The notes below the pieces were generated by a model that searched no databases, was not told the DNA's origin, and saw only the letters and a program-made list of their open reading frames with translations. Positions 1 through 64,000 of a DNA stretch of 64,000 nt are shown here, in pieces; positions within the stretch are counted from its first letter, which is position 1; every line of letters starts with the position of its first letter. Source of the DNA: Bacteroidota bacterium (GTDB lineage Bacteria; Bacteroidota; Bacteroidia; Bacteroidales; JAGNHN01); NCBI GenBank assembly GCA_022710185.1, contig JAKLHK010000007.1, positions 1-64,000 on the forward strand, in the 5' to 3' direction. Both the position numbers and the translations under genes were made by a program.

Positions 1-675
1 CCCTGGCACCAGTAAAAAGTGGTCGGGGATGAGTTGTCGTATGCCTTCCAGGCTTTCAGCCCGGGTGGCGCCTACCACAAACATCAGGTTGTCCGGGTTT
101 CCCCACGAAACAGTCTTCCGGATCACATATTCGTAGAGCGGACGCTTTTCCTTTTCCCGTTTTCCAAAGATGTCCCTGCGGTCCCTGCGCCCCGGGCGCA
201 GCAGCTGAAAGTCGGCTGAACCCTCATTGGAGGTGAGTGCCAGTACGATGGCCCACTTGCCCTCGAAGCCCAGGAAGGGGGCCACGCTGTCCTTGCCCAT
301 ATAGGGGGCCAGGGTCACCGCATCGGCGCCCAGGCGCTCGAAGAAGGCCCGGGCATACATCTCAGAGGTGTTGCCGATATCGCCGCGCTTGGCATCGGCG
401 ATGATGAAAGGCCTGGGTTCCAGTTGCTGCAGGTACTCCAGGGTGCGTTCCAGACTGCGCCAGCCCTCCAAACCGCGGCTTTCGTAAAAGGCCAGGTTGG
501 GCTTGTATGCCACCGCGTAAGGAAGCGTGGCATCGATGATGGCCCGGTTGAAGGCGAAGGCCGCATCCTCCTCCTTAAGCAGGTGGGGTGGGATCTTACG
601 GAGGTCGGTGTCCAGTCCTACACAAAGGAAGGAGCCTTTGGACCGGATCAGGGAATGGAGTTGTTCACGTGTCAT
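1..675 (-). CDS. pyrF: Orotidine 5'-phosphate decarboxylase, type 2 (partial, 3' end off the window)
   Basis: Decarboxylates OMP to UMP, the last step of de novo pyrimidine synthesis, in the cytoplasm. The reading frame is open from the ATG at 675 down to base 1, giving 225 codons; the C-terminus lies outside the window. The N-terminus FLCVGLDTD, the lysine in AYKPN (residue 58) and the catalytic D94-x-K96-x-x-D99 signature (ADAKRGD) are all visible and intact. The spacing of these motifs and the low similarity to short type 1 enzymes fit the longer type 2 family, usually about 270 residues. It starts 11 bases after the prfA stop and is probably cotranscribed with purM and prfA, so a purine gene, a translation gene and a pyrimidine gene share an operon. 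Confidence 0.95.
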
Positions 676-686
676 GGCGGGGTGCG

Positions 687-1766
687 TTATCGGTCTTCGC
701 TGACGGCTTCCTTGAGCTTCTCGGCGTTTTCAGCCACCTGCAGCCCTTCGATCAGGTCCATGATGTCGCCATTGATGATGGTCTGCAGGTTGTAATTCAT
801 ATTGATGCGGTGATCTGTCACCCGGCCCTGGGGCCAGTTGTAGGTGCGGATTTTGGCCGAGCGGTCGCCGGTAGATACCATCGTCTTGCGCTTGGAGGAG
901 ATTTCATCCAGGTGCTTCTGGAACTCGATCTCATAGATGCGGCTCCGCAACACTTTCATGGCTTTTTCCAGGTTCTTGATCTGCGACTTCTCGTCCTGAC
1001 AGGTGGCTACGATGCCGGTGGGCACGTGCGTCAGGCGCACTGCGGAGTATGTGGTATTCACCGACTGTCCCCCGGGGCCCGAAGAACAGAAGGTGTCCTT
1101 GCGGATATCGGAAGGCTTGAGGTCTACATCTACTTCGTCGGCCTCGGGCAGTACCACCACGCTCGCCGCCGAGGTATGGATGCGCCCCTGGGTCTCGGTC
1201 TGGGGAACCCGCTGCACGCGGTGCACCCCGGACTCATACTTCAGTATACCATACACATTGTCCCCGGAGACGTTGAAAATGACTTCCTTGAACCCACCCA
1301 CAGTGCCTTCGGTATAGTCCACCACTTCGGTCTTCCAACCCTGGGCCTCACAGAATTTCAGGTACATACGGTAAAGATCGCCGGCAAAAATACTGGCCTC
1401 GTCGCCCCCGGTGCCCGCCCGTATCTCCATGATGGCGTCTTTGGTATCCTCTGGGTCCTTGGGGATCAGTAAGATACGTATCTTCTCCTCCATGGCCTCC
1501 TCACGCTCGGTGAGCAGGTTCAGCTCTTCCTTGGCCATAAGGCGGAAGTCTTCATCTTTTTCCTGATACAGGATATCCCGGGCCGAACTGATGTTCGCCA
1601 GGATGTCATTGTATTCCCGGTAGGCATCCACCACGGGCTGCAGTTCCTTGTAATCCTTGTTGAGCTTGATGAACCGCTTCATGTCGCCCATGGCCTCGGG
1701 GCTGTTCATCTCCTGCTCTATCTCTTTCCAGCGCGCGTATATGGCCTCTAATTTCTCCAGCAGCAT
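687..1766 (-). CDS. prfA: Peptide chain release factor 1
   Basis: Recognises UAA and UAG stop codons and triggers peptide release on the ribosome. The 359-residue length is typical. The PxT tripeptide that reads the stop codon is PQT at residues 188-190, within [15 protein letters not shown]. The universal GGQ that enters the peptidyl transferase centre is at 232-234 ([10 protein letters not shown]). The PxT form distinguishes RF1 from RF2, which has SPF, and no programmed frameshift is present. The gene lies 28 bases after purM and 11 bases before pyrF on the same strand. The glutamine of GGQ is normally methylated by PrmC, which is not in this window. Confidence 0.97.
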
Positions 1767-1794
1767 CTTGTCCTTGGTGTTTTACTGATGGGTT

Positions 1795-2967
1795 TCAGGC
1801 GGAATAGGTATGGGTTCCGCCTTCTCCTTGTAAAGTAACTCTTCTTCCCTCAAAAGGTTCACAATGCCCAATGATCCTGGCTTCGATGCCGAAGCCCCCG
1901 GCCAGGGCAATCAGGTCGCCAGCCAGGCGCTCCTCCACATAGATCTCCATGCGGTGCCCCATATTGAACACCTGGTACATCTCGCGCCAGGTGGTGCCCG
2001 AGGCTTCCTGTATCATACGGAACAGGGGAGGGGTCGGGAAAAGTCCGTCTTTCACCACGTTCAGATCGCGGATAAATCGCAGCGCCTTGGTCTGCGCCCC
2101 GCCCGAGCAATGCACCAACCCGTGGATATGGGGCCGGAAGGCATCCAGCACCGCCTTCATCAGCGGGGCATAGGTCCGGGTAGGCGACAGGATCAGCCGT
2201 CCGGCGGGAATGCCCTCCACCTTGTCCTGAAGCCTGCGATCCCCACTGTACACCAGGTCTTCGGGCATTCCGGTATCGTAGCTTTCGGGGTATAGTGCGG
2301 CATAAGCCTTGTCCAGCACATCGTGCCGGGCCGAGGTCAGCCCGTTGCTGCCCATGCCCCCGTTGTATTCCTTTTCATAGGTGGCCTGCCCGAAAGAGGC
2401 CAGGCCGATCACCACGTCCCCGGAAGCGATGCGGTCGTTGGCGATCACGTCCCGCCTTCTCATCCGGGCATTCACCGTGGAATCCACGATGATGGTACGC
2501 ACCAGGTCGCCCACATCGGCGGTTTCCCCTCCGGTTGACCAGATGCCGATCCCATGTTCGCGCATCAGCTCCAGGAACTCTTCTGTACCCCGGATGATGG
2601 TGCTGATGACCTCCCCGGGAACCAGCCTGCGGTTCCGGCCTATCGTGGAGGAGAGGAGGATATTGTCCGTCACCCCGACGCAGAGCAGGTCATCCAGGTT
2701 CATCACAATGGCGTCCTGAGCAATGCCCTTCCAAACCTCCAGGTCACCCGTCTCCTTCCACCAGAGGTAGGCCAGCGAGGATTTGGTACCCGCCCCGTCG
2801 GCGTGCATGATGTTGCACCATGCCGGGTCCCCGCCCAGTATATCCGGCACGATCTTGCAGAAGGCCGTGGGAAACAGTCCTTCGTCCAGCTGCCGTATGG
2901 CATCGTGGACCTCTTCCTTGGAACTGGAGACTCCCCGGCGGGCGTAGCGTGATGCGTCGTTGCTCAT
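1795..2967 (-). CDS. purM: Phosphoribosylformylglycinamidine cyclo-ligase (AIR synthetase)
   Basis: ATP-dependent ring closure of FGAM to aminoimidazole ribotide, the fifth step of purine biosynthesis, in the cytoplasm. AIR-synthase signatures are clear: DGAGTKSSLAYLWWKETGD near residue 58, the segment DAIVMNLDDLLCVG, and STGGETADVGD near residue 145. At 390 residues it is longer than the enterobacterial enzyme (about 345), as is usual for Bacteroidota PurM. The C-terminal ATP-grasp-like half is complete, with the motif VFNMGHRMEIYV. It is the first gene of a closely spaced purM-prfA-pyrF group and follows the PorE-like gene by 66 bases. I see no strong promoter in that gap. Confidence 0.95.
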   Translation of the reverse strand: MSNDASRYARRGVSSSKEEVHDAIRQLDEGLFPTAFCKIVPDILGGDPAWCNIMHADGAGTKSSLAYLWWKETGDLEVWKGIAQDAIVMNLDDLLCVGVTDNILLSSTIGRNRRLVPGEVISTIIRGTEEFLELMREHGIGIWSTGGETADVGDLVRTIIVDSTVNARMRRRDVIANDRIASGDVVIGLASFGQATYEKEYNGGMGSNGLTSARHDVLDKAYAALYPESYDTGMPEDLVYSGDRRLQDKVEGIPAGRLILSPTRTYAPLMKAVLDAFRPHIHGLVHCSGGAQTKALRFIRDLNVVKDGLFPTPPLFRMIQEASGTTWREMYQVFNMGHRMEIYVEERLAGDLIALAGGFGIEARIIGHCEPFEGRRVTLQGEGGTHTYSA

Positions 2968-3033
2968 GGCCTTATATGCAAAGAAGCATCCCGGGCGAGG
3001 CCGGAACGCTTCCTTGGCAATAATGTATTTCGG

Positions 3034-5496
3034 TTACCTGAAGATGATCTTGTTGTTTTCCTTTTCGATGGTATAGGTGCCGAAGCGCTCCAGGGTACCC
3101 TTGCCGATCACCAGGTCGTGCACCTGGCTGCGGACCACGGTGGCCTCGAGGTTGGGCACGATATTGTCGCCTATGCGCAATGATTTCAGCGTGAACACGG
3201 CCTGGTCGGCAATGGTGCCCCCGGCCAGCAGGGCTGTGGCATCGCCCTTGAAGTCCTGCTTGCTGATGGACCCGTTGCGGAGCAGTTCCAGCGCAAGGTC
3301 GAGGGAAACATTGAGGGCAGTGGCCTTTTCATCGAAATAAAAGGTCTTGGTATAGCCGCTCACGATGGCGGTACCGGAGAAGGACCCGTCCACCGGGGTG
3401 ATTTCCACCACGTTCTCGTTGGGGTTGATTACCACATTGATCTGGGTGGCGGTGCTGTCGGCGGTATCAACCGGAATGAAGTCCTTGCGCAGGATGCGGA
3501 ACTCGGTGCGGCGGTTGAGCTGGTGGGCGGCTTCTTTTACAGCCGTACCCGGAAGCCGGTTGATGTAGGCTTCGGTGAGCACAGTGCCGACCGGGAAAGT
3601 ATACCCGGCACGCGTGATGGTCTTATGGATGGTGCGCGGTACACGCTCCCCATAACCCTTGGCCACCAGGCGGCCCGGGTTGATGCCGCGCAGGATCAGG
3701 TAGTCCACCACGCTCTGGGCACGGTTCTGGGAAAGGATGTCGTTCTTCTCATCGGTATCCCGGGCATCGGTATGGGCTGCCAGCTCGATCACGAAGGTGG
3801 GGTTCTTCTCCAGGATCTGGATGAGGCCGATCAGGCTGTCCTGGTACTGGGGCTTGAGGTCCCACTTGGCCAGGTCATACAGGATCTCCGGAAGCACGAT
3901 GGGGGTCACGGGGATAGGTACCAGGATGAAATCGATGATGAAGTCCTTGTTCTCCAGCAGACCGACCGTGGTTTCCTTGGCCGACTCGCCGAAATAGCCG
4001 TTGCGTGTAACGTTCAGGTCGTAGGAGGTGAACTTCAGCACCTGCGTATTGTCGAAACTGTAGTACCCCTTGCTGTTGGTGAGTGCTTCGAAGGTGGTCC
4101 CGTTGGATCCGGTGAGCACTACCTTGGCACCTTCAATGTATTGCAGGGTACGGTCGTCGCGTATGGTTCCCGCTATGGTGAACAGCAGGGGCCGCTCGAA
4201 GAAGCTGAACAGGTCGTTGGCCCCGCGTCCCCCGGCCCGGTTGGAGGTCAGGAAGCCCCGCTCTTCCCCTTCGATGAAGGTCACGCCGAAGTCGTCGGCA
4301 TAGGAGTTTACGGGCGACTTCATGTTCACCGGGCTGCCCCAGTCGTCATCCTTGCTCTTGCGCGCCACCCTGAAAATGTCAAGCCCGCCCATGCCGGGAT
4401 GGCCGTTGGATGAGAAATACAGGACAGTGTCGCTGCGCAGGAAGGGGAACATCTCGTTGCCCATGGTATTGATAGTGCTGCCCAGGTTGACGGGCTTACC
4501 GAAGGGCTTGGTCTTGCGGTCGCGGGTGGCCATCCAGAGGTCCTTCTGCCCATGGCTTCCGGGCTTCTGGTCTGAGGCGAAGATGATCGTCAGCTCATCC
4601 TCACTGATGGTGGGATGGCCATAGGTCACCGTGCTGTCAATGTCGATCTGTACCAGTTCCGGTTCGGCCCAGCCACGACCCTTGCGGCGGGAGGAATAAA
4701 TCTCGCAGCCCAGGGTTTGCTTCTTGCCCACCCCGCAACGGGTAAAATAGAGGGTGTTGAATTTGGGATCAAAGCTGGCGGCGCCTTCGTTGGCCTCTGA
4801 ATTCACCAGGTTTTCTTCGTCCAGGAGCACCGGGGCACTCCATTCATCCTTGCGGTCGATCTGGGTGAAGTACAGGTCGCTGAAGTTCTGTCCGGTCCAG
4901 TCATCGATGCGGTTCCCTGTGCTGCCTTCGCGGGCGGAGGTAAACACCAGGGAACGGAATTTCTTGTCGGCATAAGTAGGAGCGAAGTCATCGCTCTTGG
5001 AATTGAGCTTTTTTTCGTTGGTCACCTCGTAACGCGTGGGGTTTTCCAGCCATTTCTGCGTGAGTTCACAGGATTCGTAACCCACCCGTCCGCGGGGATC
5101 GTCGGGGGCAAGCTCCATATAGGTCTTGTAGCTCTCCCTTGCATCAGTGTAGTTCTGGAGGGCCATGAGGGCCTCGGCATAGTAAAGCATGGTCAGGGGG
5201 TTCTGTTTCTGGTAGTTCACCCGGATCATGCGCTTATACTGGCTTTCTGCACGCTTCCAGTTGGCGGTCAGACGGTAGCACTCGGCAATCTGGAACAGGA
5301 TGCGTTTCTTCTCGGTCCTGTTGCTCTTTACTTTGGAATATGCCTTTTTGTACTTGTCGATGGCTGTGTAGTACATCTGGTCTTCAAAGGCCTGATCGGC
5401 TTCCTGCGTAAAATTGCGCTTCTGCTGGGCCTGAAGATCAGGCGGGACCAGCAGGGCCGAGAGAATCAGGAGGATCAGGATGTGGTATAGTCTCAT
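3034..5496 (-). CDS. PorE-like envelope protein: TPR, PD40 propeller, carboxypeptidase-regulatory, OmpA and a C-terminal degenerate retropepsin-like domain
   Basis: An 820-residue exported protein. A signal peptide (about 1-23, ending LQAQQ) is followed by TPR-like helices to about 150, WD40/PD40 beta-propeller repeats to about 430 (FTSAREGSTG, IIFASDQKPG, LYFSSNGHPGMGG), a carboxypeptidase-regulatory-like fold (about 440-520) and an OmpA peptidoglycan-binding domain (about 545-670, HTDARDTDEKND and NRRTEFRI). This order matches PorE of the type IX secretion system, which anchors the machinery to peptidoglycan. The remaining residues, about 687-820, resemble a clan AA retropepsin-like domain (TFYFDEKATALNVSLDLAL and VIGKGTLERFG), but the catalytic D-T/S-G is D722-E-K. 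I infer a catalytically dead fold. It lies downstream of tatA, near secDF, in a protein-export neighbourhood. The PorE assignment rests on domain order only. Confidence 0.8.
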   Translation of the reverse strand: MRLYHILILLILSALLVPPDLQAQQKRNFTQEADQAFEDQMYYTAIDKYKKAYSKVKSNRTEKKRILFQIAECYRLTANWKRAESQYKRMIRVNYQKQNPLTMLYYAEALMALQNYTDARESYKTYMELAPDDPRGRVGYESCELTQKWLENPTRYEVTNEKKLNSKSDDFAPTYADKKFRSLVFTSAREGSTGNRIDDWTGQNFSDLYFTQIDRKDEWSAPVLLDEENLVNSEANEGAASFDPKFNTLYFTRCGVGKKQTLGCEIYSSRRKGRGWAEPELVQIDIDSTVTYGHPTISEDELTIIFASDQKPGSHGQKDLWMATRDRKTKPFGKPVNLGSTINTMGNEMFPFLRSDTVLYFSSNGHPGMGGLDIFRVARKSKDDDWGSPVNMKSPVNSYADDFGVTFIEGEERGFLTSNRAGGRGANDLFSFFERPLLFTIAGTIRDDRTLQYIEGAKVVLTGSNGTTFEALTNSKGYYSFDNTQVLKFTSYDLNVTRNGYFGESAKETTVGLLENKDFIIDFILVPIPVTPIVLPEILYDLAKWDLKPQYQDSLIGLIQILEKNPTFVIELAAHTDARDTDEKNDILSQNRAQSVVDYLILRGINPGRLVAKGYGERVPRTIHKTITRAGYTFPVGTVLTEAYINRLPGTAVKEAAHQLNRRTEFRILRKDFIPVDTADSTATQINVVINPNENVVEITPVDGSFSGTAIVSGYTKTFYFDEKATALNVSLDLALELLRNGSISKQDFKGDATALLAGGTIADQAVFTLKSLRIGDNIVPNLEATVVRSQVHDLVIGKGTLERFGTYTIEKENNKIIFR

Positions 5497-5567
5497 GGTT
5501 TGCGGTGTTTCTTAAGGCCACTTCAGGACCATGCTAAATTAAGGATTTATTCATATCGGCAAAGGGC

Positions 5568-5810
5568 CTATGCTGTCCCTTCCTTGTCGGGGGACTTCAT
5601 GGGGTCGAATTCATCGGTGACCTTGCGGGTTTCCTCCCTGATCTCCCTGCGGATATCGCTGGTAACGCGGCGTACCTCATTCATCCATTTGCCCGCCTGA
5701 CGGGCCATCTCCGGGATGCGCCGGGGGCCGAATACCAGAAAGGCCACCAGGACGATCACGATGAGCTCCCCGCTGCTGATATCCAGGAACAAGAGGTTTG
5801 CCAGGTGCAT
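5568..5810 (-). CDS. tatA: Twin-arginine translocase subunit, TatA/TatB family
   Basis: Pore-forming subunit of the Tat pathway for folded proteins, in the inner membrane. The 80-residue protein has one N-terminal membrane helix (about 13-27), the FGP hinge at 27-29, an amphipathic helix (RRIPEMARQAGKWMNEVRR) and a charged tail. The frame stays open 24 codons further upstream. I chose the ATG at 5810 because a perfect TACTTTTG promoter element lies at 5829-5836 inside that extension and because family members begin just before the membrane helix. TatA and TatB are hard to separate by sequence in this phylum. No tatC is in the window. The PorE-like gene follows after 71 bases. Confidence 0.9.
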   Translation of the reverse strand: MHLANLLFLDISSGELIVIVLVAFLVFGPRRIPEMARQAGKWMNEVRRVTSDIRREIREETRKVTDEFDPMKSPDKEGTA

Positions 5811-5828
5811 AGTGGGTTGGTTGACCTG

Positions 5829-5836
5829 CAAAAGTA
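5829..5836 (-). promoter_or_regulatory. Bacteroidetes-type -7 promoter element before tatA
   Basis: Read on the minus strand this is TACTTTTG, an exact match to the TAnnTTTG element of the primary sigma factor in Bacteroidota. It is 19 bases before the chosen tatA ATG and decides that start against a longer frame. Confidence 0.7.
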
Positions 5837-5921
5837 CAAATTCGGCGGCCACGGTGTTAGCCCTGGCCGCCTGTGCTGTCACTTAGACACATGATACGGC
5901 AGCCGGGATGACCGGGTTACG

Positions 5922-5955
5922 AAAAAAAAGGCACCGCCTGATGGGACGATGCCTT
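5922..5955 (-). terminator. Rho-independent terminator after secDF
   Basis: On the minus strand AAGGCATCG and CGGTGCCTT form a 9-bp stem with one G-U pair and a 10-base loop. It is followed by a run of eight T, 21 bases after the secDF stop. It separates secDF from tatA. Confidence 0.9.
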
Positions 5956-5976
5956 GGAATGCCCTTTGCGGGACGT

Positions 5977-8900
5977 TTATTTCTTCTTGCGGGCCTTGCG
6001 GCGCTCCGACCATCCGATGGTGTCGTAGGCGATGGGGCTGGCCACGAATACCGAGGAATAGGTACCCACCAGGATACCGACTAGCAGTGCGAAGGTGAAA
6101 CCGCGGATGATCTCACCCCCGAAAATAAAGATAGAAAGCAGCACCACCAATGTAGTCCCTGCCGTGTTCACTGTACGGGCAATCGTGGAATTGATGGCAT
6201 CGTTCATATTGGTACCGAGTTCCTTTTTGGGATGCAGGCCGACGTATTCACGGATCCTGTCGAAAATGATCACGGTATCGTTGATGGAATACCCGATGAT
6301 GGTCAGGATGGCCGCAATGAAGGCCTGGTCGATCTCCATGTTGAACGGCAGGATGTTGTAGAACATCGAGAAGAGGGCGATGGTGATGATGGAGTCGTGG
6401 AACAGGGCCAGCACCCCGCCCAGGCCCATCTGCCAGCGCTTGAATCGGATAGCGATGTAAATAAAGATAATGAGCAGGGCGAATACGATGGCCAATACCG
6501 CGTTCCGCTTGATATCGGAAGCAATGGTGGGACCCACGTTCTGCGACTGCAGTATCCCGATGTTGCTGCTGATATCGTCTGTGCTGGTCAGGAAGGTCTC
6601 CGGGGTCATTTCTATACTGTAAAACGGCCGGAGGGCGGTGAACAGTTTCTGCGCAATCAGCGAATCGGTAGATTCCGACTTGTCATCGATCATATACTTG
6701 GTCACCACTTTAATTTGGGTGGACGGACCGAAGGACTTCACTTCCGGGGTCTCCCCGAACTCGGCGGTCAGGGCGTTGCGCACGGGGTTCAGACTTTCCA
6801 CCGGACGGTCGAAGCGGATCACATAGGTGCGGCCCCCGGTGAAATCGATACCGAAGTTCAGCCCGCGTACTCCGAAGGAGATAAGCCCGAGCAGGATGAT
6901 GCTTCCTGAAATGAAGTAGGCGATCTTCCGTTTGCCGATGAAATCGATATGAAGCTTCTGGAAGGCGTTGCGGGTCACGCTGTTGTCGAACTGCAGCTTC
7001 TTGTTCTTCTCCATCATCCAGTTGAAGATGAGGCGGGAAATGAAGATGGCGGTGAACAGCGAGGAGAGAATACCGATAATGAGGGTGGTGGCGAAGCCCT
7101 GGATGGGACCGGTGCCGAAGACATAGAGCACGATACCCGTTAACAGCGTGGTCACGTTGCCGTCGATGATGGCAGAATAGGCATTCTTGTAACCGTCCTC
7201 AATGGCAAGGCGTATCCCTTTGCCTGCCCGGGTCTCATCGAGGATACGTTCGTAAATGATCACGTTGGCGTCTACGGCCATACCCAGGGTGAGGACGATA
7301 CCGGCGATACCCGGCAAGGTGAGCACAGCGCCCAGTGAGGCCAGTACACCGAAGATGAAGAAGATGTTCACGACCAGCGCAAGGTCGGCCACCAGTCCGG
7401 CACGGTTGTAATAGAACACCATATACACCAGCACCAGCAGGAAGGCCAGCAGGAAGGACCGCAGCCCCTGGGTGATGGATTCCTGTCCGAGGGAGGGGCC
7501 CACCACTTCTTCCTGGATAATGCGGGCCGGGGCAGGCAGCTTGCCGGCCTTCAGGATGTTGGCCAGGTCCTTGGCCTCCTCGACGGTGAAATTGCCGGTA
7601 ATGGACGAACGCCCGTTGGGGATCTCGTCGTTGACCGTGGGGAAACTGTATACGTAGTTGTCGAGCACTATCGCCACCGACTTGCCGATGTTCTCTCCGG
7701 TCAGGCGCTTCCAGATGCGGGCACCTTCGGAGTTCATGGTCATGCTGATCTCTACCTGTCCGTTGGGGTTGTAATCCTGACGGGCGTCAACGATGGCTGC
7801 CCCGTCGAGAGGGGGCTGCCCGTCGCGGGAAGTGACGCGCAGGGCGATGAGCTGCAGTACGTCCGGCTGGTCCTTGGCGGGTTTTACGGTCCATGACAGC
7901 TTGAGGTCCCTGGGGAAGAAGTTGCGGGCCAGTTTGACGTAATGGTTCACCGTACTGGTGTCCTTAATGGCGCTGAAGCCAACGATGGGGCCCTGACCGG
8001 CGAAATACTGTCCTTGTTCGTTCTGGTAATAGGCCGGGGTGAGCACGGCGAAGAGGGGGTTCTCACGGGTCCACTCCTCACGCGACTGCTGGTCCTGCCC
8101 AGCGGCAGCCGCAGTATCGCTGAGCTTGCTGAGGAGACCGGTGTCAGCAGCGGCTGAATCGCTTGCCGCTGGGGTGACCGGAGTTGTTTCGGCGAGAACG
8201 CTGTCTGCGGTCATGCCCAGGGAGTCCACACGATTCAGAGTGTCAGCATCCAGTGCACCGCGCTTGAGCAGGCCCACCAGCTTGGTATTGGCATCGGTGA
8301 AGTAGTTCTGGATCTCCCCGAAATCGTAGGTCTCCCAGAACTCCAGGTTAGCCGTTCCCTGCAGGAGCTTGCGCACGCGCTCCGGCTCCTTGATGCCGGG
8401 CAGCTCCACCAGGATGCGCCCGCTCTGCTCCAGCGGCTGGATGTTGGGCTGGGCCACACCGAAGCGGTCGATACGGGTGCGCAGGATGTTCAGGGTGCGG
8501 TCGAAGGCATCGTCGGTCTCCTGCCGGATCACTTCAATAACCTCTTCGTTGGTGGACTTGGGGTTCACCCTGTCCTTCAGCTCAATGGTAGTGAAAATGG
8601 CGGCCAGCTTGGCATCGGGATCGATTTCCGCGAAGCTCTCAGCGAACAGGGCCACGAAATTGCGGTTGCTGGTACGTTGCTTCTCCAGGGCCAGGTTGAT
8701 GGCCTGGTTGAAGGTGGGGTCCTGACTATATCCTGAAAGGGCCCTGACAATGTCCACTACCGATACCGACAGCGTAACGTTCATACCCCCCTTGAGGTCG
8801 AGGCCGAGGTTGAGCTCGCGCTCCTTGCATTCCTGGTAAGTATACTCACGCACCAGAATGTTGTACACCGGCTGGGAACCGATGGAATCCAGATAATAAC

Positions 8901-9114
8901 GCTCCCTTACCCTGGTCAGGGAGTCCATCGCCACATGGAACATCACCTCGTTGCCGGCAGAAAGCTCTGTCGCCAATTGCTGGGCCTGGGCGTTCCTGGC
9001 ATACTCCTTGGCATCCCGCTCCACCTTGCGTGTGACAAAGGTGAAGGATAGCTGGAATGCGCACACCAGGGCGAACGCGATGGCGAAGAACTTGATAACA
9101 CCTTTATTTTGCAT
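5977..9114 (-). CDS. secDF: Protein translocase subunit SecDF (fused SecD and SecF)
   Basis: Uses the proton-motive force to pull secretory proteins out of the SecYEG channel. The 1045-residue protein joins SecD (about 1-690) and SecF (about 700-1045) in one chain, as is usual in Bacteroidota. Hallmarks are the first membrane helix (MQNKGVIKFFAIAFALVCAF), the SecD motif LNLGLDLKGGMNVTL, the sequence VDANVIIYERILDE in the SecD membrane half, and LNFGIDFTGGRTYVIRF plus SINDTVIIFDRIRE in SecF. A low-complexity Ala/Ser/Thr linker lies in the SecD periplasmic part. The frame continues 80 codons upstream, but that stretch is not membrane-protein-like and contains the promoter element at 9160-9167, so the ATG at 9114 is preferred. 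It is monocistronic, with its own terminator. Confidence 0.96.
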   Translation of the reverse strand: MQNKGVIKFFAIAFALVCAFQLSFTFVTRKVERDAKEYARNAQAQQLATELSAGNEVMFHVAMDSLTRVRERYYLDSIGSQPVYNILVREYTYQECKERELNLGLDLKGGMNVTLSVSVVDIVRALSGYSQDPTFNQAINLALEKQRTSNRNFVALFAESFAEIDPDAKLAAIFTTIELKDRVNPKSTNEEVIEVIRQETDDAFDRTLNILRTRIDRFGVAQPNIQPLEQSGRILVELPGIKEPERVRKLLQGTANLEFWETYDFGEIQNYFTDANTKLVGLLKRGALDADTLNRVDSLGMTADSVLAETTPVTPAASDSAAADTGLLSKLSDTAAAAGQDQQSREEWTRENPLFAVLTPAYYQNEQGQYFAGQGPIVGFSAIKDTSTVNHYVKLARNFFPRDLKLSWTVKPAKDQPDVLQLIALRVTSRDGQPPLDGAAIVDARQDYNPNGQVEISMTMNSEGARIWKRLTGENIGKSVAIVLDNYVYSFPTVNDEIPNGRSSITGNFTVEEAKDLANILKAGKLPAPARIIQEEVVGPSLGQESITQGLRSFLLAFLLVLVYMVFYYNRAGLVADLALVVNIFFIFGVLASLGAVLTLPGIAGIVLTLGMAVDANVIIYERILDETRAGKGIRLAIEDGYKNAYSAIIDGNVTTLLTGIVLYVFGTGPIQGFATTLIIGILSSLFTAIFISRLIFNWMMEKNKKLQFDNSVTRNAFQKLHIDFIGKRKIAYFISGSIILLGLISFGVRGLNFGIDFTGGRTYVIRFDRPVESLNPVRNALTAEFGETPEVKSFGPSTQIKVVTKYMIDDKSESTDSLIAQKLFTALRPFYSIEMTPETFLTSTDDISSNIGILQSQNVGPTIASDIKRNAVLAIVFALLIIFIYIAIRFKRWQMGLGGVLALFHDSIITIALFSMFYNILPFNMEIDQAFIAAILTIIGYSINDTVIIFDRIREYVGLHPKKELGTNMNDAINSTIARTVNTAGTTLVVLLSIFIFGGEIIRGFTFALLVGILVGTYSSVFVASPIAYDTIGWSERRKARKKK

Positions 9115-9159
9115 ATCCGTAGCTGTTGTTACGCTGTTATGGGGGTTTTTTTGAGGGTG

Positions 9160-9167
9160 CAAATATA
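9160..9167 (-). promoter_or_regulatory. -7 promoter element before secDF
   Basis: Minus strand TATATTTG, a perfect TAnnTTTG match, 46 bases before the chosen secDF start. Its position inside the longer open frame argues against the upstream start codons. Confidence 0.7.
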
Positions 9168-9329
9168 GGAGAACATTTGCAAATTCACAATTATAGCCCA
9201 CCTTCCCAAACCCTGATGATTCAGTCGTTTGCATTAGGATCACCGGATCTTCGGGCAACCTCCATCCCTGTGCTGCTGTCTTACTGAAACTGATGGCCCC
9301 TCGGCCCCGCTGACCCAGCGGTTTAATCC

Positions 9330-9337
9330 TACCTTTA
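9330..9337 (+). promoter_or_regulatory. -7-like element (TACCTTTA) before the FG-GAP protein gene
   Basis: TACCTTTA matches TAnnTTTG at seven of eight positions. The same variant occurs before the 11650-12516 gene and before ftsE. It overlaps the first possible ATG at 9337, which favours the start at 9358. Confidence 0.5.
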
Positions 9338-9357
9338 TGCCCTTCATTCATCAACCC

Positions 9358-11625
9358 ATGAGAATCAACGCACTGCTACTCCTGCTGATACCATGGTCCC
9401 TCGCTGCTCAGTCGGTGGACAGCCTCGACATCGTGTTCACCCGCCGTCACCTTGTCCCAGTGGCAGACAGCGGCCGGCAACTCCTGTATCCCTGGGTGGG
9501 AGGGATGAACGCGGTGCAGTTCTCCCAGGTCGACCTCGACCTGGATGGCACCGACGACCTCATTGTGTTCGACCGCCTTGGCAATATCCTTATGCCCTTT
9601 CTCAATCAGGGGATTCCCGACAGCATCCAATATGCCTACGCCCCGGAATACATCGCCAAGCTCCCGCCCTTCAATGGATGGGTACTGTTCAGGGATTACA
9701 ATATGGACGGGAAACAGGACATCTTCACTTATTCGGTGGGTGGTATGGCGGTATACCGCAACGATTCCGACACGGCCCTGCGATTCACGCTCATGACCTT
9801 CCTGCTCAACTCCTTCTACTACATCAATTATATCAATATCTATGTCACCTATGCCGATTACCCGGGCATCTACGATATCGATATGGACGGCGACCTGGAT
9901 ATCCTCACCTTCTACGTCGTGGGCTCCTTTATTGAGTACCACAGAAATATGTCCATGGAGAAGTATGGGGTACCTGACAGCCTCGACTTCACGATGTACG
10001 ACCGCTGCTGGGGCCTGGTATACGAGAGCGAAGGGTCCAATGTGCTCACCCTCAATATGCCCTGTCCGTTCCGCGACTGCGATGAGGGAGGGGGCGCACC
10101 CCGGACGGGTTCACCGGAAGCAATCGAACATGTGGGCTCCACCCTCCTTCCCATCAACCTGAACGGCGACAGCCTCACCGATCTCATCCTCGGCGATGTG
10201 GATTACTCCATGGTGATCGCCCTCATCAACGGCGGGACGCAGGATACTGCTCTGATGGTGTCCCAGGATACCCTCTTCCCCGGAGGTACCCGTCCCATCC
10301 GCCTGACCTCTTTTCCTGCGCTTTCCTACTTTGATCTGGATAACGATAATGTCAATGAACTGGTTGTTAGTCCATTCGACCCAAGTCCCATCATTACGGA
10401 GAACTTCCGTAGTGTATGGCTCTACGAAAATGACGGGCAGAACGACCTCCCGGATTTTCGTTATGTGACCGACCGCTGGCTGCAGGGGGATATGATCGAT
10501 CTGGGCGCCGGGGCTTATCCCGTGGTAGTGGACGAGAATGCCGACGGGCTACCCGACATCATTGCGGGAAATTTCGGCTACCGCGACAGCAGCTGGTTCG
10601 CTGCCGGCACCCTCTATTCCTCCTTCCGTTCTACCCTCACACTGCTCCGCAACACCGGAACACCCACCCAGCCTTCCTTTGAGATCGTCGACCGCGATTA
10701 TACCGGCATTGCGGCCCTGGGCATCAAAGGGGCCATCCCCGCCTTCGGTGACCTGGACGGGGACCTCGACCTGGACCTCCTGCTCGGCTCAGACGACGGC
10801 ACCTTCATCTTTCTGAAGAACCTGGCCGGCCCTGGCCAGCCCTTCCTCTGGGATACCCCGGTACTCAACTACCAGGGCCTGGATGCCGGGAGGGCCTCGG
10901 CCCCCTGCATCGTTGACATGGACAGGGATGGACTGCCCGATCTGGTGTCCGGGAACAAGACCGGCCGACTGAGCTGGTACCGCAACACCGGGACCAGCAA
11001 CAATCCGCAGTTCACCCTGCTCACCGACAGCATGGGCTATGTGGATGTGGCAGACTACTCCATTGCCTACGACGGGTACAGCGTGCCTTCCGTGTGGCAG
11101 GACAGCACCGATACCCTGCGCCTGTATGTCGGCAGCCTGTCGGGCCGTCTGGCCTATTACCGGGCCGGGCCTGACCCGCTAGACAGCTTCCGCCTGGTAA
11201 GCAAGGCATTTCAGCTGATCGACGACGGTGACCTGTCCGGCCCCGGGCTTGGGGACCTTGATGGGGATGGGGTGCCGGAATTGCTCCTGGGAAACTACCG
11301 TGGCGGCGTCACCTGGTTTTCAGGGTACAAAGCCGCTCCTTCAGGGCTTATGGAACCCCAGGGCCCTTCAAGGCTCGAGCTGCTGGTGTTCCCGAATCCC
11401 GCGGGAGAGCAGCTCTATTTCCGCGCTGCCGGGCTCGATCCCGCCTTCGCCATCCAGGTCGCCGTCCATGACCTTGCCGGGCGAAGGCTCCTGCAGCGCA
11501 CCATACTGCCGGGCGATGAGCCGGGAATGCCCGTGGGCGAACTGGTGCCAGGGGCCTACCTGCTTAGCCTGAACTACACAGGAGCTTCACGCATCCTGGG
11601 CACCGCCCTGTTCATTAAGAAATAA
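9358..11625 (+). CDS. Secreted FG-GAP/VCBS repeat protein with T9SS sorting domain
   Basis: A 755-residue protein with a signal peptide (MRINALLLLLIPWSLAAQS) and about nine calcium-loop repeats of the D-x-D-x-D-G kind, such as DIDMDGDLDIL, DLDGDLDLDLLLG, DMDRDGLPDLVSG and DLDGDGVPELLLG. These suggest one or two integrin-alpha-like beta-propellers. The C-terminus (about 680-755) is a type A T9SS sorting domain: LLVFPNPAGEQLYFR, then VHDLAGRRLLQ, ending in ALFIKK. It is therefore predicted to cross the outer membrane by T9SS and be released or anchored at the surface. The ligand is unknown. The ATG at 9358 is chosen over 9337 because of the signal peptide and promoter position. The convergent neighbour ends 24 bases away. 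Confidence 0.88.
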   Translation: MRINALLLLLIPWSLAAQSVDSLDIVFTRRHLVPVADSGRQLLYPWVGGMNAVQFSQVDLDLDGTDDLIVFDRLGNILMPFLNQGIPDSIQYAYAPEYIAKLPPFNGWVLFRDYNMDGKQDIFTYSVGGMAVYRNDSDTALRFTLMTFLLNSFYYINYINIYVTYADYPGIYDIDMDGDLDILTFYVVGSFIEYHRNMSMEKYGVPDSLDFTMYDRCWGLVYESEGSNVLTLNMPCPFRDCDEGGGAPRTGSPEAIEHVGSTLLPINLNGDSLTDLILGDVDYSMVIALINGGTQDTALMVSQDTLFPGGTRPIRLTSFPALSYFDLDNDNVNELVVSPFDPSPIITENFRSVWLYENDGQNDLPDFRYVTDRWLQGDMIDLGAGAYPVVVDENADGLPDIIAGNFGYRDSSWFAAGTLYSSFRSTLTLLRNTGTPTQPSFEIVDRDYTGIAALGIKGAIPAFGDLDGDLDLDLLLGSDDGTFIFLKNLAGPGQPFLWDTPVLNYQGLDAGRASAPCIVDMDRDGLPDLVSGNKTGRLSWYRNTGTSNNPQFTLLTDSMGYVDVADYSIAYDGYSVPSVWQDSTDTLRLYVGSLSGRLAYYRAGPDPLDSFRLVSKAFQLIDDGDLSGPGLGDLDGDGVPELLLGNYRGGVTWFSGYKAAPSGLMEPQGPSRLELLVFPNPAGEQLYFRAAGLDPAFAIQVAVHDLAGRRLLQRTILPGDEPGMPVGELVPGAYLLSLNYTGASRILGTALFIKK

Positions 11626-11649
11626 AGAAGGAAAAAAGACGACAGGAGC

Positions 11650-12516
11650 TTAGCGCCTGCGCTTGATCACCTTGCTCTTCGATTTGGGCCGGATCATGCG
11701 CTTGGCGGTGTACTTCCCTGCCAGGTCGTACATCAGGCCTACGGAAGTATAGAAGTACCCGTCGTTGTCGTCGTTCCACGGACTGCGGATCTGCAAGGCC
11801 TCGTCATAATAGCCCAGGTCGTGGTCAATATAGTCGGTGAAGGTAAAAGTATACACCGTTCCCATCTTCAGGTAGAGCTGAGGCGACAGGGCAATCTTGG
11901 CGCCCCCCTCCAGCAGGATCATGAAAGTGTGGTTGTTGTATTGCTGAAAGCGGTTCAGCGGGGTTTCATACACGTTGTCTTTCAGCAGGAAATCCACGCT
12001 CTGCCAGGTAAAGTCCCACTGCGACTCGGTCCTAATGGTGCCGTCATTCCAGTAAAAATAGGAATTGCCCTGGGGATCGAACTTATTGCCGTACGACTTG
12101 AAGAAGAGCACCCCGAAGCCGGTTCCCACATAGGGGATGATGTTGTAGTCCTCCATGTCGAGCAGGCGCTCCAGGTTGAGCTGTCCGTGCAGCGACAGCT
12201 CCAGCAGGTCTGACTTGAAATCGTGGTCCTGGTATGGATAATAGAAGCGGTCCGATAAAGTCCCGGTCATCAGGTTGAGGCTCATGCCGAAATGGTCCTT
12301 GATACGGTAGGAAACGAATGCGCTGGCACCCAGAGTGGTCACCTGCTTGTCGTGGCTGCCCATGTCGCAGCGACTGTTGATGAAGCCAAATTCCAGCCCT
12401 ATGGCCGGGTGTTCTTTCTTCTGGTTTCTGGAATACACGCGGGTACGCCGGTACTGGGCACTGGCTTCCAGTGCCAGGAACAGGACAAGGAGCAGCAAAA
12501 GGCCTTTCTTCGCCAT
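11650..12516 (-). CDS. Outer-membrane beta-barrel protein of unknown function
   Basis: A 288-residue protein with a signal peptide (MAKKGLLLLLVLFLALEASAQ). The rest alternates hydrophobic and polar residues and is rich in aromatic residues and glycine (GLEFGFINSRCDMG, IPYVGTGFGVLFF, LKMGTVYTFTFTDYIDHDLGYYDE). This is typical of small porin-like barrels. The tail is strongly basic (KRMIRPKSKSKVIKRRR), unusual for an outer-membrane protein and possibly periplasmic. The frame is open upstream to 12582. I prefer the ATG at 12516, with 12525 as a near alternative, because of the signal peptide and the promoter-like element at 12534-12541. No specific family is recognised. Confidence 0.7.
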   Translation of the reverse strand: MAKKGLLLLLVLFLALEASAQYRRTRVYSRNQKKEHPAIGLEFGFINSRCDMGSHDKQVTTLGASAFVSYRIKDHFGMSLNLMTGTLSDRFYYPYQDHDFKSDLLELSLHGQLNLERLLDMEDYNIIPYVGTGFGVLFFKSYGNKFDPQGNSYFYWNDGTIRTESQWDFTWQSVDFLLKDNVYETPLNRFQQYNNHTFMILLEGGAKIALSPQLYLKMGTVYTFTFTDYIDHDLGYYDEALQIRSPWNDDNDGYFYTSVGLMYDLAGKYTAKRMIRPKSKSKVIKRRR

Positions 12517-12533
12517 ACCGGGCATAATCACGG

Positions 12534-12541
12534 TAAAGGTA
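12534..12541 (-). promoter_or_regulatory. -7-like element (TACCTTTA) before the beta-barrel gene
   Basis: Minus strand TACCTTTA, one mismatch from TAnnTTTG, 17 bases before the ATG at 12516. It supports a start downstream of the first available ATG. Confidence 0.45.
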
Positions 12542-12598
12542 CGCATTCGTTTCGACCCCTTTATACGCTGGGGTAACCCCACGGGTTCCGCCCAGGCC

Positions 12599-13324
12599 TC
12601 AGAAGTTGGGCTTGAGGGAATACTTGCGGTAGAATTCGTCGATCACGTTCACAGCCTCTTCCGGCGTATCCACCACCCGGAAAAGGTTGACATCATCCCC
12701 GTTGATCTTGCCCTCGGCCAGCATCCGCTGGTGGATCCAGTCCACCAGCCCTCCCCAGTAGTCCCGATCCACCAGTACCATGGGGAATTTGATCATTTTA
12801 TGGGTCTGGATGAGGGTGAGGGCTTCGAAGAACTCATCCAGGGTTCCGAACCCACCGGGCAGCACGATATACCCCTGGGAGTATTTCATGAACATCACCT
12901 TTCGGACGAAGAAATACTCGAAATGGAGCATCTTGTCGCTGTCGATGAAGGGATTGGGGTATTGCTCCATGGGCAGCTCGATGTTGAGTCCCACCGATTT
13001 ACCCCCGGAGAAGTGCGCGCCCTTGTTGGCCGCCTCCATGATGCCGGGTCCCCCCCCGGTGATGATGCCGAAGCCCTTCTTGGTCAGCAGGTAGGCGATC
13101 TCCTCGGCCAGCTTGTAGTCTTCCGACCCCTGCCGGGCACGGGCCGAGCCGAAGATGGACACGCAGGGGCCGATCTTGGCCATCTTTTCAAAGCCTTCCA
13201 CAAATTCGGCCATCACCTTGAAAATCTGCCAGGAGTCAAAGGTCTTTATCTCGTTCCAGGTCTTGGGCGTAAAGGCTTCCCTGATCTGATCGTCTTCGTT
13301 CTGCATGGGTTTCTCTGACATCAT
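12599..13324 (-). CDS. LOG-family (TIGR00730) cytokinin riboside 5'-monophosphate phosphoribohydrolase-like protein
   Basis: Members of the LOG/lysine-decarboxylase-like family release the base from nucleoside 5'-monophosphates. Bacterial members are often misnamed lysine decarboxylase. The 241-residue protein has a Rossmann start (CVSIFGSARARQG), the motif GGGPGIME at 90-97 and the catalytic PGGFGTLDE at 156-164, both intact. The true substrate in this organism is unknown. It may be a nucleotide salvage or housecleaning enzyme rather than a hormone enzyme. It follows uvrA on the same strand after about 40 bases on its upstream side, so read-through from uvrA is possible. Confidence 0.85.
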   Translation of the reverse strand: MMSEKPMQNEDDQIREAFTPKTWNEIKTFDSWQIFKVMAEFVEGFEKMAKIGPCVSIFGSARARQGSEDYKLAEEIAYLLTKKGFGIITGGGPGIMEAANKGAHFSGGKSVGLNIELPMEQYPNPFIDSDKMLHFEYFFVRKVMFMKYSQGYIVLPGGFGTLDEFFEALTLIQTHKMIKFPMVLVDRDYWGGLVDWIHQRMLAEGKINGDDVNLFRVVDTPEEAVNVIDEFYRKYSLKPNF

Positions 13325-13363
13325 AATGGTCTCGGTATATTCGGTCTTGTTCGCAAATGCAAA

Positions 13364-16288
13364 TCACAGGCCAAGCTCTCCCCTGAGGAACTGCCCGGTA
13401 TAGCTTTCGTTGACAAGGGCCACGGCTTCGGGCGTTCCCTGGGCGATGATGCGGCCTCCCCGTTCCCCCCCCTCAGGGCCCAGGTCAATCACATGATCAG
13501 CTACCTTGATCACATCCAGGTTATGTTCGATCACCAATACCGAATTGCCGCGGTCCACCAGGGTCTGGAGCACATCCAGCAATACCTTTACGTCCTCGAA
13601 ATGCAGCCCCGTCGTCGGTTCGTCCAGAATGTACAGGGTCTGTCCCGTATCCCGCTTGCTGAGCTCGGTGGCCAGCTTAACCCGCTGCGCCTCACCACCC
13701 GAAAGCGTGGTGGACTGCTGCCCCAGGGTGATGTATCCCAGTCCGACTTCATCCAGGGTTTTGATTTTCTGAATGATGGAGGGAATGCTCTCGAAAAACT
13801 CCACCCCCTGGCTGATGGTCATATCCAGGACCTCGCTGATGGATTTCCCCTTATACCTCACTTCAAGGGTTTCCCGGTTGTAGCGGTGGCCCTGGCAGTC
13901 TTCGCAGAGCACATGCACATCGGGGAGGAAGTTCATGGCGATAATCTTTACCCCGGCACCCTTGCAGGTCTCGCATCGCCCCCCACTCACGTTGAAGGAG
14001 AAGCGGCCGGGCTTGTAGCCACGGATCTTCGCCTCAGGCAGCTCGGCGAACAGCTTGCGGATGTCGTCGAAAACCCCGGTATAGGTGGCCGGGTTGGAAC
14101 GCGGGGTGCGTCCGATGGGCGACTGGTCAATCTCGATCACCTTGTCTATGTGCTTCAGCCCTTCCATGGCACCATAGGGCAGGGGCTCCTTCTCCGAGCG
14201 GTAGAAGTGGCGGCTCATGATGGGGTAGAGGGTCTCGTTGATGAGCGAGGACTTGCCGCTGCCCGATACCCCGGTGATGCATACCATCATCCCCAGGGGC
14301 AGCACCAGGTCTACCTCTTTCAGGTTGTTTCCCCGGGCACCCTGCAGCAGCATAACGTTCCCGTTGCCTTTCCTGCGTTCGGCCGGCAGGGCGATCTGTC
14401 GGGCACCGCTGAGGTACTGGCAGGTGATGGTGTCGCAGGCGCGCATCGCTGCAGGGCTGCCCTGCGCCACAATCCGGCCCCCATGCCTTCCGGCACCCGG
14501 CCCAATGTCGATCACGTGGTCTGCCGAAATGATCATCTCCTTGTCGTGTTCCACCACGATCACCGAATTGCCAATGTCGCGAAGTTCCTGCAGGGCATGG
14601 ATCAGCCTCAGGTTGTCCCTCTGGTGAAGCCCGATGCTGGGCTCATCAAGGATATACAGCACCCCCACCAGCTGGGAACCGATCTGGGTGGCCAGGCGGA
14701 TACGCTGGGACTCGCCCCCGCTCAGACTGCGTGCCGGCCGGTTCAGGGTGAGGTAGTCCAAACCCACATCGAGCAGGAAACGGATACGGGTGGATATCTC
14801 CCGTACGATCTCGTAGCCAATGGTGAGCTTGCGCTCTTCCAGATGGGAAGGAAGGGCATCTATCCACTCCTTCAGCTGGTACAAGTCGGTGCTGGCCAGC
14901 TCGGCGATGTTGCGTCCCTGTATCCTGAAGTGCAGCGACTCCTTTTTCAGGCGCATGCCCTGGCAATCCGGGCAAACCACGCGGTTGGTGAAGCTCCCCG
15001 CCCAGCGCTGAACGCTGCTGGAATCCGATTCCAGCGCCTGGTTCAGGATGAAGTTCACTATGCCTTCGAAGGAGAGGGAGTAGGTGGAGGTGATGCCAAG
15101 ACTCTCGTTCTTCACCTTGATCATCTCTTCGGAGCCATATAATATGGTGTTCAGGGCATCCTCGGAGAGATCGCTGATGGGGGTGTCCAGGGTGAAGTCG
15201 TGCTTCTGTCCTATGGCTTCCAACTGCCGGAAGATCCAGGTGGGGCGGTACTCGCCCAGGGGAGCCAGTCCTCCTTTGCGTATGCTGCGCCCCGGATCGG
15301 GGATGATTTTGTCGATGTCCACACGGGTCACGCTGCCCAATCCGTTGCAGTGGGGGCATGAGCCATAGGGCGAGTTGAAGGAGAAGGTGTTGGGCTCGGG
15401 CTCATCATAGGATATGCCGCTGCTGGGGCACATCAGCAGGCGGCTGTAATGACGAAGGTTCTGGCCGTCTTCGTCCATCACCATGAGCCTACCCTTACCA
15501 TAACGCAGCGCGGTCTGCACCGAAGAGGCCACCCTGCGTTCCATGCGGCCCTGCACATCCATGCGGTCGATCAGGATCTCAATGTCGTGAACTTTGTAGC
15601 GGTCGAGCTGCATCCCGAAGCTGATCTCGCGCAGCTCCCCGTCAACCCTGACCTTGAGGAACCCCTGTTTGCGGACCTGTTCGAAAAGCTCGCGGTAATG
15701 TCCTTTGCGCCCCTTCACCAGGGGGGCCAGCAGCAGGATGTGGCGGCCCTGGTACTCGCTCATGATGAGCGAAGTGATCTGGGCCTCGGTGTGCCGGACC
15801 ATCTTCTCCCCGCTCTTCCACGAATAGGCATCGGCGATGCGGGCATAGAGCAGCCGGAGGAAATCGTAGATTTCGGTGATGGTGCCAACAGTAGAACGCG
15901 GATTCCGGTTGGTGGATTTCTGTTCTATGGAGATCACGGGGCTCAGCCCGGTGATCTTGTCAACATCAGGGCGCTCCAGGTCACCGATGAACTGCCGGGC
16001 ATAGGAGGAAAAAGTCTCCATATACCTTCGCTGTCCTTCGGCGTAAATGGTATCGAAAGCCAGGGAGCTTTTCCCGCTGCCGCTCAGTCCGGTGATTACC
16101 ACCAGCTGGTTGCGCGGGATGCACAGGTCGATGTTCTTCAGGTTATGCACCCTGGCACCGTAGATCTCCATCTGTTCGACGGACGGGTGAGGTGCAGGGG
16201 CCTGGGGCATCCCTTGCTGTTCCGTGGTGTTCAAGGGGTATTCTTCCTTCACGGCGCTGTTCTTCCTTCCTTTTCCCTGTGGTTTCAA
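13364..16288 (-). CDS. uvrA: Excinuclease ABC subunit A
   Basis: DNA-damage recognition ATPase of nucleotide excision repair. Two ABC modules are complete: Walker [10 protein letters not shown] and GVSGSGKSS, signatures [12 protein letters not shown] and [12 protein letters not shown], and Walker [11 protein letters not shown] and [10 protein letters not shown]. Both zinc modules are present (CPSSG...CPHC and CETC...CEDC). The longest form begins at a TTG (16288) that overlaps the TGA of the lytic transglycosylase gene. Family members start near the residues [14 protein letters not shown], so ATG codons at 16210 or 16171 are realistic alternatives. The first 26-39 residues are low-complexity and may not be translated. 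Length from the TTG is 974, slightly above the usual 940 or so. Confidence 0.96.
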
Positions 16289-17208
16289 TACCAGCGTCCA
16301 CCCTTTTCCGGGACCTGCACCTCCCAGGGTTTGCCAACGGGCCTGGGCAGGCTGGTGCTGCGCATCCAGGGGTTCATTTCCTTGAGGGCGCGGTACGATA
16401 TCCCCAGGCCGGCGGCAAGGCGCGAGAGGTCGGGAACGGCGGTGTCAACGGTCACGGTGGCATAGCGGGCTGCGGGATACTTCTCCTGTTCAGTAATGGC
16501 ATATCCATGCTGGAGCGGCTGCTCCATCAGGGTCTTCAGGGCCAGGATGCGGAAAACGTAGCGTGCGGTCTCCGTATTCAGGTTCAGGGCGTAATAATCG
16601 GCTGCCCCCTGGGCCTTCACCGCCCTTCGTATCCCTCCCTTTCCGGCGTTGTAGGCAGCGGCGGCCAGGGTCCAGGATCCCAGCGTATCCTTTGCGGCCT
16701 GGAGATAATCGCAGGCAGCCTGTGTCGCTTTCTCCACATGGTAGCGCTCATCCACCTCATCATTTACCATCAGCCCATACTCTTTGGCCGTTGCGGGCAG
16801 AAACTGCCAGATCCCCCGGGCCCCGGAGGGGGAGACCGCCTGCATGAGACCGCTCTCGATCACGGCCAGGTACTTGAAGTCCTCGGGAATACCGCGCGCC
16901 TTCAGTATCGGCTCGATCATTGGGAAGTACCTTCCCGAGCGTTTCAGGCTGAGGAAGGTGGATGAATGCCAATAGGTGTTCACCAGCAGTTCGCGGTCGA
17001 AGGATTCCCTCACCCAGAACAGGTCCATGGGTACCGGTTCCCCGGCGAAAAATAGGGCGTTTGGATGGGCGGGAGCATGGTAGTTGTGCGATTCGTCCAG
17101 CAGGCTGCGGCCCCCGGTGAGGGTGGTAAAGGAGATCACCAGTCCCAGCCCGGTGAGGGCGAAGAAGGCCAGCAGGACATGGACGGGTCGTAGGGTCTTG
17201 AAATCCAT
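16285..17208 (-). CDS. Periplasmic lytic transglycosylase, SLT/MltD-like
   Basis: Cleaves the MurNAc-GlcNAc bond of peptidoglycan to form 1,6-anhydroMurNAc. The 307-residue protein has an N-terminal membrane or signal segment (about 9-28). The SLT domain (about 95-240) carries the catalytic glutamate E118 in LAVIESGL, then SPSGARGIWQFLPATAKEYG and AAAAYNAGKGGIRRA. The C-terminus (LAAGLGISYRALKEMNPW) looks like a partial LysM-type motif and would bind the wall. Its ATG shares a base with the rfbC stop (TGATG), and its stop overlaps the first possible uvrA start, so the three genes look translationally coupled. Confidence 0.88.
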   Translation of the reverse strand: MDFKTLRPVHVLLAFFALTGLGLVISFTTLTGGRSLLDESHNYHAPAHPNALFFAGEPVPMDLFWVRESFDRELLVNTYWHSSTFLSLKRSGRYFPMIEPILKARGIPEDFKYLAVIESGLMQAVSPSGARGIWQFLPATAKEYGLMVNDEVDERYHVEKATQAACDYLQAAKDTLGSWTLAAAAYNAGKGGIRRAVKAQGAADYYALNLNTETARYVFRILALKTLMEQPLQHGYAITEQEKYPAARYATVTVDTAVPDLSRLAAGLGISYRALKEMNPWMRSTSLPRPVGKPWEVQVPEKGGRWY

Positions 17209-17753
17209 CAGAAGGGGGAGTTAAGGTCGCGGAAGAAGGGCGCCATGGCATCCTTCTCCGAGAGCACAGGTTCAGCCGTCCCCCAGTCGATGGCCAGTTC
17301 AGGGTCGTTCCAGCGTATGCTGGCCTCGGCTGCCTTGTGATAATATGCGGTGCATTTGTAGGTGAACACGGTGTCGTCTTCCAGACTGAGGAAACCGTGA
17401 GCAAAGCCTTCCGGGATCCATAGCATGGTATTGTTTTCGGCGCTCAGCAGGACAGAGGTCCACTTTCCAAAGGTCGGAGACGTCCTGCGAAGGTCAACGG
17501 CAACGTCCAGCGCGGCACCCCGGGCCACCCTCACCAGTTTGCCCTGGGCGTGGGGGGGCAACTGCAGGTGCAGTCCGCGCAGCACCCCTGCTTTAGAGCA
17601 TGACTGGTTGTCCTGCACGAAACGCGAAGGGAGACCGGCAGCCTCGAAGTCCCGGGCATTGAAAGGCTCCAGGAAGTGGCCGCGCTCATCGCGGAACACC
17701 GCAGGGTGGACGAGGAGCACGCCGGGCAGGGATGTGGGTTCTATCCTGATCAT
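17208..17753 (-). CDS. rfbC: dTDP-4-dehydrorhamnose 3,5-epimerase
   Basis: Epimerises dTDP-4-keto-6-deoxyglucose at C3 and C5 on the way to dTDP-L-rhamnose. The 181-residue cupin shows FRDERGHFLEPFN, the catalytic histidine H62 in RGLH (residues 59-62), KLVRVARGAALDVAVDLR and WIPEGFAHGFLSL. All key residues are present. It is an orphan here: rfbA, rfbB and rfbD are not in the window, and the next genes are a lytic transglycosylase and uvrA, with a TGATG junction to the former. lpd ends 39 bases upstream on the same strand. Confidence 0.93.
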   Translation of the reverse strand: MIRIEPTSLPGVLLVHPAVFRDERGHFLEPFNARDFEAAGLPSRFVQDNQSCSKAGVLRGLHLQLPPHAQGKLVRVARGAALDVAVDLRRTSPTFGKWTSVLLSAENNTMLWIPEGFAHGFLSLEDDTVFTYKCTAYYHKAAEASIRWNDPELAIDWGTAEPVLSEKDAMAPFFRDLNSPF

Positions 17754-17792
17754 GCCGGAATAACAGCAGTGAGGGGGTGTTTAGTATCCGGA

Positions 17793-19184
17793 TCAGAGGT
17801 GGATCACTTCGCCATAGGCCGCAGCAACGGCTTCCATCACGGCTTCCGACATGGTAGGATGGGGGTGCACCGCCTTCAGAATCTCGTGGCCTGTGGTTTC
17901 CAGCTTGCGGGCCACCACGGCTTCCGCGATCATCTCTGTTACGTTGTCGCCGATCATGTGCGCACCCAGCCACTCTCCGTATTTGGCGTCGAAGATGACC
18001 TTGACGAAGCCGTCCTTGCTGCCTGCTGCACTGGCCTTGCCGCTGGCCGAATAGGGGAACTTGCCCACCAGCACCTCGTATCCGGCTTCACGGGCTGCCT
18101 TTTCGGTGAGGCCGACGGAAGCGACTTCCGGATGGGTATAGGTGCAGCCGGGGATGTTCTGGTAATCCATGGGCTCCACATGCATCCCGGCGATCTTCTC
18201 CACGCAGGTGATGCCCTCATGCGAGGCCACATGGGCCAGGGCCTGGCCGTGCACGATGTCGCCTATGGCATAGTACCCTTCTACATTGGTGTGGTAGAAT
18301 GCATCCACCTTTACCTTGCCCTTTTCGAGCGCGATGCCGGTCTCTTCCAGTCCGATGCCTTCCAGGTTGGGCGTGATGCCCACGGCGCTGAGCACCACCT
18401 CGGCTTCAATCTCTTCCGTGCCCTTCTTCGTGCTTACTTTCACTTTGCACACAGGGCCGCTGGTGTCCACGGATTCTACCGTGGAGGACGTCATCACCTT
18501 GATGCCCGCCTTTTTGAAGGAACGCTCCAGCTGCTTGGATACTTCCTCGTCTTCCAGGGGAACGATATTGGGCATGAATTCGACCAGGGTCACCTGGGTT
18601 CCGATGCTGTTGTAGAAGTAGGCGAACTCGGAGCCTATGGCCCCGGAACCTACCACCACCATGGTGGCGGGCTGTTTGGAGAGGGTCATGGCTTCGCGGT
18701 AGCCGATCACCCGCTGGCCGTCCTGCTTCAGGGCAGGCAGTTCCCGCGAACGCGCCCCGGTGGCCAGGATGATGTGCGTGGCGCTGTACTGCGTTTCCTT
18801 GCCATCGCTGGCCTTGACCACCACCTTACGCCCGGGCCTGATCTGCCCGAATCCTTCGATCACGGTGATGTTGTTCTTTTTAAGGAGGAACTGTATGCCC
18901 TTGCTCATCCCCTCGGCCACATCGCGGCTGCGCTTCACCATGGCCGTGAAATCGGGCCTTACCTGTCCTTCTACCTGGATGCCATAATCCTGGGCGTGCG
19001 AGAGGTAGTTGAAGACCTGGGCGCTCTTGAGCAGGGCCTTGGTGGGGATGCAGCCCCAGTTGAGGCAAACGCCCCCCAGCTCCGCCTTTTCCACTACGGC
19101 GGTCTTCATTCCAAGCTGTGCTGCACGGATGGCAGCGACATATCCGCCGGGTCCGCTGCCCAATACGATGACATCGAAATTCAT
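17793..19184 (-). CDS. lpd: Dihydrolipoyl dehydrogenase (E3)
   Basis: FAD enzyme that reoxidises lipoamide in 2-oxoacid dehydrogenase complexes and in the glycine cleavage system. It has 463 residues. An N-terminal FAD motif GSGPGGYVAA is followed by the redox-active disulfide C40-LNWG-C45. The NAD motif is VVGSGAIGSEFAYFYNSIG, and the C-terminal dimer interface carries the active-site histidine-glutamate pair (HPHPTMSEAVMEA). gcvP, a glycine cleavage component, lies 1.5 kb away but is not in the same operon. A one-mismatch promoter element (TACCTTCG) sits at 19224-19231. Confidence 0.96.
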   Translation of the reverse strand: MNFDVIVLGSGPGGYVAAIRAAQLGMKTAVVEKAELGGVCLNWGCIPTKALLKSAQVFNYLSHAQDYGIQVEGQVRPDFTAMVKRSRDVAEGMSKGIQFLLKKNNITVIEGFGQIRPGRKVVVKASDGKETQYSATHIILATGARSRELPALKQDGQRVIGYREAMTLSKQPATMVVVGSGAIGSEFAYFYNSIGTQVTLVEFMPNIVPLEDEEVSKQLERSFKKAGIKVMTSSTVESVDTSGPVCKVKVSTKKGTEEIEAEVVLSAVGITPNLEGIGLEETGIALEKGKVKVDAFYHTNVEGYYAIGDIVHGQALAHVASHEGITCVEKIAGMHVEPMDYQNIPGCTYTHPEVASVGLTEKAAREAGYEVLVGKFPYSASGKASAAGSKDGFVKVIFDAKYGEWLGAHMIGDNVTEMIAEAVVARKLETTGHEILKAVHPHPTMSEAVMEAVAAAYGEVIHL

Positions 19185-19223
19185 AGTTATTTGGTTTGGA
19201 TTATGCCTCAGATAAACGATCCG

Positions 19224-19231
19224 CGAAGGTA
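19224..19231 (-). promoter_or_regulatory. -7-like element (TACCTTCG) before lpd
   Basis: On the minus strand this is one mismatch from TAnnTTTG, 40 bases before the lpd ATG. It lies in the divergent gap shared with the 19358 gene. Confidence 0.4.
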
Positions 19232-19311
19232 CGAATATCTTAGATTGGATAAAAATAAGCCCCTTCCCGGCCTTGCACTCGCCTTTCCTTCCTACGATTC
19301 CAGGGGAGTGG

Positions 19312-19319
19312 TATTTTTG
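19312..19319 (+). promoter_or_regulatory. -7 promoter element before the Cys/Met PLP enzyme gene
   Basis: TATTTTTG, an exact TAnnTTTG match, 39 bases before the ATG at 19358. Confidence 0.65.
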
Positions 19320-19357
19320 TCCCCAAGAGCACCTGAACTTTTTTATAACGCAAGCAT

Positions 19358-20560
19358 ATGAACGCGAAAGACCCCGCCAGCAGGATACAGGACCTGCTCC
19401 AGTTCGGAGAGTTCGGCGATGTGAACCCGTCGATTACCGACTCCTCCACATTTACATTCTTGAAAGCAGACACCATGGAGGATACCTTCCACGGGGAGGC
19501 CCCGGGTTGTTTCCTCTATTCCAGGCACTGGAATCCTTCCAATAAATACCTCAGCGATGCCCTGGCCGCAATGGAGGGAACCCCCGCAGCCTGGGTGACC
19601 GGCTCAGGTATGGCCGCCATCACCACGACCATTCTCCACCTATGCAATGCCGGCGATCACATCATCTCCAGTATCACCACCTATGGCGGTACCTTCGCCT
19701 TTCTGAAGAATTACCTCCCGAAATTCAACATCAGCGTGGATTTCGTGAACATCGAGGACCTGGAAGCCGTGGAGAAGGCCATACGCCCGAACACCCGGCT
19801 CATCTATACTGAGTCCATGACCAACCCCATGCTGCAGATCTCCGACCTGCCCCGCCTCAGCGGGATCGCACGCAAGCACGGTATCAAGCTGGTGGTGGAC
19901 AACACCTTTACGCCCATGATCATCTCGCCCTATGCCCTGGGCGCGGATATCGTGGTGTACTCCATGACCAAATTCATCAACGGCAAGAACGATTGCGTAG
20001 CCGGGGCTATCTGCGCCGATGAGGACACCATCAACGCCATGATCGATGTAAACAACGGTACGGCCATGCTCCTTGGGCCCGTCCTCGACCCCCTCCGTTC
20101 GTCATCCATCCTCAAAAACCTGCATACCCTGCACATCCGCCTCAAGCAGCATTCGTCCAATGCAATGTATATGGCCGAGAAGCTTAGGGAACTCGGACTG
20201 GAGGTAAACTACCCGGGGCTATACGAGCATCGCGGGCACAAACTGATGAAGGAAATGATGAACCCGGGCTTTGGCTTCGGGGGCTTGATGGCTATCGACC
20301 TGCGCTCCAACGACAAGGCTAACCGGCTCATGGAGATGATGGAGGACGAAGGTGTGGGCTATTTGGCCGTGAGCCTCGGATATTTTAAGACGCTGTTCAG
20401 CTGTTCGGGCCACAGCACCTCTTCGGAAGTTCCGGAAGAAGTGCAGCAGCAGATCGGCCTGTCGCCTGGCCTCATCCGCTTCAGTGTCGGACTGGATAAC
20501 GACATAGAGCGCAGCTTCGAAAAGGTGCGCGTGTGCCTGCAGCGGCTGGGCTACGTCTGA
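19358..20560 (+). CDS. Cys/Met-metabolism PLP-dependent enzyme (cystathionine gamma-synthase / methionine gamma-lyase family)
   Basis: A 400-residue fold-type I PLP enzyme. The cofactor-binding TGSGMAAI (81-88), D181 in VVDNTFTPM and the Schiff-base lysine K205 in YSMTKFINGK are intact. The family covers trans-sulfuration synthases and lyases and methionine gamma-lyase, which cannot be separated safely by eye. The tyrosine in the YSRHWNPSNKYLSDALAAMEG segment is the usual YxR-type motif of the family. It is a single-gene unit with its own promoter (19312) and a strong terminator (20580-20620). Its role in sulfur amino-acid synthesis or breakdown is undecided. Confidence 0.85.
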   Translation: MNAKDPASRIQDLLQFGEFGDVNPSITDSSTFTFLKADTMEDTFHGEAPGCFLYSRHWNPSNKYLSDALAAMEGTPAAWVTGSGMAAITTTILHLCNAGDHIISSITTYGGTFAFLKNYLPKFNISVDFVNIEDLEAVEKAIRPNTRLIYTESMTNPMLQISDLPRLSGIARKHGIKLVVDNTFTPMIISPYALGADIVVYSMTKFINGKNDCVAGAICADEDTINAMIDVNNGTAMLLGPVLDPLRSSSILKNLHTLHIRLKQHSSNAMYMAEKLRELGLEVNYPGLYEHRGHKLMKEMMNPGFGFGGLMAIDLRSNDKANRLMEMMEDEGVGYLAVSLGYFKTLFSCSGHSTSSEVPEEVQQQIGLSPGLIRFSVGLDNDIERSFEKVRVCLQRLGYV

Positions 20561-20579
20561 TGCCTGGTGGGCAATAATG

Positions 20580-20620
20580 AACAGGGCTGTCCCATACCAG
20601 GACAGCCCTGTTTGTTTTTC
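20580..20620 (+). terminator. Strong rho-independent terminator
   Basis: A 13-bp perfect stem (AACAGGGCTGTCC paired with GGACAGCCCTGTT), 7-base loop, then TTTGTTTTTC. It lies 20 bases after the 20560 stop and between convergent genes, and may also slow transcription from gcvP, though the opposite side lacks a T run. Confidence 0.93.
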
Positions 20621-20662
20621 TTCGGAATCAATGGGTTAACATCGTCTCACGAGGAAGCGGAA

Positions 20663-23539
20663 TCAGTCATACTCCCCGGGCTGTATGCTGCACATGAGGT
20701 TGCGGTCGCCATAGGCGTCATCGATACGCGTCACCGGGGGCCAGTACTTGTCGGCCTTGTCGCAAGCCATGGGGAAGGCGGCATCCTCCCGTGAATAGGG
20801 GAATTCCCAGGAGTCCGCAGCCGTCATGCAGACGGTATGGGGGGCGTTCTTCAGCAGGTTGTTCTCCCGGTCGGCCCGTCCTTCTTCTATGGCCCTGATC
20901 TCCTCGCGGATGGCGATCATGGCCTCGCAGAAGCGGTCAAGTTCTGCCAGGGGCTCGCTCTCCGTTGGCTCCACCATGAGGGTCCCGTGGACAGGGAAAG
21001 CCACGGTGGGTGCATGGAATCCATAATCCATGAGCCGCTTGGCGATGTCAATCACCTCCACCCCTGCGGTGCGGTGGAATTCGTTGCAGTCGATGATCAT
21101 CTCGTGGGCATTGAATCCGTTGCGCCCGGTGTAAAGGATCTTGAAGTGGTCCTCCAGCCTTGCCTTGAGGTAGTTGGCGTTGAGGATGGCGAAGCGGGTG
21201 GCATCGGTGAGGCCTTCACCGCCCAGCAGTCTGATGTAGCCATAGGAGATGGTAAGGATGCTGGCGCTCCCGAAGGGGGCGGCGGCAATGGCCTTGATGG
21301 CCTGGTTACCTCCGGTACTGACTACCGGGTGACCCGGAAGGAAGGGCACCAGATGGGCAGCTACTCCGATGGGGCCTACACCGGGGCCCCCGCCCCCGTG
21401 GGGTATGGCGAATGTCTTGTGAAGGTTGAGGTGGCATACGTCGGCGCCGATGAGGCCCGGACTGGTCAGTCCTACCTGGGCGTTCATGTTGGCACCATCC
21501 ATATACACCTGCCCTCCGTGCTGATGGATGATGTCCATCATCTCGCAAATACCTTCCTCGAACACACCGTGGGTGGAAGGATAGGTTACCATGAGGGCCG
21601 ACAGCCTGCCGGAATGTTCCTCTGCCCTGGCCCGCAGATCATCCATGTCGATGTTGCCCTGCTCGTCGCATTTCACGATCACGACCTCCATTCCGGCCAT
21701 CACCGAGCTGGCGGGGTTGGTGCCATGGGCCGAGGAAGGAATGAGGCAGATGTTGCGGTGTCCTTCGCCACGGCTCTTGTGGTATTCCCGGATCACCATG
21801 AGCCCGGCATATTCCCCGGCGGCTCCCGAGTTGGGCTGGAACGACATGGCGGCGAAGCCCGTGATCTCACAGAGGTCCTTGCCCAGGCGGGCGATCAGCT
21901 CATGGTAGCCGGCGGCCTGCGCCGCAGGCACGAAGGGGTGCAGTGCGCCGAACTCGGGCCAGCTTAGGGCAAACATCTCAGCAGCGGCGTTGAGCTTCAT
22001 GGTGCAGCTCCCCAGGGGGATCATGGTGCGGTTCAGGGCCAGGTCGCGGTTTTCCAGTTTCTTTATGTAGCGCATCATCTCCGTCTCGCTGTGGTATTGG
22101 TTGAATACCTGCTGACGAAGATAATCGCTGCGGCGCTCCAGTTCCTGGGGGAAGGTGCGGAGGAGACGGCAAACCTCAGGCTCGCATACGAAGGGGCTGA
22201 ACGCCTGGCCGCTCGCCAGGGCGAAAACCTCGAGGATGCCGTTGATGTGCTTCAGCGAAGTGGTTTCATCAATGCTGATCCCGAGAGTGAGGGTATCGAT
22301 GTACCTGAAGTTCATCTCCCGTTCCAGGGCGAGCCGCTGCACTTCCTCCATGGAGCATCCCTGGGGCAGGCGCAGCCTCAGGGTGTCGAAAAAGCTGCCG
22401 TTGAGCTCACTGAATCCGTAACGCCCTGCTTCCTGGGCCAGGACGCCCGCCAGGATGTTGATGTGACGGGCGATCTCGCGCAGTCCCTGGGGACCGTGGT
22501 ATACCGCGTACATCCCGGCCATGATGGCCAGCAGGGCCTGGGCCGTGCAGATATTGGAGGTGGCGCGTTCGCGCTTGATGTGCTGCTCGCGGGTTTGAAG
22601 GGCCATGCGGAGAGCGGGGTTACCCTTGCGGTCGATGGAGATCCCGATGATGCGCCCGGGCAGGCTGCGCTTGAACTCTTCGGTGGTGGCGAAGAAAGCG
22701 GCATGCGGCCCTCCGAAGCCCATAGGGATCCCGAAGCGCTGGCTGCTGCCCAGGGCCACGTCGGCGCCCCATTCCCCCGGAGGGGTAAGCAGTGCAAGAC
22801 TGAGCAGGTCGGTGGCCACGGCCACAAAGGCGCCCACGGCATGGGCCTTTTCCACAATTTCGCGGCGGTCGTATACCTTGCCGAACTGGTCGGGGTACTG
22901 GATGAGTACGCCGAAGACCTGTTCATCGAACTGCATGGCTTCCGGCTCCTGGATTACCAGCTCAATGCCCAGGGGTTCGGCACGGGTCATCAGCACGTCG
23001 ATGGTCTGGGAGAAGGTGCGGTCGGAAATAAGGAAACGGTTGGCTCCGGCCTTCACGGCTGCGCGGCTGCGGCCGCGGTGGAACATCACCATGGCTTCGG
23101 CCGCTGCCGTGCCCTCATCGAGAAGGGAGGCATTGGCCATGGGCATGCCGGTGAGCTCGGTCACCATGGTCTGGAAGTTCAGCAAGGCCTCCAGACGCCC
23201 CTGGCTGATCTCGGCCTGGTAGGGAGTGTAGGAGGTATACCAGCCCGGGTTCTCCAGTATGTTGCGCTGGATGACGCCCGGCAGGATGGTATCGTAATAG
23301 CCCATCCCGATAAAGGTCCTGAACACTTTGTTCTTGCTGGCCAGCTCCCGGAGATGGGTGAGGTATTCCGACTCATTCATTCCGGCTGGCAGGTTGAGCT
23401 TGTCGTACTTCCGTATGCTTGCGGGAACGGTCTGGTCGATCAGCGCATCGAGGGAAGCGGCACCGATGGTGTCAAGCATATGCTGTACCTGATGGTCCCT
23501 GGGACCGTTGTGCCTGAGAATGAAGTTGTCGGAAATCAT
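20663..23539 (-). CDS. gcvP: Glycine dehydrogenase (decarboxylating), P protein
   Basis: PLP enzyme that decarboxylates glycine and passes the aminomethyl group to lipoyl-GcvH. The 958-residue length is that of the single-chain P protein. The N-half motif [14 protein letters not shown], the signature [17 protein letters not shown], and the PLP-lysine region [17 protein letters not shown] are all present. gcvT and gcvH are not adjacent, which is common in this phylum. It has its own perfect promoter element (23574-23581). No glycine riboswitch fits in the roughly 30-base leader. Confidence 0.97.
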
Positions 23540-23573
23540 TATTGCGATGTTTTCTGGTTTTCTTGACTGGTCG

Positions 23574-23581
23574 CAAAGTTA
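23574..23581 (-). promoter_or_regulatory. -7 promoter element before gcvP
   Basis: Minus strand TAACTTTG, an exact TAnnTTTG match, 34 bases before the gcvP ATG. Confidence 0.7.
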
Positions 23582-23615
23582 GCCGAAATGAGGAAATTCA
23601 ATGGAGCGGTGTTAG

Positions 23616-23661
23616 GAAAATAACAAAACACCAGCCGACGCATCATGCATCGGCTGGTGTT
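23616..23661 (-). terminator. Rho-independent terminator after the first pyrophosphatase gene
   Basis: Arms at 23627-23638 and 23650-23661 give a 12-bp perfect stem (AACACCAGCCGA-type arms). On the minus strand the hairpin is followed by TTGTTATTTT. It lies about 96 bases after the 23758 stop. The stretch in between shows no gene. Confidence 0.88.
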
Positions 23662-23757
23662 CTGTTGCCCTTGGAAGCTTTGATAGATCTAAGGGGATGT
23701 AAATCAGTTAAATATTGAAGTCAGCCCGTCAGCCTCCCATGGAAGGTTGAGGTCGGC

Positions 23758-26160
23758 CTACTGCTTGATCCGCATGCCGTAGAACGAACGGTACACGAAG
23801 AACAAACCGGCTACCAGGAACACCAGTCCGATATAGGGGGAGTAATTGGTGCTCCCTGTATCCCGGGCCTGGGTGATCATGTGAATTGATATTTCCGCAG
23901 CCAGCAGCCCGAACAGGGTGCTGAACTTGATAATGGGGTTGAGCGCCACGGAAGAGGTGTCCTTATATGGGTCACCCACGGTATCACCCACCACGGTAGC
24001 TTCATGCAGGGGGGTGTTCTTCTGTTTCAGGTCAACCTCCACCACTTTCTTGGCATTATCCCAGGCTCCCCCGGCATTGGCCATGTACATGGCCTGGAAC
24101 AGCCCGAACACGGCGATGGAAATGAGGTAGGATACGAAGAAGTTGGGGTCGAAGAAGGCGAAGGCCAGGGTGAGGGAGAAGATGACGCCGAAGATGTTCC
24201 ACATCCCGTTCTGCGCATATACGGTACATATCCTGACCACATTCTTCGAAGCCTCGATGTCGGCTTCCTGGTTGTTAAGGTTGATGTGCTTCTTGATGTA
24301 TTCCACGGCCCGGTATGCCCCGGTGGTTACCGCCTGCATCGATGCTCCGCTGAACCAGAAAACAACCGCACCTCCGGTAATGAAGCCCAGGATAACCTGT
24401 GGATCGGTGAGCTCGAGCTGCAGCAGCCCCACTTTCTTCAGGAGCAGGATAATGGAGAAGATCATGGTGGTGGCGCCGATAACTGCCGTACCGATGAGCA
24501 CCGGTTTGGCGGTGGCCTTGAAGGTATTGCCTGCAGAATCGTTGGCCTCGAGCAGGTGCTTGCCCTTCTCGAACTGGGGCTCAAACTGGAAATCCCTGCG
24601 GATCTCCTCCCTGATGTTGGGAATATGCTCGATGCGCGAGAGCTCGAAAACGGACTGGGCGTTGTCGGTCACGGGACCATAGCTGTCCACGGCAATGGTT
24701 ACCGGGCCCATCCCGAGGAAACCAAAGGCCACCAGACCAAAGGCGAAGATGGATGGATAGGTCATATAGGCTTCCAGCCCGAGGGTGGAGAAATAGAAAG
24801 CCCCGGCCATCAGGCCGACGATCACCATGCCTTTCCAGAAGGCGCTGAAATTGCCGGCCACCATGCCGCTGAGTATGGTAAGGGAGGGCCCGCCTTCCCG
24901 GCTGGCAGTCACGATCTCCTGCACATGGCGCGACTTGGAGCTGGTGAAGGCCTTGGTGAATTCGGGAATGATGGCGGCGGCCAGGGTGCCGAAGCTGATG
25001 ATGGAAGCCAGTTTCCACCACAGGTCGGTGACAAGTATTCCATTGTAGTTCAGCTGCCCGATGAGCACATAGCTGACGATATAGGTCACCAGGATTGAGA
25101 CCAGGGAGGTAATCCAGACCAGGTTGGTGAGCGGAGTCTCAAAATTGAAGAGTTCGGCCTTGCCGAAGCGCGATTTGGCGATGGCGTGGTTCACATAATA
25201 GGCCAGGAGGGAAGTGATGATCATCAGGATACGCATGGCGAAGATCCAGGCGATGAGGATGCTCTGGAAGGGGATGTCGGTGATGGCCAGCACGATGAAG
25301 GCGATCAGGGCCACTCCGGTGACCCCATAGGTCTCGAAACCGTCAGCAGTAGGTCCTACGCTGTCCCCGGCATTGTCCCCTGTGCAGTCGGCGATCACCC
25401 CAGGGTTGCGTGGGTCGTCCTCCGGCAGATTGAATACGATCTTCATCAGATCGGCCCCGATGTCGGCGATCTTGGTGAAAATCCCGCCGGCAATGCGCAG
25501 CGCGGAGGCACCCAGGCTTTCCCCGATGGCAAAGCCCACGAAGCAGGCCCCGGCACTGTCGCCGGGTACGAACAACAGGATGAAGAGCATCATCACCAGC
25601 TCGACGCAGACCAGCAACAGTCCTACACTCATTCCCGACTGCATCGGAATGGCCATCACATCGAAAGCCTTGTTTTTCAGTGCGGCAAATGAGGTGCGGC
25701 TGTTGGCCAGGGTGTTGATGCGGATACCGAACCAGGCCACACCGTATGAGCCCAGGATACCGATCACAGTCCAGAACAGGATAAGCAATACCTTGGGAAC
25801 GCTGATGCCTTCCACCAATCCAAGAAAGTAATAGGCGATGGCGGACCCTACAATGAGGAAGAGTATCGCCAGGAAACGTCCCTGCTGCAGGAGGTAGGTT
25901 TTACAGGTCTCATAAATTATATGTGAGACATTCAGCATGGAGCGGTGCACCGGGATCTTCTTGATGCTGACATACTGCAGTACCCCGAAGAGGATGCCGA
26001 TCAGGACCACTACGAAACCATACATCAACAGTTCCCAGCCGGTAATGCCGAGGGAAGGGAAGTAACTCGACCTCAGGTCGGGGATGGGCAGGTCCGCCTC
26101 GCTGGCGAACATCATCATCGGCAGCAGCAGGGCCGCTGCAAGGGACATGATTCTTTTCAT
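23758..26160 (-). CDS. hppA: Membrane-bound proton-pumping pyrophosphatase, divergent K+-independent type
   Basis: Couples pyrophosphate hydrolysis to ion export across the inner membrane. About 800 residues from the ATG at 26160, with a probable cleavable N-terminal segment and about 16 membrane helices. Catalytic signatures are present but altered: ADIGADLMKIVFNLPEDDP and IADCTGDNAGDSVGPTADG, where the classical form is [17 protein letters not shown]. The site that sets potassium dependence reads GNTFKAT, with lysine, which marks K+-independent enzymes. The residue three places further is alanine instead of the usual threonine. This fits the divergent, sodium-regulated H+-PPase branch, though I infer this from motifs alone. 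The frame is open to 26241, but the promoter at 26188-26195 lies inside that extension. A second, classical paralogue lies just upstream. Confidence 0.9.
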   Translation of the reverse strand: MKRIMSLAAALLLPMMMFASEADLPIPDLRSSYFPSLGITGWELLMYGFVVVLIGILFGVLQYVSIKKIPVHRSMLNVSHIIYETCKTYLLQQGRFLAILFLIVGSAIAYYFLGLVEGISVPKVLLILFWTVIGILGSYGVAWFGIRINTLANSRTSFAALKNKAFDVMAIPMQSGMSVGLLLVCVELVMMLFILLFVPGDSAGACFVGFAIGESLGASALRIAGGIFTKIADIGADLMKIVFNLPEDDPRNPGVIADCTGDNAGDSVGPTADGFETYGVTGVALIAFIVLAITDIPFQSILIAWIFAMRILMIITSLLAYYVNHAIAKSRFGKAELFNFETPLTNLVWITSLVSILVTYIVSYVLIGQLNYNGILVTDLWWKLASIISFGTLAAAIIPEFTKAFTSSKSRHVQEIVTASREGGPSLTILSGMVAGNFSAFWKGMVIVGLMAGAFYFSTLGLEAYMTYPSIFAFGLVAFGFLGMGPVTIAVDSYGPVTDNAQSVFELSRIEHIPNIREEIRRDFQFEPQFEKGKHLLEANDSAGNTFKATAKPVLIGTAVIGATTMIFSIILLLKKVGLLQLELTDPQVILGFITGGAVVFWFSGASMQAVTTGAYRAVEYIKKHINLNNQEADIEASKNVVRICTVYAQNGMWNIFGVIFSLTLAFAFFDPNFFVSYLISIAVFGLFQAMYMANAGGAWDNAKKVVEVDLKQKNTPLHEATVVGDTVGDPYKDTSSVALNPIIKFSTLFGLLAAEISIHMITQARDTGSTNYSPYIGLVFLVAGLFFVYRSFYGMRIKQ

Positions 26161-26187
26161 ATTGGCTGGTGTTGGAATTGTCTGCCC

Positions 26188-26195
26188 CAAAGGTA
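26188..26195 (-). promoter_or_regulatory. -7 promoter element before the divergent pyrophosphatase
   Basis: Minus strand TACCTTTG, an exact TAnnTTTG match, 27 bases before the ATG at 26160. It shows that the two pyrophosphatase genes can be transcribed separately. Confidence 0.7.
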
Positions 26196-26262
26196 GGGAG
26201 AAGACGGCGATCTGCCTCGCCGGAGCGCGACAGATCGCCATCAGTTATCCAATCAATAAAGA

Positions 26263-26313
26263 ACCTCTGTTTAGGTAATAAATAGTAAATTAATTATATA
26301 CCTAAACAGAGGT
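26263..26313. repeat. 15-bp perfect inverted repeat between the two pyrophosphatase genes
   Basis: The arms ACCTCTGTTTAGGTA (26263-26277) and TACCTAAACAGAGGT (26299-26313) are perfect complements around a 21-base spacer made almost only of A and T. It lies 46 bases after the stop of the upstream pyrophosphatase and 68 bases before the promoter element of the other. Either strand could form the hairpin. The minus side continues as TCTTTATT, a poor T run, so it is at best an imperfect terminator. A dimeric regulator site is the alternative. Confidence 0.85.
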
Positions 26314-26359
26314 GAAACCTGCGTCGAGCTAATCTATAATGATTCCGAATAAGGACGGG

Positions 26360-28663
26360 CTATTGGGCACCGCTGTCCTCCTTATCCGCGGGGGTGCCGG
26401 TTTGCAGGGTGTTTTCGGGCAGCTGCCCTTGATCATCCTGAATAAATTCCATGGAAGCTGCAGGAGCAGGTACTTGCTGCACCGGCTCCAGAGCTATGCT
26501 GGGAGCGATGACCAGGGCCACTACGGCCATAAGTTTGAGCAGGATATTCAGGGAAGGGCCGCTGGTGTCCTTGAAAGGATCCCCGACGGTATCCCCGACC
26601 ACGGTAGCTTTGTGGGAATCACCGCCCTTGCCGTGATGTACATCCTCCATCACCACACCTTCCTCAAGCATCTTTTTGGCATTATCCCAGGCCCCTCCTG
26701 CATTGCTCTGGTATATGGCGAGCAGCACTCCGGAAGCTGTTACCCCGGCCAGCAGTCCGCCCAGCATTTCCGGCCCACCCAGGAACCCGACGAGTGCCGG
26801 GGCGGCCACGGCGAGAAGACCAGGGAGCACCATCTCGCGTATGGAAGCCTCCGTGGATATGCGCACGCAATGCTCATACTGGGCTGCCCCATCAGCGGCC
26901 TCCAGGATCTTCTTCTCCTCGGCGCTGGCACGCGAGACATCGCCATCATGACGCTTCATAACCTCCAGGGCGGCCTTCAATGCTGGGATAGTAGTGAATT
27001 GCCTCCTCACTTCCTCGATCATGGACCGGGCAGCCCTGCCCACGGCACCCATGGCCATGCTGGAGAAGAGGTAGGGCAGCATGCCGCCTACCAGCAACCC
27101 GGCCATGATGCGGGGCTGCGAAATATCAATGCTGCCGATCCTGGCCTGCTGCATGAAGGCGGAAAACAGGGCCAGGGTGGTCAGGGTGGCGGAAGCAATG
27201 GCGAAGCCCTTGCCGATGGCGGCCGTGGTGTTCCCCACCGCGTCCAGCTTATCGGTGCGCTTTCGCACTTCGGCAGGGAGCTCGGCCATCTCGGCGATGC
27301 CCCCGGCATTGTCGGCGATCGGACCATAGGCGTCCACGGCAAGCTGAATCCCGGTATTGGCCAGCATGGCCACAGCGGCGATGGCGATCCCGTACAATCC
27401 GGCAAGAGAATATGAGATGATGATGGCGGCAGCCAGGCCGATGACCGGGATGGCCGTGGATTTCATACCCAACTCGAGCCCGGCGATGATGTTGGTAGCC
27501 GCCCCGGTGCGCGACTGGTTCACTATCCCCCTGACGGGCCGCTTGCCAGTGCCGGTATAGTATTCTGTGATCTTGCCGATGGCCACGCCGATAGCAAGGC
27601 CCACCAGGGCTGTAAGGAAGAGGTCAAGGGCGGAGACATGCTTGATCACTCCAGGCAGGATTTCATAACTGAAGCTGGCGGGCAGCAGCCATTGGATGAT
27701 GAGCCACGACCCGGCCACCATGAGCCCGGTGCTCAGGAACTCCCCCTTGTTCAGCGCACTCTGGGGATTCCCGCCTTCACGCAGACGAACGAAAAAGGTT
27801 CCGATCACCGAAGTCAGGATGCCGAAGGCCGACAGGGCCAGAGGCAGCATCACCGGGCCCAGGCTGAAATGACCAACGACTTCCGGTGCCAGGGTCAGGG
27901 AGGCGCCCAATACCATCGCCGCGATGATGGCGCCTACGAAGGATTCAAAGAGGTCGGCCCCCATCCCGGCCACATCACCCACATTGTCGCCCACATTATC
28001 AGCAATTACAGCGGGGTTGAGGGGATGATCCTCAGGAATACCCGCTTCCACCTTGCCCACAAGGTCAGCGCCCACATCAGCGGCTTTGGTGTATATGCCT
28101 CCGCCCACCCGGGCGAACAGGGCTATGGAAGAGGCCCCCAGAGAAAAGGCGCTGAGCACGTTGAGTACCGTTACCAGGCCCCATTCCACCCCGAGGATGT
28201 AATGATAGAGCAGGAACAACAGGCTGAGCCCGAGCACCCCCAGGGCCACCACGCCCAGTCCCATGACCGCGCCCCCCGAAAAGGCCACTTCCAGGGCCTT
28301 GTTCAGCGAGGTCCTTGCTGCCTGCGCAGTACGCACGTTGGCGCGCGTGGCCACGTTCATGCCCAGAAAGCCTGCCAGGGCGGAAAGAAAGGCCCCGACG
28401 ACAAAACTCAGCACCACATAGGCATTCGAATCTGACTCGTTGCTGCCTTTGAAGAACAGCAGCACCGATACGCCCAGGACGAATATGGCCAGGATACGGT
28501 ACTCCGCCCTGAGAAAGGCCATGGCCCCTTCATAGATGTGATCGGAAATCCGCTGCATCTTCTCGTTGCCCCCGTCCTGACGCTTGACCCAGGCCGATTT
28601 CCAGATGGTGAACAACAGGCCGGCCAGCCCGATCACCGGGATTAGGTAAATGATAAGGTCCAT
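26360..28663 (-). CDS. hppA: Membrane-bound pyrophosphatase, K+-dependent type (Na+ or H+/Na+ pumping)
   Basis: Second membrane pyrophosphatase, 767 residues from the ATG at 28663. It has the classical signatures [22 protein letters not shown] and [22 protein letters not shown], and a matching C-terminal motif [10 protein letters not shown]...[17 protein letters not shown]. The potassium-dependence position reads GNTTAAIG, with alanine and glycine as in K+-dependent enzymes. That class includes Na+-PPases and the dual Na+/H+-PPases known from Bacteroides. I cannot decide the ion by eye. The C-terminal tail after the last helix is acidic. The frame extends to 28744, but the promoter element at 28705-28712 lies in that part. 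Confidence 0.93.
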
Positions 28664-28704
28664 AGAATGGTTATGATTTGTTATTTGCCCCGACAATGGG
28701 ACCA

Positions 28705-28712
28705 CAAAAGTA
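28705..28712 (-). promoter_or_regulatory. -7 promoter element before the K+-dependent pyrophosphatase
   Basis: Minus strand TACTTTTG, an exact TAnnTTTG match, 41 bases before the ATG at 28663. Confidence 0.7.
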
Positions 28713-28832
28713 GAAAATGAAAATATGAAAAGAAATAGATACATAATTATGATGAAAAATTGAGGCCGAAAGCCAGAAGGTGATGCCAGGGGGGATTATT
28801 CCTCACGTCCCGGGGGATCACGGACTAATTCC

Positions 28833-28840
28833 TATCTTTG
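28833..28840 (+). promoter_or_regulatory. -7 promoter element of the nuclease-nucleoside-thyA-folA operon
   Basis: TATCTTTG, an exact TAnnTTTG match. It overlaps a possible TTG start at 28838 and so supports the ATG at 28865 as the true start. Confidence 0.7.
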
Positions 28841-28864
28841 AACGGTACAGTAAGGACCATTTTC

Positions 28865-29470
28865 ATGGAGAAGATTCGCCTGGAGATTGCCGGGATGTCC
28901 TACAGCCAGTCGCAAAGCGGGGCCTACGCCCTGATCCTTGGCGAGGCCGGGGGGAAGCGAAGACTGCCCATCATCATCGGAGGGTTTGAGGCACAGGCCA
29001 TAGCCATAGAGCTGGAACAGATGAAGCCTTCGCGCCCCCTGACCCACGACCTCTTCCGCAACTTTGCCGAGCACTACGATATCAACATACAGGAGGTGAT
29101 CATCAATAAGTTCCAGGAAGGGGTGTTTTATGCCCTGTTGATCTGTGAGAAGGATGGGGAAACCTCCGAGATTGATTCGCGCACCTCTGATGCCATTGCC
29201 CTGGCGCTGCGGTTTGCTTGTCCGATTTACACCTATGAGCGTATCATGGAAGCTGCCGGGATCATGGTAGAAGAAGAGGAGGATATCCTGCCCGACGATG
29301 AGCCGGAAGGTTTGGAGCCCGAGCCGGCGGCTGGGAACGATCTGCACGGGGTTACGGACGAAGAGCTGCTGGACCTACTGCAGGCTGCCGTCGAGAACGA
29401 GGATTATGAGAAAGCCTCCCTCATACGCGATGAAATCAACCGAAGGAAAGAAATGCGGTCGGGGAACTGA
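28865..29470 (+). CDS. Bifunctional nuclease-family protein (BFN/DUF151) with C-terminal UvrB/UvrC motif
   Basis: A 201-residue protein. The N-terminal DUF151 domain (about 1-130) shows LPIIIGGFEAQAIAIELEQ, SRPLTHDL and SRTSDAIALALRFACPIY. Plant and mycobacterial relatives were described as bifunctional nucleases, but the activity of bacterial members is not settled. An acidic linker (EEEEDILPDDEPEG) leads to a UvrB/UvrC-type helical hairpin (LLQAAVENEDYEKASLIRDEINRRK), a known protein-interaction motif of excision repair. Stop-to-start distance to the nucleoside transporter is 34 bases, so it heads a four-gene operon. Confidence 0.88.
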   Translation: MEKIRLEIAGMSYSQSQSGAYALILGEAGGKRRLPIIIGGFEAQAIAIELEQMKPSRPLTHDLFRNFAEHYDINIQEVIINKFQEGVFYALLICEKDGETSEIDSRTSDAIALALRFACPIYTYERIMEAAGIMVEEEEDILPDDEPEGLEPEPAAGNDLHGVTDEELLDLLQAAVENEDYEKASLIRDEINRRKEMRSGN

Positions 29471-29504
29471 CCGGCACTCCACCTTAACCCTATAGTAATA
29501 GTAT

Positions 29505-31010
29505 ATGTGGCGCAACGTTCTGCTGATTGCTTTCGGATTGTTGATGATTACGCTGCTGGCCGGGGCCACGGAAGCAGCCTCTGAGCCGGCTCAGGCAGAT
29601 ACCGCAGCCGGAATACCAGGGGATAGTATTTCTGCATCCGACGTGGTTCCCATGGCCGTACCCCAGGCTCCAGACCGCAGCAATGTGCTGCCGGCACGCG
29701 ATGGTACGAACATCAGCCTTGAATCTGTTTTCCGTGGGCTCATCGGCATGCTGTTCCTCATCTTCATCTCCTGGCTGCTCAGCGTGAACCGCAAAGCCAT
29801 TTCCTGGAGGGTCGTCGGCATCGGGCTCACGCTGCAGGTCATGCTGGCCCTGGGGGTGCTATACATCCCGGCGGTCCAGCTGTTCTTTGAGTTCGTCGGC
29901 CGCCTGTTCGTGAAGGTGCTCGACTTCACCCGGGCCGGTACGGACTTCCTCTTCGCGGCCTTCGCCACCGGGAACATCGAGATGCCCCTGTTGAATTTCG
30001 CCATCACCATCCTGCCTACCATCATCTTCTTCTCCGCCCTTACCTCAGTATTATTCTACTTCGGAATAATCCAGAAGGTGGTGTATGCCCTGGCCTGGGT
30101 CATGACCCGGCTGCTGCGCATCAGTGGCCCGGAAAGCCTGAGCGTGGCAGGGAATATCTTTTTAGGTCAGACGGAAGCACCGCTGATGATCAAGGCTTAC
30201 CTGGAGAAGATGAACCGCTCGGAAATGCTGCTGGTCATGGCGGGAGGCATGGCCACCCTGGCCGGGGGGGTGCTGGCGGTGTATATCAGTTTCCTGGGGG
30301 GCGAGGATCCGGTGCAACGCATCATCTTCGCCAAGCACCTGCTCACCGCTTCCGTTATGGCCGCCCCGGGGGTGGTGGTGATATCGAAGATCCTGGTGCC
30401 CCAGACCGAAGAAATCTCCTCGGAGATAGAGATCACCGGTGATAAGGTGGGGAAGAATGTGCTCGATGCCATTTCCAACGGCACGCGGCAGGGTCTGGCC
30501 CTGGCCGTGAATGTGGCGGCCATGCTGCTGGTCTTCATCGCCTTCATCGCCATGGTCAATTTCATCCTGCTCAAGGTGGGCGGATGGACCCAGGCTAATG
30601 AGTGGGCCGCTCAGGTGAGCAGCGGGAGGTATGATTCGCTCTCCCTCCAGTTCATCCTGGGGTATGTCTTCGCCCCGCTGATGTGGGTCCTGGGCGTGGC
30701 CTCACAGGATATCGCACTGGTAGGCCAGGTGTTGGGCGAGAAGATTATCATGACGGAGTTCATCGGCTATGTCAGCCTCTCGGAGCTCAAGGAAGCCGGG
30801 GCCTTTGCCGAAAGCAAGTCGATCATCATGGCTACCTATGTGCTCTGCGGATTTGCCAACTTCGCCAGCATCGGCATTCAGATCGGGGGCATAGGCTCCC
30901 TGGCGCCCAATCAACGTTTGCTCCTCTCCCAATACGGCATCCGCGCCCTGATCGCCGGGACACTCGCTTCCCTGTTGTCCGCCACCATCATCGGGATGAT
31001 CCTGGGATAA
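29505..31010 (+). CDS. NupC-type concentrative nucleoside transporter
   Basis: Imports nucleosides with sodium or protons across the inner membrane. The 501-residue protein has an unusual N-terminal extension with a signal-like segment (about 1-24) and a polar, Ala-rich stretch to about 75. The CNT core follows, with [45 protein letters not shown] and [16 protein letters not shown]. The order of these motifs is that of the NupC family. It lies between the nuclease-like gene and thyA (10-base gap), so the operon links nucleoside uptake to thymidylate synthesis. Confidence 0.92.
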
Positions 31011-31020
31011 AGCCACCACG

Positions 31021-31812
31021 ATGAAACCATACCTTGATCTTCTCGATCACGTCATGACCCATGGGGCACTTAAGGAAGACCGCACTGGCACCGGTACCCG
31101 CAGCGTATTCGGTTACCAGATGCGTTTCGACCTGGGCGATGGGTTCCCATTGGTGACCACCAAGAAATTGCACCTCAGATCCATCATCCATGAGCTGTTG
31201 TGGTTCCTCAAGGGAGAAACCAATGTGGCCTACCTCAAGGAGAACAGGGTGAGCATTTGGGATGAATGGACGGATGAGGAAGGGAACCTCGGGCCCATTT
31301 ATGGCTATCAATGGCGTTCATGGCCCTCGGACCGTGGCCCGGTGGACCAGATCGCCCAGGTGCTTCAACTGCTCCGCAGCAACCCCGATTCACGGCGGAT
31401 TTTAGTCAATGCCTGGAACGTTGGCGACCTGCACCGTATGGCCCTGCCACCCTGCCACGTGCTTTTCCAGTTCTATGTGGCCGGCGGAAAGCTCTCCTGT
31501 CAGCTCTATCAGCGCAGCGCCGATCTTTTCCTCGGGGTGCCGTTCAACATTGCCTCCTATGCCCTGCTGACACAGATGGTCGCCCAGGTTAGCGGACTGG
31601 TTCCTGGGGAGTTCATCCACACCTTCGGCGATGTCCACATCTACCGCAACCACGAGGAACAGGTCCGCCTGCAGCTCAGCCGCGAACCCAGACCCTTGCC
31701 CCGCCTGGCGCTCAACCCGGAAGTCAGGGACCTCTTCGCCTTCCGTTTTGAAGATATTCAGATCCTTGGCTACGATCCCCATCCGCATATCCGCGGGGAA
31801 GTAGCCGTTTAA
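31021..31812 (+). CDS. thyA: Thymidylate synthase
   Basis: Methylates dUMP to dTMP with methylene-tetrahydrofolate, which becomes dihydrofolate. The 263-residue protein is nearly the length of the E. coli enzyme (264). The catalytic cysteine C145 lies in [12 protein letters not shown], with the folate/dUMP motifs [35 protein letters not shown] and [18 protein letters not shown] all intact. folA follows after 13 bases and regenerates the folate this enzyme oxidises, the classical pairing. Confidence 0.98.
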
Positions 31813-31825
31813 ACCATAGCAACCC

Positions 31826-32332
31826 ATGAATGCCCCAGCCCCCGTCCCGCTTTCCATCATCGTTGCCGTTGCCGACAATTACGCCATAGGCAAGGACAAC
31901 CAGCTCCTCTGGCATATCCCGGAAGACTTGAAACGGTTCAAGGCCATTACGCTGGGGCATAAGCTCCTCATGGGGAAACGTACCTGGGAGTCATTGCCTG
32001 TGAAACCCTTGCCCGGAAGGGAAAGCATCGTGCTGACCGATGTGCCTGGGGAGGAGATCGAAGGGGCGATTACCGTGCATTCCATTGCGGAGGCCCTGGA
32101 GCGTTGTGACCTGGGGTCGGAGAATTTCGTGATCGGTGGGGGCAGCATTTACAGCCAGTTTCTTCCACTGGCCAGCAAGCTGTATCTCACCCGGGTGCAT
32201 GCCCATTTTGATGCCGACACCTTCTTCCCGGAGCCCCCCGCGGACGAATGGCTGCTGGTCAACCAGCAATATGTGGGCATCCCTGATACAGTCGGCCTGG
32301 CTTATACCTTCGAGGAGTATCTGAGGCGCTAA
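31826..32332 (+). CDS. folA: Dihydrofolate reductase
   Basis: Reduces dihydrofolate to tetrahydrofolate with NADPH; the target of trimethoprim. The 168-residue chromosomal type has VAVADNYAIGKDNQLLWHIP, the proton-donating acid D34 in PEDLKRF, MGKRTWESLP, and the NADPH motif FVIGGGSIYSQFLP. It is the last gene of the operon. A weak hairpin with four T follows directly (32334-32369). Confidence 0.97.
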   Translation: MNAPAPVPLSIIVAVADNYAIGKDNQLLWHIPEDLKRFKAITLGHKLLMGKRTWESLPVKPLPGRESIVLTDVPGEEIEGAITVHSIAEALERCDLGSENFVIGGGSIYSQFLPLASKLYLTRVHAHFDADTFFPEPPADEWLLVNQQYVGIPDTVGLAYTFEEYLRR

Positions 32333-32333
32333 G

Positions 32334-32369
32334 TGCTGTTTCGGGTTAGGGAAAAGGGTACAGCATTTT
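32334..32369 (+). terminator. Weak candidate terminator after folA
   Basis: TGCTGT (32334-32339) pairs with ACAGCA (32360-32365) across a 20-base loop, followed by TTTT. The stem is only 6 bp, so termination may be partial or occur elsewhere. Confidence 0.35.
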
Positions 32370-32465
32370 CGGGGTTCCCCATACTTAAGAGGAGGTATGC
32401 GTTCCGGGTTACCAACAGGGGGAAACCTCTTTTGTAATTATCTGTTATTCAGTATTATAGGCGTA

Positions 32466-32513
32466 ATAACCGTTATAACCGTTTATAACCGTTATATCGG
32501 TTATAACGGTTAT
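32466..32513. repeat. ATAACCGTT repeat cluster forming a 16-bp inverted repeat
   Basis: The arm ATAACCGTTATAACCG (32466-32481) is the exact complement of the arm at 32498-32513. The 16-base spacer carries one more copy of ATAACCGTTAT. In all there are three forward and two reverse ATAACCG units in 48 bases. The 295-base gap between folA and the lipoprotein gene holds only this cluster and a terminator on each side; I see no gene in it. Confidence 0.85.
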
Positions 32514-32560
32514 GGGGCCTAATGAAATGATATTCAATCGAATAGAATTGCGTAATCCCC

Positions 32561-32595
32561 AAAAAGGAAAAGCGCGCCAAACCCTCGACGCGCTT
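32561..32595 (-). terminator. Rho-independent terminator after the lipoprotein gene
   Basis: AAGCGCG (32570-32576) pairs with CGCGCTT (32589-32595). On the minus strand the stem is followed by TTCCTTTTT. It lies 33 bases after the 32628 stop. Confidence 0.75.
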
Positions 32596-32627
32596 CACTC
32601 AAACTCCTGAAAAATCCAGGCCTTCGC

Positions 32628-33494
32628 TTACGGGAGATAAATGGTATGTGTCACCCCGTTTACCGTAACGGTCGCAATGTTGTCGCAGACCCCGTTGCCA
32701 AAATCTACCACACGCAGTGGTAGGTTGTTGCGCTGCATCTCCCTAGTGCCGCTGACAATCCAGCTACAGGCCCTTGGGGCGACCAACGGGCTGGTGATCA
32801 GCATACTGTATGTGTCCCCATTAAAACTTACCCCGCTCTGCGAGCCGCTCAAGGCCCAGATGTCGTCCCAAATCTGGGGATAGGGAGTGTTCTCCCCGGC
32901 CAGGAATACCCGGGTGCGCTGACGGTCCATCGTGGCGGTATCCCCGTTTGGTTTGGTAATCCTGCCGTTCACCAGGCTGGCGGTGAGCGTGAGGGCACCA
33001 TTTACATGACCAAGGTTCTGGTATGTGCTTACTCCTTCAATGTGATGATCGTTAACAAAATACCCTACCGGAGTGACTACCCGGGTGGACAGGGAATCGT
33101 GCTTGGGCGCCGATACCACACTGACAAGCTGGCCCCTGCGGTACTTGCCGTCGTTGCACAGGCAGTTCACCGGGCCAAAGTCAACGGTAATCGTCTTGGG
33201 CCAGGTGATCGTATCGAAAGGAACAATGGTTACCGTAGCGCAAGGACCCCAGTTGGGCGGGTTGCCTCCCGGGTGGGGGTTCTGAAGCGAATCAGCGGCA
33301 TAGGTGACCATGTCCTCCTCGGTGAACTCAATGTCGTCCATCAAGGCATCGGTTACCAGCTGGTCTTTGGTCTGCTGAATCTCCTCCGTGGCATCCGTCA
33401 CGCTTTCCCTCTCCTTGTCGCAGGAAGGCAGCACAACGAACAGACTGCCGGCAAGCAGCAGCAGGGTGGAAGGAATAATCCGGATTGATCTCAT
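32628..33494 (-). CDS. Hypothetical lipoprotein
   Basis: A 288-residue protein of no family I recognise. A lipoprotein signal (MRSIRIIPSTLLLLAGSLFVVLPSC) ends in a lipobox cysteine at residue 25, followed by an Asp/Glu-rich stretch (DKERESVTDATEEIQQ, DDIEFTEEDM). It would be lipid-anchored in the envelope. The body has a Pro/Gly linker (NPHPGGNPPNWG) and beta-rich sequence with scattered cysteines (GPVNCLCNDGKYRRG, PRACSWIVSG, NGVCDNIATV) that could form disulfides. The ATG at 33494 is chosen from the lipobox; the frame is open to 33539. It has no partner genes in its operon. Confidence 0.75.
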   Translation of the reverse strand: MRSIRIIPSTLLLLAGSLFVVLPSCDKERESVTDATEEIQQTKDQLVTDALMDDIEFTEEDMVTYAADSLQNPHPGGNPPNWGPCATVTIVPFDTITWPKTITVDFGPVNCLCNDGKYRRGQLVSVVSAPKHDSLSTRVVTPVGYFVNDHHIEGVSTYQNLGHVNGALTLTASLVNGRITKPNGDTATMDRQRTRVFLAGENTPYPQIWDDIWALSGSQSGVSFNGDTYSMLITSPLVAPRACSWIVSGTREMQRNNLPLRVVDFGNGVCDNIATVTVNGVTHTIYLP

Positions 33495-33671
33495 GGTGTT
33501 TTCAGGTTGGTTTACTACCGTTTGATACCAAAAGTCCATTCAGGTTTAATACATCAGATAAATTTCCGGAATGAACAGTAGAGCAATGTTCAATGTATCA
33601 GGCCGGCAGCCACGGCCGTACCTCGTTCCATTTTACTCAGGCCCATTCGCGCCTTCAACCATCAACCATCA

Positions 33672-34973
33672 TCACGTCTTCTGCTTCTGCTTTTTGGCGG
33701 CAGGGAAGAGGATGTTGTTCAGGATGAGGCGGTACCCCGGACTGTTGGGGTAGAGGTCAAGCACGGTGGCCGGATCGCCGATGAAATGGCGGTAGTCTTC
33801 TGGATCGTGTCCGCCCAGATAGGTGAAGGTGCCCCGTCCGTAGTTCCCATGGAGGTACCTGGCCTCATTGGCCGAGCGGGTCTCTCCCATGATCAGCACT
33901 TCCGGCTTGATGTGTTGCTTGTTGAAGGCCGTGGTCTGCCCCATGAAGCCCTTCAGCACGGTCTCATGGCTCTGGCACAGCATGGTCGGCACAGGGTCCC
34001 ATTTCGCGCTGAACTCGAACAGGGTGAAGAAATCGTTCTTTTCGCCTAAGTTGCGCGTCTGCGGGGTAACATCGATTGTAGATATCTCGTATTCGTAAGG
34101 ACTGGTGCTAATCTTGAAGTCCTTGAAGGCAAAACAGTTGTCGTAGTTGAGCTTCGACTGGGCCTGGGGGTCCATGGGGTCACCGTCGAACATCACATCG
34201 CAGATATCCACCCCGTCCGCGGCCAGGGCCACATCATAGGAATCCGGGGCGCTGCACATGGCGAAGAGGTAACCGCCTCCGGCCACGAATTCACGAATCT
34301 TCTTGGCCACTGCCAGTTTCAGTTGGCTGACCTTGGCAAACCCCTGCTCCGCCGCAATCTGCTCGCTCATGGCCTGGTCTTCACGGTACCAGGATGCGTT
34401 ACGGTAGGCATACCAGAATTTTCCATACTGCCCCGTGAAATCTTCATGGTGGAGGTGGAGCCAGTCGTACATGGGCAATACCCCGCTCAGTACCTCGGGG
34501 TCATAGATCACATCATAAGGAATCTCGGCATAGCTCATCACAAGGGTCACTGCGTCATCCCAGGGTTGGCGGGTCTTGGGACTGTAAATGGCCACTTTCG
34601 GTGCCTTGGTCAGTTTGATCACTTCCTGGTTGACCGCAGGGTCGGCAATTTCCTGCAGCAGGGCGCTACTCTGGGCATCGGCGATGATCTGATAGCTTAC
34701 TCCCCGGATCACCATCTCCTTTTCGATGGCGTCAGCGTATTTGCACATAAAGCTGCCCCCCCGGTAATTGAGCAGCCACATCACCTCCACATCCCGTTCA
34801 AGGGTCCAGTAGGCGATCCCATAGGCCTTCAGGTGGTTTTTCTGCGCCCCATCCATGGGGATCAGCAGGTAAGCCGCCCGCAAGGGTGCGGCACCCAGGA
34901 GCAGCAGGGCAAACAAAAGTCCCAGGCTGCGGCGGATCAGGGGTAGGAAAGAAGGGTTCATGCGCATGGCCAT
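33672..34973 (-). CDS. Exported protein of the family usually labelled 'asparagine synthetase B'; type 1 GATase-like fold suspected
   Basis: A 433-residue protein with a signal peptide (about 1-34, ending APLRA). The family is highly conserved in Bacteroidota and is labelled asparagine synthetase B in databases. The sequence has neither the N-terminal cysteine glutaminase domain nor the SGGxDS pyrophosphatase motif of AsnB. What can be seen is a region like a flavodoxin or class I glutaminase fold (PKVAIYSPKTRQPWDDAVTLVMSYAEIPYDVIYD, then FVAGGGYLFAMCSAPDSYDVALAADGVDICD) and many conserved aromatic and acidic residues. It acts in the periplasm or envelope. The function is unknown. The start could be M1 or the ATG at 34961. 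It stands downstream of dnaB without obvious link. Confidence 0.75.
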   Translation of the reverse strand: MAMRMNPSFLPLIRRSLGLLFALLLLGAAPLRAAYLLIPMDGAQKNHLKAYGIAYWTLERDVEVMWLLNYRGGSFMCKYADAIEKEMVIRGVSYQIIADAQSSALLQEIADPAVNQEVIKLTKAPKVAIYSPKTRQPWDDAVTLVMSYAEIPYDVIYDPEVLSGVLPMYDWLHLHHEDFTGQYGKFWYAYRNASWYREDQAMSEQIAAEQGFAKVSQLKLAVAKKIREFVAGGGYLFAMCSAPDSYDVALAADGVDICDVMFDGDPMDPQAQSKLNYDNCFAFKDFKISTSPYEYEISTIDVTPQTRNLGEKNDFFTLFEFSAKWDPVPTMLCQSHETVLKGFMGQTTAFNKQHIKPEVLIMGETRSANEARYLHGNYGRGTFTYLGGHDPEDYRHFIGDPATVLDLYPNSPGYRLILNNILFPAAKKQKQKT

Positions 34974-35044
34974 AGTTTCCTCTTAACGCGTATTCTCTGC
35001 CTTAACGTATGGATAACAGTGCGCAGGGCTGCTTGTTCATTGGA

Positions 35045-36553
35045 TCAGTAGGGAAGATCGTCATCCGACATATCATTCATGCGCGAAGGCAGGATGCGGA
35101 TGCTGCCCGAGGGCTCCTCACCCAGATCCCCGGAACCGTAGAGGGGCTCGTCCAGTTCTTCAAAACGGGCGAAGCGATCGATGAACCGCATGCGTATATC
35201 GGCCAGGGCTCCGTTACGGTGCTTGGCGATGATGATATCGGCCATGCCCTTGGTAGGTCCTTTTTCGTCCTCATCAATCTTGTAATATTCAGGGCGGTAT
35301 ATGAACACCACCATATCGGCATCCTGTTCGATGGCCCCGGATTCACGCAGGTCAGAGAGTATAGGCTTTTTGGAACCCCCACGGGTCTCCACCGAGCGGT
35401 TGAGCTGGGAAAGGGTGAGCACCGGGATGTCCAGCTCCTTGGCGAGGCTTTTGAGCGAACGGGAGATATGGCTGATCTCCTGTTCCCGGTTCCCTGCATT
35501 GCTGTTGGCCGTCGACATTAGCTGGATATAATCGATGACAACCATCTGGATGTCATGCTGGGCCTTGAGTCGGCGACATTTGGCACGAAGTTCGAAAATG
35601 GAGAGCGCCGGGGTGTCGTCGATCAGTATGGGGGCATCCACCAGGTCGGTGATCTTGCTGTTCAACTGTTCCCACTCATAGTCTTCCAGGTTGCCCTTCT
35701 TGAGCTTGTCAGCCGGGAGCTCCGATTCAGCGGCGATGAGTCGGGTCACCAGCTGGACGGCTGACATTTCAAGGGAGAACACGGCCACGGGCTTCTTAAA
35801 GTCGACGGCCATATTTCGGGCCATGCTGAGGGCGAAGGCCGTCTTGCCCATACCTGGTCGGGCAGCCAGAACGATGAGGTCCGAACGCTGCCATCCGGCC
35901 GTGATCCGGTCCAGGCTGGTATAACCTGATGGTACGCCACGAAGGTTACCATCGTGCTTGCGCGCGTTCTCGATATCCTCGATGGCCTCGCGCACCAGGT
36001 GGTGCATATTGTCGTAGTCGCGGCGGAAATTGGTCTCCGAAATGCTGAAAAGCTCCTGTTCCGCCTTGTCCAGGATGTCGAACACATCGCTGGTGTCCTC
36101 GAAGCTGTCGCGGATGATCTCTGAGGAAATACGGATCAGTTCACGCTGTATGTATTTCTGTAAAAGGATGCGGGCATGGAACTCCACATTGGCCGAGGAA
36201 GCCACTCGGTTGGTGAGCTGGCTGATGTAGTAGGGCCCTCCTACCAGGTCAAGGTCACCCTCTTTCTTCAGGTCCTGGGTAACGGTGAGGATGTCGATAG
36301 GCTCGGAGCGGTTGAACAGCCGGGTGATGGCGGAAAAAATGAGCTGATGGGCCTCCTTGTAGAAAACATCCGGCTTAAGGATGTCGATTACCGCTGTCAA
36401 TGCATTCTTTTCCAGCATGATGGCCCCAAGGACGGCTTCTTCAAGCTCCATGGCCTGAGGGGGGACCTTTCCGTGTTCGGCCACGAGGTTTACGGGGGCG
36501 CCGGTCCTGTTCCGGGCAGCTGCGGGGTTGCGCTTCGTTGTACCTTCGTTCAT
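35045..36553 (-). CDS. dnaB: Replicative DNA helicase
   Basis: Hexameric 5'-3' helicase of the replication fork. The 502-residue protein has the N-terminal DnaB domain (about 30-135, PPQAMELEEAVLGAIML), a linker, and the RecA-like motor from about 205. Walker A is ARPGMGKTAFAL near 231-242, with the DnaB motifs SLEMSAVQLVTRLIAAES, VVIDYIQLM and LSQLNRSVETR, and no intein. An acidic, Pro-rich tail ends in MSDDDLPY. Its promoter element (36558-36565) ends four bases before the ATG, so the message may be leaderless. Confidence 0.96.
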   Translation of the reverse strand: MNEGTTKRNPAAARNRTGAPVNLVAEHGKVPPQAMELEEAVLGAIMLEKNALTAVIDILKPDVFYKEAHQLIFSAITRLFNRSEPIDILTVTQDLKKEGDLDLVGGPYYISQLTNRVASSANVEFHARILLQKYIQRELIRISSEIIRDSFEDTSDVFDILDKAEQELFSISETNFRRDYDNMHHLVREAIEDIENARKHDGNLRGVPSGYTSLDRITAGWQRSDLIVLAARPGMGKTAFALSMARNMAVDFKKPVAVFSLEMSAVQLVTRLIAAESELPADKLKKGNLEDYEWEQLNSKITDLVDAPILIDDTPALSIFELRAKCRRLKAQHDIQMVVIDYIQLMSTANSNAGNREQEISHISRSLKSLAKELDIPVLTLSQLNRSVETRGGSKKPILSDLRESGAIEQDADMVVFIYRPEYYKIDEDEKGPTKGMADIIIAKHRNGALADIRMRFIDRFARFEELDEPLYGSGDLGEEPSGSIRILPSRMNDMSDDDLPY

Positions 36554-36557
36554 GTTG

Positions 36558-36565
36558 CAAAACTA
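36558..36565 (-). promoter_or_regulatory. -7 promoter element directly in front of dnaB
   Basis: Minus strand TAGTTTTG, an exact TAnnTTTG match. Only four bases separate it from the dnaB ATG, which would place the transcription start at or next to the start codon. Confidence 0.6.
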
Positions 36566-36639
36566 AGCATAATGGGAGGGAGGTAGGCCCGGAGTTTTCA
36601 ACACTTCGGCACCGCGGCAAGCCTCAGGGTGCATCCCCG

Positions 36640-38133
36640 TCAGTCTGCTTCCCGATAATGATTTGAGCCGCGCGACCGCGATCCGAAACGCTTCCAGAGG
36701 TAATACACCGGCAGCCCCATCAATACGATGACAAGACCCGGCCAGGTATACAATGGCTTGTATATCAGGAGAATAATGAGAATTGCCAGGCCGAGGAGGA
36801 CATACAGGCCAGGCAGGAAGGGGTAGAAGGGGGCGCGGTAGGGCCGTTCCACATCGGGCCGGGTATGTCTGAGTATGAAGATCCCCAGAATCGTGAGCAC
36901 GAAGAAGAGCAGCACGGCAAAGATGACATAGTCGAGCAGGTCGCTGTAGGTGCCGGTAAGGCAGAGCAAGGATGCCCAGGCACCCTGGATGAGGAGGCCG
37001 GTGGCCGGTACGCCCCGGCGATTGAGCGTCCCGGCCTTGCGGAAGAAGAGCCCGTCAAGAGCCATGGCATAATATACCCTGGCCCCGGTGAGCACCAGGC
37101 CGTTGTTGCAGCCGAAAGTGGAGAACACGATGAAGGCCGCCATGATAAGCGCCGAGTGCTCTCCGAAGATCCCGCTCATGGCAGCGGTGCCCACCCTGTC
37201 GTCGGTGGCAAACTGCATGCCCCGGTCCAGAATACCGCCACCTTCCGGGCTGCCCCTCAGCGGCAGGGCGTAGAGATAGACCAGGTTGGTAGCCAGGTAC
37301 ACCACGGTAACGGCCAGGGTGCCCAGGGCCATGCCCAGGGGCACGTTGCGACGGGGGTTGAGGACCTCGCCGGAGGTAAAGGTCAGGTTGTACCAGGCAT
37401 CGTAGGTGAACAGGGCCCCGACCAGGGAGGTCGCCAGGGCTGCTATGAGTGCGAAGCCGCTCAGGGGAGCGGAGGCGGCGCCACCGGAAGGAAGGGCCTC
37501 CCAGAAGATCTCCCGGTTGACCTGGACCACCCCGCTGTTTGCTGCGGCAGCCAGTCCGGCCGCGATAAAGGCACCGAGGACCAGCAGCTTGGTATAGGTG
37601 AAGGAGTTCTGTACCAGCTTGCCGGTACGGATGCCCCGGGTATTCATCCAGGTGAGGAAGAGGATGGAAGCGATGGCGACGAGGTGTACGGTGTGAAGGC
37701 GCAGCAATCCCAGGTCAAGCCATATATTCTCCGTTGAAACCCAGGGCACCATGACCCCCATGAATTTAGCGAAAGCCATGGCTATGGCTGCGATGGAGCC
37801 GCACTGTATCACCAGGAAGAGGGTCCATCCGTAGAGAAAACCTCCCAGGGGGCTGAAGGCCTCACGAAGATATACGTATATGCCGCCGGCCCTGGGCATC
37901 ATGGAGGCGAGCTCCCCGTAGCTTATGGCCGCGATGAGTGTCATCAGTCCCGCCACAAGCCAGCTCACCAGCAGCCATCCTGGTGAGCCCAGGGTGCGGG
38001 CCATATCGGCGCTGACAATAAAGATACCGGACCCGATCATGGACCCGATCACAATGGCCGTGGCATCAAAGAGGTTGAGGTTGCGGCGGAATCCCTGAGC
38101 CTCCGCATGGAGCTCAGCGTTCCTCATCGTCAT
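36640..38133 (-). CDS. APC-superfamily amino-acid permease
   Basis: An inner-membrane amino-acid transporter of about 497 residues with 12-14 predicted helices. The first helix has the APC substrate motif (IVIGSMIGSGIFIVSADMA), followed by SYGELASMMPRAGGIYVYLREAFSP, typical of LAT/YfnA-like permeases. The substrate cannot be read from the sequence. Possible starts are at 38172, 38133 and 38127. The latter two overlap the end of the MetS-like gene by 14-20 bases, and I chose 38133 because the longer N-terminus adds an atypical proline-rich stretch. Together with the MetS-like and NSS genes it forms a three-gene transporter operon. Confidence 0.85.
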   Translation of the reverse strand: MTMRNAELHAEAQGFRRNLNLFDATAIVIGSMIGSGIFIVSADMARTLGSPGWLLVSWLVAGLMTLIAAISYGELASMMPRAGGIYVYLREAFSPLGGFLYGWTLFLVIQCGSIAAIAMAFAKFMGVMVPWVSTENIWLDLGLLRLHTVHLVAIASILFLTWMNTRGIRTGKLVQNSFTYTKLLVLGAFIAAGLAAAANSGVVQVNREIFWEALPSGGAASAPLSGFALIAALATSLVGALFTYDAWYNLTFTSGEVLNPRRNVPLGMALGTLAVTVVYLATNLVYLYALPLRGSPEGGGILDRGMQFATDDRVGTAAMSGIFGEHSALIMAAFIVFSTFGCNNGLVLTGARVYYAMALDGLFFRKAGTLNRRGVPATGLLIQGAWASLLCLTGTYSDLLDYVIFAVLLFFVLTILGIFILRHTRPDVERPYRAPFYPFLPGLYVLLGLAILIILLIYKPLYTWPGLVIVLMGLPVYYLWKRFGSRSRGSNHYREAD

Positions 38134-38257
38134 TATCGGTATAGGAATCCGGTTCGCTGCGGGGCTTGGCAAACAGGGCCTTGAAAAAGAAATAGGCGGC
38201 CATACCGGTAATCACCACCTGGGAAATAATCATGAAGAAAAGCGCAGATCGGTTCAT
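38114..38257 (-). CDS. Small membrane subunit of an NSS transporter, MetS-like
   Basis: A 47-residue protein too short for usual gene callers. One membrane helix (about 5-28, SALFFMIISQVVITGMAAYFF) is followed by a basic-to-acidic tail (KPRSEPDSYTDNDDEER). It starts 9 bases after the stop of an NSS-family transporter. This is the arrangement of MetP/MetS in Corynebacterium, where a tiny subunit is required for methionine and alanine uptake. The resemblance is in size, topology and position rather than strong sequence identity. Its end overlaps the start of the APC permease. Confidence 0.72.
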   Translation of the reverse strand: MNRSALFFMIISQVVITGMAAYFFFKALFAKPRSEPDSYTDNDDEER

Positions 38258-38266
38258 GGCTGGTGA

Positions 38267-40081
38267 TTATAAGGTGCCTTCCCGCCTGCGGCGGAGATAG
38301 GCCAGGTAGATAAGGCTCATATTGACCAGGAAAACCAGCACGAGGAGCCCCCGTGCCAGGTCGATATAGAATATGCGATTGACGACCGTACCGGTATACA
38401 AGGGGTCACCGGGCCTCACTGTGCTGCCTACACTCACCACTGGCTGGTGGTTTCGCCCATAGCGTACCCTGGTACTCTGGCCATCAGCACCGGTGATTTG
38501 GATATAGTCGCGTCCTTCGCTGGTGATCAGTGTATCCACTACGCCCTCCATCTCGGCGAGGTAGACCTGGCTGAACCAATTGTCGTTGGGACCTATATCC
38601 TTATGGGTGATCTGACCTATAATACTTTCCTTGTGCAGCTCCCATCCCTGAAGGCTGAGCGAACCCCAGTCATCGTTTTTCGGACGGATGAGGGATCCCA
38701 GGAATACCGCGATGAGCATCAGCGGGGTGACCCAACGGATTATGAAGCGGTAAATGCGTGGAATGCGGATATCCGCCCCTGCGGTCAGCTCCTTCCATCC
38801 CTTCCTGATCCCGAAAACCCAGGAGAAAAGTATGGTCTCGATGGTGGCGAACATCACCAGGGCCACGCTTCCCGCCCAGTAGTCGTACTCGTCGAGCACC
38901 CCTTGCTGGAAGAACAGTACGGTAGGCAACCCCAGAATAAGCACGGAGCCGCCGAAGAACAGGGCGGCCTGCTTCCGGCCCCAGTTGAACTCGTCGCGCA
39001 GGAAGGACAGGATGGGCGTTCCCATGGCCAGAGAAGAGGTGATGCCCGCGAAGAACAGCAGCCCGAAGAAGGCCATGCCTGACAAGGCTGCGAGCAGCGG
39101 GCCCCAGTTCTGGAACAGGGAGGGCATGGTGCGGAACCCCAGGCCCAGTCCACCGGCCTGCGTGAGCTCTACCACCCGGTCGATGCCCAGGTAGCCGATG
39201 GCTATGGGGATGATGATGGCGCTGCCCAGCACCACTTCCACAAATTCGTTCATCCAGCCGGCGGACATGGCATTCAACGCGATGTCGTCCTTCTTCTTGA
39301 CGTAGGAAGCAAAACATTGCACGGACCCTTGGCCCAGGGAAAGGGTGAAGAACACCTGTCCCGCGGCGGCAAGCCACACCCTGGGGTTGCCTAATGAATC
39401 GTAGTTGGGCGTCCAGAGGAAGTTCAGCCCAACCGTGCCATCGTTCACCGCGCCGTTGGAACCAGCCTTGAGCATGATGCCTTCCAGGGCCAGAAAGGCC
39501 CCGAATACGATAAGCAGGGGCATTACGATCTTCGCCGCCCGCTCCACCCCTCCGCTCAGGCCCTTGCTCAGGATCCAGGCATTCAGGGCAAGGCAGAGCA
39601 GAAAAAAGATGACTGCCTCATAGGGGATACCTGTGGTGGATATGCCGATGTCGGTATATCGTGTGAAAAATCCGGCGACCTCGTCCTGTCCCATGTCCCT
39701 GAAGGTCCCGGCCAGGCTGTGAAAGGTGTAGCTCAGCGTCCAGCTTTCGATATAGCAATAGTATGCCGCTATGGCAATGTTGGAGAAGATGCCGAATGTC
39801 CCCAGATAGAGCCAGATCTGTCGCCCCCCCATTCGCCGCATGGTGAAGGGAGTGGTATGGAATCCATGCTGGCCGCCATAGCGGCCGATCGACCATTCGA
39901 TCATCAGCAGGGGGATCCCCAACAGGAGAAAGCAGGTAAGGTAGGGTATGATGAAGGCCCCACCACCGTTTTGCACCGCCTGCACGGGAAATCTCAGGAA
40001 ATTGCCTAATCCAACGGCGTTCCCCGCCATTGCGAGTATCAAACCGATCCGTGTGCCCCAGGCTTCTTTTGCTGTGTCCAT
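38267..40081 (-). CDS. Sodium:neurotransmitter symporter (NSS) family transporter
   Basis: A sodium-dependent amino-acid transporter of about 604 residues. The helix 1 sodium/substrate motif (GNAVGLGNFLRFPVQAVQNGGGAFIIPYL) is a textbook NSS signature, and the conserved segment SLGQGSVQCFASY occurs further on. About twelve helices are followed by an extra domain between the last helices (residues about 480-580), rich in charged residues (GRDYIQITGADGQSTRVRYG). This extra domain looks like a small beta-rich periplasmic insert and is unusual for NSS members. The ATG at 40081 is chosen because family proteins begin just before WGTRIG; 40090 is also possible. The partner small subunit follows after 9 bases. 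Confidence 0.9.
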   Translation of the reverse strand: MDTAKEAWGTRIGLILAMAGNAVGLGNFLRFPVQAVQNGGGAFIIPYLTCFLLLGIPLLMIEWSIGRYGGQHGFHTTPFTMRRMGGRQIWLYLGTFGIFSNIAIAAYYCYIESWTLSYTFHSLAGTFRDMGQDEVAGFFTRYTDIGISTTGIPYEAVIFFLLCLALNAWILSKGLSGGVERAAKIVMPLLIVFGAFLALEGIMLKAGSNGAVNDGTVGLNFLWTPNYDSLGNPRVWLAAAGQVFFTLSLGQGSVQCFASYVKKKDDIALNAMSAGWMNEFVEVVLGSAIIIPIAIGYLGIDRVVELTQAGGLGLGFRTMPSLFQNWGPLLAALSGMAFFGLLFFAGITSSLAMGTPILSFLRDEFNWGRKQAALFFGGSVLILGLPTVLFFQQGVLDEYDYWAGSVALVMFATIETILFSWVFGIRKGWKELTAGADIRIPRIYRFIIRWVTPLMLIAVFLGSLIRPKNDDWGSLSLQGWELHKESIIGQITHKDIGPNDNWFSQVYLAEMEGVVDTLITSEGRDYIQITGADGQSTRVRYGRNHQPVVSVGSTVRPGDPLYTGTVVNRIFYIDLARGLLVLVFLVNMSLIYLAYLRRRREGTL

Positions 40082-40178
40082 GGCAGGCATGATTGGAGTG
40101 CCGAATCCGTCCGGCAGCGCCGTCGGCCAACGTCTGACAATAATAAGGAATAATTGTACGTCGCGCCTACGGGTGGGG

Positions 40179-40254
40179 CTGTGTTCTGTGTTCTATGTTC
40201 TGTGTTCTATGTTTTGACCCTTGACCCTTGTCCCTTGACCCTTTTCCCCTTGTC
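40179..40254. repeat. Short tandem repeats before the cytochrome c biogenesis gene
   Basis: Two perfect copies of the 14-base unit CTGTGTTCTATGTT (40186-40213), preceded by half a unit, run into four near-perfect copies of TTGACCC (40214-40241) and degenerate copies. The 272-base gap between the NSS gene and ccmF holds nothing else I can support. Confidence 0.8.
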
Positions 40255-40353
40255 CACCGCTTTTCTGCTTTTACTTATCTTCGTGCCTGTTTAGTTCAAT
40301 AGATGTAAATAGTTCAATGAATAGGGACCTCGTCCTTCTAATAATTTGATCTT

Positions 40354-42711
<2,358 letters not shown>

Positions 42712-42733
42712 GACATACCTTTTTCCCCATTCA

Positions 42734-43525
42734 GTGAACACCTTATCGCCCATACATAGCGCAATCGTCCTCGGCACCGGTCGCATGGCCGCATTCCTCA
42801 TACCCTGGCTGAGGATGAAAGGGATAGAGGTGATGCAGGTATATGGCCGCAACACAGATAAGGCAAGGGGGCTGGGGAAGTATCAGGAAATCCCCTGGAC
42901 GGATAAGCTGGAAGACCTCATGCAGGACGCTGACCTGTATATACTGGCCGTCGCTGATGAAGCCATACCGGGCCTTGGCTCCCGTTTGCACGACTGCAGG
43001 GGTATCGTGGCCCATACCTCGGGCGCCGTCCCCCTGGATGCCCTGTCTTCCTGTCCACACCATGGCGTCTTCTATCCCGTGCAAACAGTGGGGCAGTACC
43101 CCTTGCCCAGGGTGGAGGATATTCCGGTATGTGTGGAAGGGGCAGATGAAAAAGATACGCTGGCACTGAAGGGACTGGCTGAACGCATGAGCGAAAGGGC
43201 CTTGATCCTGGACTCTAAGCAGCGTCTGCATCTTCACCTGGCGGCCGTGCTGGTAAACAATTTTACCAACCACCTTTATGCCCGGGCCGGAGCCCTGCTG
43301 AAAAGGGAAGGCCTTCCCTTCGATCTGCTGCACCCGCTCCTCCTCCGTACTGCCGAACTGGCCTGCCGTTCCGAAGCCGCTACCCTACAAACAGGCCCGG
43401 CGCTGAGGGGTGACGAGGCGACCATCCGACGACATCTTACCGTTTTGCGCGACGACCCTACCCTGGAGGGGCTCTATGTCATCCTTACCCAGGCTATCCG
43501 GGAGATGGCCGAAAACCAAGCCTAA
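42734..43525 (+). CDS. Rossmann-like / DUF2520 domain protein
   Basis: A 263-residue NAD(P)-binding protein. The N-terminal Rossmann fold has AIVLGTGRMAAFLIPWL (G-x-G-x-x-A) and a redox-type second half, ending at about 120. The DUF2520 helical domain follows (HLHLAAVLVNNFTNHLYARAGALLKREGLPFDLLHPLL). The fold is like ProC and 6-phosphogluconate dehydrogenases but the substrate is unknown. The start is a GTG at 42734. It is followed by a KdsC-like gene after 4 bases, an order often seen in Bacteroidota together with the UbiA and maf genes here. Confidence 0.85.
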   Translation: MNTLSPIHSAIVLGTGRMAAFLIPWLRMKGIEVMQVYGRNTDKARGLGKYQEIPWTDKLEDLMQDADLYILAVADEAIPGLGSRLHDCRGIVAHTSGAVPLDALSSCPHHGVFYPVQTVGQYPLPRVEDIPVCVEGADEKDTLALKGLAERMSERALILDSKQRLHLHLAAVLVNNFTNHLYARAGALLKREGLPFDLLHPLLLRTAELACRSEAATLQTGPALRGDEATIRRHLTVLRDDPTLEGLYVILTQAIREMAENQA

Positions 43526-43529
43526 GCAC

Positions 43530-44054
43530 ATGAACTACAAGGAACGCCTTACCCGCATCACTACCTTCATCTTCGACTATGATGGTGTTCTGACGGATGG
43601 TACCCTGCTCATCGACCGCGACGGGGAACTGCTGCGTACCGCCAACGTGCGTGATGGCTATGCCATACGCCAGGCTGTCAACAAGGGATACCGCGTGGCC
43701 ATCATCTCCGGTGGCAAGACGGAGTCAGTGCGCAAGCGCTTCGAAGTGCTCGGGGTAGGTGATGTGTTCCTTGGCGTAAACGAAAAGCTGAAGGTATACC
43801 TGGAATATCTGCAGCGCCACGGACTGGAACATGAGGAGGTGCTGTTCATGGGCGACGACATCCCCGATTATGAACTGATGCAGGCTGCCGGTGTGCCCAC
43901 CTGCCCGGCCGATGCTTCCGAGGAGATCAAGTCCATGGCGATGTACATCTCAGCCCTACCCGGCGGCCGTGGCTGTGCAAGAGACGTGATCGAACAGGTC
44001 CTGCGTGTGCAGAACCGTTGGTTCGATAAGAGCGCCCTTTCCTGGGATGTCTGA
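43530..44054 (+). CDS. HAD-family phosphatase, KdsC-like
   Basis: A 174-residue HAD phosphatase of the C0 (capless) type. The nucleophile and general acid are D16 and D18 in FDYDGVLTDG, the second motif is IISGGKTESVRKR, and the metal-binding aspartates lie in FMGDDIPDYELM. In Gram-negative bacteria KdsC removes phosphate from KDO-8-phosphate for lipopolysaccharide. The length and motifs match KdsC, but closely related phosphatases act on other sugars. The ATG at 43530 lies 4 bases after the previous stop. Confidence 0.85.
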   Translation: MNYKERLTRITTFIFDYDGVLTDGTLLIDRDGELLRTANVRDGYAIRQAVNKGYRVAIISGGKTESVRKRFEVLGVGDVFLGVNEKLKVYLEYLQRHGLEHEEVLFMGDDIPDYELMQAAGVPTCPADASEEIKSMAMYISALPGGRGCARDVIEQVLRVQNRWFDKSALSWDV

Positions 44055-44167
44055 GCGATGCCCCGGATCCCGGGAACATTCACCCCTAGTCCCCGGGGCC
44101 GGGCAGACCACCCACGGCCACCCGCAGTCTGGCTAAACCGAAAATGCGCAGATGCGCACATGTGAAC

Positions 44168-45079
44168 ATGCGAACATCATTGATTGCATACCTCAGCCTG
44201 CTCCGCTGGCCTAACCTCCTGATGATCGCTGGGGGTACCCTGCTGATGCTGGAAGGGGGCGCCCGGATCAGCGGTGGGGGGGGGCTCGCAGGCCTGCCCC
44301 TGGCCCATGTCCTACTGGCGCCGCTGTGCCTGATGCTCATTGCCGCCTGGGGTTATGTGCTCAACGACGTCTTCGATGTGGCCACTGACCAGACCAACCA
44401 GCGCCGCCGGCCCCTGGCCGAAGGAAGGATCGGTATCCCAGCGGCCACAACCATGTCCCGGGTACTCCTCCTGCTGGCCCTTGGAGCCCTCTCCGCCAGC
44501 GCCCTCTGGCTTCCCCTCCCGGCCACCCTCATCCTCTTTCTGGCCTTGCTGCTAACCTGGTCGTACAGCCCGCTCTTGCAACGGATCCCCCTGGCCGCGC
44601 TCTTTACAGTGGCCCTGCTGGTGAGCTTTACCGTTGTCCTGCCCGTGTTGTTGATTCAGCAGCAGCCGGGATTATCGCCGGCAGCAACTCAGGCCCTGCA
44701 CAGCTTTCTGGTAGTTTACGGGCTTTTTGCCTTGCTTACTACCCTCACCAGGGAGCAGGCCAAGGACCTGGCCGACCTGAGTGGGGACCAGGCCACCGGG
44801 AAGCGCAGCCTGGCTGTTTGGCTTGGCTGGAAAATAGCGACCCGGGTGCTGTTGTTCAGCCTTGTGTTTGTGTTTGCCCTGACTGCCGTTATTGCCTTGT
44901 CCCTTTGGGAGGCCGGGATGCATAATGTGCTCTTTGTAGGGGTAGTGTTTGTTGCCGTACCCCTGGGCATGAGTGTGCGCCTGGCTTTGCTGATGCAGGA
45001 CCGAGGGGATGCAGCGACCCTGTCGGCCACCCTGAAATGGATCATGGTGGCTGGATTATTGACCGCGCTATTTATATGA
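44168..45079 (+). CDS. UbiA-family prenyltransferase
   Basis: Transfers a prenyl chain to an acceptor in the inner membrane. The 303-residue protein has about nine helices and both magnesium-binding motifs of the family: N66-D67-x-x-D70-x-x-x-D74 in VLNDVFDVATDQTNQRRRP, and the second aspartate motif in REQAKDLADLSGDQATGKRS. Bacteroidota members in this context are often annotated as geranylgeranylglycerol-phosphate transferase-like. Whether the acceptor is a quinone precursor or a glycerol phosphate is unknown. The stop overlaps the maf start (ATGA), so the two are translationally coupled. The start at 44168 is preferred over 44144 because of the membrane-facing N-terminus. Confidence 0.87.
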   Translation: MRTSLIAYLSLLRWPNLLMIAGGTLLMLEGGARISGGGGLAGLPLAHVLLAPLCLMLIAAWGYVLNDVFDVATDQTNQRRRPLAEGRIGIPAATTMSRVLLLLALGALSASALWLPLPATLILFLALLLTWSYSPLLQRIPLAALFTVALLVSFTVVLPVLLIQQQPGLSPAATQALHSFLVVYGLFALLTTLTREQAKDLADLSGDQATGKRSLAVWLGWKIATRVLLFSLVFVFALTAVIALSLWEAGMHNVLFVGVVFVAVPLGMSVRLALLMQDRGDAATLSATLKWIMVAGLLTALFI

Positions 45080-45684
45080 ATACGATCGAGAAACTGAACA
45101 CCTGCGACATCATCCTGGGCTCCGGCTCGCCCCGGCGCCTTCAGCTCCTGGAAGGGATGGGCCTGCGCTTCAGGATTATGGCCTTCGATGTGGACGAGAC
45201 CCTTCCCGCAGGTCTGGCTCCGGCCCTGGCGGCTGAAGCGCTGGCACAGCATAAGGCGCAGGCTTTCCCTCAGGAAGAAATGCTGCCCCATACCTTGCTC
45301 ATCACGGCCGATACCCTGGTGGTACTGGGCGAGCAGGTGCTCGGCAAGCCTACCGACCGACAGGATGCCATCGCCATGCTTTCGCATCTGTCCGGACATA
45401 CCCACGAAGTGATCACCGGGGTATGCCTGCGCACCCTCACCCGGGTACACACCTTCCATGCCCTTTCCCGGGTCACGTTTCGCGCACTGGCACAAGAAGA
45501 GATCGTGCATTACGTGGACCACTACCGGCCTTTCGACAAGGCCGGGGCTTATGGCATACAGGAATGGATAGGGTATGTCGGTGTGGAGCGCATGGAAGGC
45601 TCTTATTATAATGTCATGGGCCTCCCCACCCAGCGCCTGTGGGAGGAGCTGTGCCGGATACTTTCCCAGGCAGAGGGCCGTTGA
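45076..45684 (+). CDS. maf: Maf-like nucleoside-triphosphate pyrophosphatase
   Basis: Hydrolyses non-canonical or methylated NTPs, or dTTP and UTP, to the monophosphate and pyrophosphate. The 202-residue protein begins DIILGSGSPRR (the S-x-S-P-R-R motif), then ITADTLVVL and GKPTDRQDAIAML, and ends with the GAYGIQ motif that closes the active site. The ATG overlaps the UbiA stop. The family limits mutagenic nucleotides and has been linked to arrest of cell division in Bacillus; that role is not shown for Bacteroidota. Confidence 0.95.
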   Translation: MNTIEKLNTCDIILGSGSPRRLQLLEGMGLRFRIMAFDVDETLPAGLAPALAAEALAQHKAQAFPQEEMLPHTLLITADTLVVLGEQVLGKPTDRQDAIAMLSHLSGHTHEVITGVCLRTLTRVHTFHALSRVTFRALAQEEIVHYVDHYRPFDKAGAYGIQEWIGYVGVERMEGSYYNVMGLPTQRLWEELCRILSQAEGR

Positions 45685-45702
45685 CCCCCGGGATCAGGAT
45701 GA

Positions 45703-46545
45703 TCAGAAGGTCAGGGAATAGGCCCGCACCCGCTGGTCGAAGAATGTAGGCACCAACAGGCGTTGGTGGCGCTCATCCCAGCCCAGGTCGGCGGCATTCA
45801 CCCCGGCTTCGCTATGGTCCATCAGGACTACAGGTTCCATGCCCTCCTGCAGCAGTTGGACCTTTCCTGCCCAGTCGGAAGTCACCAGCGTTCCAGGGCG
45901 TGGAACCACCAGGCCGTCCACCGGACCTGTATTGGGCATGAAGAGGAAGGTATGCCCATCCTCCGCGTTCATTCGTACGATATAGCCTGCACAACCCACC
46001 AGAAGATCCCCGTCGTAGGAAGCCAACCCGTTGGGGCGCTGAAGCAGGGTGTCGGCATAACTCTGCACGATCTGGTCTTCCTTGAGGATATGCACCCTTC
46101 CCGCCTGCATGTCGGAGCAGGCTATCCGCCCGTCGGGCAGGGTGCACAGGTCGTTGAGGAACAGTGCGCCTTCCACTGGGATGCGGCCGAGAATATGCCC
46201 ATTTTCGAGGCTGATCCTTACTATGCAGTCGATGTCGGTCACATACAACACCTCCCCGGCGATGGTCATGCCCTTGGGAGCATTCAGCCCGCTACACCAT
46301 TCCCTGTGGATCAGTTCGCCTTCTTCCCCGAGCATGGAGATGAAGCCCTCACCGTCTTTTTCCGTGGGTTTTCCATCGATGTTGGAGACCAGGATAAATC
46401 CCTGCTCCGTCGGCAGTACAGATTCCGGTACCGACAGGATGTGGTCAGTTTCCCAAACCAGTAAGGCTCCGGTTTCCTGAGCCGCAAGGGAAACAGAGAA
46501 GCTGAAGACAGCAAGGATGCCGCCAAGGGCTAGTGTTGTTCTCAT
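45703..46545 (-). CDS. Periplasmic SMP-30/NHL-type beta-propeller protein
   Basis: A 280-residue exported protein. A signal peptide (about 1-22, SVSLAAQ) precedes repeated blades of the kind GLNAPKGMTIAGEVLYVTDID, LCTLPDGRIACSDM and LQRPNGLASYDGDLLVGC. These are typical of six-bladed SMP-30/gluconolactonase or NHL propellers. The metal-binding glutamate and asparagine of true gluconolactonases cannot be assigned with certainty, so the activity is open. It is transcribed on its own from a perfect promoter element (46567-46574) divergent to surE. It converges on maf without a clear terminator. Confidence 0.75.
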   Translation of the reverse strand: MRTTLALGGILAVFSFSVSLAAQETGALLVWETDHILSVPESVLPTEQGFILVSNIDGKPTEKDGEGFISMLGEEGELIHREWCSGLNAPKGMTIAGEVLYVTDIDCIVRISLENGHILGRIPVEGALFLNDLCTLPDGRIACSDMQAGRVHILKEDQIVQSYADTLLQRPNGLASYDGDLLVGCAGYIVRMNAEDGHTFLFMPNTGPVDGLVVPRPGTLVTSDWAGKVQLLQEGMEPVVLMDHSEAGVNAADLGWDERHQRLLVPTFFDQRVRAYSLTF

Positions 46546-46566
46546 CAGTTTGAGGGTTACTCCTTA

Positions 46567-46574
46567 CAAAGGTA
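46567..46574 (-). promoter_or_regulatory. -7 promoter element before the beta-propeller gene
   Basis: Minus strand TACCTTTG, an exact TAnnTTTG match, 21 bases before the ATG at 46545. It is one of two divergent elements in an 88-base gap. Confidence 0.7.
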
Positions 46575-46602
46575 AGCCGGCAGGGCATACCTCAATTCCA
46601 TG

Positions 46603-46610
46603 TAGATTTG
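46603..46610 (+). promoter_or_regulatory. -7 promoter element before surE
   Basis: TAGATTTG, an exact TAnnTTTG match, 24 bases before the surE ATG. It probably drives surE, the small membrane gene, lpxB and the SpoIID-like gene. Confidence 0.7.
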
Positions 46611-46633
46611 CATTCTGATCCAAGACTTAAGGA

Positions 46634-47428
46634 ATGACGACATCTCGCCCCCTGATCCTGATCACCAACGACGATGGCATTGAGGCCCCGGGCCTCCGCT
46701 ACCTTGTGGAAGCCGTGAAGGACCTGGGGAACGTGGTCGTGGTGGCTCCCGAAAAGGGCATGTCGGGCATGTCGCACGCCATTACCGTAAGGGAACCACT
46801 GAGAGTGAAAAAAGTTCGGGAACAGGAAGGACTGCTGGAATACAGCTGTACCGGGACACCAGTGGATGCCGTGAAGCTGGGGGAGCGTCTGATCCTGAAG
46901 CGCCGCCCTGATCTTCTGCTCTCCGGTATCAACCACGGCTCCAACGCTTCGGTGAATGTGGTGTACTCCGGGACCATGGCGGCCGTCATCGAAGGTTGCA
47001 TCGACGGCATCCCATCCATCGGTTACTCCCTGCTCGACTACTCCCATCATGCCGACTTCAGTGCCTGCGGCGCCTGGGTGAGGCGTGTGGCCGGACATGT
47101 CCTGGAACATGGGCTTCCCCATGGGATCTGCCTGAATGTCAACATCCCTGCCCTGCCCATGGAGCAGATCAGGGGAATGAAGATATGCCGGCAGGCCGAC
47201 GGCGCATGGGAGGAGACTTTTGATGTACGCCAGGACCCCTACGATCAGGAATACTTCTGGCTCACGGGCCGCTTCAACGAGCGCAGCAACGGCGGGGATA
47301 CCGACCTGGTCGCACTGCGCGAAGGCTATGTGAGCGTTGTACCCACCCATTACGACCTCACCGCCCATCATGCCCTGCAGCGCCTGGTAGCCCTCGGGCT
47401 GCCTTCAGATGGGAATGGTCTGGAGTAA
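46634..47428 (+). CDS. surE: 5'/3'-nucleotidase SurE
   Basis: Dephosphorylates nucleoside 5'- and 3'-monophosphates and short polyphosphate. The 264-residue protein has the metal-binding start ILITNDDGIEAPGLRYL (N12-D13-D14), the segment VVVAPEKGMSGMSHAIT, and SGINHGSNASVNVVYSGTMAAVIEG, all hallmarks of SurE. The remainder (about 180-260) is the C-terminal domain that makes the dimer. It leads an operon with a small membrane protein and lpxB; this order is frequent in Bacteroidota. Confidence 0.96.
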   Translation: MTTSRPLILITNDDGIEAPGLRYLVEAVKDLGNVVVVAPEKGMSGMSHAITVREPLRVKKVREQEGLLEYSCTGTPVDAVKLGERLILKRRPDLLLSGINHGSNASVNVVYSGTMAAVIEGCIDGIPSIGYSLLDYSHHADFSACGAWVRRVAGHVLEHGLPHGICLNVNIPALPMEQIRGMKICRQADGAWEETFDVRQDPYDQEYFWLTGRFNERSNGGDTDLVALREGYVSVVPTHYDLTAHHALQRLVALGLPSDGNGLE

Positions 47429-47440
47429 AACCACAGGACT

Positions 47441-47731
47441 ATGTTCAGCAAGCTGAAGAACGACGCATATTGGCTCGGAGGGATGCTGGGGATCCTCCTG
47501 CCAGCCATGGCCTATGGCATCATCCGGGGCATCGATCTGATCCTGCAGCGCCTCAGCGGGCAGGAACAAGTGCTGGAGCCAGCCACGATGGTGCTTATCA
47601 GCATCTTTGTCAACCTGTTCACCCTGAGGTATTACCTGGTCAACCTTCGCTATGACAAGACAGGCCGGGGCATTCTCATGCTTACCTTTGGACTGGCGAT
47701 GGTATACTTCTATTTCCTTTTCCGTACCTGA
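47441..47731 (+). CDS. Small hypothetical membrane protein
   Basis: A 96-residue protein with about three predicted membrane helices: about 10-30 (YWLGGMLGILLPAMAYGIIRG), 46-64 and 78-94. It ends in an aromatic stretch (MVYFYFLFRT). The sequence gives no family I recognise. It lies 12 bases after surE and 11 bases before lpxB on the same strand, so it is probably cotranscribed and may belong to envelope or lipid A metabolism. Confidence 0.75.
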   Translation: MFSKLKNDAYWLGGMLGILLPAMAYGIIRGIDLILQRLSGQEQVLEPATMVLISIFVNLFTLRYYLVNLRYDKTGRGILMLTFGLAMVYFYFLFRT

Positions 47732-47742
47732 TCCACAACGAC

Positions 47743-48888
47743 GTGAGATATTTCATCATCGCGGGCGAAGCATCGGGCGACCTGCACGGGGCCAATCTGG
47801 TCAGGGCACTGCGCCTGGAGGATCCCGGGGCAGTCGTGCATGCCTGGGGCGGCGAAGGCATGCAGAAGGAGGGAGTGGAAATCCGCAAGCATTACCGGGA
47901 ACTGGCCTTCATGGGCTTCGCCGAGGTGCTGATGAACCTGAGGACCATACTTAAGAACTTCCACCGCTGCAAGCAGGACATCCTGGACTTCCGTCCTGAT
48001 GCGGTGGTGCTGATCGACTATCCGGGGTTCAACTTGCGGATGGCCGCCTGGCTCAGCCGGCAGGGAATCCCCGTCTATTACTATATCTCACCCCAGATAT
48101 GGGCCTGGAAACAGTCGCGGGTACATAAGATCAAGCGGTACGTCAATCGCATGTTCGTCATCCTCCCCTTCGAGGCGGCATTCTATCGCAAGTATTTCTT
48201 CGAAGCCGACTTCGTAGGGCACCCCTTGCTGGATGCCATTGCCCGCCACCGGGAATGCCAGGCCGATCCAGCGGCCCTGCAGCGGGAGTTCAGCCCCGAC
48301 GGTCGTCCGGTAGTGGCCCTCCTCCCCGGCAGCCGCCTGCAGGAGGTCCGCGCAATGCTCCCTACCATGCTGGAAATGAGCCTGCGGTTCCCCGCATACC
48401 GCTTTGTGGTGGGCGAAGCCGCATCCCTGCCCCCGGGGCTCTACGACCAGCTCTGTCAGGGCTATCCCGTGCAAAGGGTGCGCTCCCGTACCTACGAACT
48501 GCTCTCAGTAGCCTATGCCGCCGCAGTTACCTCGGGTACGGCCAGCCTCGAAGCTGCCCTGTACAAGGTTCCCGAGGTGATCTGTTACAAGGCCGGCTAT
48601 TTCTCATACCAGATCGCCCGACGCATAGTCAAGGTGAGGTTCATTGGGCTGGCCAACCTGATCATGGACCGGGGCATACTGCTTGAGCTCATACAGTCGG
48701 ACTTCAACCCGACGCTGCTGGAGCAGGAGATGGAACGCCTGCTTCACGATGATGCCTACCGCAAGGGCATCCTTGATGACCTGGAAGAACTGCGGGAACG
48801 CCTGGGCGGACCGGGGGCTTCCGCGCGCACTGCGCAGCTGATCGTAGAACACCTCAGGGGGATGAAGGAGGGAGTCCATGGCGCATAA
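47743..48888 (+). CDS. lpxB: Lipid-A-disaccharide synthase
   Basis: Condenses UDP-diacylglucosamine and lipid X into the disaccharide precursor of lipid A at the inner membrane. The 381-residue GT19 enzyme starts RYFIIAGEASGDLHGANLV (GEASGD), with YISPQIWAWKQSRVHKIKRYVNRM, FVGHPLLD and the C-terminal TSGTASLEAAL. All the landmark motifs of the family are in order. The start is GTG at 47743. The end overlaps the SpoIID-like gene by 11 bases. The gene shows that this organism makes lipopolysaccharide-type lipid A. Confidence 0.96.
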   Translation: MRYFIIAGEASGDLHGANLVRALRLEDPGAVVHAWGGEGMQKEGVEIRKHYRELAFMGFAEVLMNLRTILKNFHRCKQDILDFRPDAVVLIDYPGFNLRMAAWLSRQGIPVYYYISPQIWAWKQSRVHKIKRYVNRMFVILPFEAAFYRKYFFEADFVGHPLLDAIARHRECQADPAALQREFSPDGRPVVALLPGSRLQEVRAMLPTMLEMSLRFPAYRFVVGEAASLPPGLYDQLCQGYPVQRVRSRTYELLSVAYAAAVTSGTASLEAALYKVPEVICYKAGYFSYQIARRIVKVRFIGLANLIMDRGILLELIQSDFNPTLLEQEMERLLHDDAYRKGILDDLEELRERLGGPGASARTAQLIVEHLRGMKEGVHGA

Positions 48889-50035
48889 GCTTTGCCGGGT
48901 CCTCCTCCTGCTGCTGCTCCTCCTCACGCCAACAGTAAGCCGGGCCGTGGAACTTAAGGTCAGGGTGTTCAGCAGTAATAAGGTTCATCAGGCCAGTTTC
49001 ACCGTGGTGAAAGGATACTACGTCCTCAGGGCAGAGGGCCATGAAAAGACCCTCTCACGCTTTCAGCAGGTCACTCTCAGGGCCGAAGGGGGCAGGGTGG
49101 TGGTTATCCGCAACAATCATCGCCTTTTCTCTGCTTCACAAATTACCCTTAGCGGTCAGCATGAAGACAACATTTTCCGCCTCATCCCTTCGGGTCTGAG
49201 GGAAAGGGACTATGATGACGGCCTGAAGGTCACCGCCCACGGCAGTCACCTCATCTTCATCAATCAGGTGGAACTGGAGCATTATGTTGCCGGGGTGGTG
49301 CTCTCGGAGGTAGGCATCATCGAGGTACCGGAATATTACAAGATCCAGGACATCATCTCCCGTACCTATGCCCTGCAGAACCTCGGTCGTCACCAACAGG
49401 ACGGGCATCAACTCTGCGACGCCGAGCATTGCCAGGTTTACAAGTCACGCTGTTTCCTGCCCGATATCCTGGAGTCCATCTCGGTCACCCGGGGAGATGT
49501 CATCGTCGACTCCTCCGGAAGGCTCATTACTGCGGCCTTTCATTCCAATTCCGGAGGCTATACCCTTCCCTCCGAGGCGGTATGGTCCGGGCCCCTTCCA
49601 TACCTCAAGGGCGTGCAGGACACCTTCTCCCTGGCAATGTCCAAGGCCTTCTGGGCCGACACCCTGAACGTGTCTGAATGGCTGGCCTACCTCACACGAA
49701 AGTACGGCCTGAAGCGGGAGGATTCTGTGGTTCACCGGGTTACCCGCTTTAGTCAGCCCCCCCGCCAGACCCATCTGCTCCCAGGGATACCGTTGAAGGA
49801 GATCCGTGCCGACTGGAGGCTGCGGTCCACCTTCTTTTCAATACGTCCGGAAGGAAATAAGGTGATCTTCGAGGGCCGGGGCTGGGGCCATGGCGTGGGA
49901 CTGAGCCAGCAGGGTGCCATGCGCATGATCAGCCTGGGCCACGACTATGAAGAAGTCATCCGTTACTATTACCACGGGGTCCGCGTCATTCCGCTGGATT
50001 CCCTGGCCCCGCCTGCGGCTCAGGACCAGGAGTGA
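48878..50035 (+). CDS. SpoIID/LytB-domain protein, exported
   Basis: A 385-residue protein with a signal peptide (about 1-24). The SpoIID-like domain (about 125-370) shows HYVAGVVLSEVGIIEVPEYYKIQDIISRTYALQN, FHSNSGGYTLPSEAVW and HGVGLSQQGAMRMISLGHDYEEVIRYYYHGV. SpoIID is a lytic transglycosylase that acts on denuded peptidoglycan in sporulating Firmicutes; Bacteroidota homologues lack that context. Three cysteines in LCDAEHCQVYKSRCFLPD could form a disulfide. It is the last gene in the lpxB operon. A palindromic hairpin follows at 50067-50093. Confidence 0.85.
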   Translation: MAHKLCRVLLLLLLLLTPTVSRAVELKVRVFSSNKVHQASFTVVKGYYVLRAEGHEKTLSRFQQVTLRAEGGRVVVIRNNHRLFSASQITLSGQHEDNIFRLIPSGLRERDYDDGLKVTAHGSHLIFINQVELEHYVAGVVLSEVGIIEVPEYYKIQDIISRTYALQNLGRHQQDGHQLCDAEHCQVYKSRCFLPDILESISVTRGDVIVDSSGRLITAAFHSNSGGYTLPSEAVWSGPLPYLKGVQDTFSLAMSKAFWADTLNVSEWLAYLTRKYGLKREDSVVHRVTRFSQPPRQTHLLPGIPLKEIRADWRLRSTFFSIRPEGNKVIFEGRGWGHGVGLSQQGAMRMISLGHDYEEVIRYYYHGVRVIPLDSLAPPAAQDQE

Positions 50036-50066
50036 CATCAGCTTCCCGAAATGTCCAATCTCACGG

Positions 50067-50093
50067 TAGGATTCAGGCGCTGCCTGAATCCTA
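50067..50093. repeat. 12-bp perfect inverted repeat with 3-base loop
   Basis: TAGGATTCAGGC (50067-50078) and GCCTGAATCCTA (50082-50093) pair across GCT. Neither side has a T run, so it is not a standard terminator. It lies 32 bases after the SpoIID-like stop and 69 bases before the motif that precedes comEC. Confidence 0.85.
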
Positions 50094-50161
50094 AGTCCTG
50101 CATCAACAGCCTCTTCCTGTTCATCCGGCTTTGGGCCAGTGTAGATTTCCCACTTTTTTCT

Positions 50162-50194
50162 TCCGTTTCATGGGGGGCAGAACGTCTGTTTTAG
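50162..50194 (+). promoter_or_regulatory. Shared promoter-like motif, copy 1, before comEC
   Basis: TCCGTTT (50162-50168), 12 bases, then AACGTCT (50181-50187) followed by GTTTTAG. It closes 16 bases before the comEC ATG. The same two blocks and spacing occur before the DUF2851 and ComEA-like genes. CGTT in the left block and AACG in the right block are inverted, so a dimer site is possible instead of a -35/-10 pair. No TAnnTTTG element is present here. Confidence 0.6.
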
Positions 50195-50209
50195 GAAACA
50201 GGCCTCTTC

Positions 50210-52315
50210 ATGTCCGAAAACCTTAGTGCCTTTCCTATGCTGCGTATCCTGCTGCCCTTCATGCTGGGTATCAGGGTATCCCTGGATCATTCCCCGGGAG
50301 AGGGGGTCACGGCCATGCTCCTCTGGTCCGGCCTGCTGCTCATGGCGCCCGGCGCCCTGGCTTACGGGAAGGTATACAACTACCGGACACGCTGGGTACA
50401 TGGGATCATCGTGGTCATAGCGATGCTCGTCCTCGGCATGGCATGCGGGAGCTATGGACTTCGCCCCCATACCCGCCAACTCGTTGACCGGTTGCAGGAT
50501 GCCGACCTGATGATCGTCAGAACGCAAGGCAGCCTGAAGTTCAAGCCGGGGGCGGCCCTGGTCTTCGCGGAAGTGGAGGGCCGGATGCTCGGTGATCGCC
50601 TGTTGCCCTGTGAGGGACGCATACGGATAAGGGTACGGGGCGATAGCCTGGCTTTCCTGACCCCGGGTCAGCGCTACCTCATGCCTGCCCGCTGCGATTC
50701 CCTCTCCACCCGCTCCGAACCTGGGGGCTTCGATTACTCCCGCTGGCTGCGCCGTCAGGGTGTGGTTGGCCTGGGCTACCTGGATAGCAAACAACTGTTC
50801 CTCCTGTCCCCGTCTTCTTCATACAACCTGCGGGCCTGGGGGCACCGCCAGCAGCAGAGGATCAGTGCAGCCATCCTTGAAATGCTGCCCGATTCAGGAC
50901 TGGCCGGACTGGCCTCGGCCATGCTCGTGGGCGAACTGAGCGGTCTGGATGAGGAGGTGTCAGAAGCCTTCCGCCGCTCCGGAGTAGTACATATCCTGAG
51001 CGTTTCCGGACTGCATACCGGTACTGTTTATGCCGGGATTACCGGGCTGATGGCCCTGCTGACGCTGCGCCGGCGAAGAAAGGCCTGGATGGAGTTCCTT
51101 CCGCTCAGCCTGGTGTTCCTGTTCGCCCTCATGACCGGACTTGCCCCGGCGGTCAGCCGGGCCACCCTGATGATCACCCTGCACACCTTGAGCCGCATGG
51201 TATCCCGGCGCACCGAAGGGCTGAATATCCTGGCCGGTTCCGCCTTTCTTATGCTGATGATCGTTCCGGCATGGCTGTTCAACCTGGGCTTTTGGCTCTC
51301 CTTTCTGGCCGTAGCCGGCATCATGCTGCTGTATGCCCCCTCCATGGCGGTGTTCGGGCTGAGCTATGGCCGATGGCGCAAGGCGCTGGGCGGTCTGGCC
51401 ATGGTGTCCCTGGTGGCGCAGCTGGCCACGGCACCGCTCTGCCTGTATAGTTTTCATGCTTTTCCAGCCTATTTCCTTCCGGCCAACCTGCTGGCTGTCC
51501 CGCTTTCTACCGTGGCGATCTATACCGGGATGGTAGCCCTTCCCCTGCACATGGCCGGACTTCCGGATGGCCTGGCGGTGCGAGCCTTCGGACTTCTCCT
51601 GCAGTGGATGCGTGACCTCAGCACATGGTTCGCCGATCTTCCCTGTGCCTATATTGAGTACATCCCCTTCAGCACCCATTCCCTGGTAATGTCCTATGTA
51701 GGCGTGGCCCTACTGGCGATGGCCCCTTTACTTCAGGACCGGCTCCAGACCTTACGGTTCCTTGTCCTGGTGATGATCATCTGGGCAGCGGCAGGGCTCG
51801 TTCAGAAATCCCTCGCCCTGCAACGCAAGGAAACCTGGCTGCTTAGCGGACCGAGACCAGTGCTGGCGGAGCTCAACGGAAGGGAGGCCAGGGTATGGGG
51901 GCTTGGCGCCCAGGCTGACAGCAGCATGCAGGGGCGCATCAGGGCCTGGGCCCTTCAGCGGGGTACGCCCGCCGGTACATTCGGGTACCATATTTTGCAG
52001 TCAACCGGAAAGTCCCCTCCCGACACCACCCTGGGCAGGGCCTTTGCCTGGCATCCCTCGCGCAGGGGGTTGGTGGTATGGTGCGATGACCCGGTAAGGC
52101 TGCAGATCATGGATGGGGAGGAGACAGGCATCATCCTGGTTACCGGGCTCAGGGGCCTCAGGAGCCTGAAAAGGTGGCCAGAGGAACTGCGGCCGCAGGT
52201 GCTGGTGCTCGATGCCAGCGTTCGCTATCTGAAGGACGGACAGCGGGAGGCGCTGGAGGAGCGCTCTGGCAAGGTCTGGATAATGGCAAAGATGGGCAGC
52301 CTGCAGCTGGAGTGA
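50210..52315 (+). CDS. comEC: ComEC/Rec2-family DNA-uptake membrane protein, without beta-lactamase-like domain
   Basis: Channel protein that carries single-stranded DNA across the inner membrane in natural transformation. The 701-residue protein has an N-terminal DUF4131-type part (about 1-200) and the Competence domain with the landmark FRRSGVVHILSVSGLHTG near 260, followed by about ten helices. The C-terminal domain (about 510-701) has no HxHxDH metal-binding motif, so the metallo-beta-lactamase domain of Bacillus ComEC is absent or degenerate. It starts 174 bases after the SpoIID-like gene, and its start is preceded by the motif shared with the comEA-like gene. Confidence 0.92.
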   Translation: MSENLSAFPMLRILLPFMLGIRVSLDHSPGEGVTAMLLWSGLLLMAPGALAYGKVYNYRTRWVHGIIVVIAMLVLGMACGSYGLRPHTRQLVDRLQDADLMIVRTQGSLKFKPGAALVFAEVEGRMLGDRLLPCEGRIRIRVRGDSLAFLTPGQRYLMPARCDSLSTRSEPGGFDYSRWLRRQGVVGLGYLDSKQLFLLSPSSSYNLRAWGHRQQQRISAAILEMLPDSGLAGLASAMLVGELSGLDEEVSEAFRRSGVVHILSVSGLHTGTVYAGITGLMALLTLRRRRKAWMEFLPLSLVFLFALMTGLAPAVSRATLMITLHTLSRMVSRRTEGLNILAGSAFLMLMIVPAWLFNLGFWLSFLAVAGIMLLYAPSMAVFGLSYGRWRKALGGLAMVSLVAQLATAPLCLYSFHAFPAYFLPANLLAVPLSTVAIYTGMVALPLHMAGLPDGLAVRAFGLLLQWMRDLSTWFADLPCAYIEYIPFSTHSLVMSYVGVALLAMAPLLQDRLQTLRFLVLVMIIWAAAGLVQKSLALQRKETWLLSGPRPVLAELNGREARVWGLGAQADSSMQGRIRAWALQRGTPAGTFGYHILQSTGKSPPDTTLGRAFAWHPSRRGLVVWCDDPVRLQIMDGEETGIILVTGLRGLRSLKRWPEELRPQVLVLDASVRYLKDGQREALEERSGKVWIMAKMGSLQLE

Positions 52316-52912
52316 TCAATCAGCAGGAGGGGCGAAGCGTACCTCGATGCCGCGGGCAGCGGCGGCGGCAAGGATCATCCGTCTCAGAGCTTGCTCGGCC
52401 CTGGCCAGGTGTTCCGCCTTTCCAAGCTCGGCTCCGAGGGCCTTACGATCTTCCTCTACAGCCTTCGAGAACAGGGCAAACACATCCTGGAAGCTGGCCC
52501 AGGTCGAGCTCATGCCGAAACCGGTGCTGACATCGAGGTTGGACGCCCTTTCCACCTCATAGCGGGCCTCACCGGCCACCACCTGCGGCAGCCTGACCAG
52601 GAAAGCGCCGTCCTCCTGCCGTTCGAACGAAACCAGGCTCATGTCGGCAGTCCAGGTCACCTGTACGGGGACGCTGAGTACCAGGCGGATGTTGTTGTAT
52701 GGGACCGTCTCGTCTTTCACGATGAGCAAACGGTCCATATAGGCGCTCGATACCTCCACCCGCTCCATCCCGCGCAGGGAAGCCTGCAGGTCAGGGGCAC
52801 CTTCAGGATTCCCGAAGTAGTGGCCAGCATAGCGTCCTCCAAGGAAACCCAGGACAAGGAGTACCAGGCATAGGAGGGTGAGGGTCAGACCCGATCCCGT
52901 ACGACGGCTCAT
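52316..52912 (-). CDS. DUF4230-family membrane-anchored protein
   Basis: A 198-residue protein with one N-terminal membrane helix (about 8-27, LTLTLLCLVLLVLGFLGGRYAG). The rest is a soluble domain with ERVEVSSAYMDRLLIVKDET, LSVPVQVTWTADMSLVSF, a Ser/Thr-rich segment near 130 and a C-terminal helix. DUF4230 proteins are common in Bacteroidota and have no known role. Its stop directly follows that of the convergent comEC, with no bases between. Confidence 0.8.
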   Translation of the reverse strand: MSRRTGSGLTLTLLCLVLLVLGFLGGRYAGHYFGNPEGAPDLQASLRGMERVEVSSAYMDRLLIVKDETVPYNNIRLVLSVPVQVTWTADMSLVSFERQEDGAFLVRLPQVVAGEARYEVERASNLDVSTGFGMSSTWASFQDVFALFSKAVEEDRKALGAELGKAEHLARAEQALRRMILAAAAARGIEVRFAPPAD

Positions 52913-52951
52913 AGGATGTGGATTTACAGGCCGTTATACGTCAATGGTGGG

Positions 52952-52991
52952 AAAAAGTTACGGGATCCCGGCCTCAGCGGAATCCCGTAAC
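52952..52991 (-). terminator. Rho-independent terminator after rny
   Basis: GTTACGGGAT (52957-52966) pairs with ATCCCGTAAC (52982-52991). On the minus strand the hairpin is followed by TTTTT. It lies 21 bases after the rny stop. Confidence 0.9.
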
Positions 52992-53011
52992 AGCTTGCTG
53001 ACGAGGCCTGG

Positions 53012-54553
53012 CTATTTTGCATAGGCCACCGCCCGGGTTTCCCGGATCACGGTGATTTTGATCTGGCCCGGATAGGTCATCTCGTCCTGGATCTTTTTGG
53101 ACAGGTCGAAGGAGATCTGGTTGGCCTCCTGGTCGCTGACCTTGTCGGCACCTACGATGACGCGCAGCTCACGGCCAGCCTGGATGGCGTAGGTTTTGAC
53201 TACTCCCGGATAGGAGAGGGCCAGCTCTTCCAGGTTGTTCAGGCGTTTGATGTAGGCTTCCACCACTTCGCGGCGGGCCCCGGGCCTGGCACCACTGATG
53301 GCGTCGCAGACCTGCACTATGGGGGCGATGAGCGATTCCATCTCGATCTCATCGTGATGGGCGCCTATGGCGTTGACCACCTCTGGCTTCTCCTTGTATT
53401 TCTCTGCCATCTTCATGCCAAGCAGGGCGTGCGGCAGTTCCGGCTCGGTGTCAGGCACCTTGCCGATATCGTGCAGCAGCCCGGCGCGCTTGGCCAGCTT
53501 GGGATTGAGGCCCAGTTCTGCGGCCATGGTGGCACTGAGGTTGGCTACCTCGCGGGAGTGCTGCAGCAGGTTCTGGCCGTAGGAGGAACGGTATTTCATG
53601 CGGCCCACCATGCGTACCAGGTCGTTGTGTAATCCGTGGATGCCCAGGTCGATGCAGGTCCGTTTCCCGGTCTCGATGATCTCCTGCTCGATCTGCTTGC
53701 GGGTTTTGGCCACCACCTCTTCGATGCGTGCCGGGTGGATACGGCCGTCGGTTACGAGCTTGTGAAGGGAGAGCCGGGCGATTTCCCGGCGCACAGGGTC
53801 GAAGCCGCTCAGGATGATCGCTTCCGGACTGTCGTCAACGATGATCTCTATGCCCGTTAAGGCCTCCAGGGTACGGATATTGCGGCCTTCACGGCCAATG
53901 ATGCGCCCCTTGATCTCATCGCTCTCCAGGTGGAAAACCGAAACCGAGTTTTCTACGGCATGTTCAACGGCCGTGCGCTGGATGGTCTCCAACACCACCT
54001 TGCGGGCTTTCTGGTTGGCCGTCATCCGTGCCTCTTCGAGAATGTCGTTCACGATGATGGCGGCATCGGCCTTGGCTTCGTCCCTCAGAACCTCCACCAG
54101 CTGTTCCTTGGCCTCATAGGCGGTGAGCCCGGCAATGGCCTCCAGTTTCTCCACATGCTGGCGGGACGCCTTCTCGAGCTCTTCCTGTTTTTTGTTTACG
54201 ATTTCCAGCTGCTGGCTGAGGTTGGTTCGGATGATGTCGAGTTCACGCTGCTTGCGCTGCTCCTCTTCCATCCGTTTGGAAAGGGCCTGCTCCTTCTGCT
54301 TGACGCGGTTTTCCGCCTGAAGCATGTTCTGATTGCGCTCACTGATCTGCTGCTCGTGCTCGGTTTTCAGCTGCAGGAACTTTTCCTTGGCCTGGAGCAA
54401 CTTCTCCTTGCGGATCACTTCGGCCTTGTCCTCGGCCTCCCGAAGGATGTTGGCGCTCTTTCCAAGCAGGGATTTGCGCATCACAAAGACGGACAGGATG
54501 ATGCCCAGGGCCAGTGCGGCCGATGCAACCCCTATCAGTAAAATGATATCCAT
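53012..54553 (-). CDS. rny: Ribonuclease Y
   Basis: Membrane-anchored endoribonuclease that starts mRNA decay. The 513-residue protein has a single N-terminal helix (about 3-25), a coiled coil (about 30-195, with heptad-rich [19 protein letters not shown]), a KH domain ([30 protein letters not shown]) and an HD domain with [12 protein letters not shown] and LLHDIGK. All the catalytic H and D residues are intact. The start is the ATG at 54553. It follows the 6S-like RNA and zapA on the same strand, a common Bacteroidota order, and ends in a clear terminator. Confidence 0.96.
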
Positions 54554-54602
54554 ATTACCTCCTTTTATTTAGTAAGGAGATCGCGGGGAACAAGAGGGAG
54601 GG

Positions 54603-54800
54603 AAATAAAAAACCCGCACAAACCCTGGAGTTGAGTAAACCCCAATTGACATGGATAGGGATGCCAGTTTCTTTAGACTTCCACCGATCCGTCAGGGACG
54701 GATACCCGAAGGTTGAGGCCTGTCTTAGGAACCTATGAGCATTTCCCTAATGGTTGTAATGTTGAGTTTACAAACATTAGTGGTTTGCGCGGGTGTGCCT
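54603..54800 (-). ncRNA. ssrS: 6S-like regulatory RNA candidate
   Basis: About 195 bases on the minus strand between zapA and rny, with no open frame of note. The ends pair over 12 bp (CCCGCGCAAACC at 54782-54793 with GGTTTGTGCGGG at 54613-54624, one G-U pair), and the 3' arm runs straight into six T and then ATTT, which makes an integrated terminator. The interior holds smaller hairpins (TAATGTT with AACATTA; ATCCGTC with GACGGAT). Overall length, a long closing stem with terminator and the zapA-rny position match 6S RNA of Flavobacteria-type (the 6S-Flavo family). 6S RNA binds RNA polymerase and tunes transcription in stationary phase. The ends are approximate. Confidence 0.68.
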
Positions 54801-54828
54801 TCTGTCTGTTCAAAGAACGGGATGGACG

Positions 54829-55110
54829 CTATGCTTTCTCGGACAGGATATTTTCAAGGTCTCCGATGATCTTCAGGAGCTCTTGCTGCTCTTCGAGGGC
54901 CAGACCGTCGTGTTCCGTCCGCTCCACCGCAGCCGTCAAGGCTGCCATGGCCAGAAGGTCCTGCTTGTCACGGTAATGGTATGCCCCGGAAAGCTCTTTC
55001 ATCGTGTGGTTGATCGTTTTGGCCGCTTTCCTCACCCGCTCTTCCTGGGCTTCCGTGACCTTCAGCTTGTAAGGCCGGTCTGCAATGATCACTGAAATGG
55101 AAAACTCCAT
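54829..55110 (-). CDS. zapA: Cell division protein ZapA
   Basis: A 93-residue ZapA-family protein that bundles FtsZ filaments at the division ring. The N-terminal globular part (SVIIADRPYKLKVTEAQEERVRKAAKTIN) is typical, followed by a coiled-coil C-terminus (ERTEHDGLALEEQQELLKIIGDLENIL). It is encoded between a small coiled-coil protein and the 6S-like RNA, with rny downstream. No other division genes lie near. Confidence 0.9.
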   Translation of the reverse strand: MEFSISVIIADRPYKLKVTEAQEERVRKAAKTINHTMKELSGAYHYRDKQDLLAMAALTAAVERTEHDGLALEEQQELLKIIGDLENILSEKA

Positions 55111-55128
55111 AGGTAATATCCGATTAAG

Positions 55129-55416
55129 TTAACTATCCAACAGGTTCAGACAGTGTTCAATTTCCCGCACCAGATCATCGACCTTTTTTCTTGCCTCCTC
55201 ACTTTCTTCCTTGGTGTTCAACGATTTAGCGGTTTGCAATATATGTATGAGTGTTTCCTTTTCTTCCAGGGTCTCCTTCATCCGGGCATTCTCGGATTCC
55301 AGCGCCTCTATGCTGCGCTTCATTTCTTCCAGCTTCAGCACGAGCACCTTCCGCTCTTCGGTTACCTGCCGGACCTGCTCGCTCAGTCTCTCCAGCCGTC
55401 TGATTATCTCTGACAT
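55129..55416 (-). CDS. Small coiled-coil protein upstream of zapA
   Basis: A 95-residue protein that is nearly all coiled coil (SEIIRRLERLSEQVRQVTEE through EARKKVDDLVREIEHCLNLL). It is acidic and basic in alternation, with no membrane segment. It lies 18 bases before zapA on the same strand. By size and neighbourhood it could serve as a ZapB-like partner of ZapA, but the sequence alone does not show this. The ATG at 55416 is preferred over 55479 because the promoter element at 55449-55456 falls within the longer frame. Confidence 0.75.
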   Translation of the reverse strand: MSEIIRRLERLSEQVRQVTEERKVLVLKLEEMKRSIEALESENARMKETLEEKETLIHILQTAKSLNTKEESEEARKKVDDLVREIEHCLNLLDS

Positions 55417-55448
55417 ATCCGTCCTCCAGATGCGGGTGACCCTTGCGA

Positions 55449-55456
55449 CAAAGATA
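55449..55456 (-). promoter_or_regulatory. -7 promoter element before the coiled-coil/zapA genes
   Basis: Minus strand TATCTTTG, an exact TAnnTTTG match, 32 bases before the ATG at 55416. It supports that start. Confidence 0.7.
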
Positions 55457-55516
55457 GCCACAAGCGGGCAACATTGCAAGTTTTCCCTGGGGTGGGCCGG
55501 GGGCTAAACTTTTTTG

Positions 55517-55548
55517 TCCGTTTGAACCACCCCAGAACGTCTAATTAG
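55517..55548 (+). promoter_or_regulatory. Shared promoter-like motif, copy 2, before the DUF2851 gene
   Basis: TCCGTTT (55517-55523), 12 bases, then AACGTCTAATTAG (55536-55548), 15 bases before the ATG at 55564. It matches copies 1 and 3 in both blocks. There is no TAnnTTTG element on this strand in the gap. Confidence 0.6.
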
Positions 55549-55563
55549 TACAAACGAAACACC

Positions 55564-56829
55564 ATGAACGAGTCGCTGTTGTGTTACATCTGGAGGCATA
55601 GCCTGGCCGGGAGGTCCTTTCAATCTACCGATGGTCAGGAAATTAGAGTGGAGCACCCGGGGGTATGGAACCGGCATGCCGGTCCGGATTTTCTGAATGC
55701 AAGGATCAGGATAGGCGACACCCTGTGGGCGGGTAATGTGGAAATGCACCTTAGGGCTTCAGACTGGGGCCGTCATGGTCATGAGCAAGACGAGAAGTAC
55801 CGCAATGTGATACTGCATGTAGTTCTCTCAGAGGATGAGAAGGTATTCAGCGGTCTGGGCCGAAGACTGCCCTGCCTTGATCTCAGCGAATGGATTCCGG
55901 CAGGCATCGTGGAACGTTACGGGGAGTGGCAGGCCTCCGCTGATCCTATGCCCTGCCGGCCATTTCTGCATCAGCTGAATGCAGCTTCCCTCAGGCCCTG
56001 GCTTGGGCGCCTGGCCCTGGAGCGGCTTGAGCGCAGGGGCCATGAGCTCATCCGAACCCTCGATGAGGGCCCAGAGGCATGGGAGGTATGCTTTCACACC
56101 CTCCTGTTCCGGGCCTTCGGCCTTCCGGCCAACGGGCTTCCCTTCGAGATGCTGGCCCGCATCTGGCTCAGGGTGCCCGGGCGGAAGAAATTGGCTGCCG
56201 CCGATGCAGAGGCGGCCTTGCTCTACCTCAGCGGCCTCCTGGAGGCCTGCGCGGAGGACCCCTGGTGCAGGGAACAGGTGGAAAGGGGAAGGGCACTTGC
56301 CCCAGAGCTCACCCCTTTACAACCTGCCCTGTGGTCCCTGCTGAGAATGAGGCCCGCGGCTTTTCCTTCCATCCGCATCGCCCAGCTGGCTGCTGTGCTC
56401 GCTGCCCTGGGGCCTGCCGGCCACCAGGAGCGGCTGACCCTGGAGCCTGCGCATTGGGTCCGCATTCTGCAAACTCAGGCTTCGGCATACTGGGACGACC
56501 ACTACCGCCCTGGCCAGGCTGTACTCAGGTCATACCCAAAGATTATCGGACCTCAGCAACGTACCTCGCTGGTGGCGAATGCTTTCGCTCCATACCTCAG
56601 CGCTTCCGGACTCTGGCACGACGACCATGCCCTGGTCCGAAGGGCCGTCGCCTTGCTGGAAAGGGTAGCGCCCGAAGACAATCGTGTGGTGCGTAACTGG
56701 TTGAACCTGGACCGCACAGACGTAAGCGCGCTTGAAACCCAGGGCTGGATGGAACTCGACCGCTCCTTTTGCAATGCCGGGCGTTGCCTGGAATGCCGTA
56801 TCGGTTACCAGCTGCTGGGAGGGGGCTGA
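55564..56829 (+). CDS. DUF2851-family protein with PD...ExH nuclease-like arrangement
   Basis: A 421-residue cytoplasmic protein of a Bacteroidota family with no assigned function. The N-terminal third has GPDF (P41-D42) and, on the next strand, VEMH (E60-x-H62), with a short conserved tail SDWGRHGHEQDEKYRNVILHVV. This spacing is like PD-(D/E)XK nucleases, with histidine in place of lysine; this is my inference, not a known annotation. The middle and C-terminal parts are alpha-helical and contain a cysteine cluster (C403, C408, C411). It carries the same upstream motif as comEC and the comEA-like gene and has its own terminator. A function in handling incoming DNA is an idea, not shown. Confidence 0.82.
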   Translation: MNESLLCYIWRHSLAGRSFQSTDGQEIRVEHPGVWNRHAGPDFLNARIRIGDTLWAGNVEMHLRASDWGRHGHEQDEKYRNVILHVVLSEDEKVFSGLGRRLPCLDLSEWIPAGIVERYGEWQASADPMPCRPFLHQLNAASLRPWLGRLALERLERRGHELIRTLDEGPEAWEVCFHTLLFRAFGLPANGLPFEMLARIWLRVPGRKKLAAADAEAALLYLSGLLEACAEDPWCREQVERGRALAPELTPLQPALWSLLRMRPAAFPSIRIAQLAAVLAALGPAGHQERLTLEPAHWVRILQTQASAYWDDHYRPGQAVLRSYPKIIGPQQRTSLVANAFAPYLSASGLWHDDHALVRRAVALLERVAPEDNRVVRNWLNLDRTDVSALETQGWMELDRSFCNAGRCLECRIGYQLLGGG

Positions 56830-56837
56830 AGGCAAAT

Positions 56838-56870
56838 CCCTGCAATACTTGGCAATTGCAGGGTATTTTT
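56838..56870 (+). terminator. Rho-independent terminator after the DUF2851 gene
   Basis: CCCTGCAAT (56838-56846) pairs with ATTGCAGGG (56855-56863), followed by TATTTTT, 9 bases after the stop codon. It isolates this gene from the AGCS symporter gene. Confidence 0.85.
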
Positions 56871-56901
56871 ACACCTTTGCCTTTACCGAACCAACCCCGA
56901 T

Positions 56902-58563
56902 ATGATCCTACGCATCCTGGTTGCCCTGGCGTTCTCTTGCCTGCTGTCTGCTCAAGCGCATGCTTCCACCCTCCGGGCCGATAGCGCTGCTATGCCCGGG
57001 GTGGTCCTGGATACCCTTGCGGCCAATCAGGATACCTCCCTGAGCCAGCAAATCAACAACCTTTTCGTTCCTGTGGTCGACAACCTGGCCAGCGTACTTT
57101 TCTATGATCCTTTTGCCGCCATGGGCATATACGACCCCGTGATCCGGAATGATGAGGGTGATGTCGTGTTCGACGAGAGCGGGCAGCCACGAACCGCACC
57201 CATCGCGTTGGTGGTGGTCTGGCTCATCATCGGGGCGGTATTTTTCACCATCTACTTCAGGTTCATTAACATTCGCGGGTTCCGTCATGCCATCGACCTC
57301 GTCAGGGGACGCTACGATGACCCCCGGAGCAAAGGCGAGGTATCGCACTTCCAGGCCCTGGCTACGGCCCTCTCCGCCACCGTGGGCCTTGGCAACATCG
57401 CCGGGGTTGCCATTGCTATCGCCGTGGGAGGACCGGGCGCAACATTCTGGATGATCCTGGCCGGACTGCTGGGTATGTCATCCAAGTTCACCGAATGCAC
57501 CCTGGGGGTGAAGTACAGGGAAATCGACGAACGGGGCGTAGTGTCCGGCGGTCCGATGTACTATCTCAAAAAAGGCCTGGCAAAAAAGGGCATGGGTGGT
57601 CTTGGTAAGGTCTTGGCCTTGATCTTCGCCATAATGGTCATCGGGGGATCATTCGGGGGCGGAAATATGTTCCAGGCCAACCAGGCTTTTGCCCAGTTCG
57701 TATACATCGCCCCGGCCCTGGAAGGGAAAGGCGCCTTCTTCGGGTTCATCCTCGCCATCCTGGTGGGGATCGTCATCATCGGGGGTATCCGCAGCATTGC
57801 CAACGTTACCGACAAGATCGTACCCTTCATGGCGGCGTTCTATGTGATCTCCTGCCTGGCTATCATTGGCATCAACTACGACCGGACCGGCGATGCCATT
57901 CTATTGATCATCGACGGGGCATTTGCTCCCGATGCACTGAAAGGGGGAGTGATCGGTGTCCTCATTACCGGTTTCCGCCGTGCGGCCTTCTCCAATGAGG
58001 CCGGTGTGGGTTCCGCAGCCATTGCCCACTCGGCCGTGCGCACCGACAAACCAATTACCGAAGGATTTGTGGCCTTGCTCGAGCCATTCATTGACACGGT
58101 GGTGATCTGCACCATGACTGCCCTGGTCATCGTGTTCACCGGGGTGTATGAACATGGTACCGGGCTCCAGGGAACCGAGCTGACATCCAACGCCTTTGCT
58201 ACGGTGGTGCCATGGTACCCTTACCTTCTGGTGGTGGCCATCTTCCTCTTCGCCTTCTCCACCATGATCTCCTGGTCCTATTATGGAATGAAGGGCTTCG
58301 ACTACCTCTTCGGGAAGTTTTTCGAAAAGGTGTTCGGCCAGCGCGCCATTGGCGACACGGTCTATCGCGTCCTCTTCCTTGGGATGATCATTGTCGGCTC
58401 CTCCTCCGAGCTGAGCGCCGTCACCGATTTCAGCGACATGATGATCCTTTCCCTGGCCTTTCCCAACATCGTAGGCCTGATCATCCTTGCCCCTGAGGTC
58501 AAACGCGACCTTAAAGACTATCTTGCCAGGCTGCGCGCTGGCGAGATAAAAAAGTTCCAGTAA
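56902..58563 (+). CDS. Alanine/glycine:cation symporter (AGCS family)
   Basis: Sodium-coupled uptake of alanine or glycine. The 553-residue protein begins with a cleavable-type segment (about 1-20, [10 protein letters not shown]) and a polar N-terminal extension to about 95. The AGCS core follows, with [49 protein letters not shown] and [19 protein letters not shown], the family fingerprint. About 10-11 helices are expected. The signal-like segment with a roughly 70-residue polar extension is typical of some Bacteroidota members. The gene lies between DUF2851 and the ComEA-like gene. Confidence 0.92.
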
Positions 58564-58568
58564 AAGTT

Positions 58569-58599
58569 TCCGTTTCCGGGGGGGAAAACGTCTAATTAG
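58569..58599 (+). promoter_or_regulatory. Shared promoter-like motif, copy 3, before the ComEA-like gene
   Basis: TCCGTTT (58569-58575), 11 bases, then AACGTCTAATTAG (58587-58599), 18 bases before the ATG at 58618. It begins 6 bases after the AGCS stop. The right block is identical to copy 2 over 13 bases. The spacer has a G-run that could pair partly with the TTTCC of the left block, a weaker alternative reading. Confidence 0.6.
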
Positions 58600-58617
58600 G
58601 AGTACCTACCCCCCCTG

Positions 58618-59319
58618 ATGATGTGGAAAGACCTGCTGTCCTTCAACCGGGCCGAGCGCCGCGGTATCTGGCTGCTCATGGCCATCGCTGTCCTGCTGTG
58701 GACAGCCAACCTGATCTACCCGGCGAAACGCAACGGATACCACGAAATGAGCGGTCCGGAGAGGGAAAGGCTGCTCGAAGCCGCCCGGAGCCTGCGCATG
58801 CAGGCTGAGGCGGCGCGCAGTGTCAGGCATGACAGCCTGCAAGGCCGTAGGCAATGGGAAGTTAAAAAGTGGCATCCTTCCAATTTTCCCAAACGCGGGC
58901 CCAAATCCCCGGACATGCCGGTCCGTCTTGTGGAGCTCAATGCTGCCGACTCGGCCACGCTGGAAAAACTTCCTGGAATTGGTCCCGTACTGGCCTCCCG
59001 GATTGTGCGCTACCGCGACCGCCTCGGCGGCTTCCATACCACCGCCCAGCTGCTCGAAGTGTACGGACTGAAACCGGAATGGCTGCAGCGGTTTTCGGAA
59101 AGGATCAGCGTGGATCCTTCGACAGTTAAACCCCTGGATTTCCAGCAGGCGGAGTTTCGCGACCTGGCCCGTCACCCCTATGTGGGCTACGAGCTGACCC
59201 GGACGATCTTCCGGCTGCGCCGTCAGGAGCGACTCCCCGAGGATGCCACAGAACTATGCAGGGCCCTGGGGCTCAGCGACAGCCTCAGCATGCGGCTGAG
59301 GCCTTACCTCCCGCACTGA
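58618..59319 (+). CDS. ComEA-like helix-hairpin-helix DNA-binding protein
   Basis: A 233-residue protein with an N-terminal membrane helix (about 17-34) and a basic periplasmic stretch. A helix-hairpin-helix domain at about 107-140 (VELNAADSATLEKLPGIGPVLASRIV) is the ComEA type that binds double-stranded DNA during uptake. A second helical segment (EFRDLARHPYVGYELTRTIFRLRRQ) may be another HhH unit. ComEA of Bacillus has one HhH; a longer form with two is common in Bacteroidota. The motif at 58569-58599 matches those of comEC and DUF2851. The ATG at 58621 is an equal start option. Confidence 0.88.
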   Translation: MMWKDLLSFNRAERRGIWLLMAIAVLLWTANLIYPAKRNGYHEMSGPERERLLEAARSLRMQAEAARSVRHDSLQGRRQWEVKKWHPSNFPKRGPKSPDMPVRLVELNAADSATLEKLPGIGPVLASRIVRYRDRLGGFHTTAQLLEVYGLKPEWLQRFSERISVDPSTVKPLDFQQAEFRDLARHPYVGYELTRTIFRLRRQERLPEDATELCRALGLSDSLSMRLRPYLPH

Positions 59320-59347
59320 ACGGCCCGGACCACTTCGCAGAAATTCC

Positions 59348-59355
59348 TACCTTTA
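59348..59355 (+). promoter_or_regulatory. -7-like element (TACCTTTA) before ftsE
   Basis: TACCTTTA, one mismatch from TAnnTTTG, 63 bases before the ftsE ATG. The context CCTACCTTTAT is the same as at 9328-9338. Confidence 0.4.
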
Positions 59356-59418
59356 TCCGCCCGCATCACCTCAACCGGTGGGTACCGGCAGGCGCGGGTC
59401 GCTAATACCCTCTGCTCC

Positions 59419-60087
59419 ATGGCGCTCGATACCATCATCGAACTCAGCAATGTCTCCATCTATCAGAAGAATATCCTCATCCTCACTAATGTGAGCTTCA
59501 CCATTAACCGGGGAGAGTTTGTATACCTTATCGGGCGCACCGGCAGCGGTAAAAGCAGCCTCCTGAAGACCCTCTATGCCGATCTCCCCCTGGTGGAAGG
59601 GCAGGCCAGGATTGCCGATATCGGCCTTAATCATCTGAAAAAGAAAGATATACCATTTCTTAGGCGCAAGCTGGGCATCGTATTCCAGGACTTTCAACTC
59701 CTGCCCGACCGGACTGTGAACGACAACCTCCTGTTCGTGCTTCGGGCCACCGGATGGACCGAACGCCCCAAAATGCAGCAACGCATTCAGGATGTGCTGG
59801 AAAAGGTCGGACTGGGGACCAAGGGGTTCAAAATGCCCAACGAACTTTCAGGTGGGGAGCAGCAAAGGGTGGCCATCGCCCGGGCCCTGCTGAACGATCC
59901 CGATGTAATCCTCGCCGATGAGCCTACGGGTAATCTGGATCCCGATACCAGCATCGGGATTATGAACCTGATGTTCGAGATCAGCAAGGCCGGAAGGGCC
60001 GTACTGATGGCTACCCACGATTACAATATCATCCGGAGGTTCCCTTCCCGTATCCTGCGCTGCGACCACGGCAACGTACTGAGCTAA
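59419..60087 (+). CDS. ftsE: Cell division ATP-binding protein FtsE
   Basis: ABC-type ATPase that, with FtsX, controls peptidoglycan hydrolases at the septum. The 222-residue protein has Walker [11 protein letters not shown], the Q-loop [10 protein letters not shown], the signature [15 protein letters not shown] and Walker [14 protein letters not shown]. The early FtsE motif TFTINRGEF-type ([16 protein letters not shown]) distinguishes it from generic ABC proteins. ftsX is not adjacent, as is usual in Bacteroidota. It is transcribed alone and ends 4 bases from the convergent glycosyltransferase. Confidence 0.92.
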
Positions 60088-60091
60088 GGGC

Positions 60092-61225
60092 TTAGGGGAA
60101 AAGCATGCCCATCAATGCCTTGGCATTGTGCGCATTGGAAAAGCCGTTCGAGGTAAGCACCGCACGGCGACGCTCCATTTCTTCCTGAGGGAATTCATGC
60201 TCAAAGCATTCCTTCACCGCCCGCTTCATCTCCTCGACGGTATCGCGGATGATGCATAGCTCTTCCAGCCCGGTATGGCATACCATGGGAGTGTTGACCA
60301 GGCAGAACCTGCCGATGTGCAGGGCCAGAAGCAGCTTCAGCTTGATGCCCGTGGCCTGGAAGGTAGGAAGGATGTTCACCTGGGCCTCGCGCACCAATGC
60401 GGCGATGCCCTCACTGTCGAGTCCCAGCCTCAACTCCACATTGGGATATTGGGCCACCGTTTCCCTTAACTCCCGGCTGGGTTTGTTCCCGGCGATGATG
60501 AGCGGAAGATCAAGGTCGTTGAACACCTGGCGGGTCAGGAATAGGGCCGCTTCGTTGTTTTCCCCGACATCGAGGCTGGCATGGTACAGCGCGTAGCTCC
60601 CCATCCCCGGCAGGATTTCAACAGCCTCCTGGGGGTGAAAGGCCGTGATGGTCTGTACGTTGCGGTATTTCTGACTGAAGTATTCCTGATCATTTGTGGA
60701 GATGGCCGCGATGCCGGAAGCCAAGTGCAGTACCCGCTCGTAACGCCTGAGCTTGGCCGCCTCGTTCAGGAAATAATACCGTTTGAAGATGTTGTGTTCG
60801 ACCTTGGCCAGCCCCCCGTAGTATTCATGCTCAATATTGTGGGTCCTCACCACCCTAACCCGCTTTCGCAGTCGGGGCTCTTCCAGGTAATAGCAGGTAT
60901 GAAGGCCTTCGAGGAGAATGGGGAAATCATCCTGCAGCAGCCTGCGGGTGAGGGTCTCGTTCGTCCGCGTGGCCACGATGTAGGGCCGACGGTTGAAGAG
61001 ATTGGTCTTGGAAATGTCCCGGTGATAATAGCTTACACTAAGGCAGAGGGTTTCAAGCTCAGGGGCAGACTCACGGCCATATTGAAAACAATGGAGGTGC
61101 ACCCCAACGCCCAGGGCATGAAGGGCCTTGATCTTATGAAAGATGTCGATAGCCCCCCCATAATTCACCGGAACGGGTATGTCGAAGGCAACGATATGAA
61201 CCTCAGGCGTTACAGGCCGTTGCAT
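60092..61225 (-). CDS. Glycosyltransferase, GT4-like
   Basis: A 377-residue GT-B glycosyltransferase. The N-terminal fold starts VHIVAFDIPVPVNYGGAIDIFHKIKAL; the C-terminal part has LIIAGNKPSRELRETVAQYPNVELRLG and VNILPTFQATGIKLKLLLALHIGRFCLVN, in place of the usual donor-binding E-x7-E of GT4. This suggests a divergent member; the donor and acceptor are unknown. The start overlaps the end of the next glycosyltransferase gene by 23 bases, so they form a pair. The family is often linked to surface polysaccharide or protein glycosylation. Confidence 0.82.
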   Translation of the reverse strand: MQRPVTPEVHIVAFDIPVPVNYGGAIDIFHKIKALHALGVGVHLHCFQYGRESAPELETLCLSVSYYHRDISKTNLFNRRPYIVATRTNETLTRRLLQDDFPILLEGLHTCYYLEEPRLRKRVRVVRTHNIEHEYYGGLAKVEHNIFKRYYFLNEAAKLRRYERVLHLASGIAAISTNDQEYFSQKYRNVQTITAFHPQEAVEILPGMGSYALYHASLDVGENNEAALFLTRQVFNDLDLPLIIAGNKPSRELRETVAQYPNVELRLGLDSEGIAALVREAQVNILPTFQATGIKLKLLLALHIGRFCLVNTPMVCHTGLEELCIIRDTVEEMKRAVKECFEHEFPQEEMERRRAVLTSNGFSNAHNAKALMGMLFP

Positions 61226-62330
61226 AGATCTCCCTCAGGGTTTCTTTCTCGTTCTCCCAGCACAACGTACGGGATGCAATGTTAAGGTTTTCCTTCCATA
61301 TCCTGCGCCTGGCCTCATCCCCAAGCATCTGCTCAAGCAGGCCGGCGATCACCTCAGGTTCATGGGATGGGGTGACCAGGCCAAGTTCGTACTCTCGCAC
61401 CAGCCCGGCGACTTCAGGAAGCTCGGAACAGAGGATGGGGATCCCGGCCTGGATGTAATCGAACACTTTGTTGGGCAGGCTGAAGCGATAATTGATATTC
61501 GTGGCCTTGTCGAGCGAGAGCCCGATATCGGCGGCTTCCGTATAGCGCATAAGCTCCTCGTAGGGCATGCGCGGAAAAAAATGGACCCTGTCCTGCAACC
61601 CGGCCTCTTCCCTCAGGGCTTTAAGCCGGGGAATGACATCCCCTCCGCCGACAATAATCATGTGCGCGTGATCGAGGTGGGCCATGGCCTGCAGGGCCTC
61701 CTCGGCACCCCGGTCGACGTTGATCCCCGCTCCCTGCAGGATGATCAGCCGGCCGGAGGGCGGCAGCTCGGCCGGACGTTGCCCTCCGGAGGAGCGTTCC
61801 CTGCGCCGGGGCACATTGCGCACCACCGCGGGCCGCTTACCATACTCCTGCTCGTATAGGGTGGCGATAGAGGCATTTACCGTCACCAGGTACCGGAGCC
61901 GGGGGAAAAGGCGGCGCTCGAGGCCCTTCCATACCCTTCGTACCACCGGCCGGCCTTCCAGTTCAGGAACTCCGGTGAAATACTCATGGCTGTCGTATAC
62001 CAGGGGGATGCCCCGGATGCGGGAAACCAGAAAGCAGGGCAGCAGGGTGTCCAGGTCGTTGGCCACAATAAGATCAGCCCTTCTCCACAAAATGAAGCAG
62101 AACAAGCGCAGGTTGAAGGCCGCATAGAACATCGGGCCCCGGCTCCAGGGCAGCATCATGCGGCGCAGGCTGTAAGGGCGTTGCGGTATGGCTGGGCTCT
62201 GTTTCAGCCTACGGCCGATGAGCAATACGTTGAAGCCCATCTCGTGCAGCAGGCTGCACGAGCGCTCCACGCGCTGGTCGGTAGCCAGATCGTTGGTCAC
62301 AGCCACGATGACGTTCCGCCTTCTTCCCAT
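61203..62330 (-). CDS. Glycosyltransferase family 4 protein
   Basis: A 375-residue GT4-type glycosyltransferase. The N-terminal half begins MGRRRNVIVAVTNDLATDQRVERS, typical of Bacteroidota GT4 proteins, with ADLIVANDLDTLLPCFLVSR and PLVYDSHEYFTGVPELEG. The C-terminal half has IILQGAGINVDRGAEEALQAM, RVHFFPRMPYEELMRYTEAADIGLSL and NKVFDYIQAGIPILCSELPEV, the nucleotide-sugar side. A perfect promoter element (62336-62343) ends five bases before the ATG at 62330, which would give a leaderless message. Reading from 62441 adds 37 residues of atypical composition and is not preferred. Confidence 0.88.
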   Translation of the reverse strand: MGRRRNVIVAVTNDLATDQRVERSCSLLHEMGFNVLLIGRRLKQSPAIPQRPYSLRRMMLPWSRGPMFYAAFNLRLFCFILWRRADLIVANDLDTLLPCFLVSRIRGIPLVYDSHEYFTGVPELEGRPVVRRVWKGLERRLFPRLRYLVTVNASIATLYEQEYGKRPAVVRNVPRRRERSSGGQRPAELPPSGRLIILQGAGINVDRGAEEALQAMAHLDHAHMIIVGGGDVIPRLKALREEAGLQDRVHFFPRMPYEELMRYTEAADIGLSLDKATNINYRFSLPNKVFDYIQAGIPILCSELPEVAGLVREYELGLVTPSHEPEVIAGLLEQMLGDEARRRIWKENLNIASRTLCWENEKETLREIYATACNA

Positions 62331-62335
62331 CCCGT

Positions 62336-62343
62336 CAAAGGTA
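62336..62343 (-). promoter_or_regulatory. -7 promoter element directly before the glycosyltransferase pair
   Basis: Minus strand TACCTTTG, an exact TAnnTTTG match, with five bases to the ATG at 62330. The transcription start would fall at or next to the start codon. Confidence 0.6.
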
Positions 62344-62402
62344 AGTAAACCCTGCGCTCCCCCATCCCAGGATACGGGAATCATGCCATGGCAGAAAGGC
62401 GC

Positions 62403-62431
62403 AAAAAAAGAGCGGACCCCAGGGCCCGCTC
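62403..62431 (-). terminator. Rho-independent terminator after the BNR-repeat protein gene
   Basis: GAGCGG (minus strand) pairs with CCGCTC across a GC-rich loop, followed by seven T. It is 25 bases after the stop at 62456 and shields the glycosyltransferase promoter. Confidence 0.85.
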
Positions 62432-62455
62432 CGGTTGTCAAACCATTACCAAAAA

Positions 62456-63811
62456 TTACTGGCGCACCAGTTTCTGGGACCAGCTGAAGTCACCGCTGAC
62501 GAGTTCTGCAATGTAGAACCCTGCCGTAAGGTGGCTGAGGTCGACGGGGATGTTATACGTCACCATCGACTGTTCCTTGGTGGTGGAATAGACGCTGCGG
62601 CCGCTGAGGTCGCGGATATTCAGCACCACTTCCTGGTTTTCGAAACCTTTCAGTGCGAAAGTGAAGGCGCCCTCAGAGGGGTTGGGGTAAACCACCACGC
62701 CCTGTTCCTTCTGCAGCTGCTGCATCACTTCGGTGAGGATGCCGGTATACTTGTACATGCCGCCCACGGTGGAAGGCATGGTCTGGTCGGTGAACCCGCC
62801 GGCCCATCCGTTGCCCGGATCGGCCCAGCCGGTCGACAGGAACTGTATGCCCTGGGTGCCGATGAAATCGGTCCAGGTATGCCCGCCGTCATAGCTGTAG
62901 GAGCATCCGGAAAGACCGGTGGCAGCGCCTGTGCTTACGAAGGTCTCTGCGGTGCCCGGGACGTGGGCCATATCGTTGGTATACACCGGGCCGGTGTGGT
63001 TGATGAGGGTCCAGGTCTGACCGCCGTTGAAGGTCTCGTACATGGTGCCGGTAGAGGCAGAACCCTTGTCCTGGGCAATGCCGTGCAGTCCAGTAGCCAT
63101 ATATACATTGGTATAGGTGGTCAGCGGGGTCTGGGAGACGGTCCAGTTCAGGCCCTTGTTAGTGCTGTGGAACACCCGCCCCTTTTGGGTGCCGAACCAG
63201 ATGGTGTCGCCCACGGCATCGTAATATCCAACAATGCCCCATTCTCCGCTGAGCGGGGCCGGGATGTTGGCCTGAGGTACACGGGTCCAGGTGGTCCCCC
63301 CGTCGGTCGTGGTATAGATCTCGAAGTATCCGCCTACGGGGTCACCCTGGCATACGCCGTTATTGGCATCGAAGAAGTGGATGACGTTGGGGAAGGAGCC
63401 GAGGGAAGCCGAGAAGGTGGCGGTAGTCTGGCGGGTCCAGGTGAGGCCGCCGTTGTGGGTCACATAGATGCCCTGGGCCGGCGTCGTTCCGCCCGTGGGA
63501 TGGTACATGGGTACCCATGCGGTGTCGGCATTGATGCCGAAGATCATGGCCATATCCAGTCCTACCGTTCCATTGACGGTACCCGGGGTCCACAGGGTAC
63601 CTCCATTGGTTGTGCGGGTGAACTCCTGTATGGTGGCGGCGGTACCGCTGCCATCGTAGGCAGCGGCCCAAACGATGTTCTGATCCACCACACTCACGTG
63701 GTTGATGCCGCGGGAAGCGGCGGCAAATCCGGTGGCCTGCTGCACCCACTGGGCGGAGACCATGGCCGTGAGGCCCAGCAGAAGACTAAGGGAAAGTAAG
63801 CGTTTCATCAT
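62456..63811 (-). CDS. Secreted BNR/sialidase-like repeat protein with T9SS sorting domain
   Basis: A 451-residue exported protein. A signal peptide (about 1-20, LTAMVSAQ) is followed by repeated Asp-box-like units (TTNGGTLWTPG, THNGGLTWTRQ, TTDGGTTWTRV, TFNGGQTWTLI, YDGGHTWTDF), which mark six- or seven-bladed propellers of the BNR/photosystem-stability-factor type. The C-terminal 80 residues are a type A T9SS sorting domain (VVVYPNPSEGAFTF, LNIRDLSGRSVYST, ending WSQKLVRQ). Sialidase catalytic residues are not identified, so an enzymatic role is not claimed. The second ATG at 63808 is an equal start option. A perfect promoter element lies at 63850-63857. Confidence 0.87.
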   Translation of the reverse strand: MMKRLLSLSLLLGLTAMVSAQWVQQATGFAAASRGINHVSVVDQNIVWAAAYDGSGTAATIQEFTRTTNGGTLWTPGTVNGTVGLDMAMIFGINADTAWVPMYHPTGGTTPAQGIYVTHNGGLTWTRQTTATFSASLGSFPNVIHFFDANNGVCQGDPVGGYFEIYTTTDGGTTWTRVPQANIPAPLSGEWGIVGYYDAVGDTIWFGTQKGRVFHSTNKGLNWTVSQTPLTTYTNVYMATGLHGIAQDKGSASTGTMYETFNGGQTWTLINHTGPVYTNDMAHVPGTAETFVSTGAATGLSGCSYSYDGGHTWTDFIGTQGIQFLSTGWADPGNGWAGGFTDQTMPSTVGGMYKYTGILTEVMQQLQKEQGVVVYPNPSEGAFTFALKGFENQEVVLNIRDLSGRSVYSTTKEQSMVTYNIPVDLSHLTAGFYIAELVSGDFSWSQKLVRQ

Positions 63812-63849
63812 GCATTAATGATTAGGGTTAGACGTATAGCTTGGTGTCC

Positions 63850-63857
63850 CAAAAGTA
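63850..63857 (-). promoter_or_regulatory. -7 promoter element before the BNR-repeat protein gene
   Basis: Minus strand TACTTTTG, an exact TAnnTTTG match, 38 bases before the ATG at 63811. Confidence 0.7.
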
Positions 63858-63894
63858 CACTTTTTTGTAAAGGGAAGCGGTGGCCCTCGAACGT

Positions 63895-63923
63895 AAAAAC
63901 GCCCCGGATCATACCGGGGCGTT
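63895..63923 (-). terminator. Rho-independent terminator of the gene entering from the right edge
   Basis: AACGCCCCGG (63898-63907) pairs with CCGGGGCGTT (63914-63923), a 10-bp perfect stem with a 6-base loop. On the minus strand it is followed by TTTTT counting the stem's last two bases. It lies 57 bases after the stop at 63981. Confidence 0.9.
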
Positions 63924-63980
63924 CCTGATATCCCACAGGCAGTAAGGCTTACTGTCGAAGCCACTGCCTTCGGACCGCCA

Positions 63981-64000
63981 TCAGCGGATCACCAGCTTGC
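63981..64000 (-). CDS. C-terminal end of another T9SS cargo protein (partial)
   Basis: On the minus strand the last codons before the edge read K-L-V-I-R followed by TGA at 63981-63983. KLVIR or a close form is the usual last pentapeptide of type A T9SS sorting domains, as in the neighbouring protein that ends KLVRQ. A terminator follows at the right distance. The rest of the gene lies outside the window, so its kind cannot be told. Confidence 0.6.

Follow-up and report, generated by a model that had tools for sequence, protein, structure and literature searches.

A predicted retropepsin-fold pseudoprotease at the C-terminus of PorE in a clade of Bacteroidales

A PorE-like protein of a Bacteroidales genome (assembly GCA_022710185.1), encoded in the 64,000-nucleotide stretch of contig JAKLHK010000007.1 that we analyzed (positions 1 to 64,000, termed here the window), runs well past the point at which PorE normally stops, and structure models predict that its last ~125 residues form a retropepsin-fold domain joined to the PorE C-terminus. 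The same tail recurs across a large clade of PorE proteins, in which its catalytic motif has been lost while the domain itself has been kept. The features of the protein are collected in Table 1.

The protein matches the T9SS_PorE family model (NF052230) at 543 bits over 630 of 648 model positions (residues 27-670), which does not reach the curated cut-off of 600 bits, but it presents the complete architecture of PorE: TPR, beta-propeller, carboxypeptidase-regulatory-like and OmpA_C-like domains follow one another in the same order as in P. gingivalis PorE (PG1058/PGN_1296). The latter, a 672-residue protein with the same four domains and an OmpA domain at 534-668 (PMC7192894), binds both PorP and peptidoglycan and bridges the outer membrane barrel PorP to the wall (PMC9143113, PMC7192894); the need for PorE in T9SS secretion and PorP binding is known for P. 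gingivalis only (PMC9143113, PMC7192894). The structure of the P. gingivalis PorE OmpA domain (6top) matches residues 535-669 of the window protein (E 6e-24), and D577, N585 and R592 occur at the spacing of P. gingivalis Asp576/Asn584/Arg591; these peptidoglycan-contacting residues, shared between the two proteins, are invariant across 79 tailed PorEs. A search of its own genome returned the window protein as the sole near-complete PorE match, and in a tree with the genome's paralogues L084 and L085 as outgroup it grouped with canonical PorE and not with other OmpA/propeller paralogues. The same genome encodes a T9SS, as evidenced by SprA/Sov (TIGR04189, 2696 bits) and 119 matches to the sorting domain TIGR04183.

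Two features set the window protein apart from its P. gingivalis counterpart in addition to the lower family score: P. gingivalis PorE is a lipoprotein ending at residue 672, whereas the window protein continues for another 150 residues and has no lipobox cysteine. Because no such cysteine follows the signal peptide, the protein need not be anchored in the outer membrane in the way of its P. gingivalis counterpart. A lipobox-like match occurs in eight of 141 tailed PorEs; P. gingivalis-type PorEs (the N-termini of L228-L240) carry the lipobox cysteine, and most tailed as well as several tail-less PorEs have a plain signal peptide. Judging from these N-termini, outer membrane lipidation of PorE is not universal. 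We do not claim that the presence of the tail is correlated with loss of the lipobox, since several tail-less PorEs lack it too.

Table 1. Position of the PorE-like gene in the window and of the features of its product
Feature	Residues	Window positions	Strand	Basis
PorE-like protein with extra C-terminal domain	820 aa	3034..5496	-	NF052230 T9SS_PorE
Signal peptide (...LQA-QQKRN), no lipobox Cys	1-23	5428..5496	-	Sequence; N-terminus comparison
TPR region	27-150	5047..5418	-	Pfam TPR matches; domain order as in PMC7192894
Beta-propeller region	151-435	4192..5046	-	PF07676 PD40, 2 stretches
Carboxypeptidase-regulatory-like domain	440-512	3961..4179	-	PF13620 E 1.6e-9
OmpA-like peptidoglycan-binding domain	535-670	3487..3894	-	PF00691 E 1.6e-14; 6top E 6e-24
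Extra tail: linker and predicted pseudo-retropepsin (about 695-820)	671-820	3037..3486	-	Profiles; AF2 fold
D722-E723-K724 at the catalytic D-T/S-G position	722-724	3325..3333	-	Ungapped alignment with DTG relatives
LLRNGSISKQDFKG, most conserved motif of PorE tails	738-751	3244..3285	-	161-tail conservation
V-I-G, clan AA hydrophobic-hydrophobic-Gly motif, retained	796-798	3103..3111	-	Alignment

The last position of the NF052230 model (648) falls on residue 670, and everything from residue 671 onwards therefore lies beyond canonical PorE. A sequence-only reading of this DNA had described an extra region of some 134 residues at 3034-3450 with a resemblance to clan AA retropepsins: the extension is real, but it starts earlier, at residue 671, and comprises 150 residues (Table 1), and the resemblance was borne out by family profiles, profile-profile alignment and the predicted fold. 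When the tail was searched on its own, the clan AA aspartic protease model TIGR02281 matched at E=6.4e-6 (26.4 bits; curated cut-off 57.95), PF13975 at E=3.8e-4 (21.4 bits; cut-off 28.2) and PF13650 at E=2e-3 (19.2 bits; cut-off 24.3). Because the window tail reaches none of these curated cut-offs, we sought further evidence for retropepsin homology. We retrieved 80 loci that carry this tail (one of which, L072, ends at a contig end) and aligned 46 tails; TIGR02281 matched 28 and PF13975 matched 23 of these 46, and a tail profile searched against the PDB found Rickettsia ApRick at E 6e-4. Alignment of PorE tails to 12 DTG-bearing proteins with hhalign gave a probability of 99.8% (E 1.7e-30) over 126 columns, with the motif ungapped. 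An HMM built from these 12 Bacteroidota proteins only, which tests homology and is not an independent discovery because the proteins were originally found with the tail profile, matched every one of the 161 distinct PorE tails at 27.5 bits or more, with 75.8 bits (E 1.7e-22) for that of the window, whereas 3,220 shuffled tails reached 21.8 bits at best; among the ORFs of the window, it matched the PorE-like ORF alone. The tail is thus a true relative of the clan AA (retropepsin) proteases. That it is a lineage-specific extension whose protease likeness arose by chance, as single-sequence scores under the curated cut-offs might suggest, has a negligible probability and is ruled out by the agreement of the DTG-only HMM and its shuffles, hhalign and the fold comparison.

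The AF2 model of the tail, computed from the 46-tail alignment (pLDDT 83, pTM 0.70), is of the retropepsin fold, as the sequence-only reading had supposed: Foldseek against the PDB returned Rickettsia ApRick first (E 1e-8), followed by the retroviral-protease-like domains of Ddi1, and VIA-align placed the model on Rickettsia APRc/ApRick with a Z of 12.0 over 110 residues at 3.0 A, with Z of 10-12 against 5c9f/5c9d/5c9b and Ddi1. In a second AF2 model comprising the OmpA domain and the tail (79 sequences; pLDDT 90, pTM 0.80), the tail has a pLDDT mostly above 90, and the two halves match 6top and ApRick, respectively. The tail is like TIGR02281 proteins and Rickettsia APRc (ApRick; 5c9b, 5c9d, 5c9f) in fold and in sequence over the whole domain, and differs from them in lacking D-T/S-G, in standing behind an OmpA domain, and in scoring below the family cut-off.

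Searches of same-phylum and same-order genomes with the tail profile returned, besides PorE tails, 28 matches outside PorE, which include small lipoprotein-like proteins, TPR-fused proteins and others. All but two of the 28 have DTG or DSG at the motif (mostly DTGAS), and one of the two exceptions, L131, is truncated by the end of its contig and could be a PorE tail itself. The nearest relatives of the PorE tail are Bacteroidota DTG proteins that are periplasmic lipoproteins or fused to TPRs (among them L127, L128, L133, L136 and L092), which share with it an extended GxLxxxDxxG loop, the flap and an LLLGQSxLxxFG end, but keep D-T/S-G-A-S and are unattached to PorE. The pseudo-retropepsin of PorE and these DTG proteases share a common ancestry. 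A search with PF13650 of the genome from which the window comes, whose assembly is 92% complete, found no active relative. Intact DTGAS retropepsin domains occur in a Bacteroidota family of signal-peptide/lipoprotein and TPR-fused proteins (L127, L128, L130, L133, L134, L136, L138-L146, L092, L093), on which we found no literature. Within it, TPR-repeat proteins of ~690-740 aa carry the DTGAS domain at their C-terminus (L133, L134, L136, L142, L145, L146); L134 comprises two adjacent ORFs, and genome G602 has two TPR-DTGAS proteins in tandem.

At the catalytic position, the window protein reads F719-Y-F-D722-E723-K724, exactly as numbered in the sequence-only reading, and the inactivity which that reading had drawn from this one triplet extends to the tails at large. 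Not one of the 161 PorE tails reads DTG or DSG at this position; D is present in 57%, T in less than 2% and G in about 9%, compared to D in 96%, T or S in 97% and G in 93% of the 28 non-PorE relatives. The catalytic D is lost from 43% of tails, and whole lineages carry S, E, N, G, Q, A or K in its place. The flap A/G is likewise relaxed, at 47/64% in the PorE tails vs 89/93% in the relatives, and V796-I-G798, which aligns with the LLG of the DTG proteins, retains its G in 66% of tails. Since D-T/S-G is absent from all 161 tails, with D in just 57%, but present in 26 of the 28 relatives, the PorE tail is, as far as its residues allow us to judge, a pseudoprotease, and catalysis appears excluded for practical purposes. 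A protease still active through a non-standard site, for which one could cite the D kept in over half of the tails and a few D-x-G motifs (DRGS, DPGT), is very improbable given the replacement of D throughout lineages and the relaxation seen in the second Gly motif and at the glycine of the flap, and we reject it on the 161 aligned tails.

The domain has nevertheless been kept. Conservation has moved from the active site and flap to the motif LLxxGxIxKxDFxG, which suggests a new contact surface: in the LLRNGSISKQDFKG region, L739 is conserved in 96%, I744 in 94%, K746 in 84%, D748 in 92% and F749 in 99% of the 161 tails, and I762 (88%), V787 (91%), G806 (96%) and F819 (87%) are also nearly fixed. 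D748, which is just as fixed among the DTG proteins, is therefore inherited, whereas F749 and L739 are new conserved positions of the PorE tails. A further conserved segment, IxIxxNPExN, lies N-terminal to the fold. Among close pairs with usable dS, dN/dS of the tail is 0.02-0.17, similar to that of the PorE body, and these values point to a pseudoenzyme under strong purifying selection, not a decaying piece of pseudogene. Identity to the window protein is 36% in the tail vs 71% in the OmpA domain, and this lower conservation indicates that part of the tail's role may be structural only.

The rarity that the sequence-only reading had implied did not hold up: the tail is found throughout a clade, and it is not an extension of all PorE. 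In an order-wide sample of 393 genomes, 348 had a PorE match at E<=1e-100 and at least 104 had a tailed PorE (106 tailed loci besides that of the window, three of them second copies, plus the window genome), a proportion that depends on how genomes were drawn. The 80 of 80 tailed loci of the contig search were not used as a frequency because the query contained the tail. Among the sampled genomes of the order that encode PorE, only about 30% have the tail, so PorE in general can do without it. A phylum-wide sample of 395 genomes contained no further PorE fusion, a negative that adds little because canonical PorE (NF052230, E<=1e-140) was confined to the order in that sample.

In a tree of PorE bodies from which the tails had been removed, 55 tailed and 22 tail-less rows separated with an SH-aLRT of 100, a division cleaner than reality because the tail-less rows were high scorers. 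After the addition of 30 lower-scoring tail-less PorEs, all tailed PorEs fell into one clade of 65 rows (SH-aLRT 100) with ten tail-less members inside; this enlarged tree needs three changes of the tail label, of which strongly supported branches force one. The simplest reading of these trees is a single fusion in the ancestor of a large Bacteroidales clade, followed by a few losses. Horizontal or repeated fusion was considered and set aside, since one gain with a few losses or weakly placed rows suffices on the enlarged tree. The gene order porE-purM-prfA-pyrF is common to most tailed loci, and purM was present at all 38 tailed loci with both flanks; because it also adjoins several tail-less PorEs, the tailed and these tail-less proteins are orthologues. 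This order, seen at window positions 1-2967 and widely conserved in the Bacteroidales, is an odd housekeeping neighborhood for a T9SS gene. Second, divergent tailed copies of PorE (L153, L154, L155) occur in genomes G441, G640 and G548, and the motif of L154 is D-P-G-T-S, near DTGAS.

The pseudo-retropepsin is one of several C-terminal additions to PorE. In two other PorE lineages of the same order, a SPOR domain stands directly after the OmpA domain, at the position of the pseudo-retropepsin: L266 and L270 (family f160) and possibly L276, with PF05036 at 28.4 bits in the L270 tail, above its cut-off, and at a borderline 20.0, just under it, in L276. These proteins resemble the tailed PorEs in carrying a globular domain immediately behind the OmpA domain, and differ in that the domain is a peptidoglycan-binding SPOR and not a protease-derived fold. 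Other PorEs (L261, L264, L267, L273) end in Pro/Lys-rich low-complexity stretches. The SPOR lineages show that additions to this end of PorE arose on more than one occasion, and they make a role close to the wall plausible.

For a domain that is selected, folded and non-catalytic, the remaining roles are to bind itself or to bind something else. On the basis of its conservation pattern and location, we think that the tail probably serves, as the sequence-only reading had proposed, for docking or dimerisation, without catalysis and next to the OmpA domain that binds peptidoglycan; homodimerisation is the main sub-case. On the simplest reading, a retropepsin-fold domain was joined to the C-terminus of PorE in the clade's ancestor; it has lost its catalytic site, is maintained by purifying selection, and would have been reused for non-catalytic interaction. 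From its place after the OmpA domain, the tail should sit in the periplasm beside the wall, where the surface around the LLxxGxIxKxDFxG helix-loop, perhaps together with the ancestral homodimer interface (which may or may not survive), would contact a partner. The tail would thereby tie PorE molecules together near the wall, or link PorE there to a different T9SS or envelope protein, and could reinforce the bridge from outer membrane to wall formed by the PorE-PorP complex.

A narrower version, in which the tail is mainly a homodimerisation device that has kept the retropepsin interface of N- and C-terminal strands and turns PorE into a bivalent peptidoglycan anchor, is possible but on balance unlikely. 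Retropepsins are obligate homodimers, and a bacterial example, RloA, forms a dimer in the crystal and also runs as one (PMC12239564); moreover, PorE tails keep the C-terminal strand (F819, IIF) and have the extra IxIxxNPExN segment before the fold. However, the foremost new conserved positions lie in the helix-loop that follows what was once the active-site strand and not in the terminal strands, and the DTG-loop residues with which active enzymes bridge the dimer have been lost. RloA of Pseudomonas is itself retropepsin-like, has a signal peptide and acts in the cell envelope, but it is an active, secreted DTG enzyme that is not fused to a secretion-system component (PMC12239564).

Two further readings are each doubtful, and to the same degree. 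The tail could be a peptide receptor in the periplasmic assembly of the T9SS that retains the ancestral design for capturing a peptide without cutting it, such that part of a cargo or of a machine component would be held, in extended form, against the cell wall; if true, a protease would have turned into a receptor of a secretion system. Alternatively, the tail could be an additional cell-wall module in parallel to SPOR, with the former substrate groove binding, for example, the stem peptides of peptidoglycan, as would fit both the SPOR domains directly after OmpA in two PorE lineages of the order and a neighboring OmpA domain that keeps its peptidoglycan-binding D, N and R. The residues of that groove (flap and DTG loop) are, however, among the least conserved of the tail, and we are aware of no other retropepsin fold with peptidoglycan as its ligand.

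PorE and the retropepsin fold are each known, but in the open-access literature searched we found no description of a PorE with a pseudo-retropepsin, nor of its conservation across a clade or of DTG-bearing relatives in the same order. The tail also appears to be a bacterial retropepsin turned pseudoenzyme, and, with its DTG-bearing relatives at hand, the loss of catalysis and the rise of a new conserved surface can be traced residue by residue. PorE is one of the least understood components of the T9SS, and a fifth conserved domain offers a handle for finding the contacts of its wall-side end. Cumulatively, the pseudo-retropepsin, SPOR and Pro/Lys-rich tails show that the C-terminus of PorE is a site at which lineages plug in different modules.
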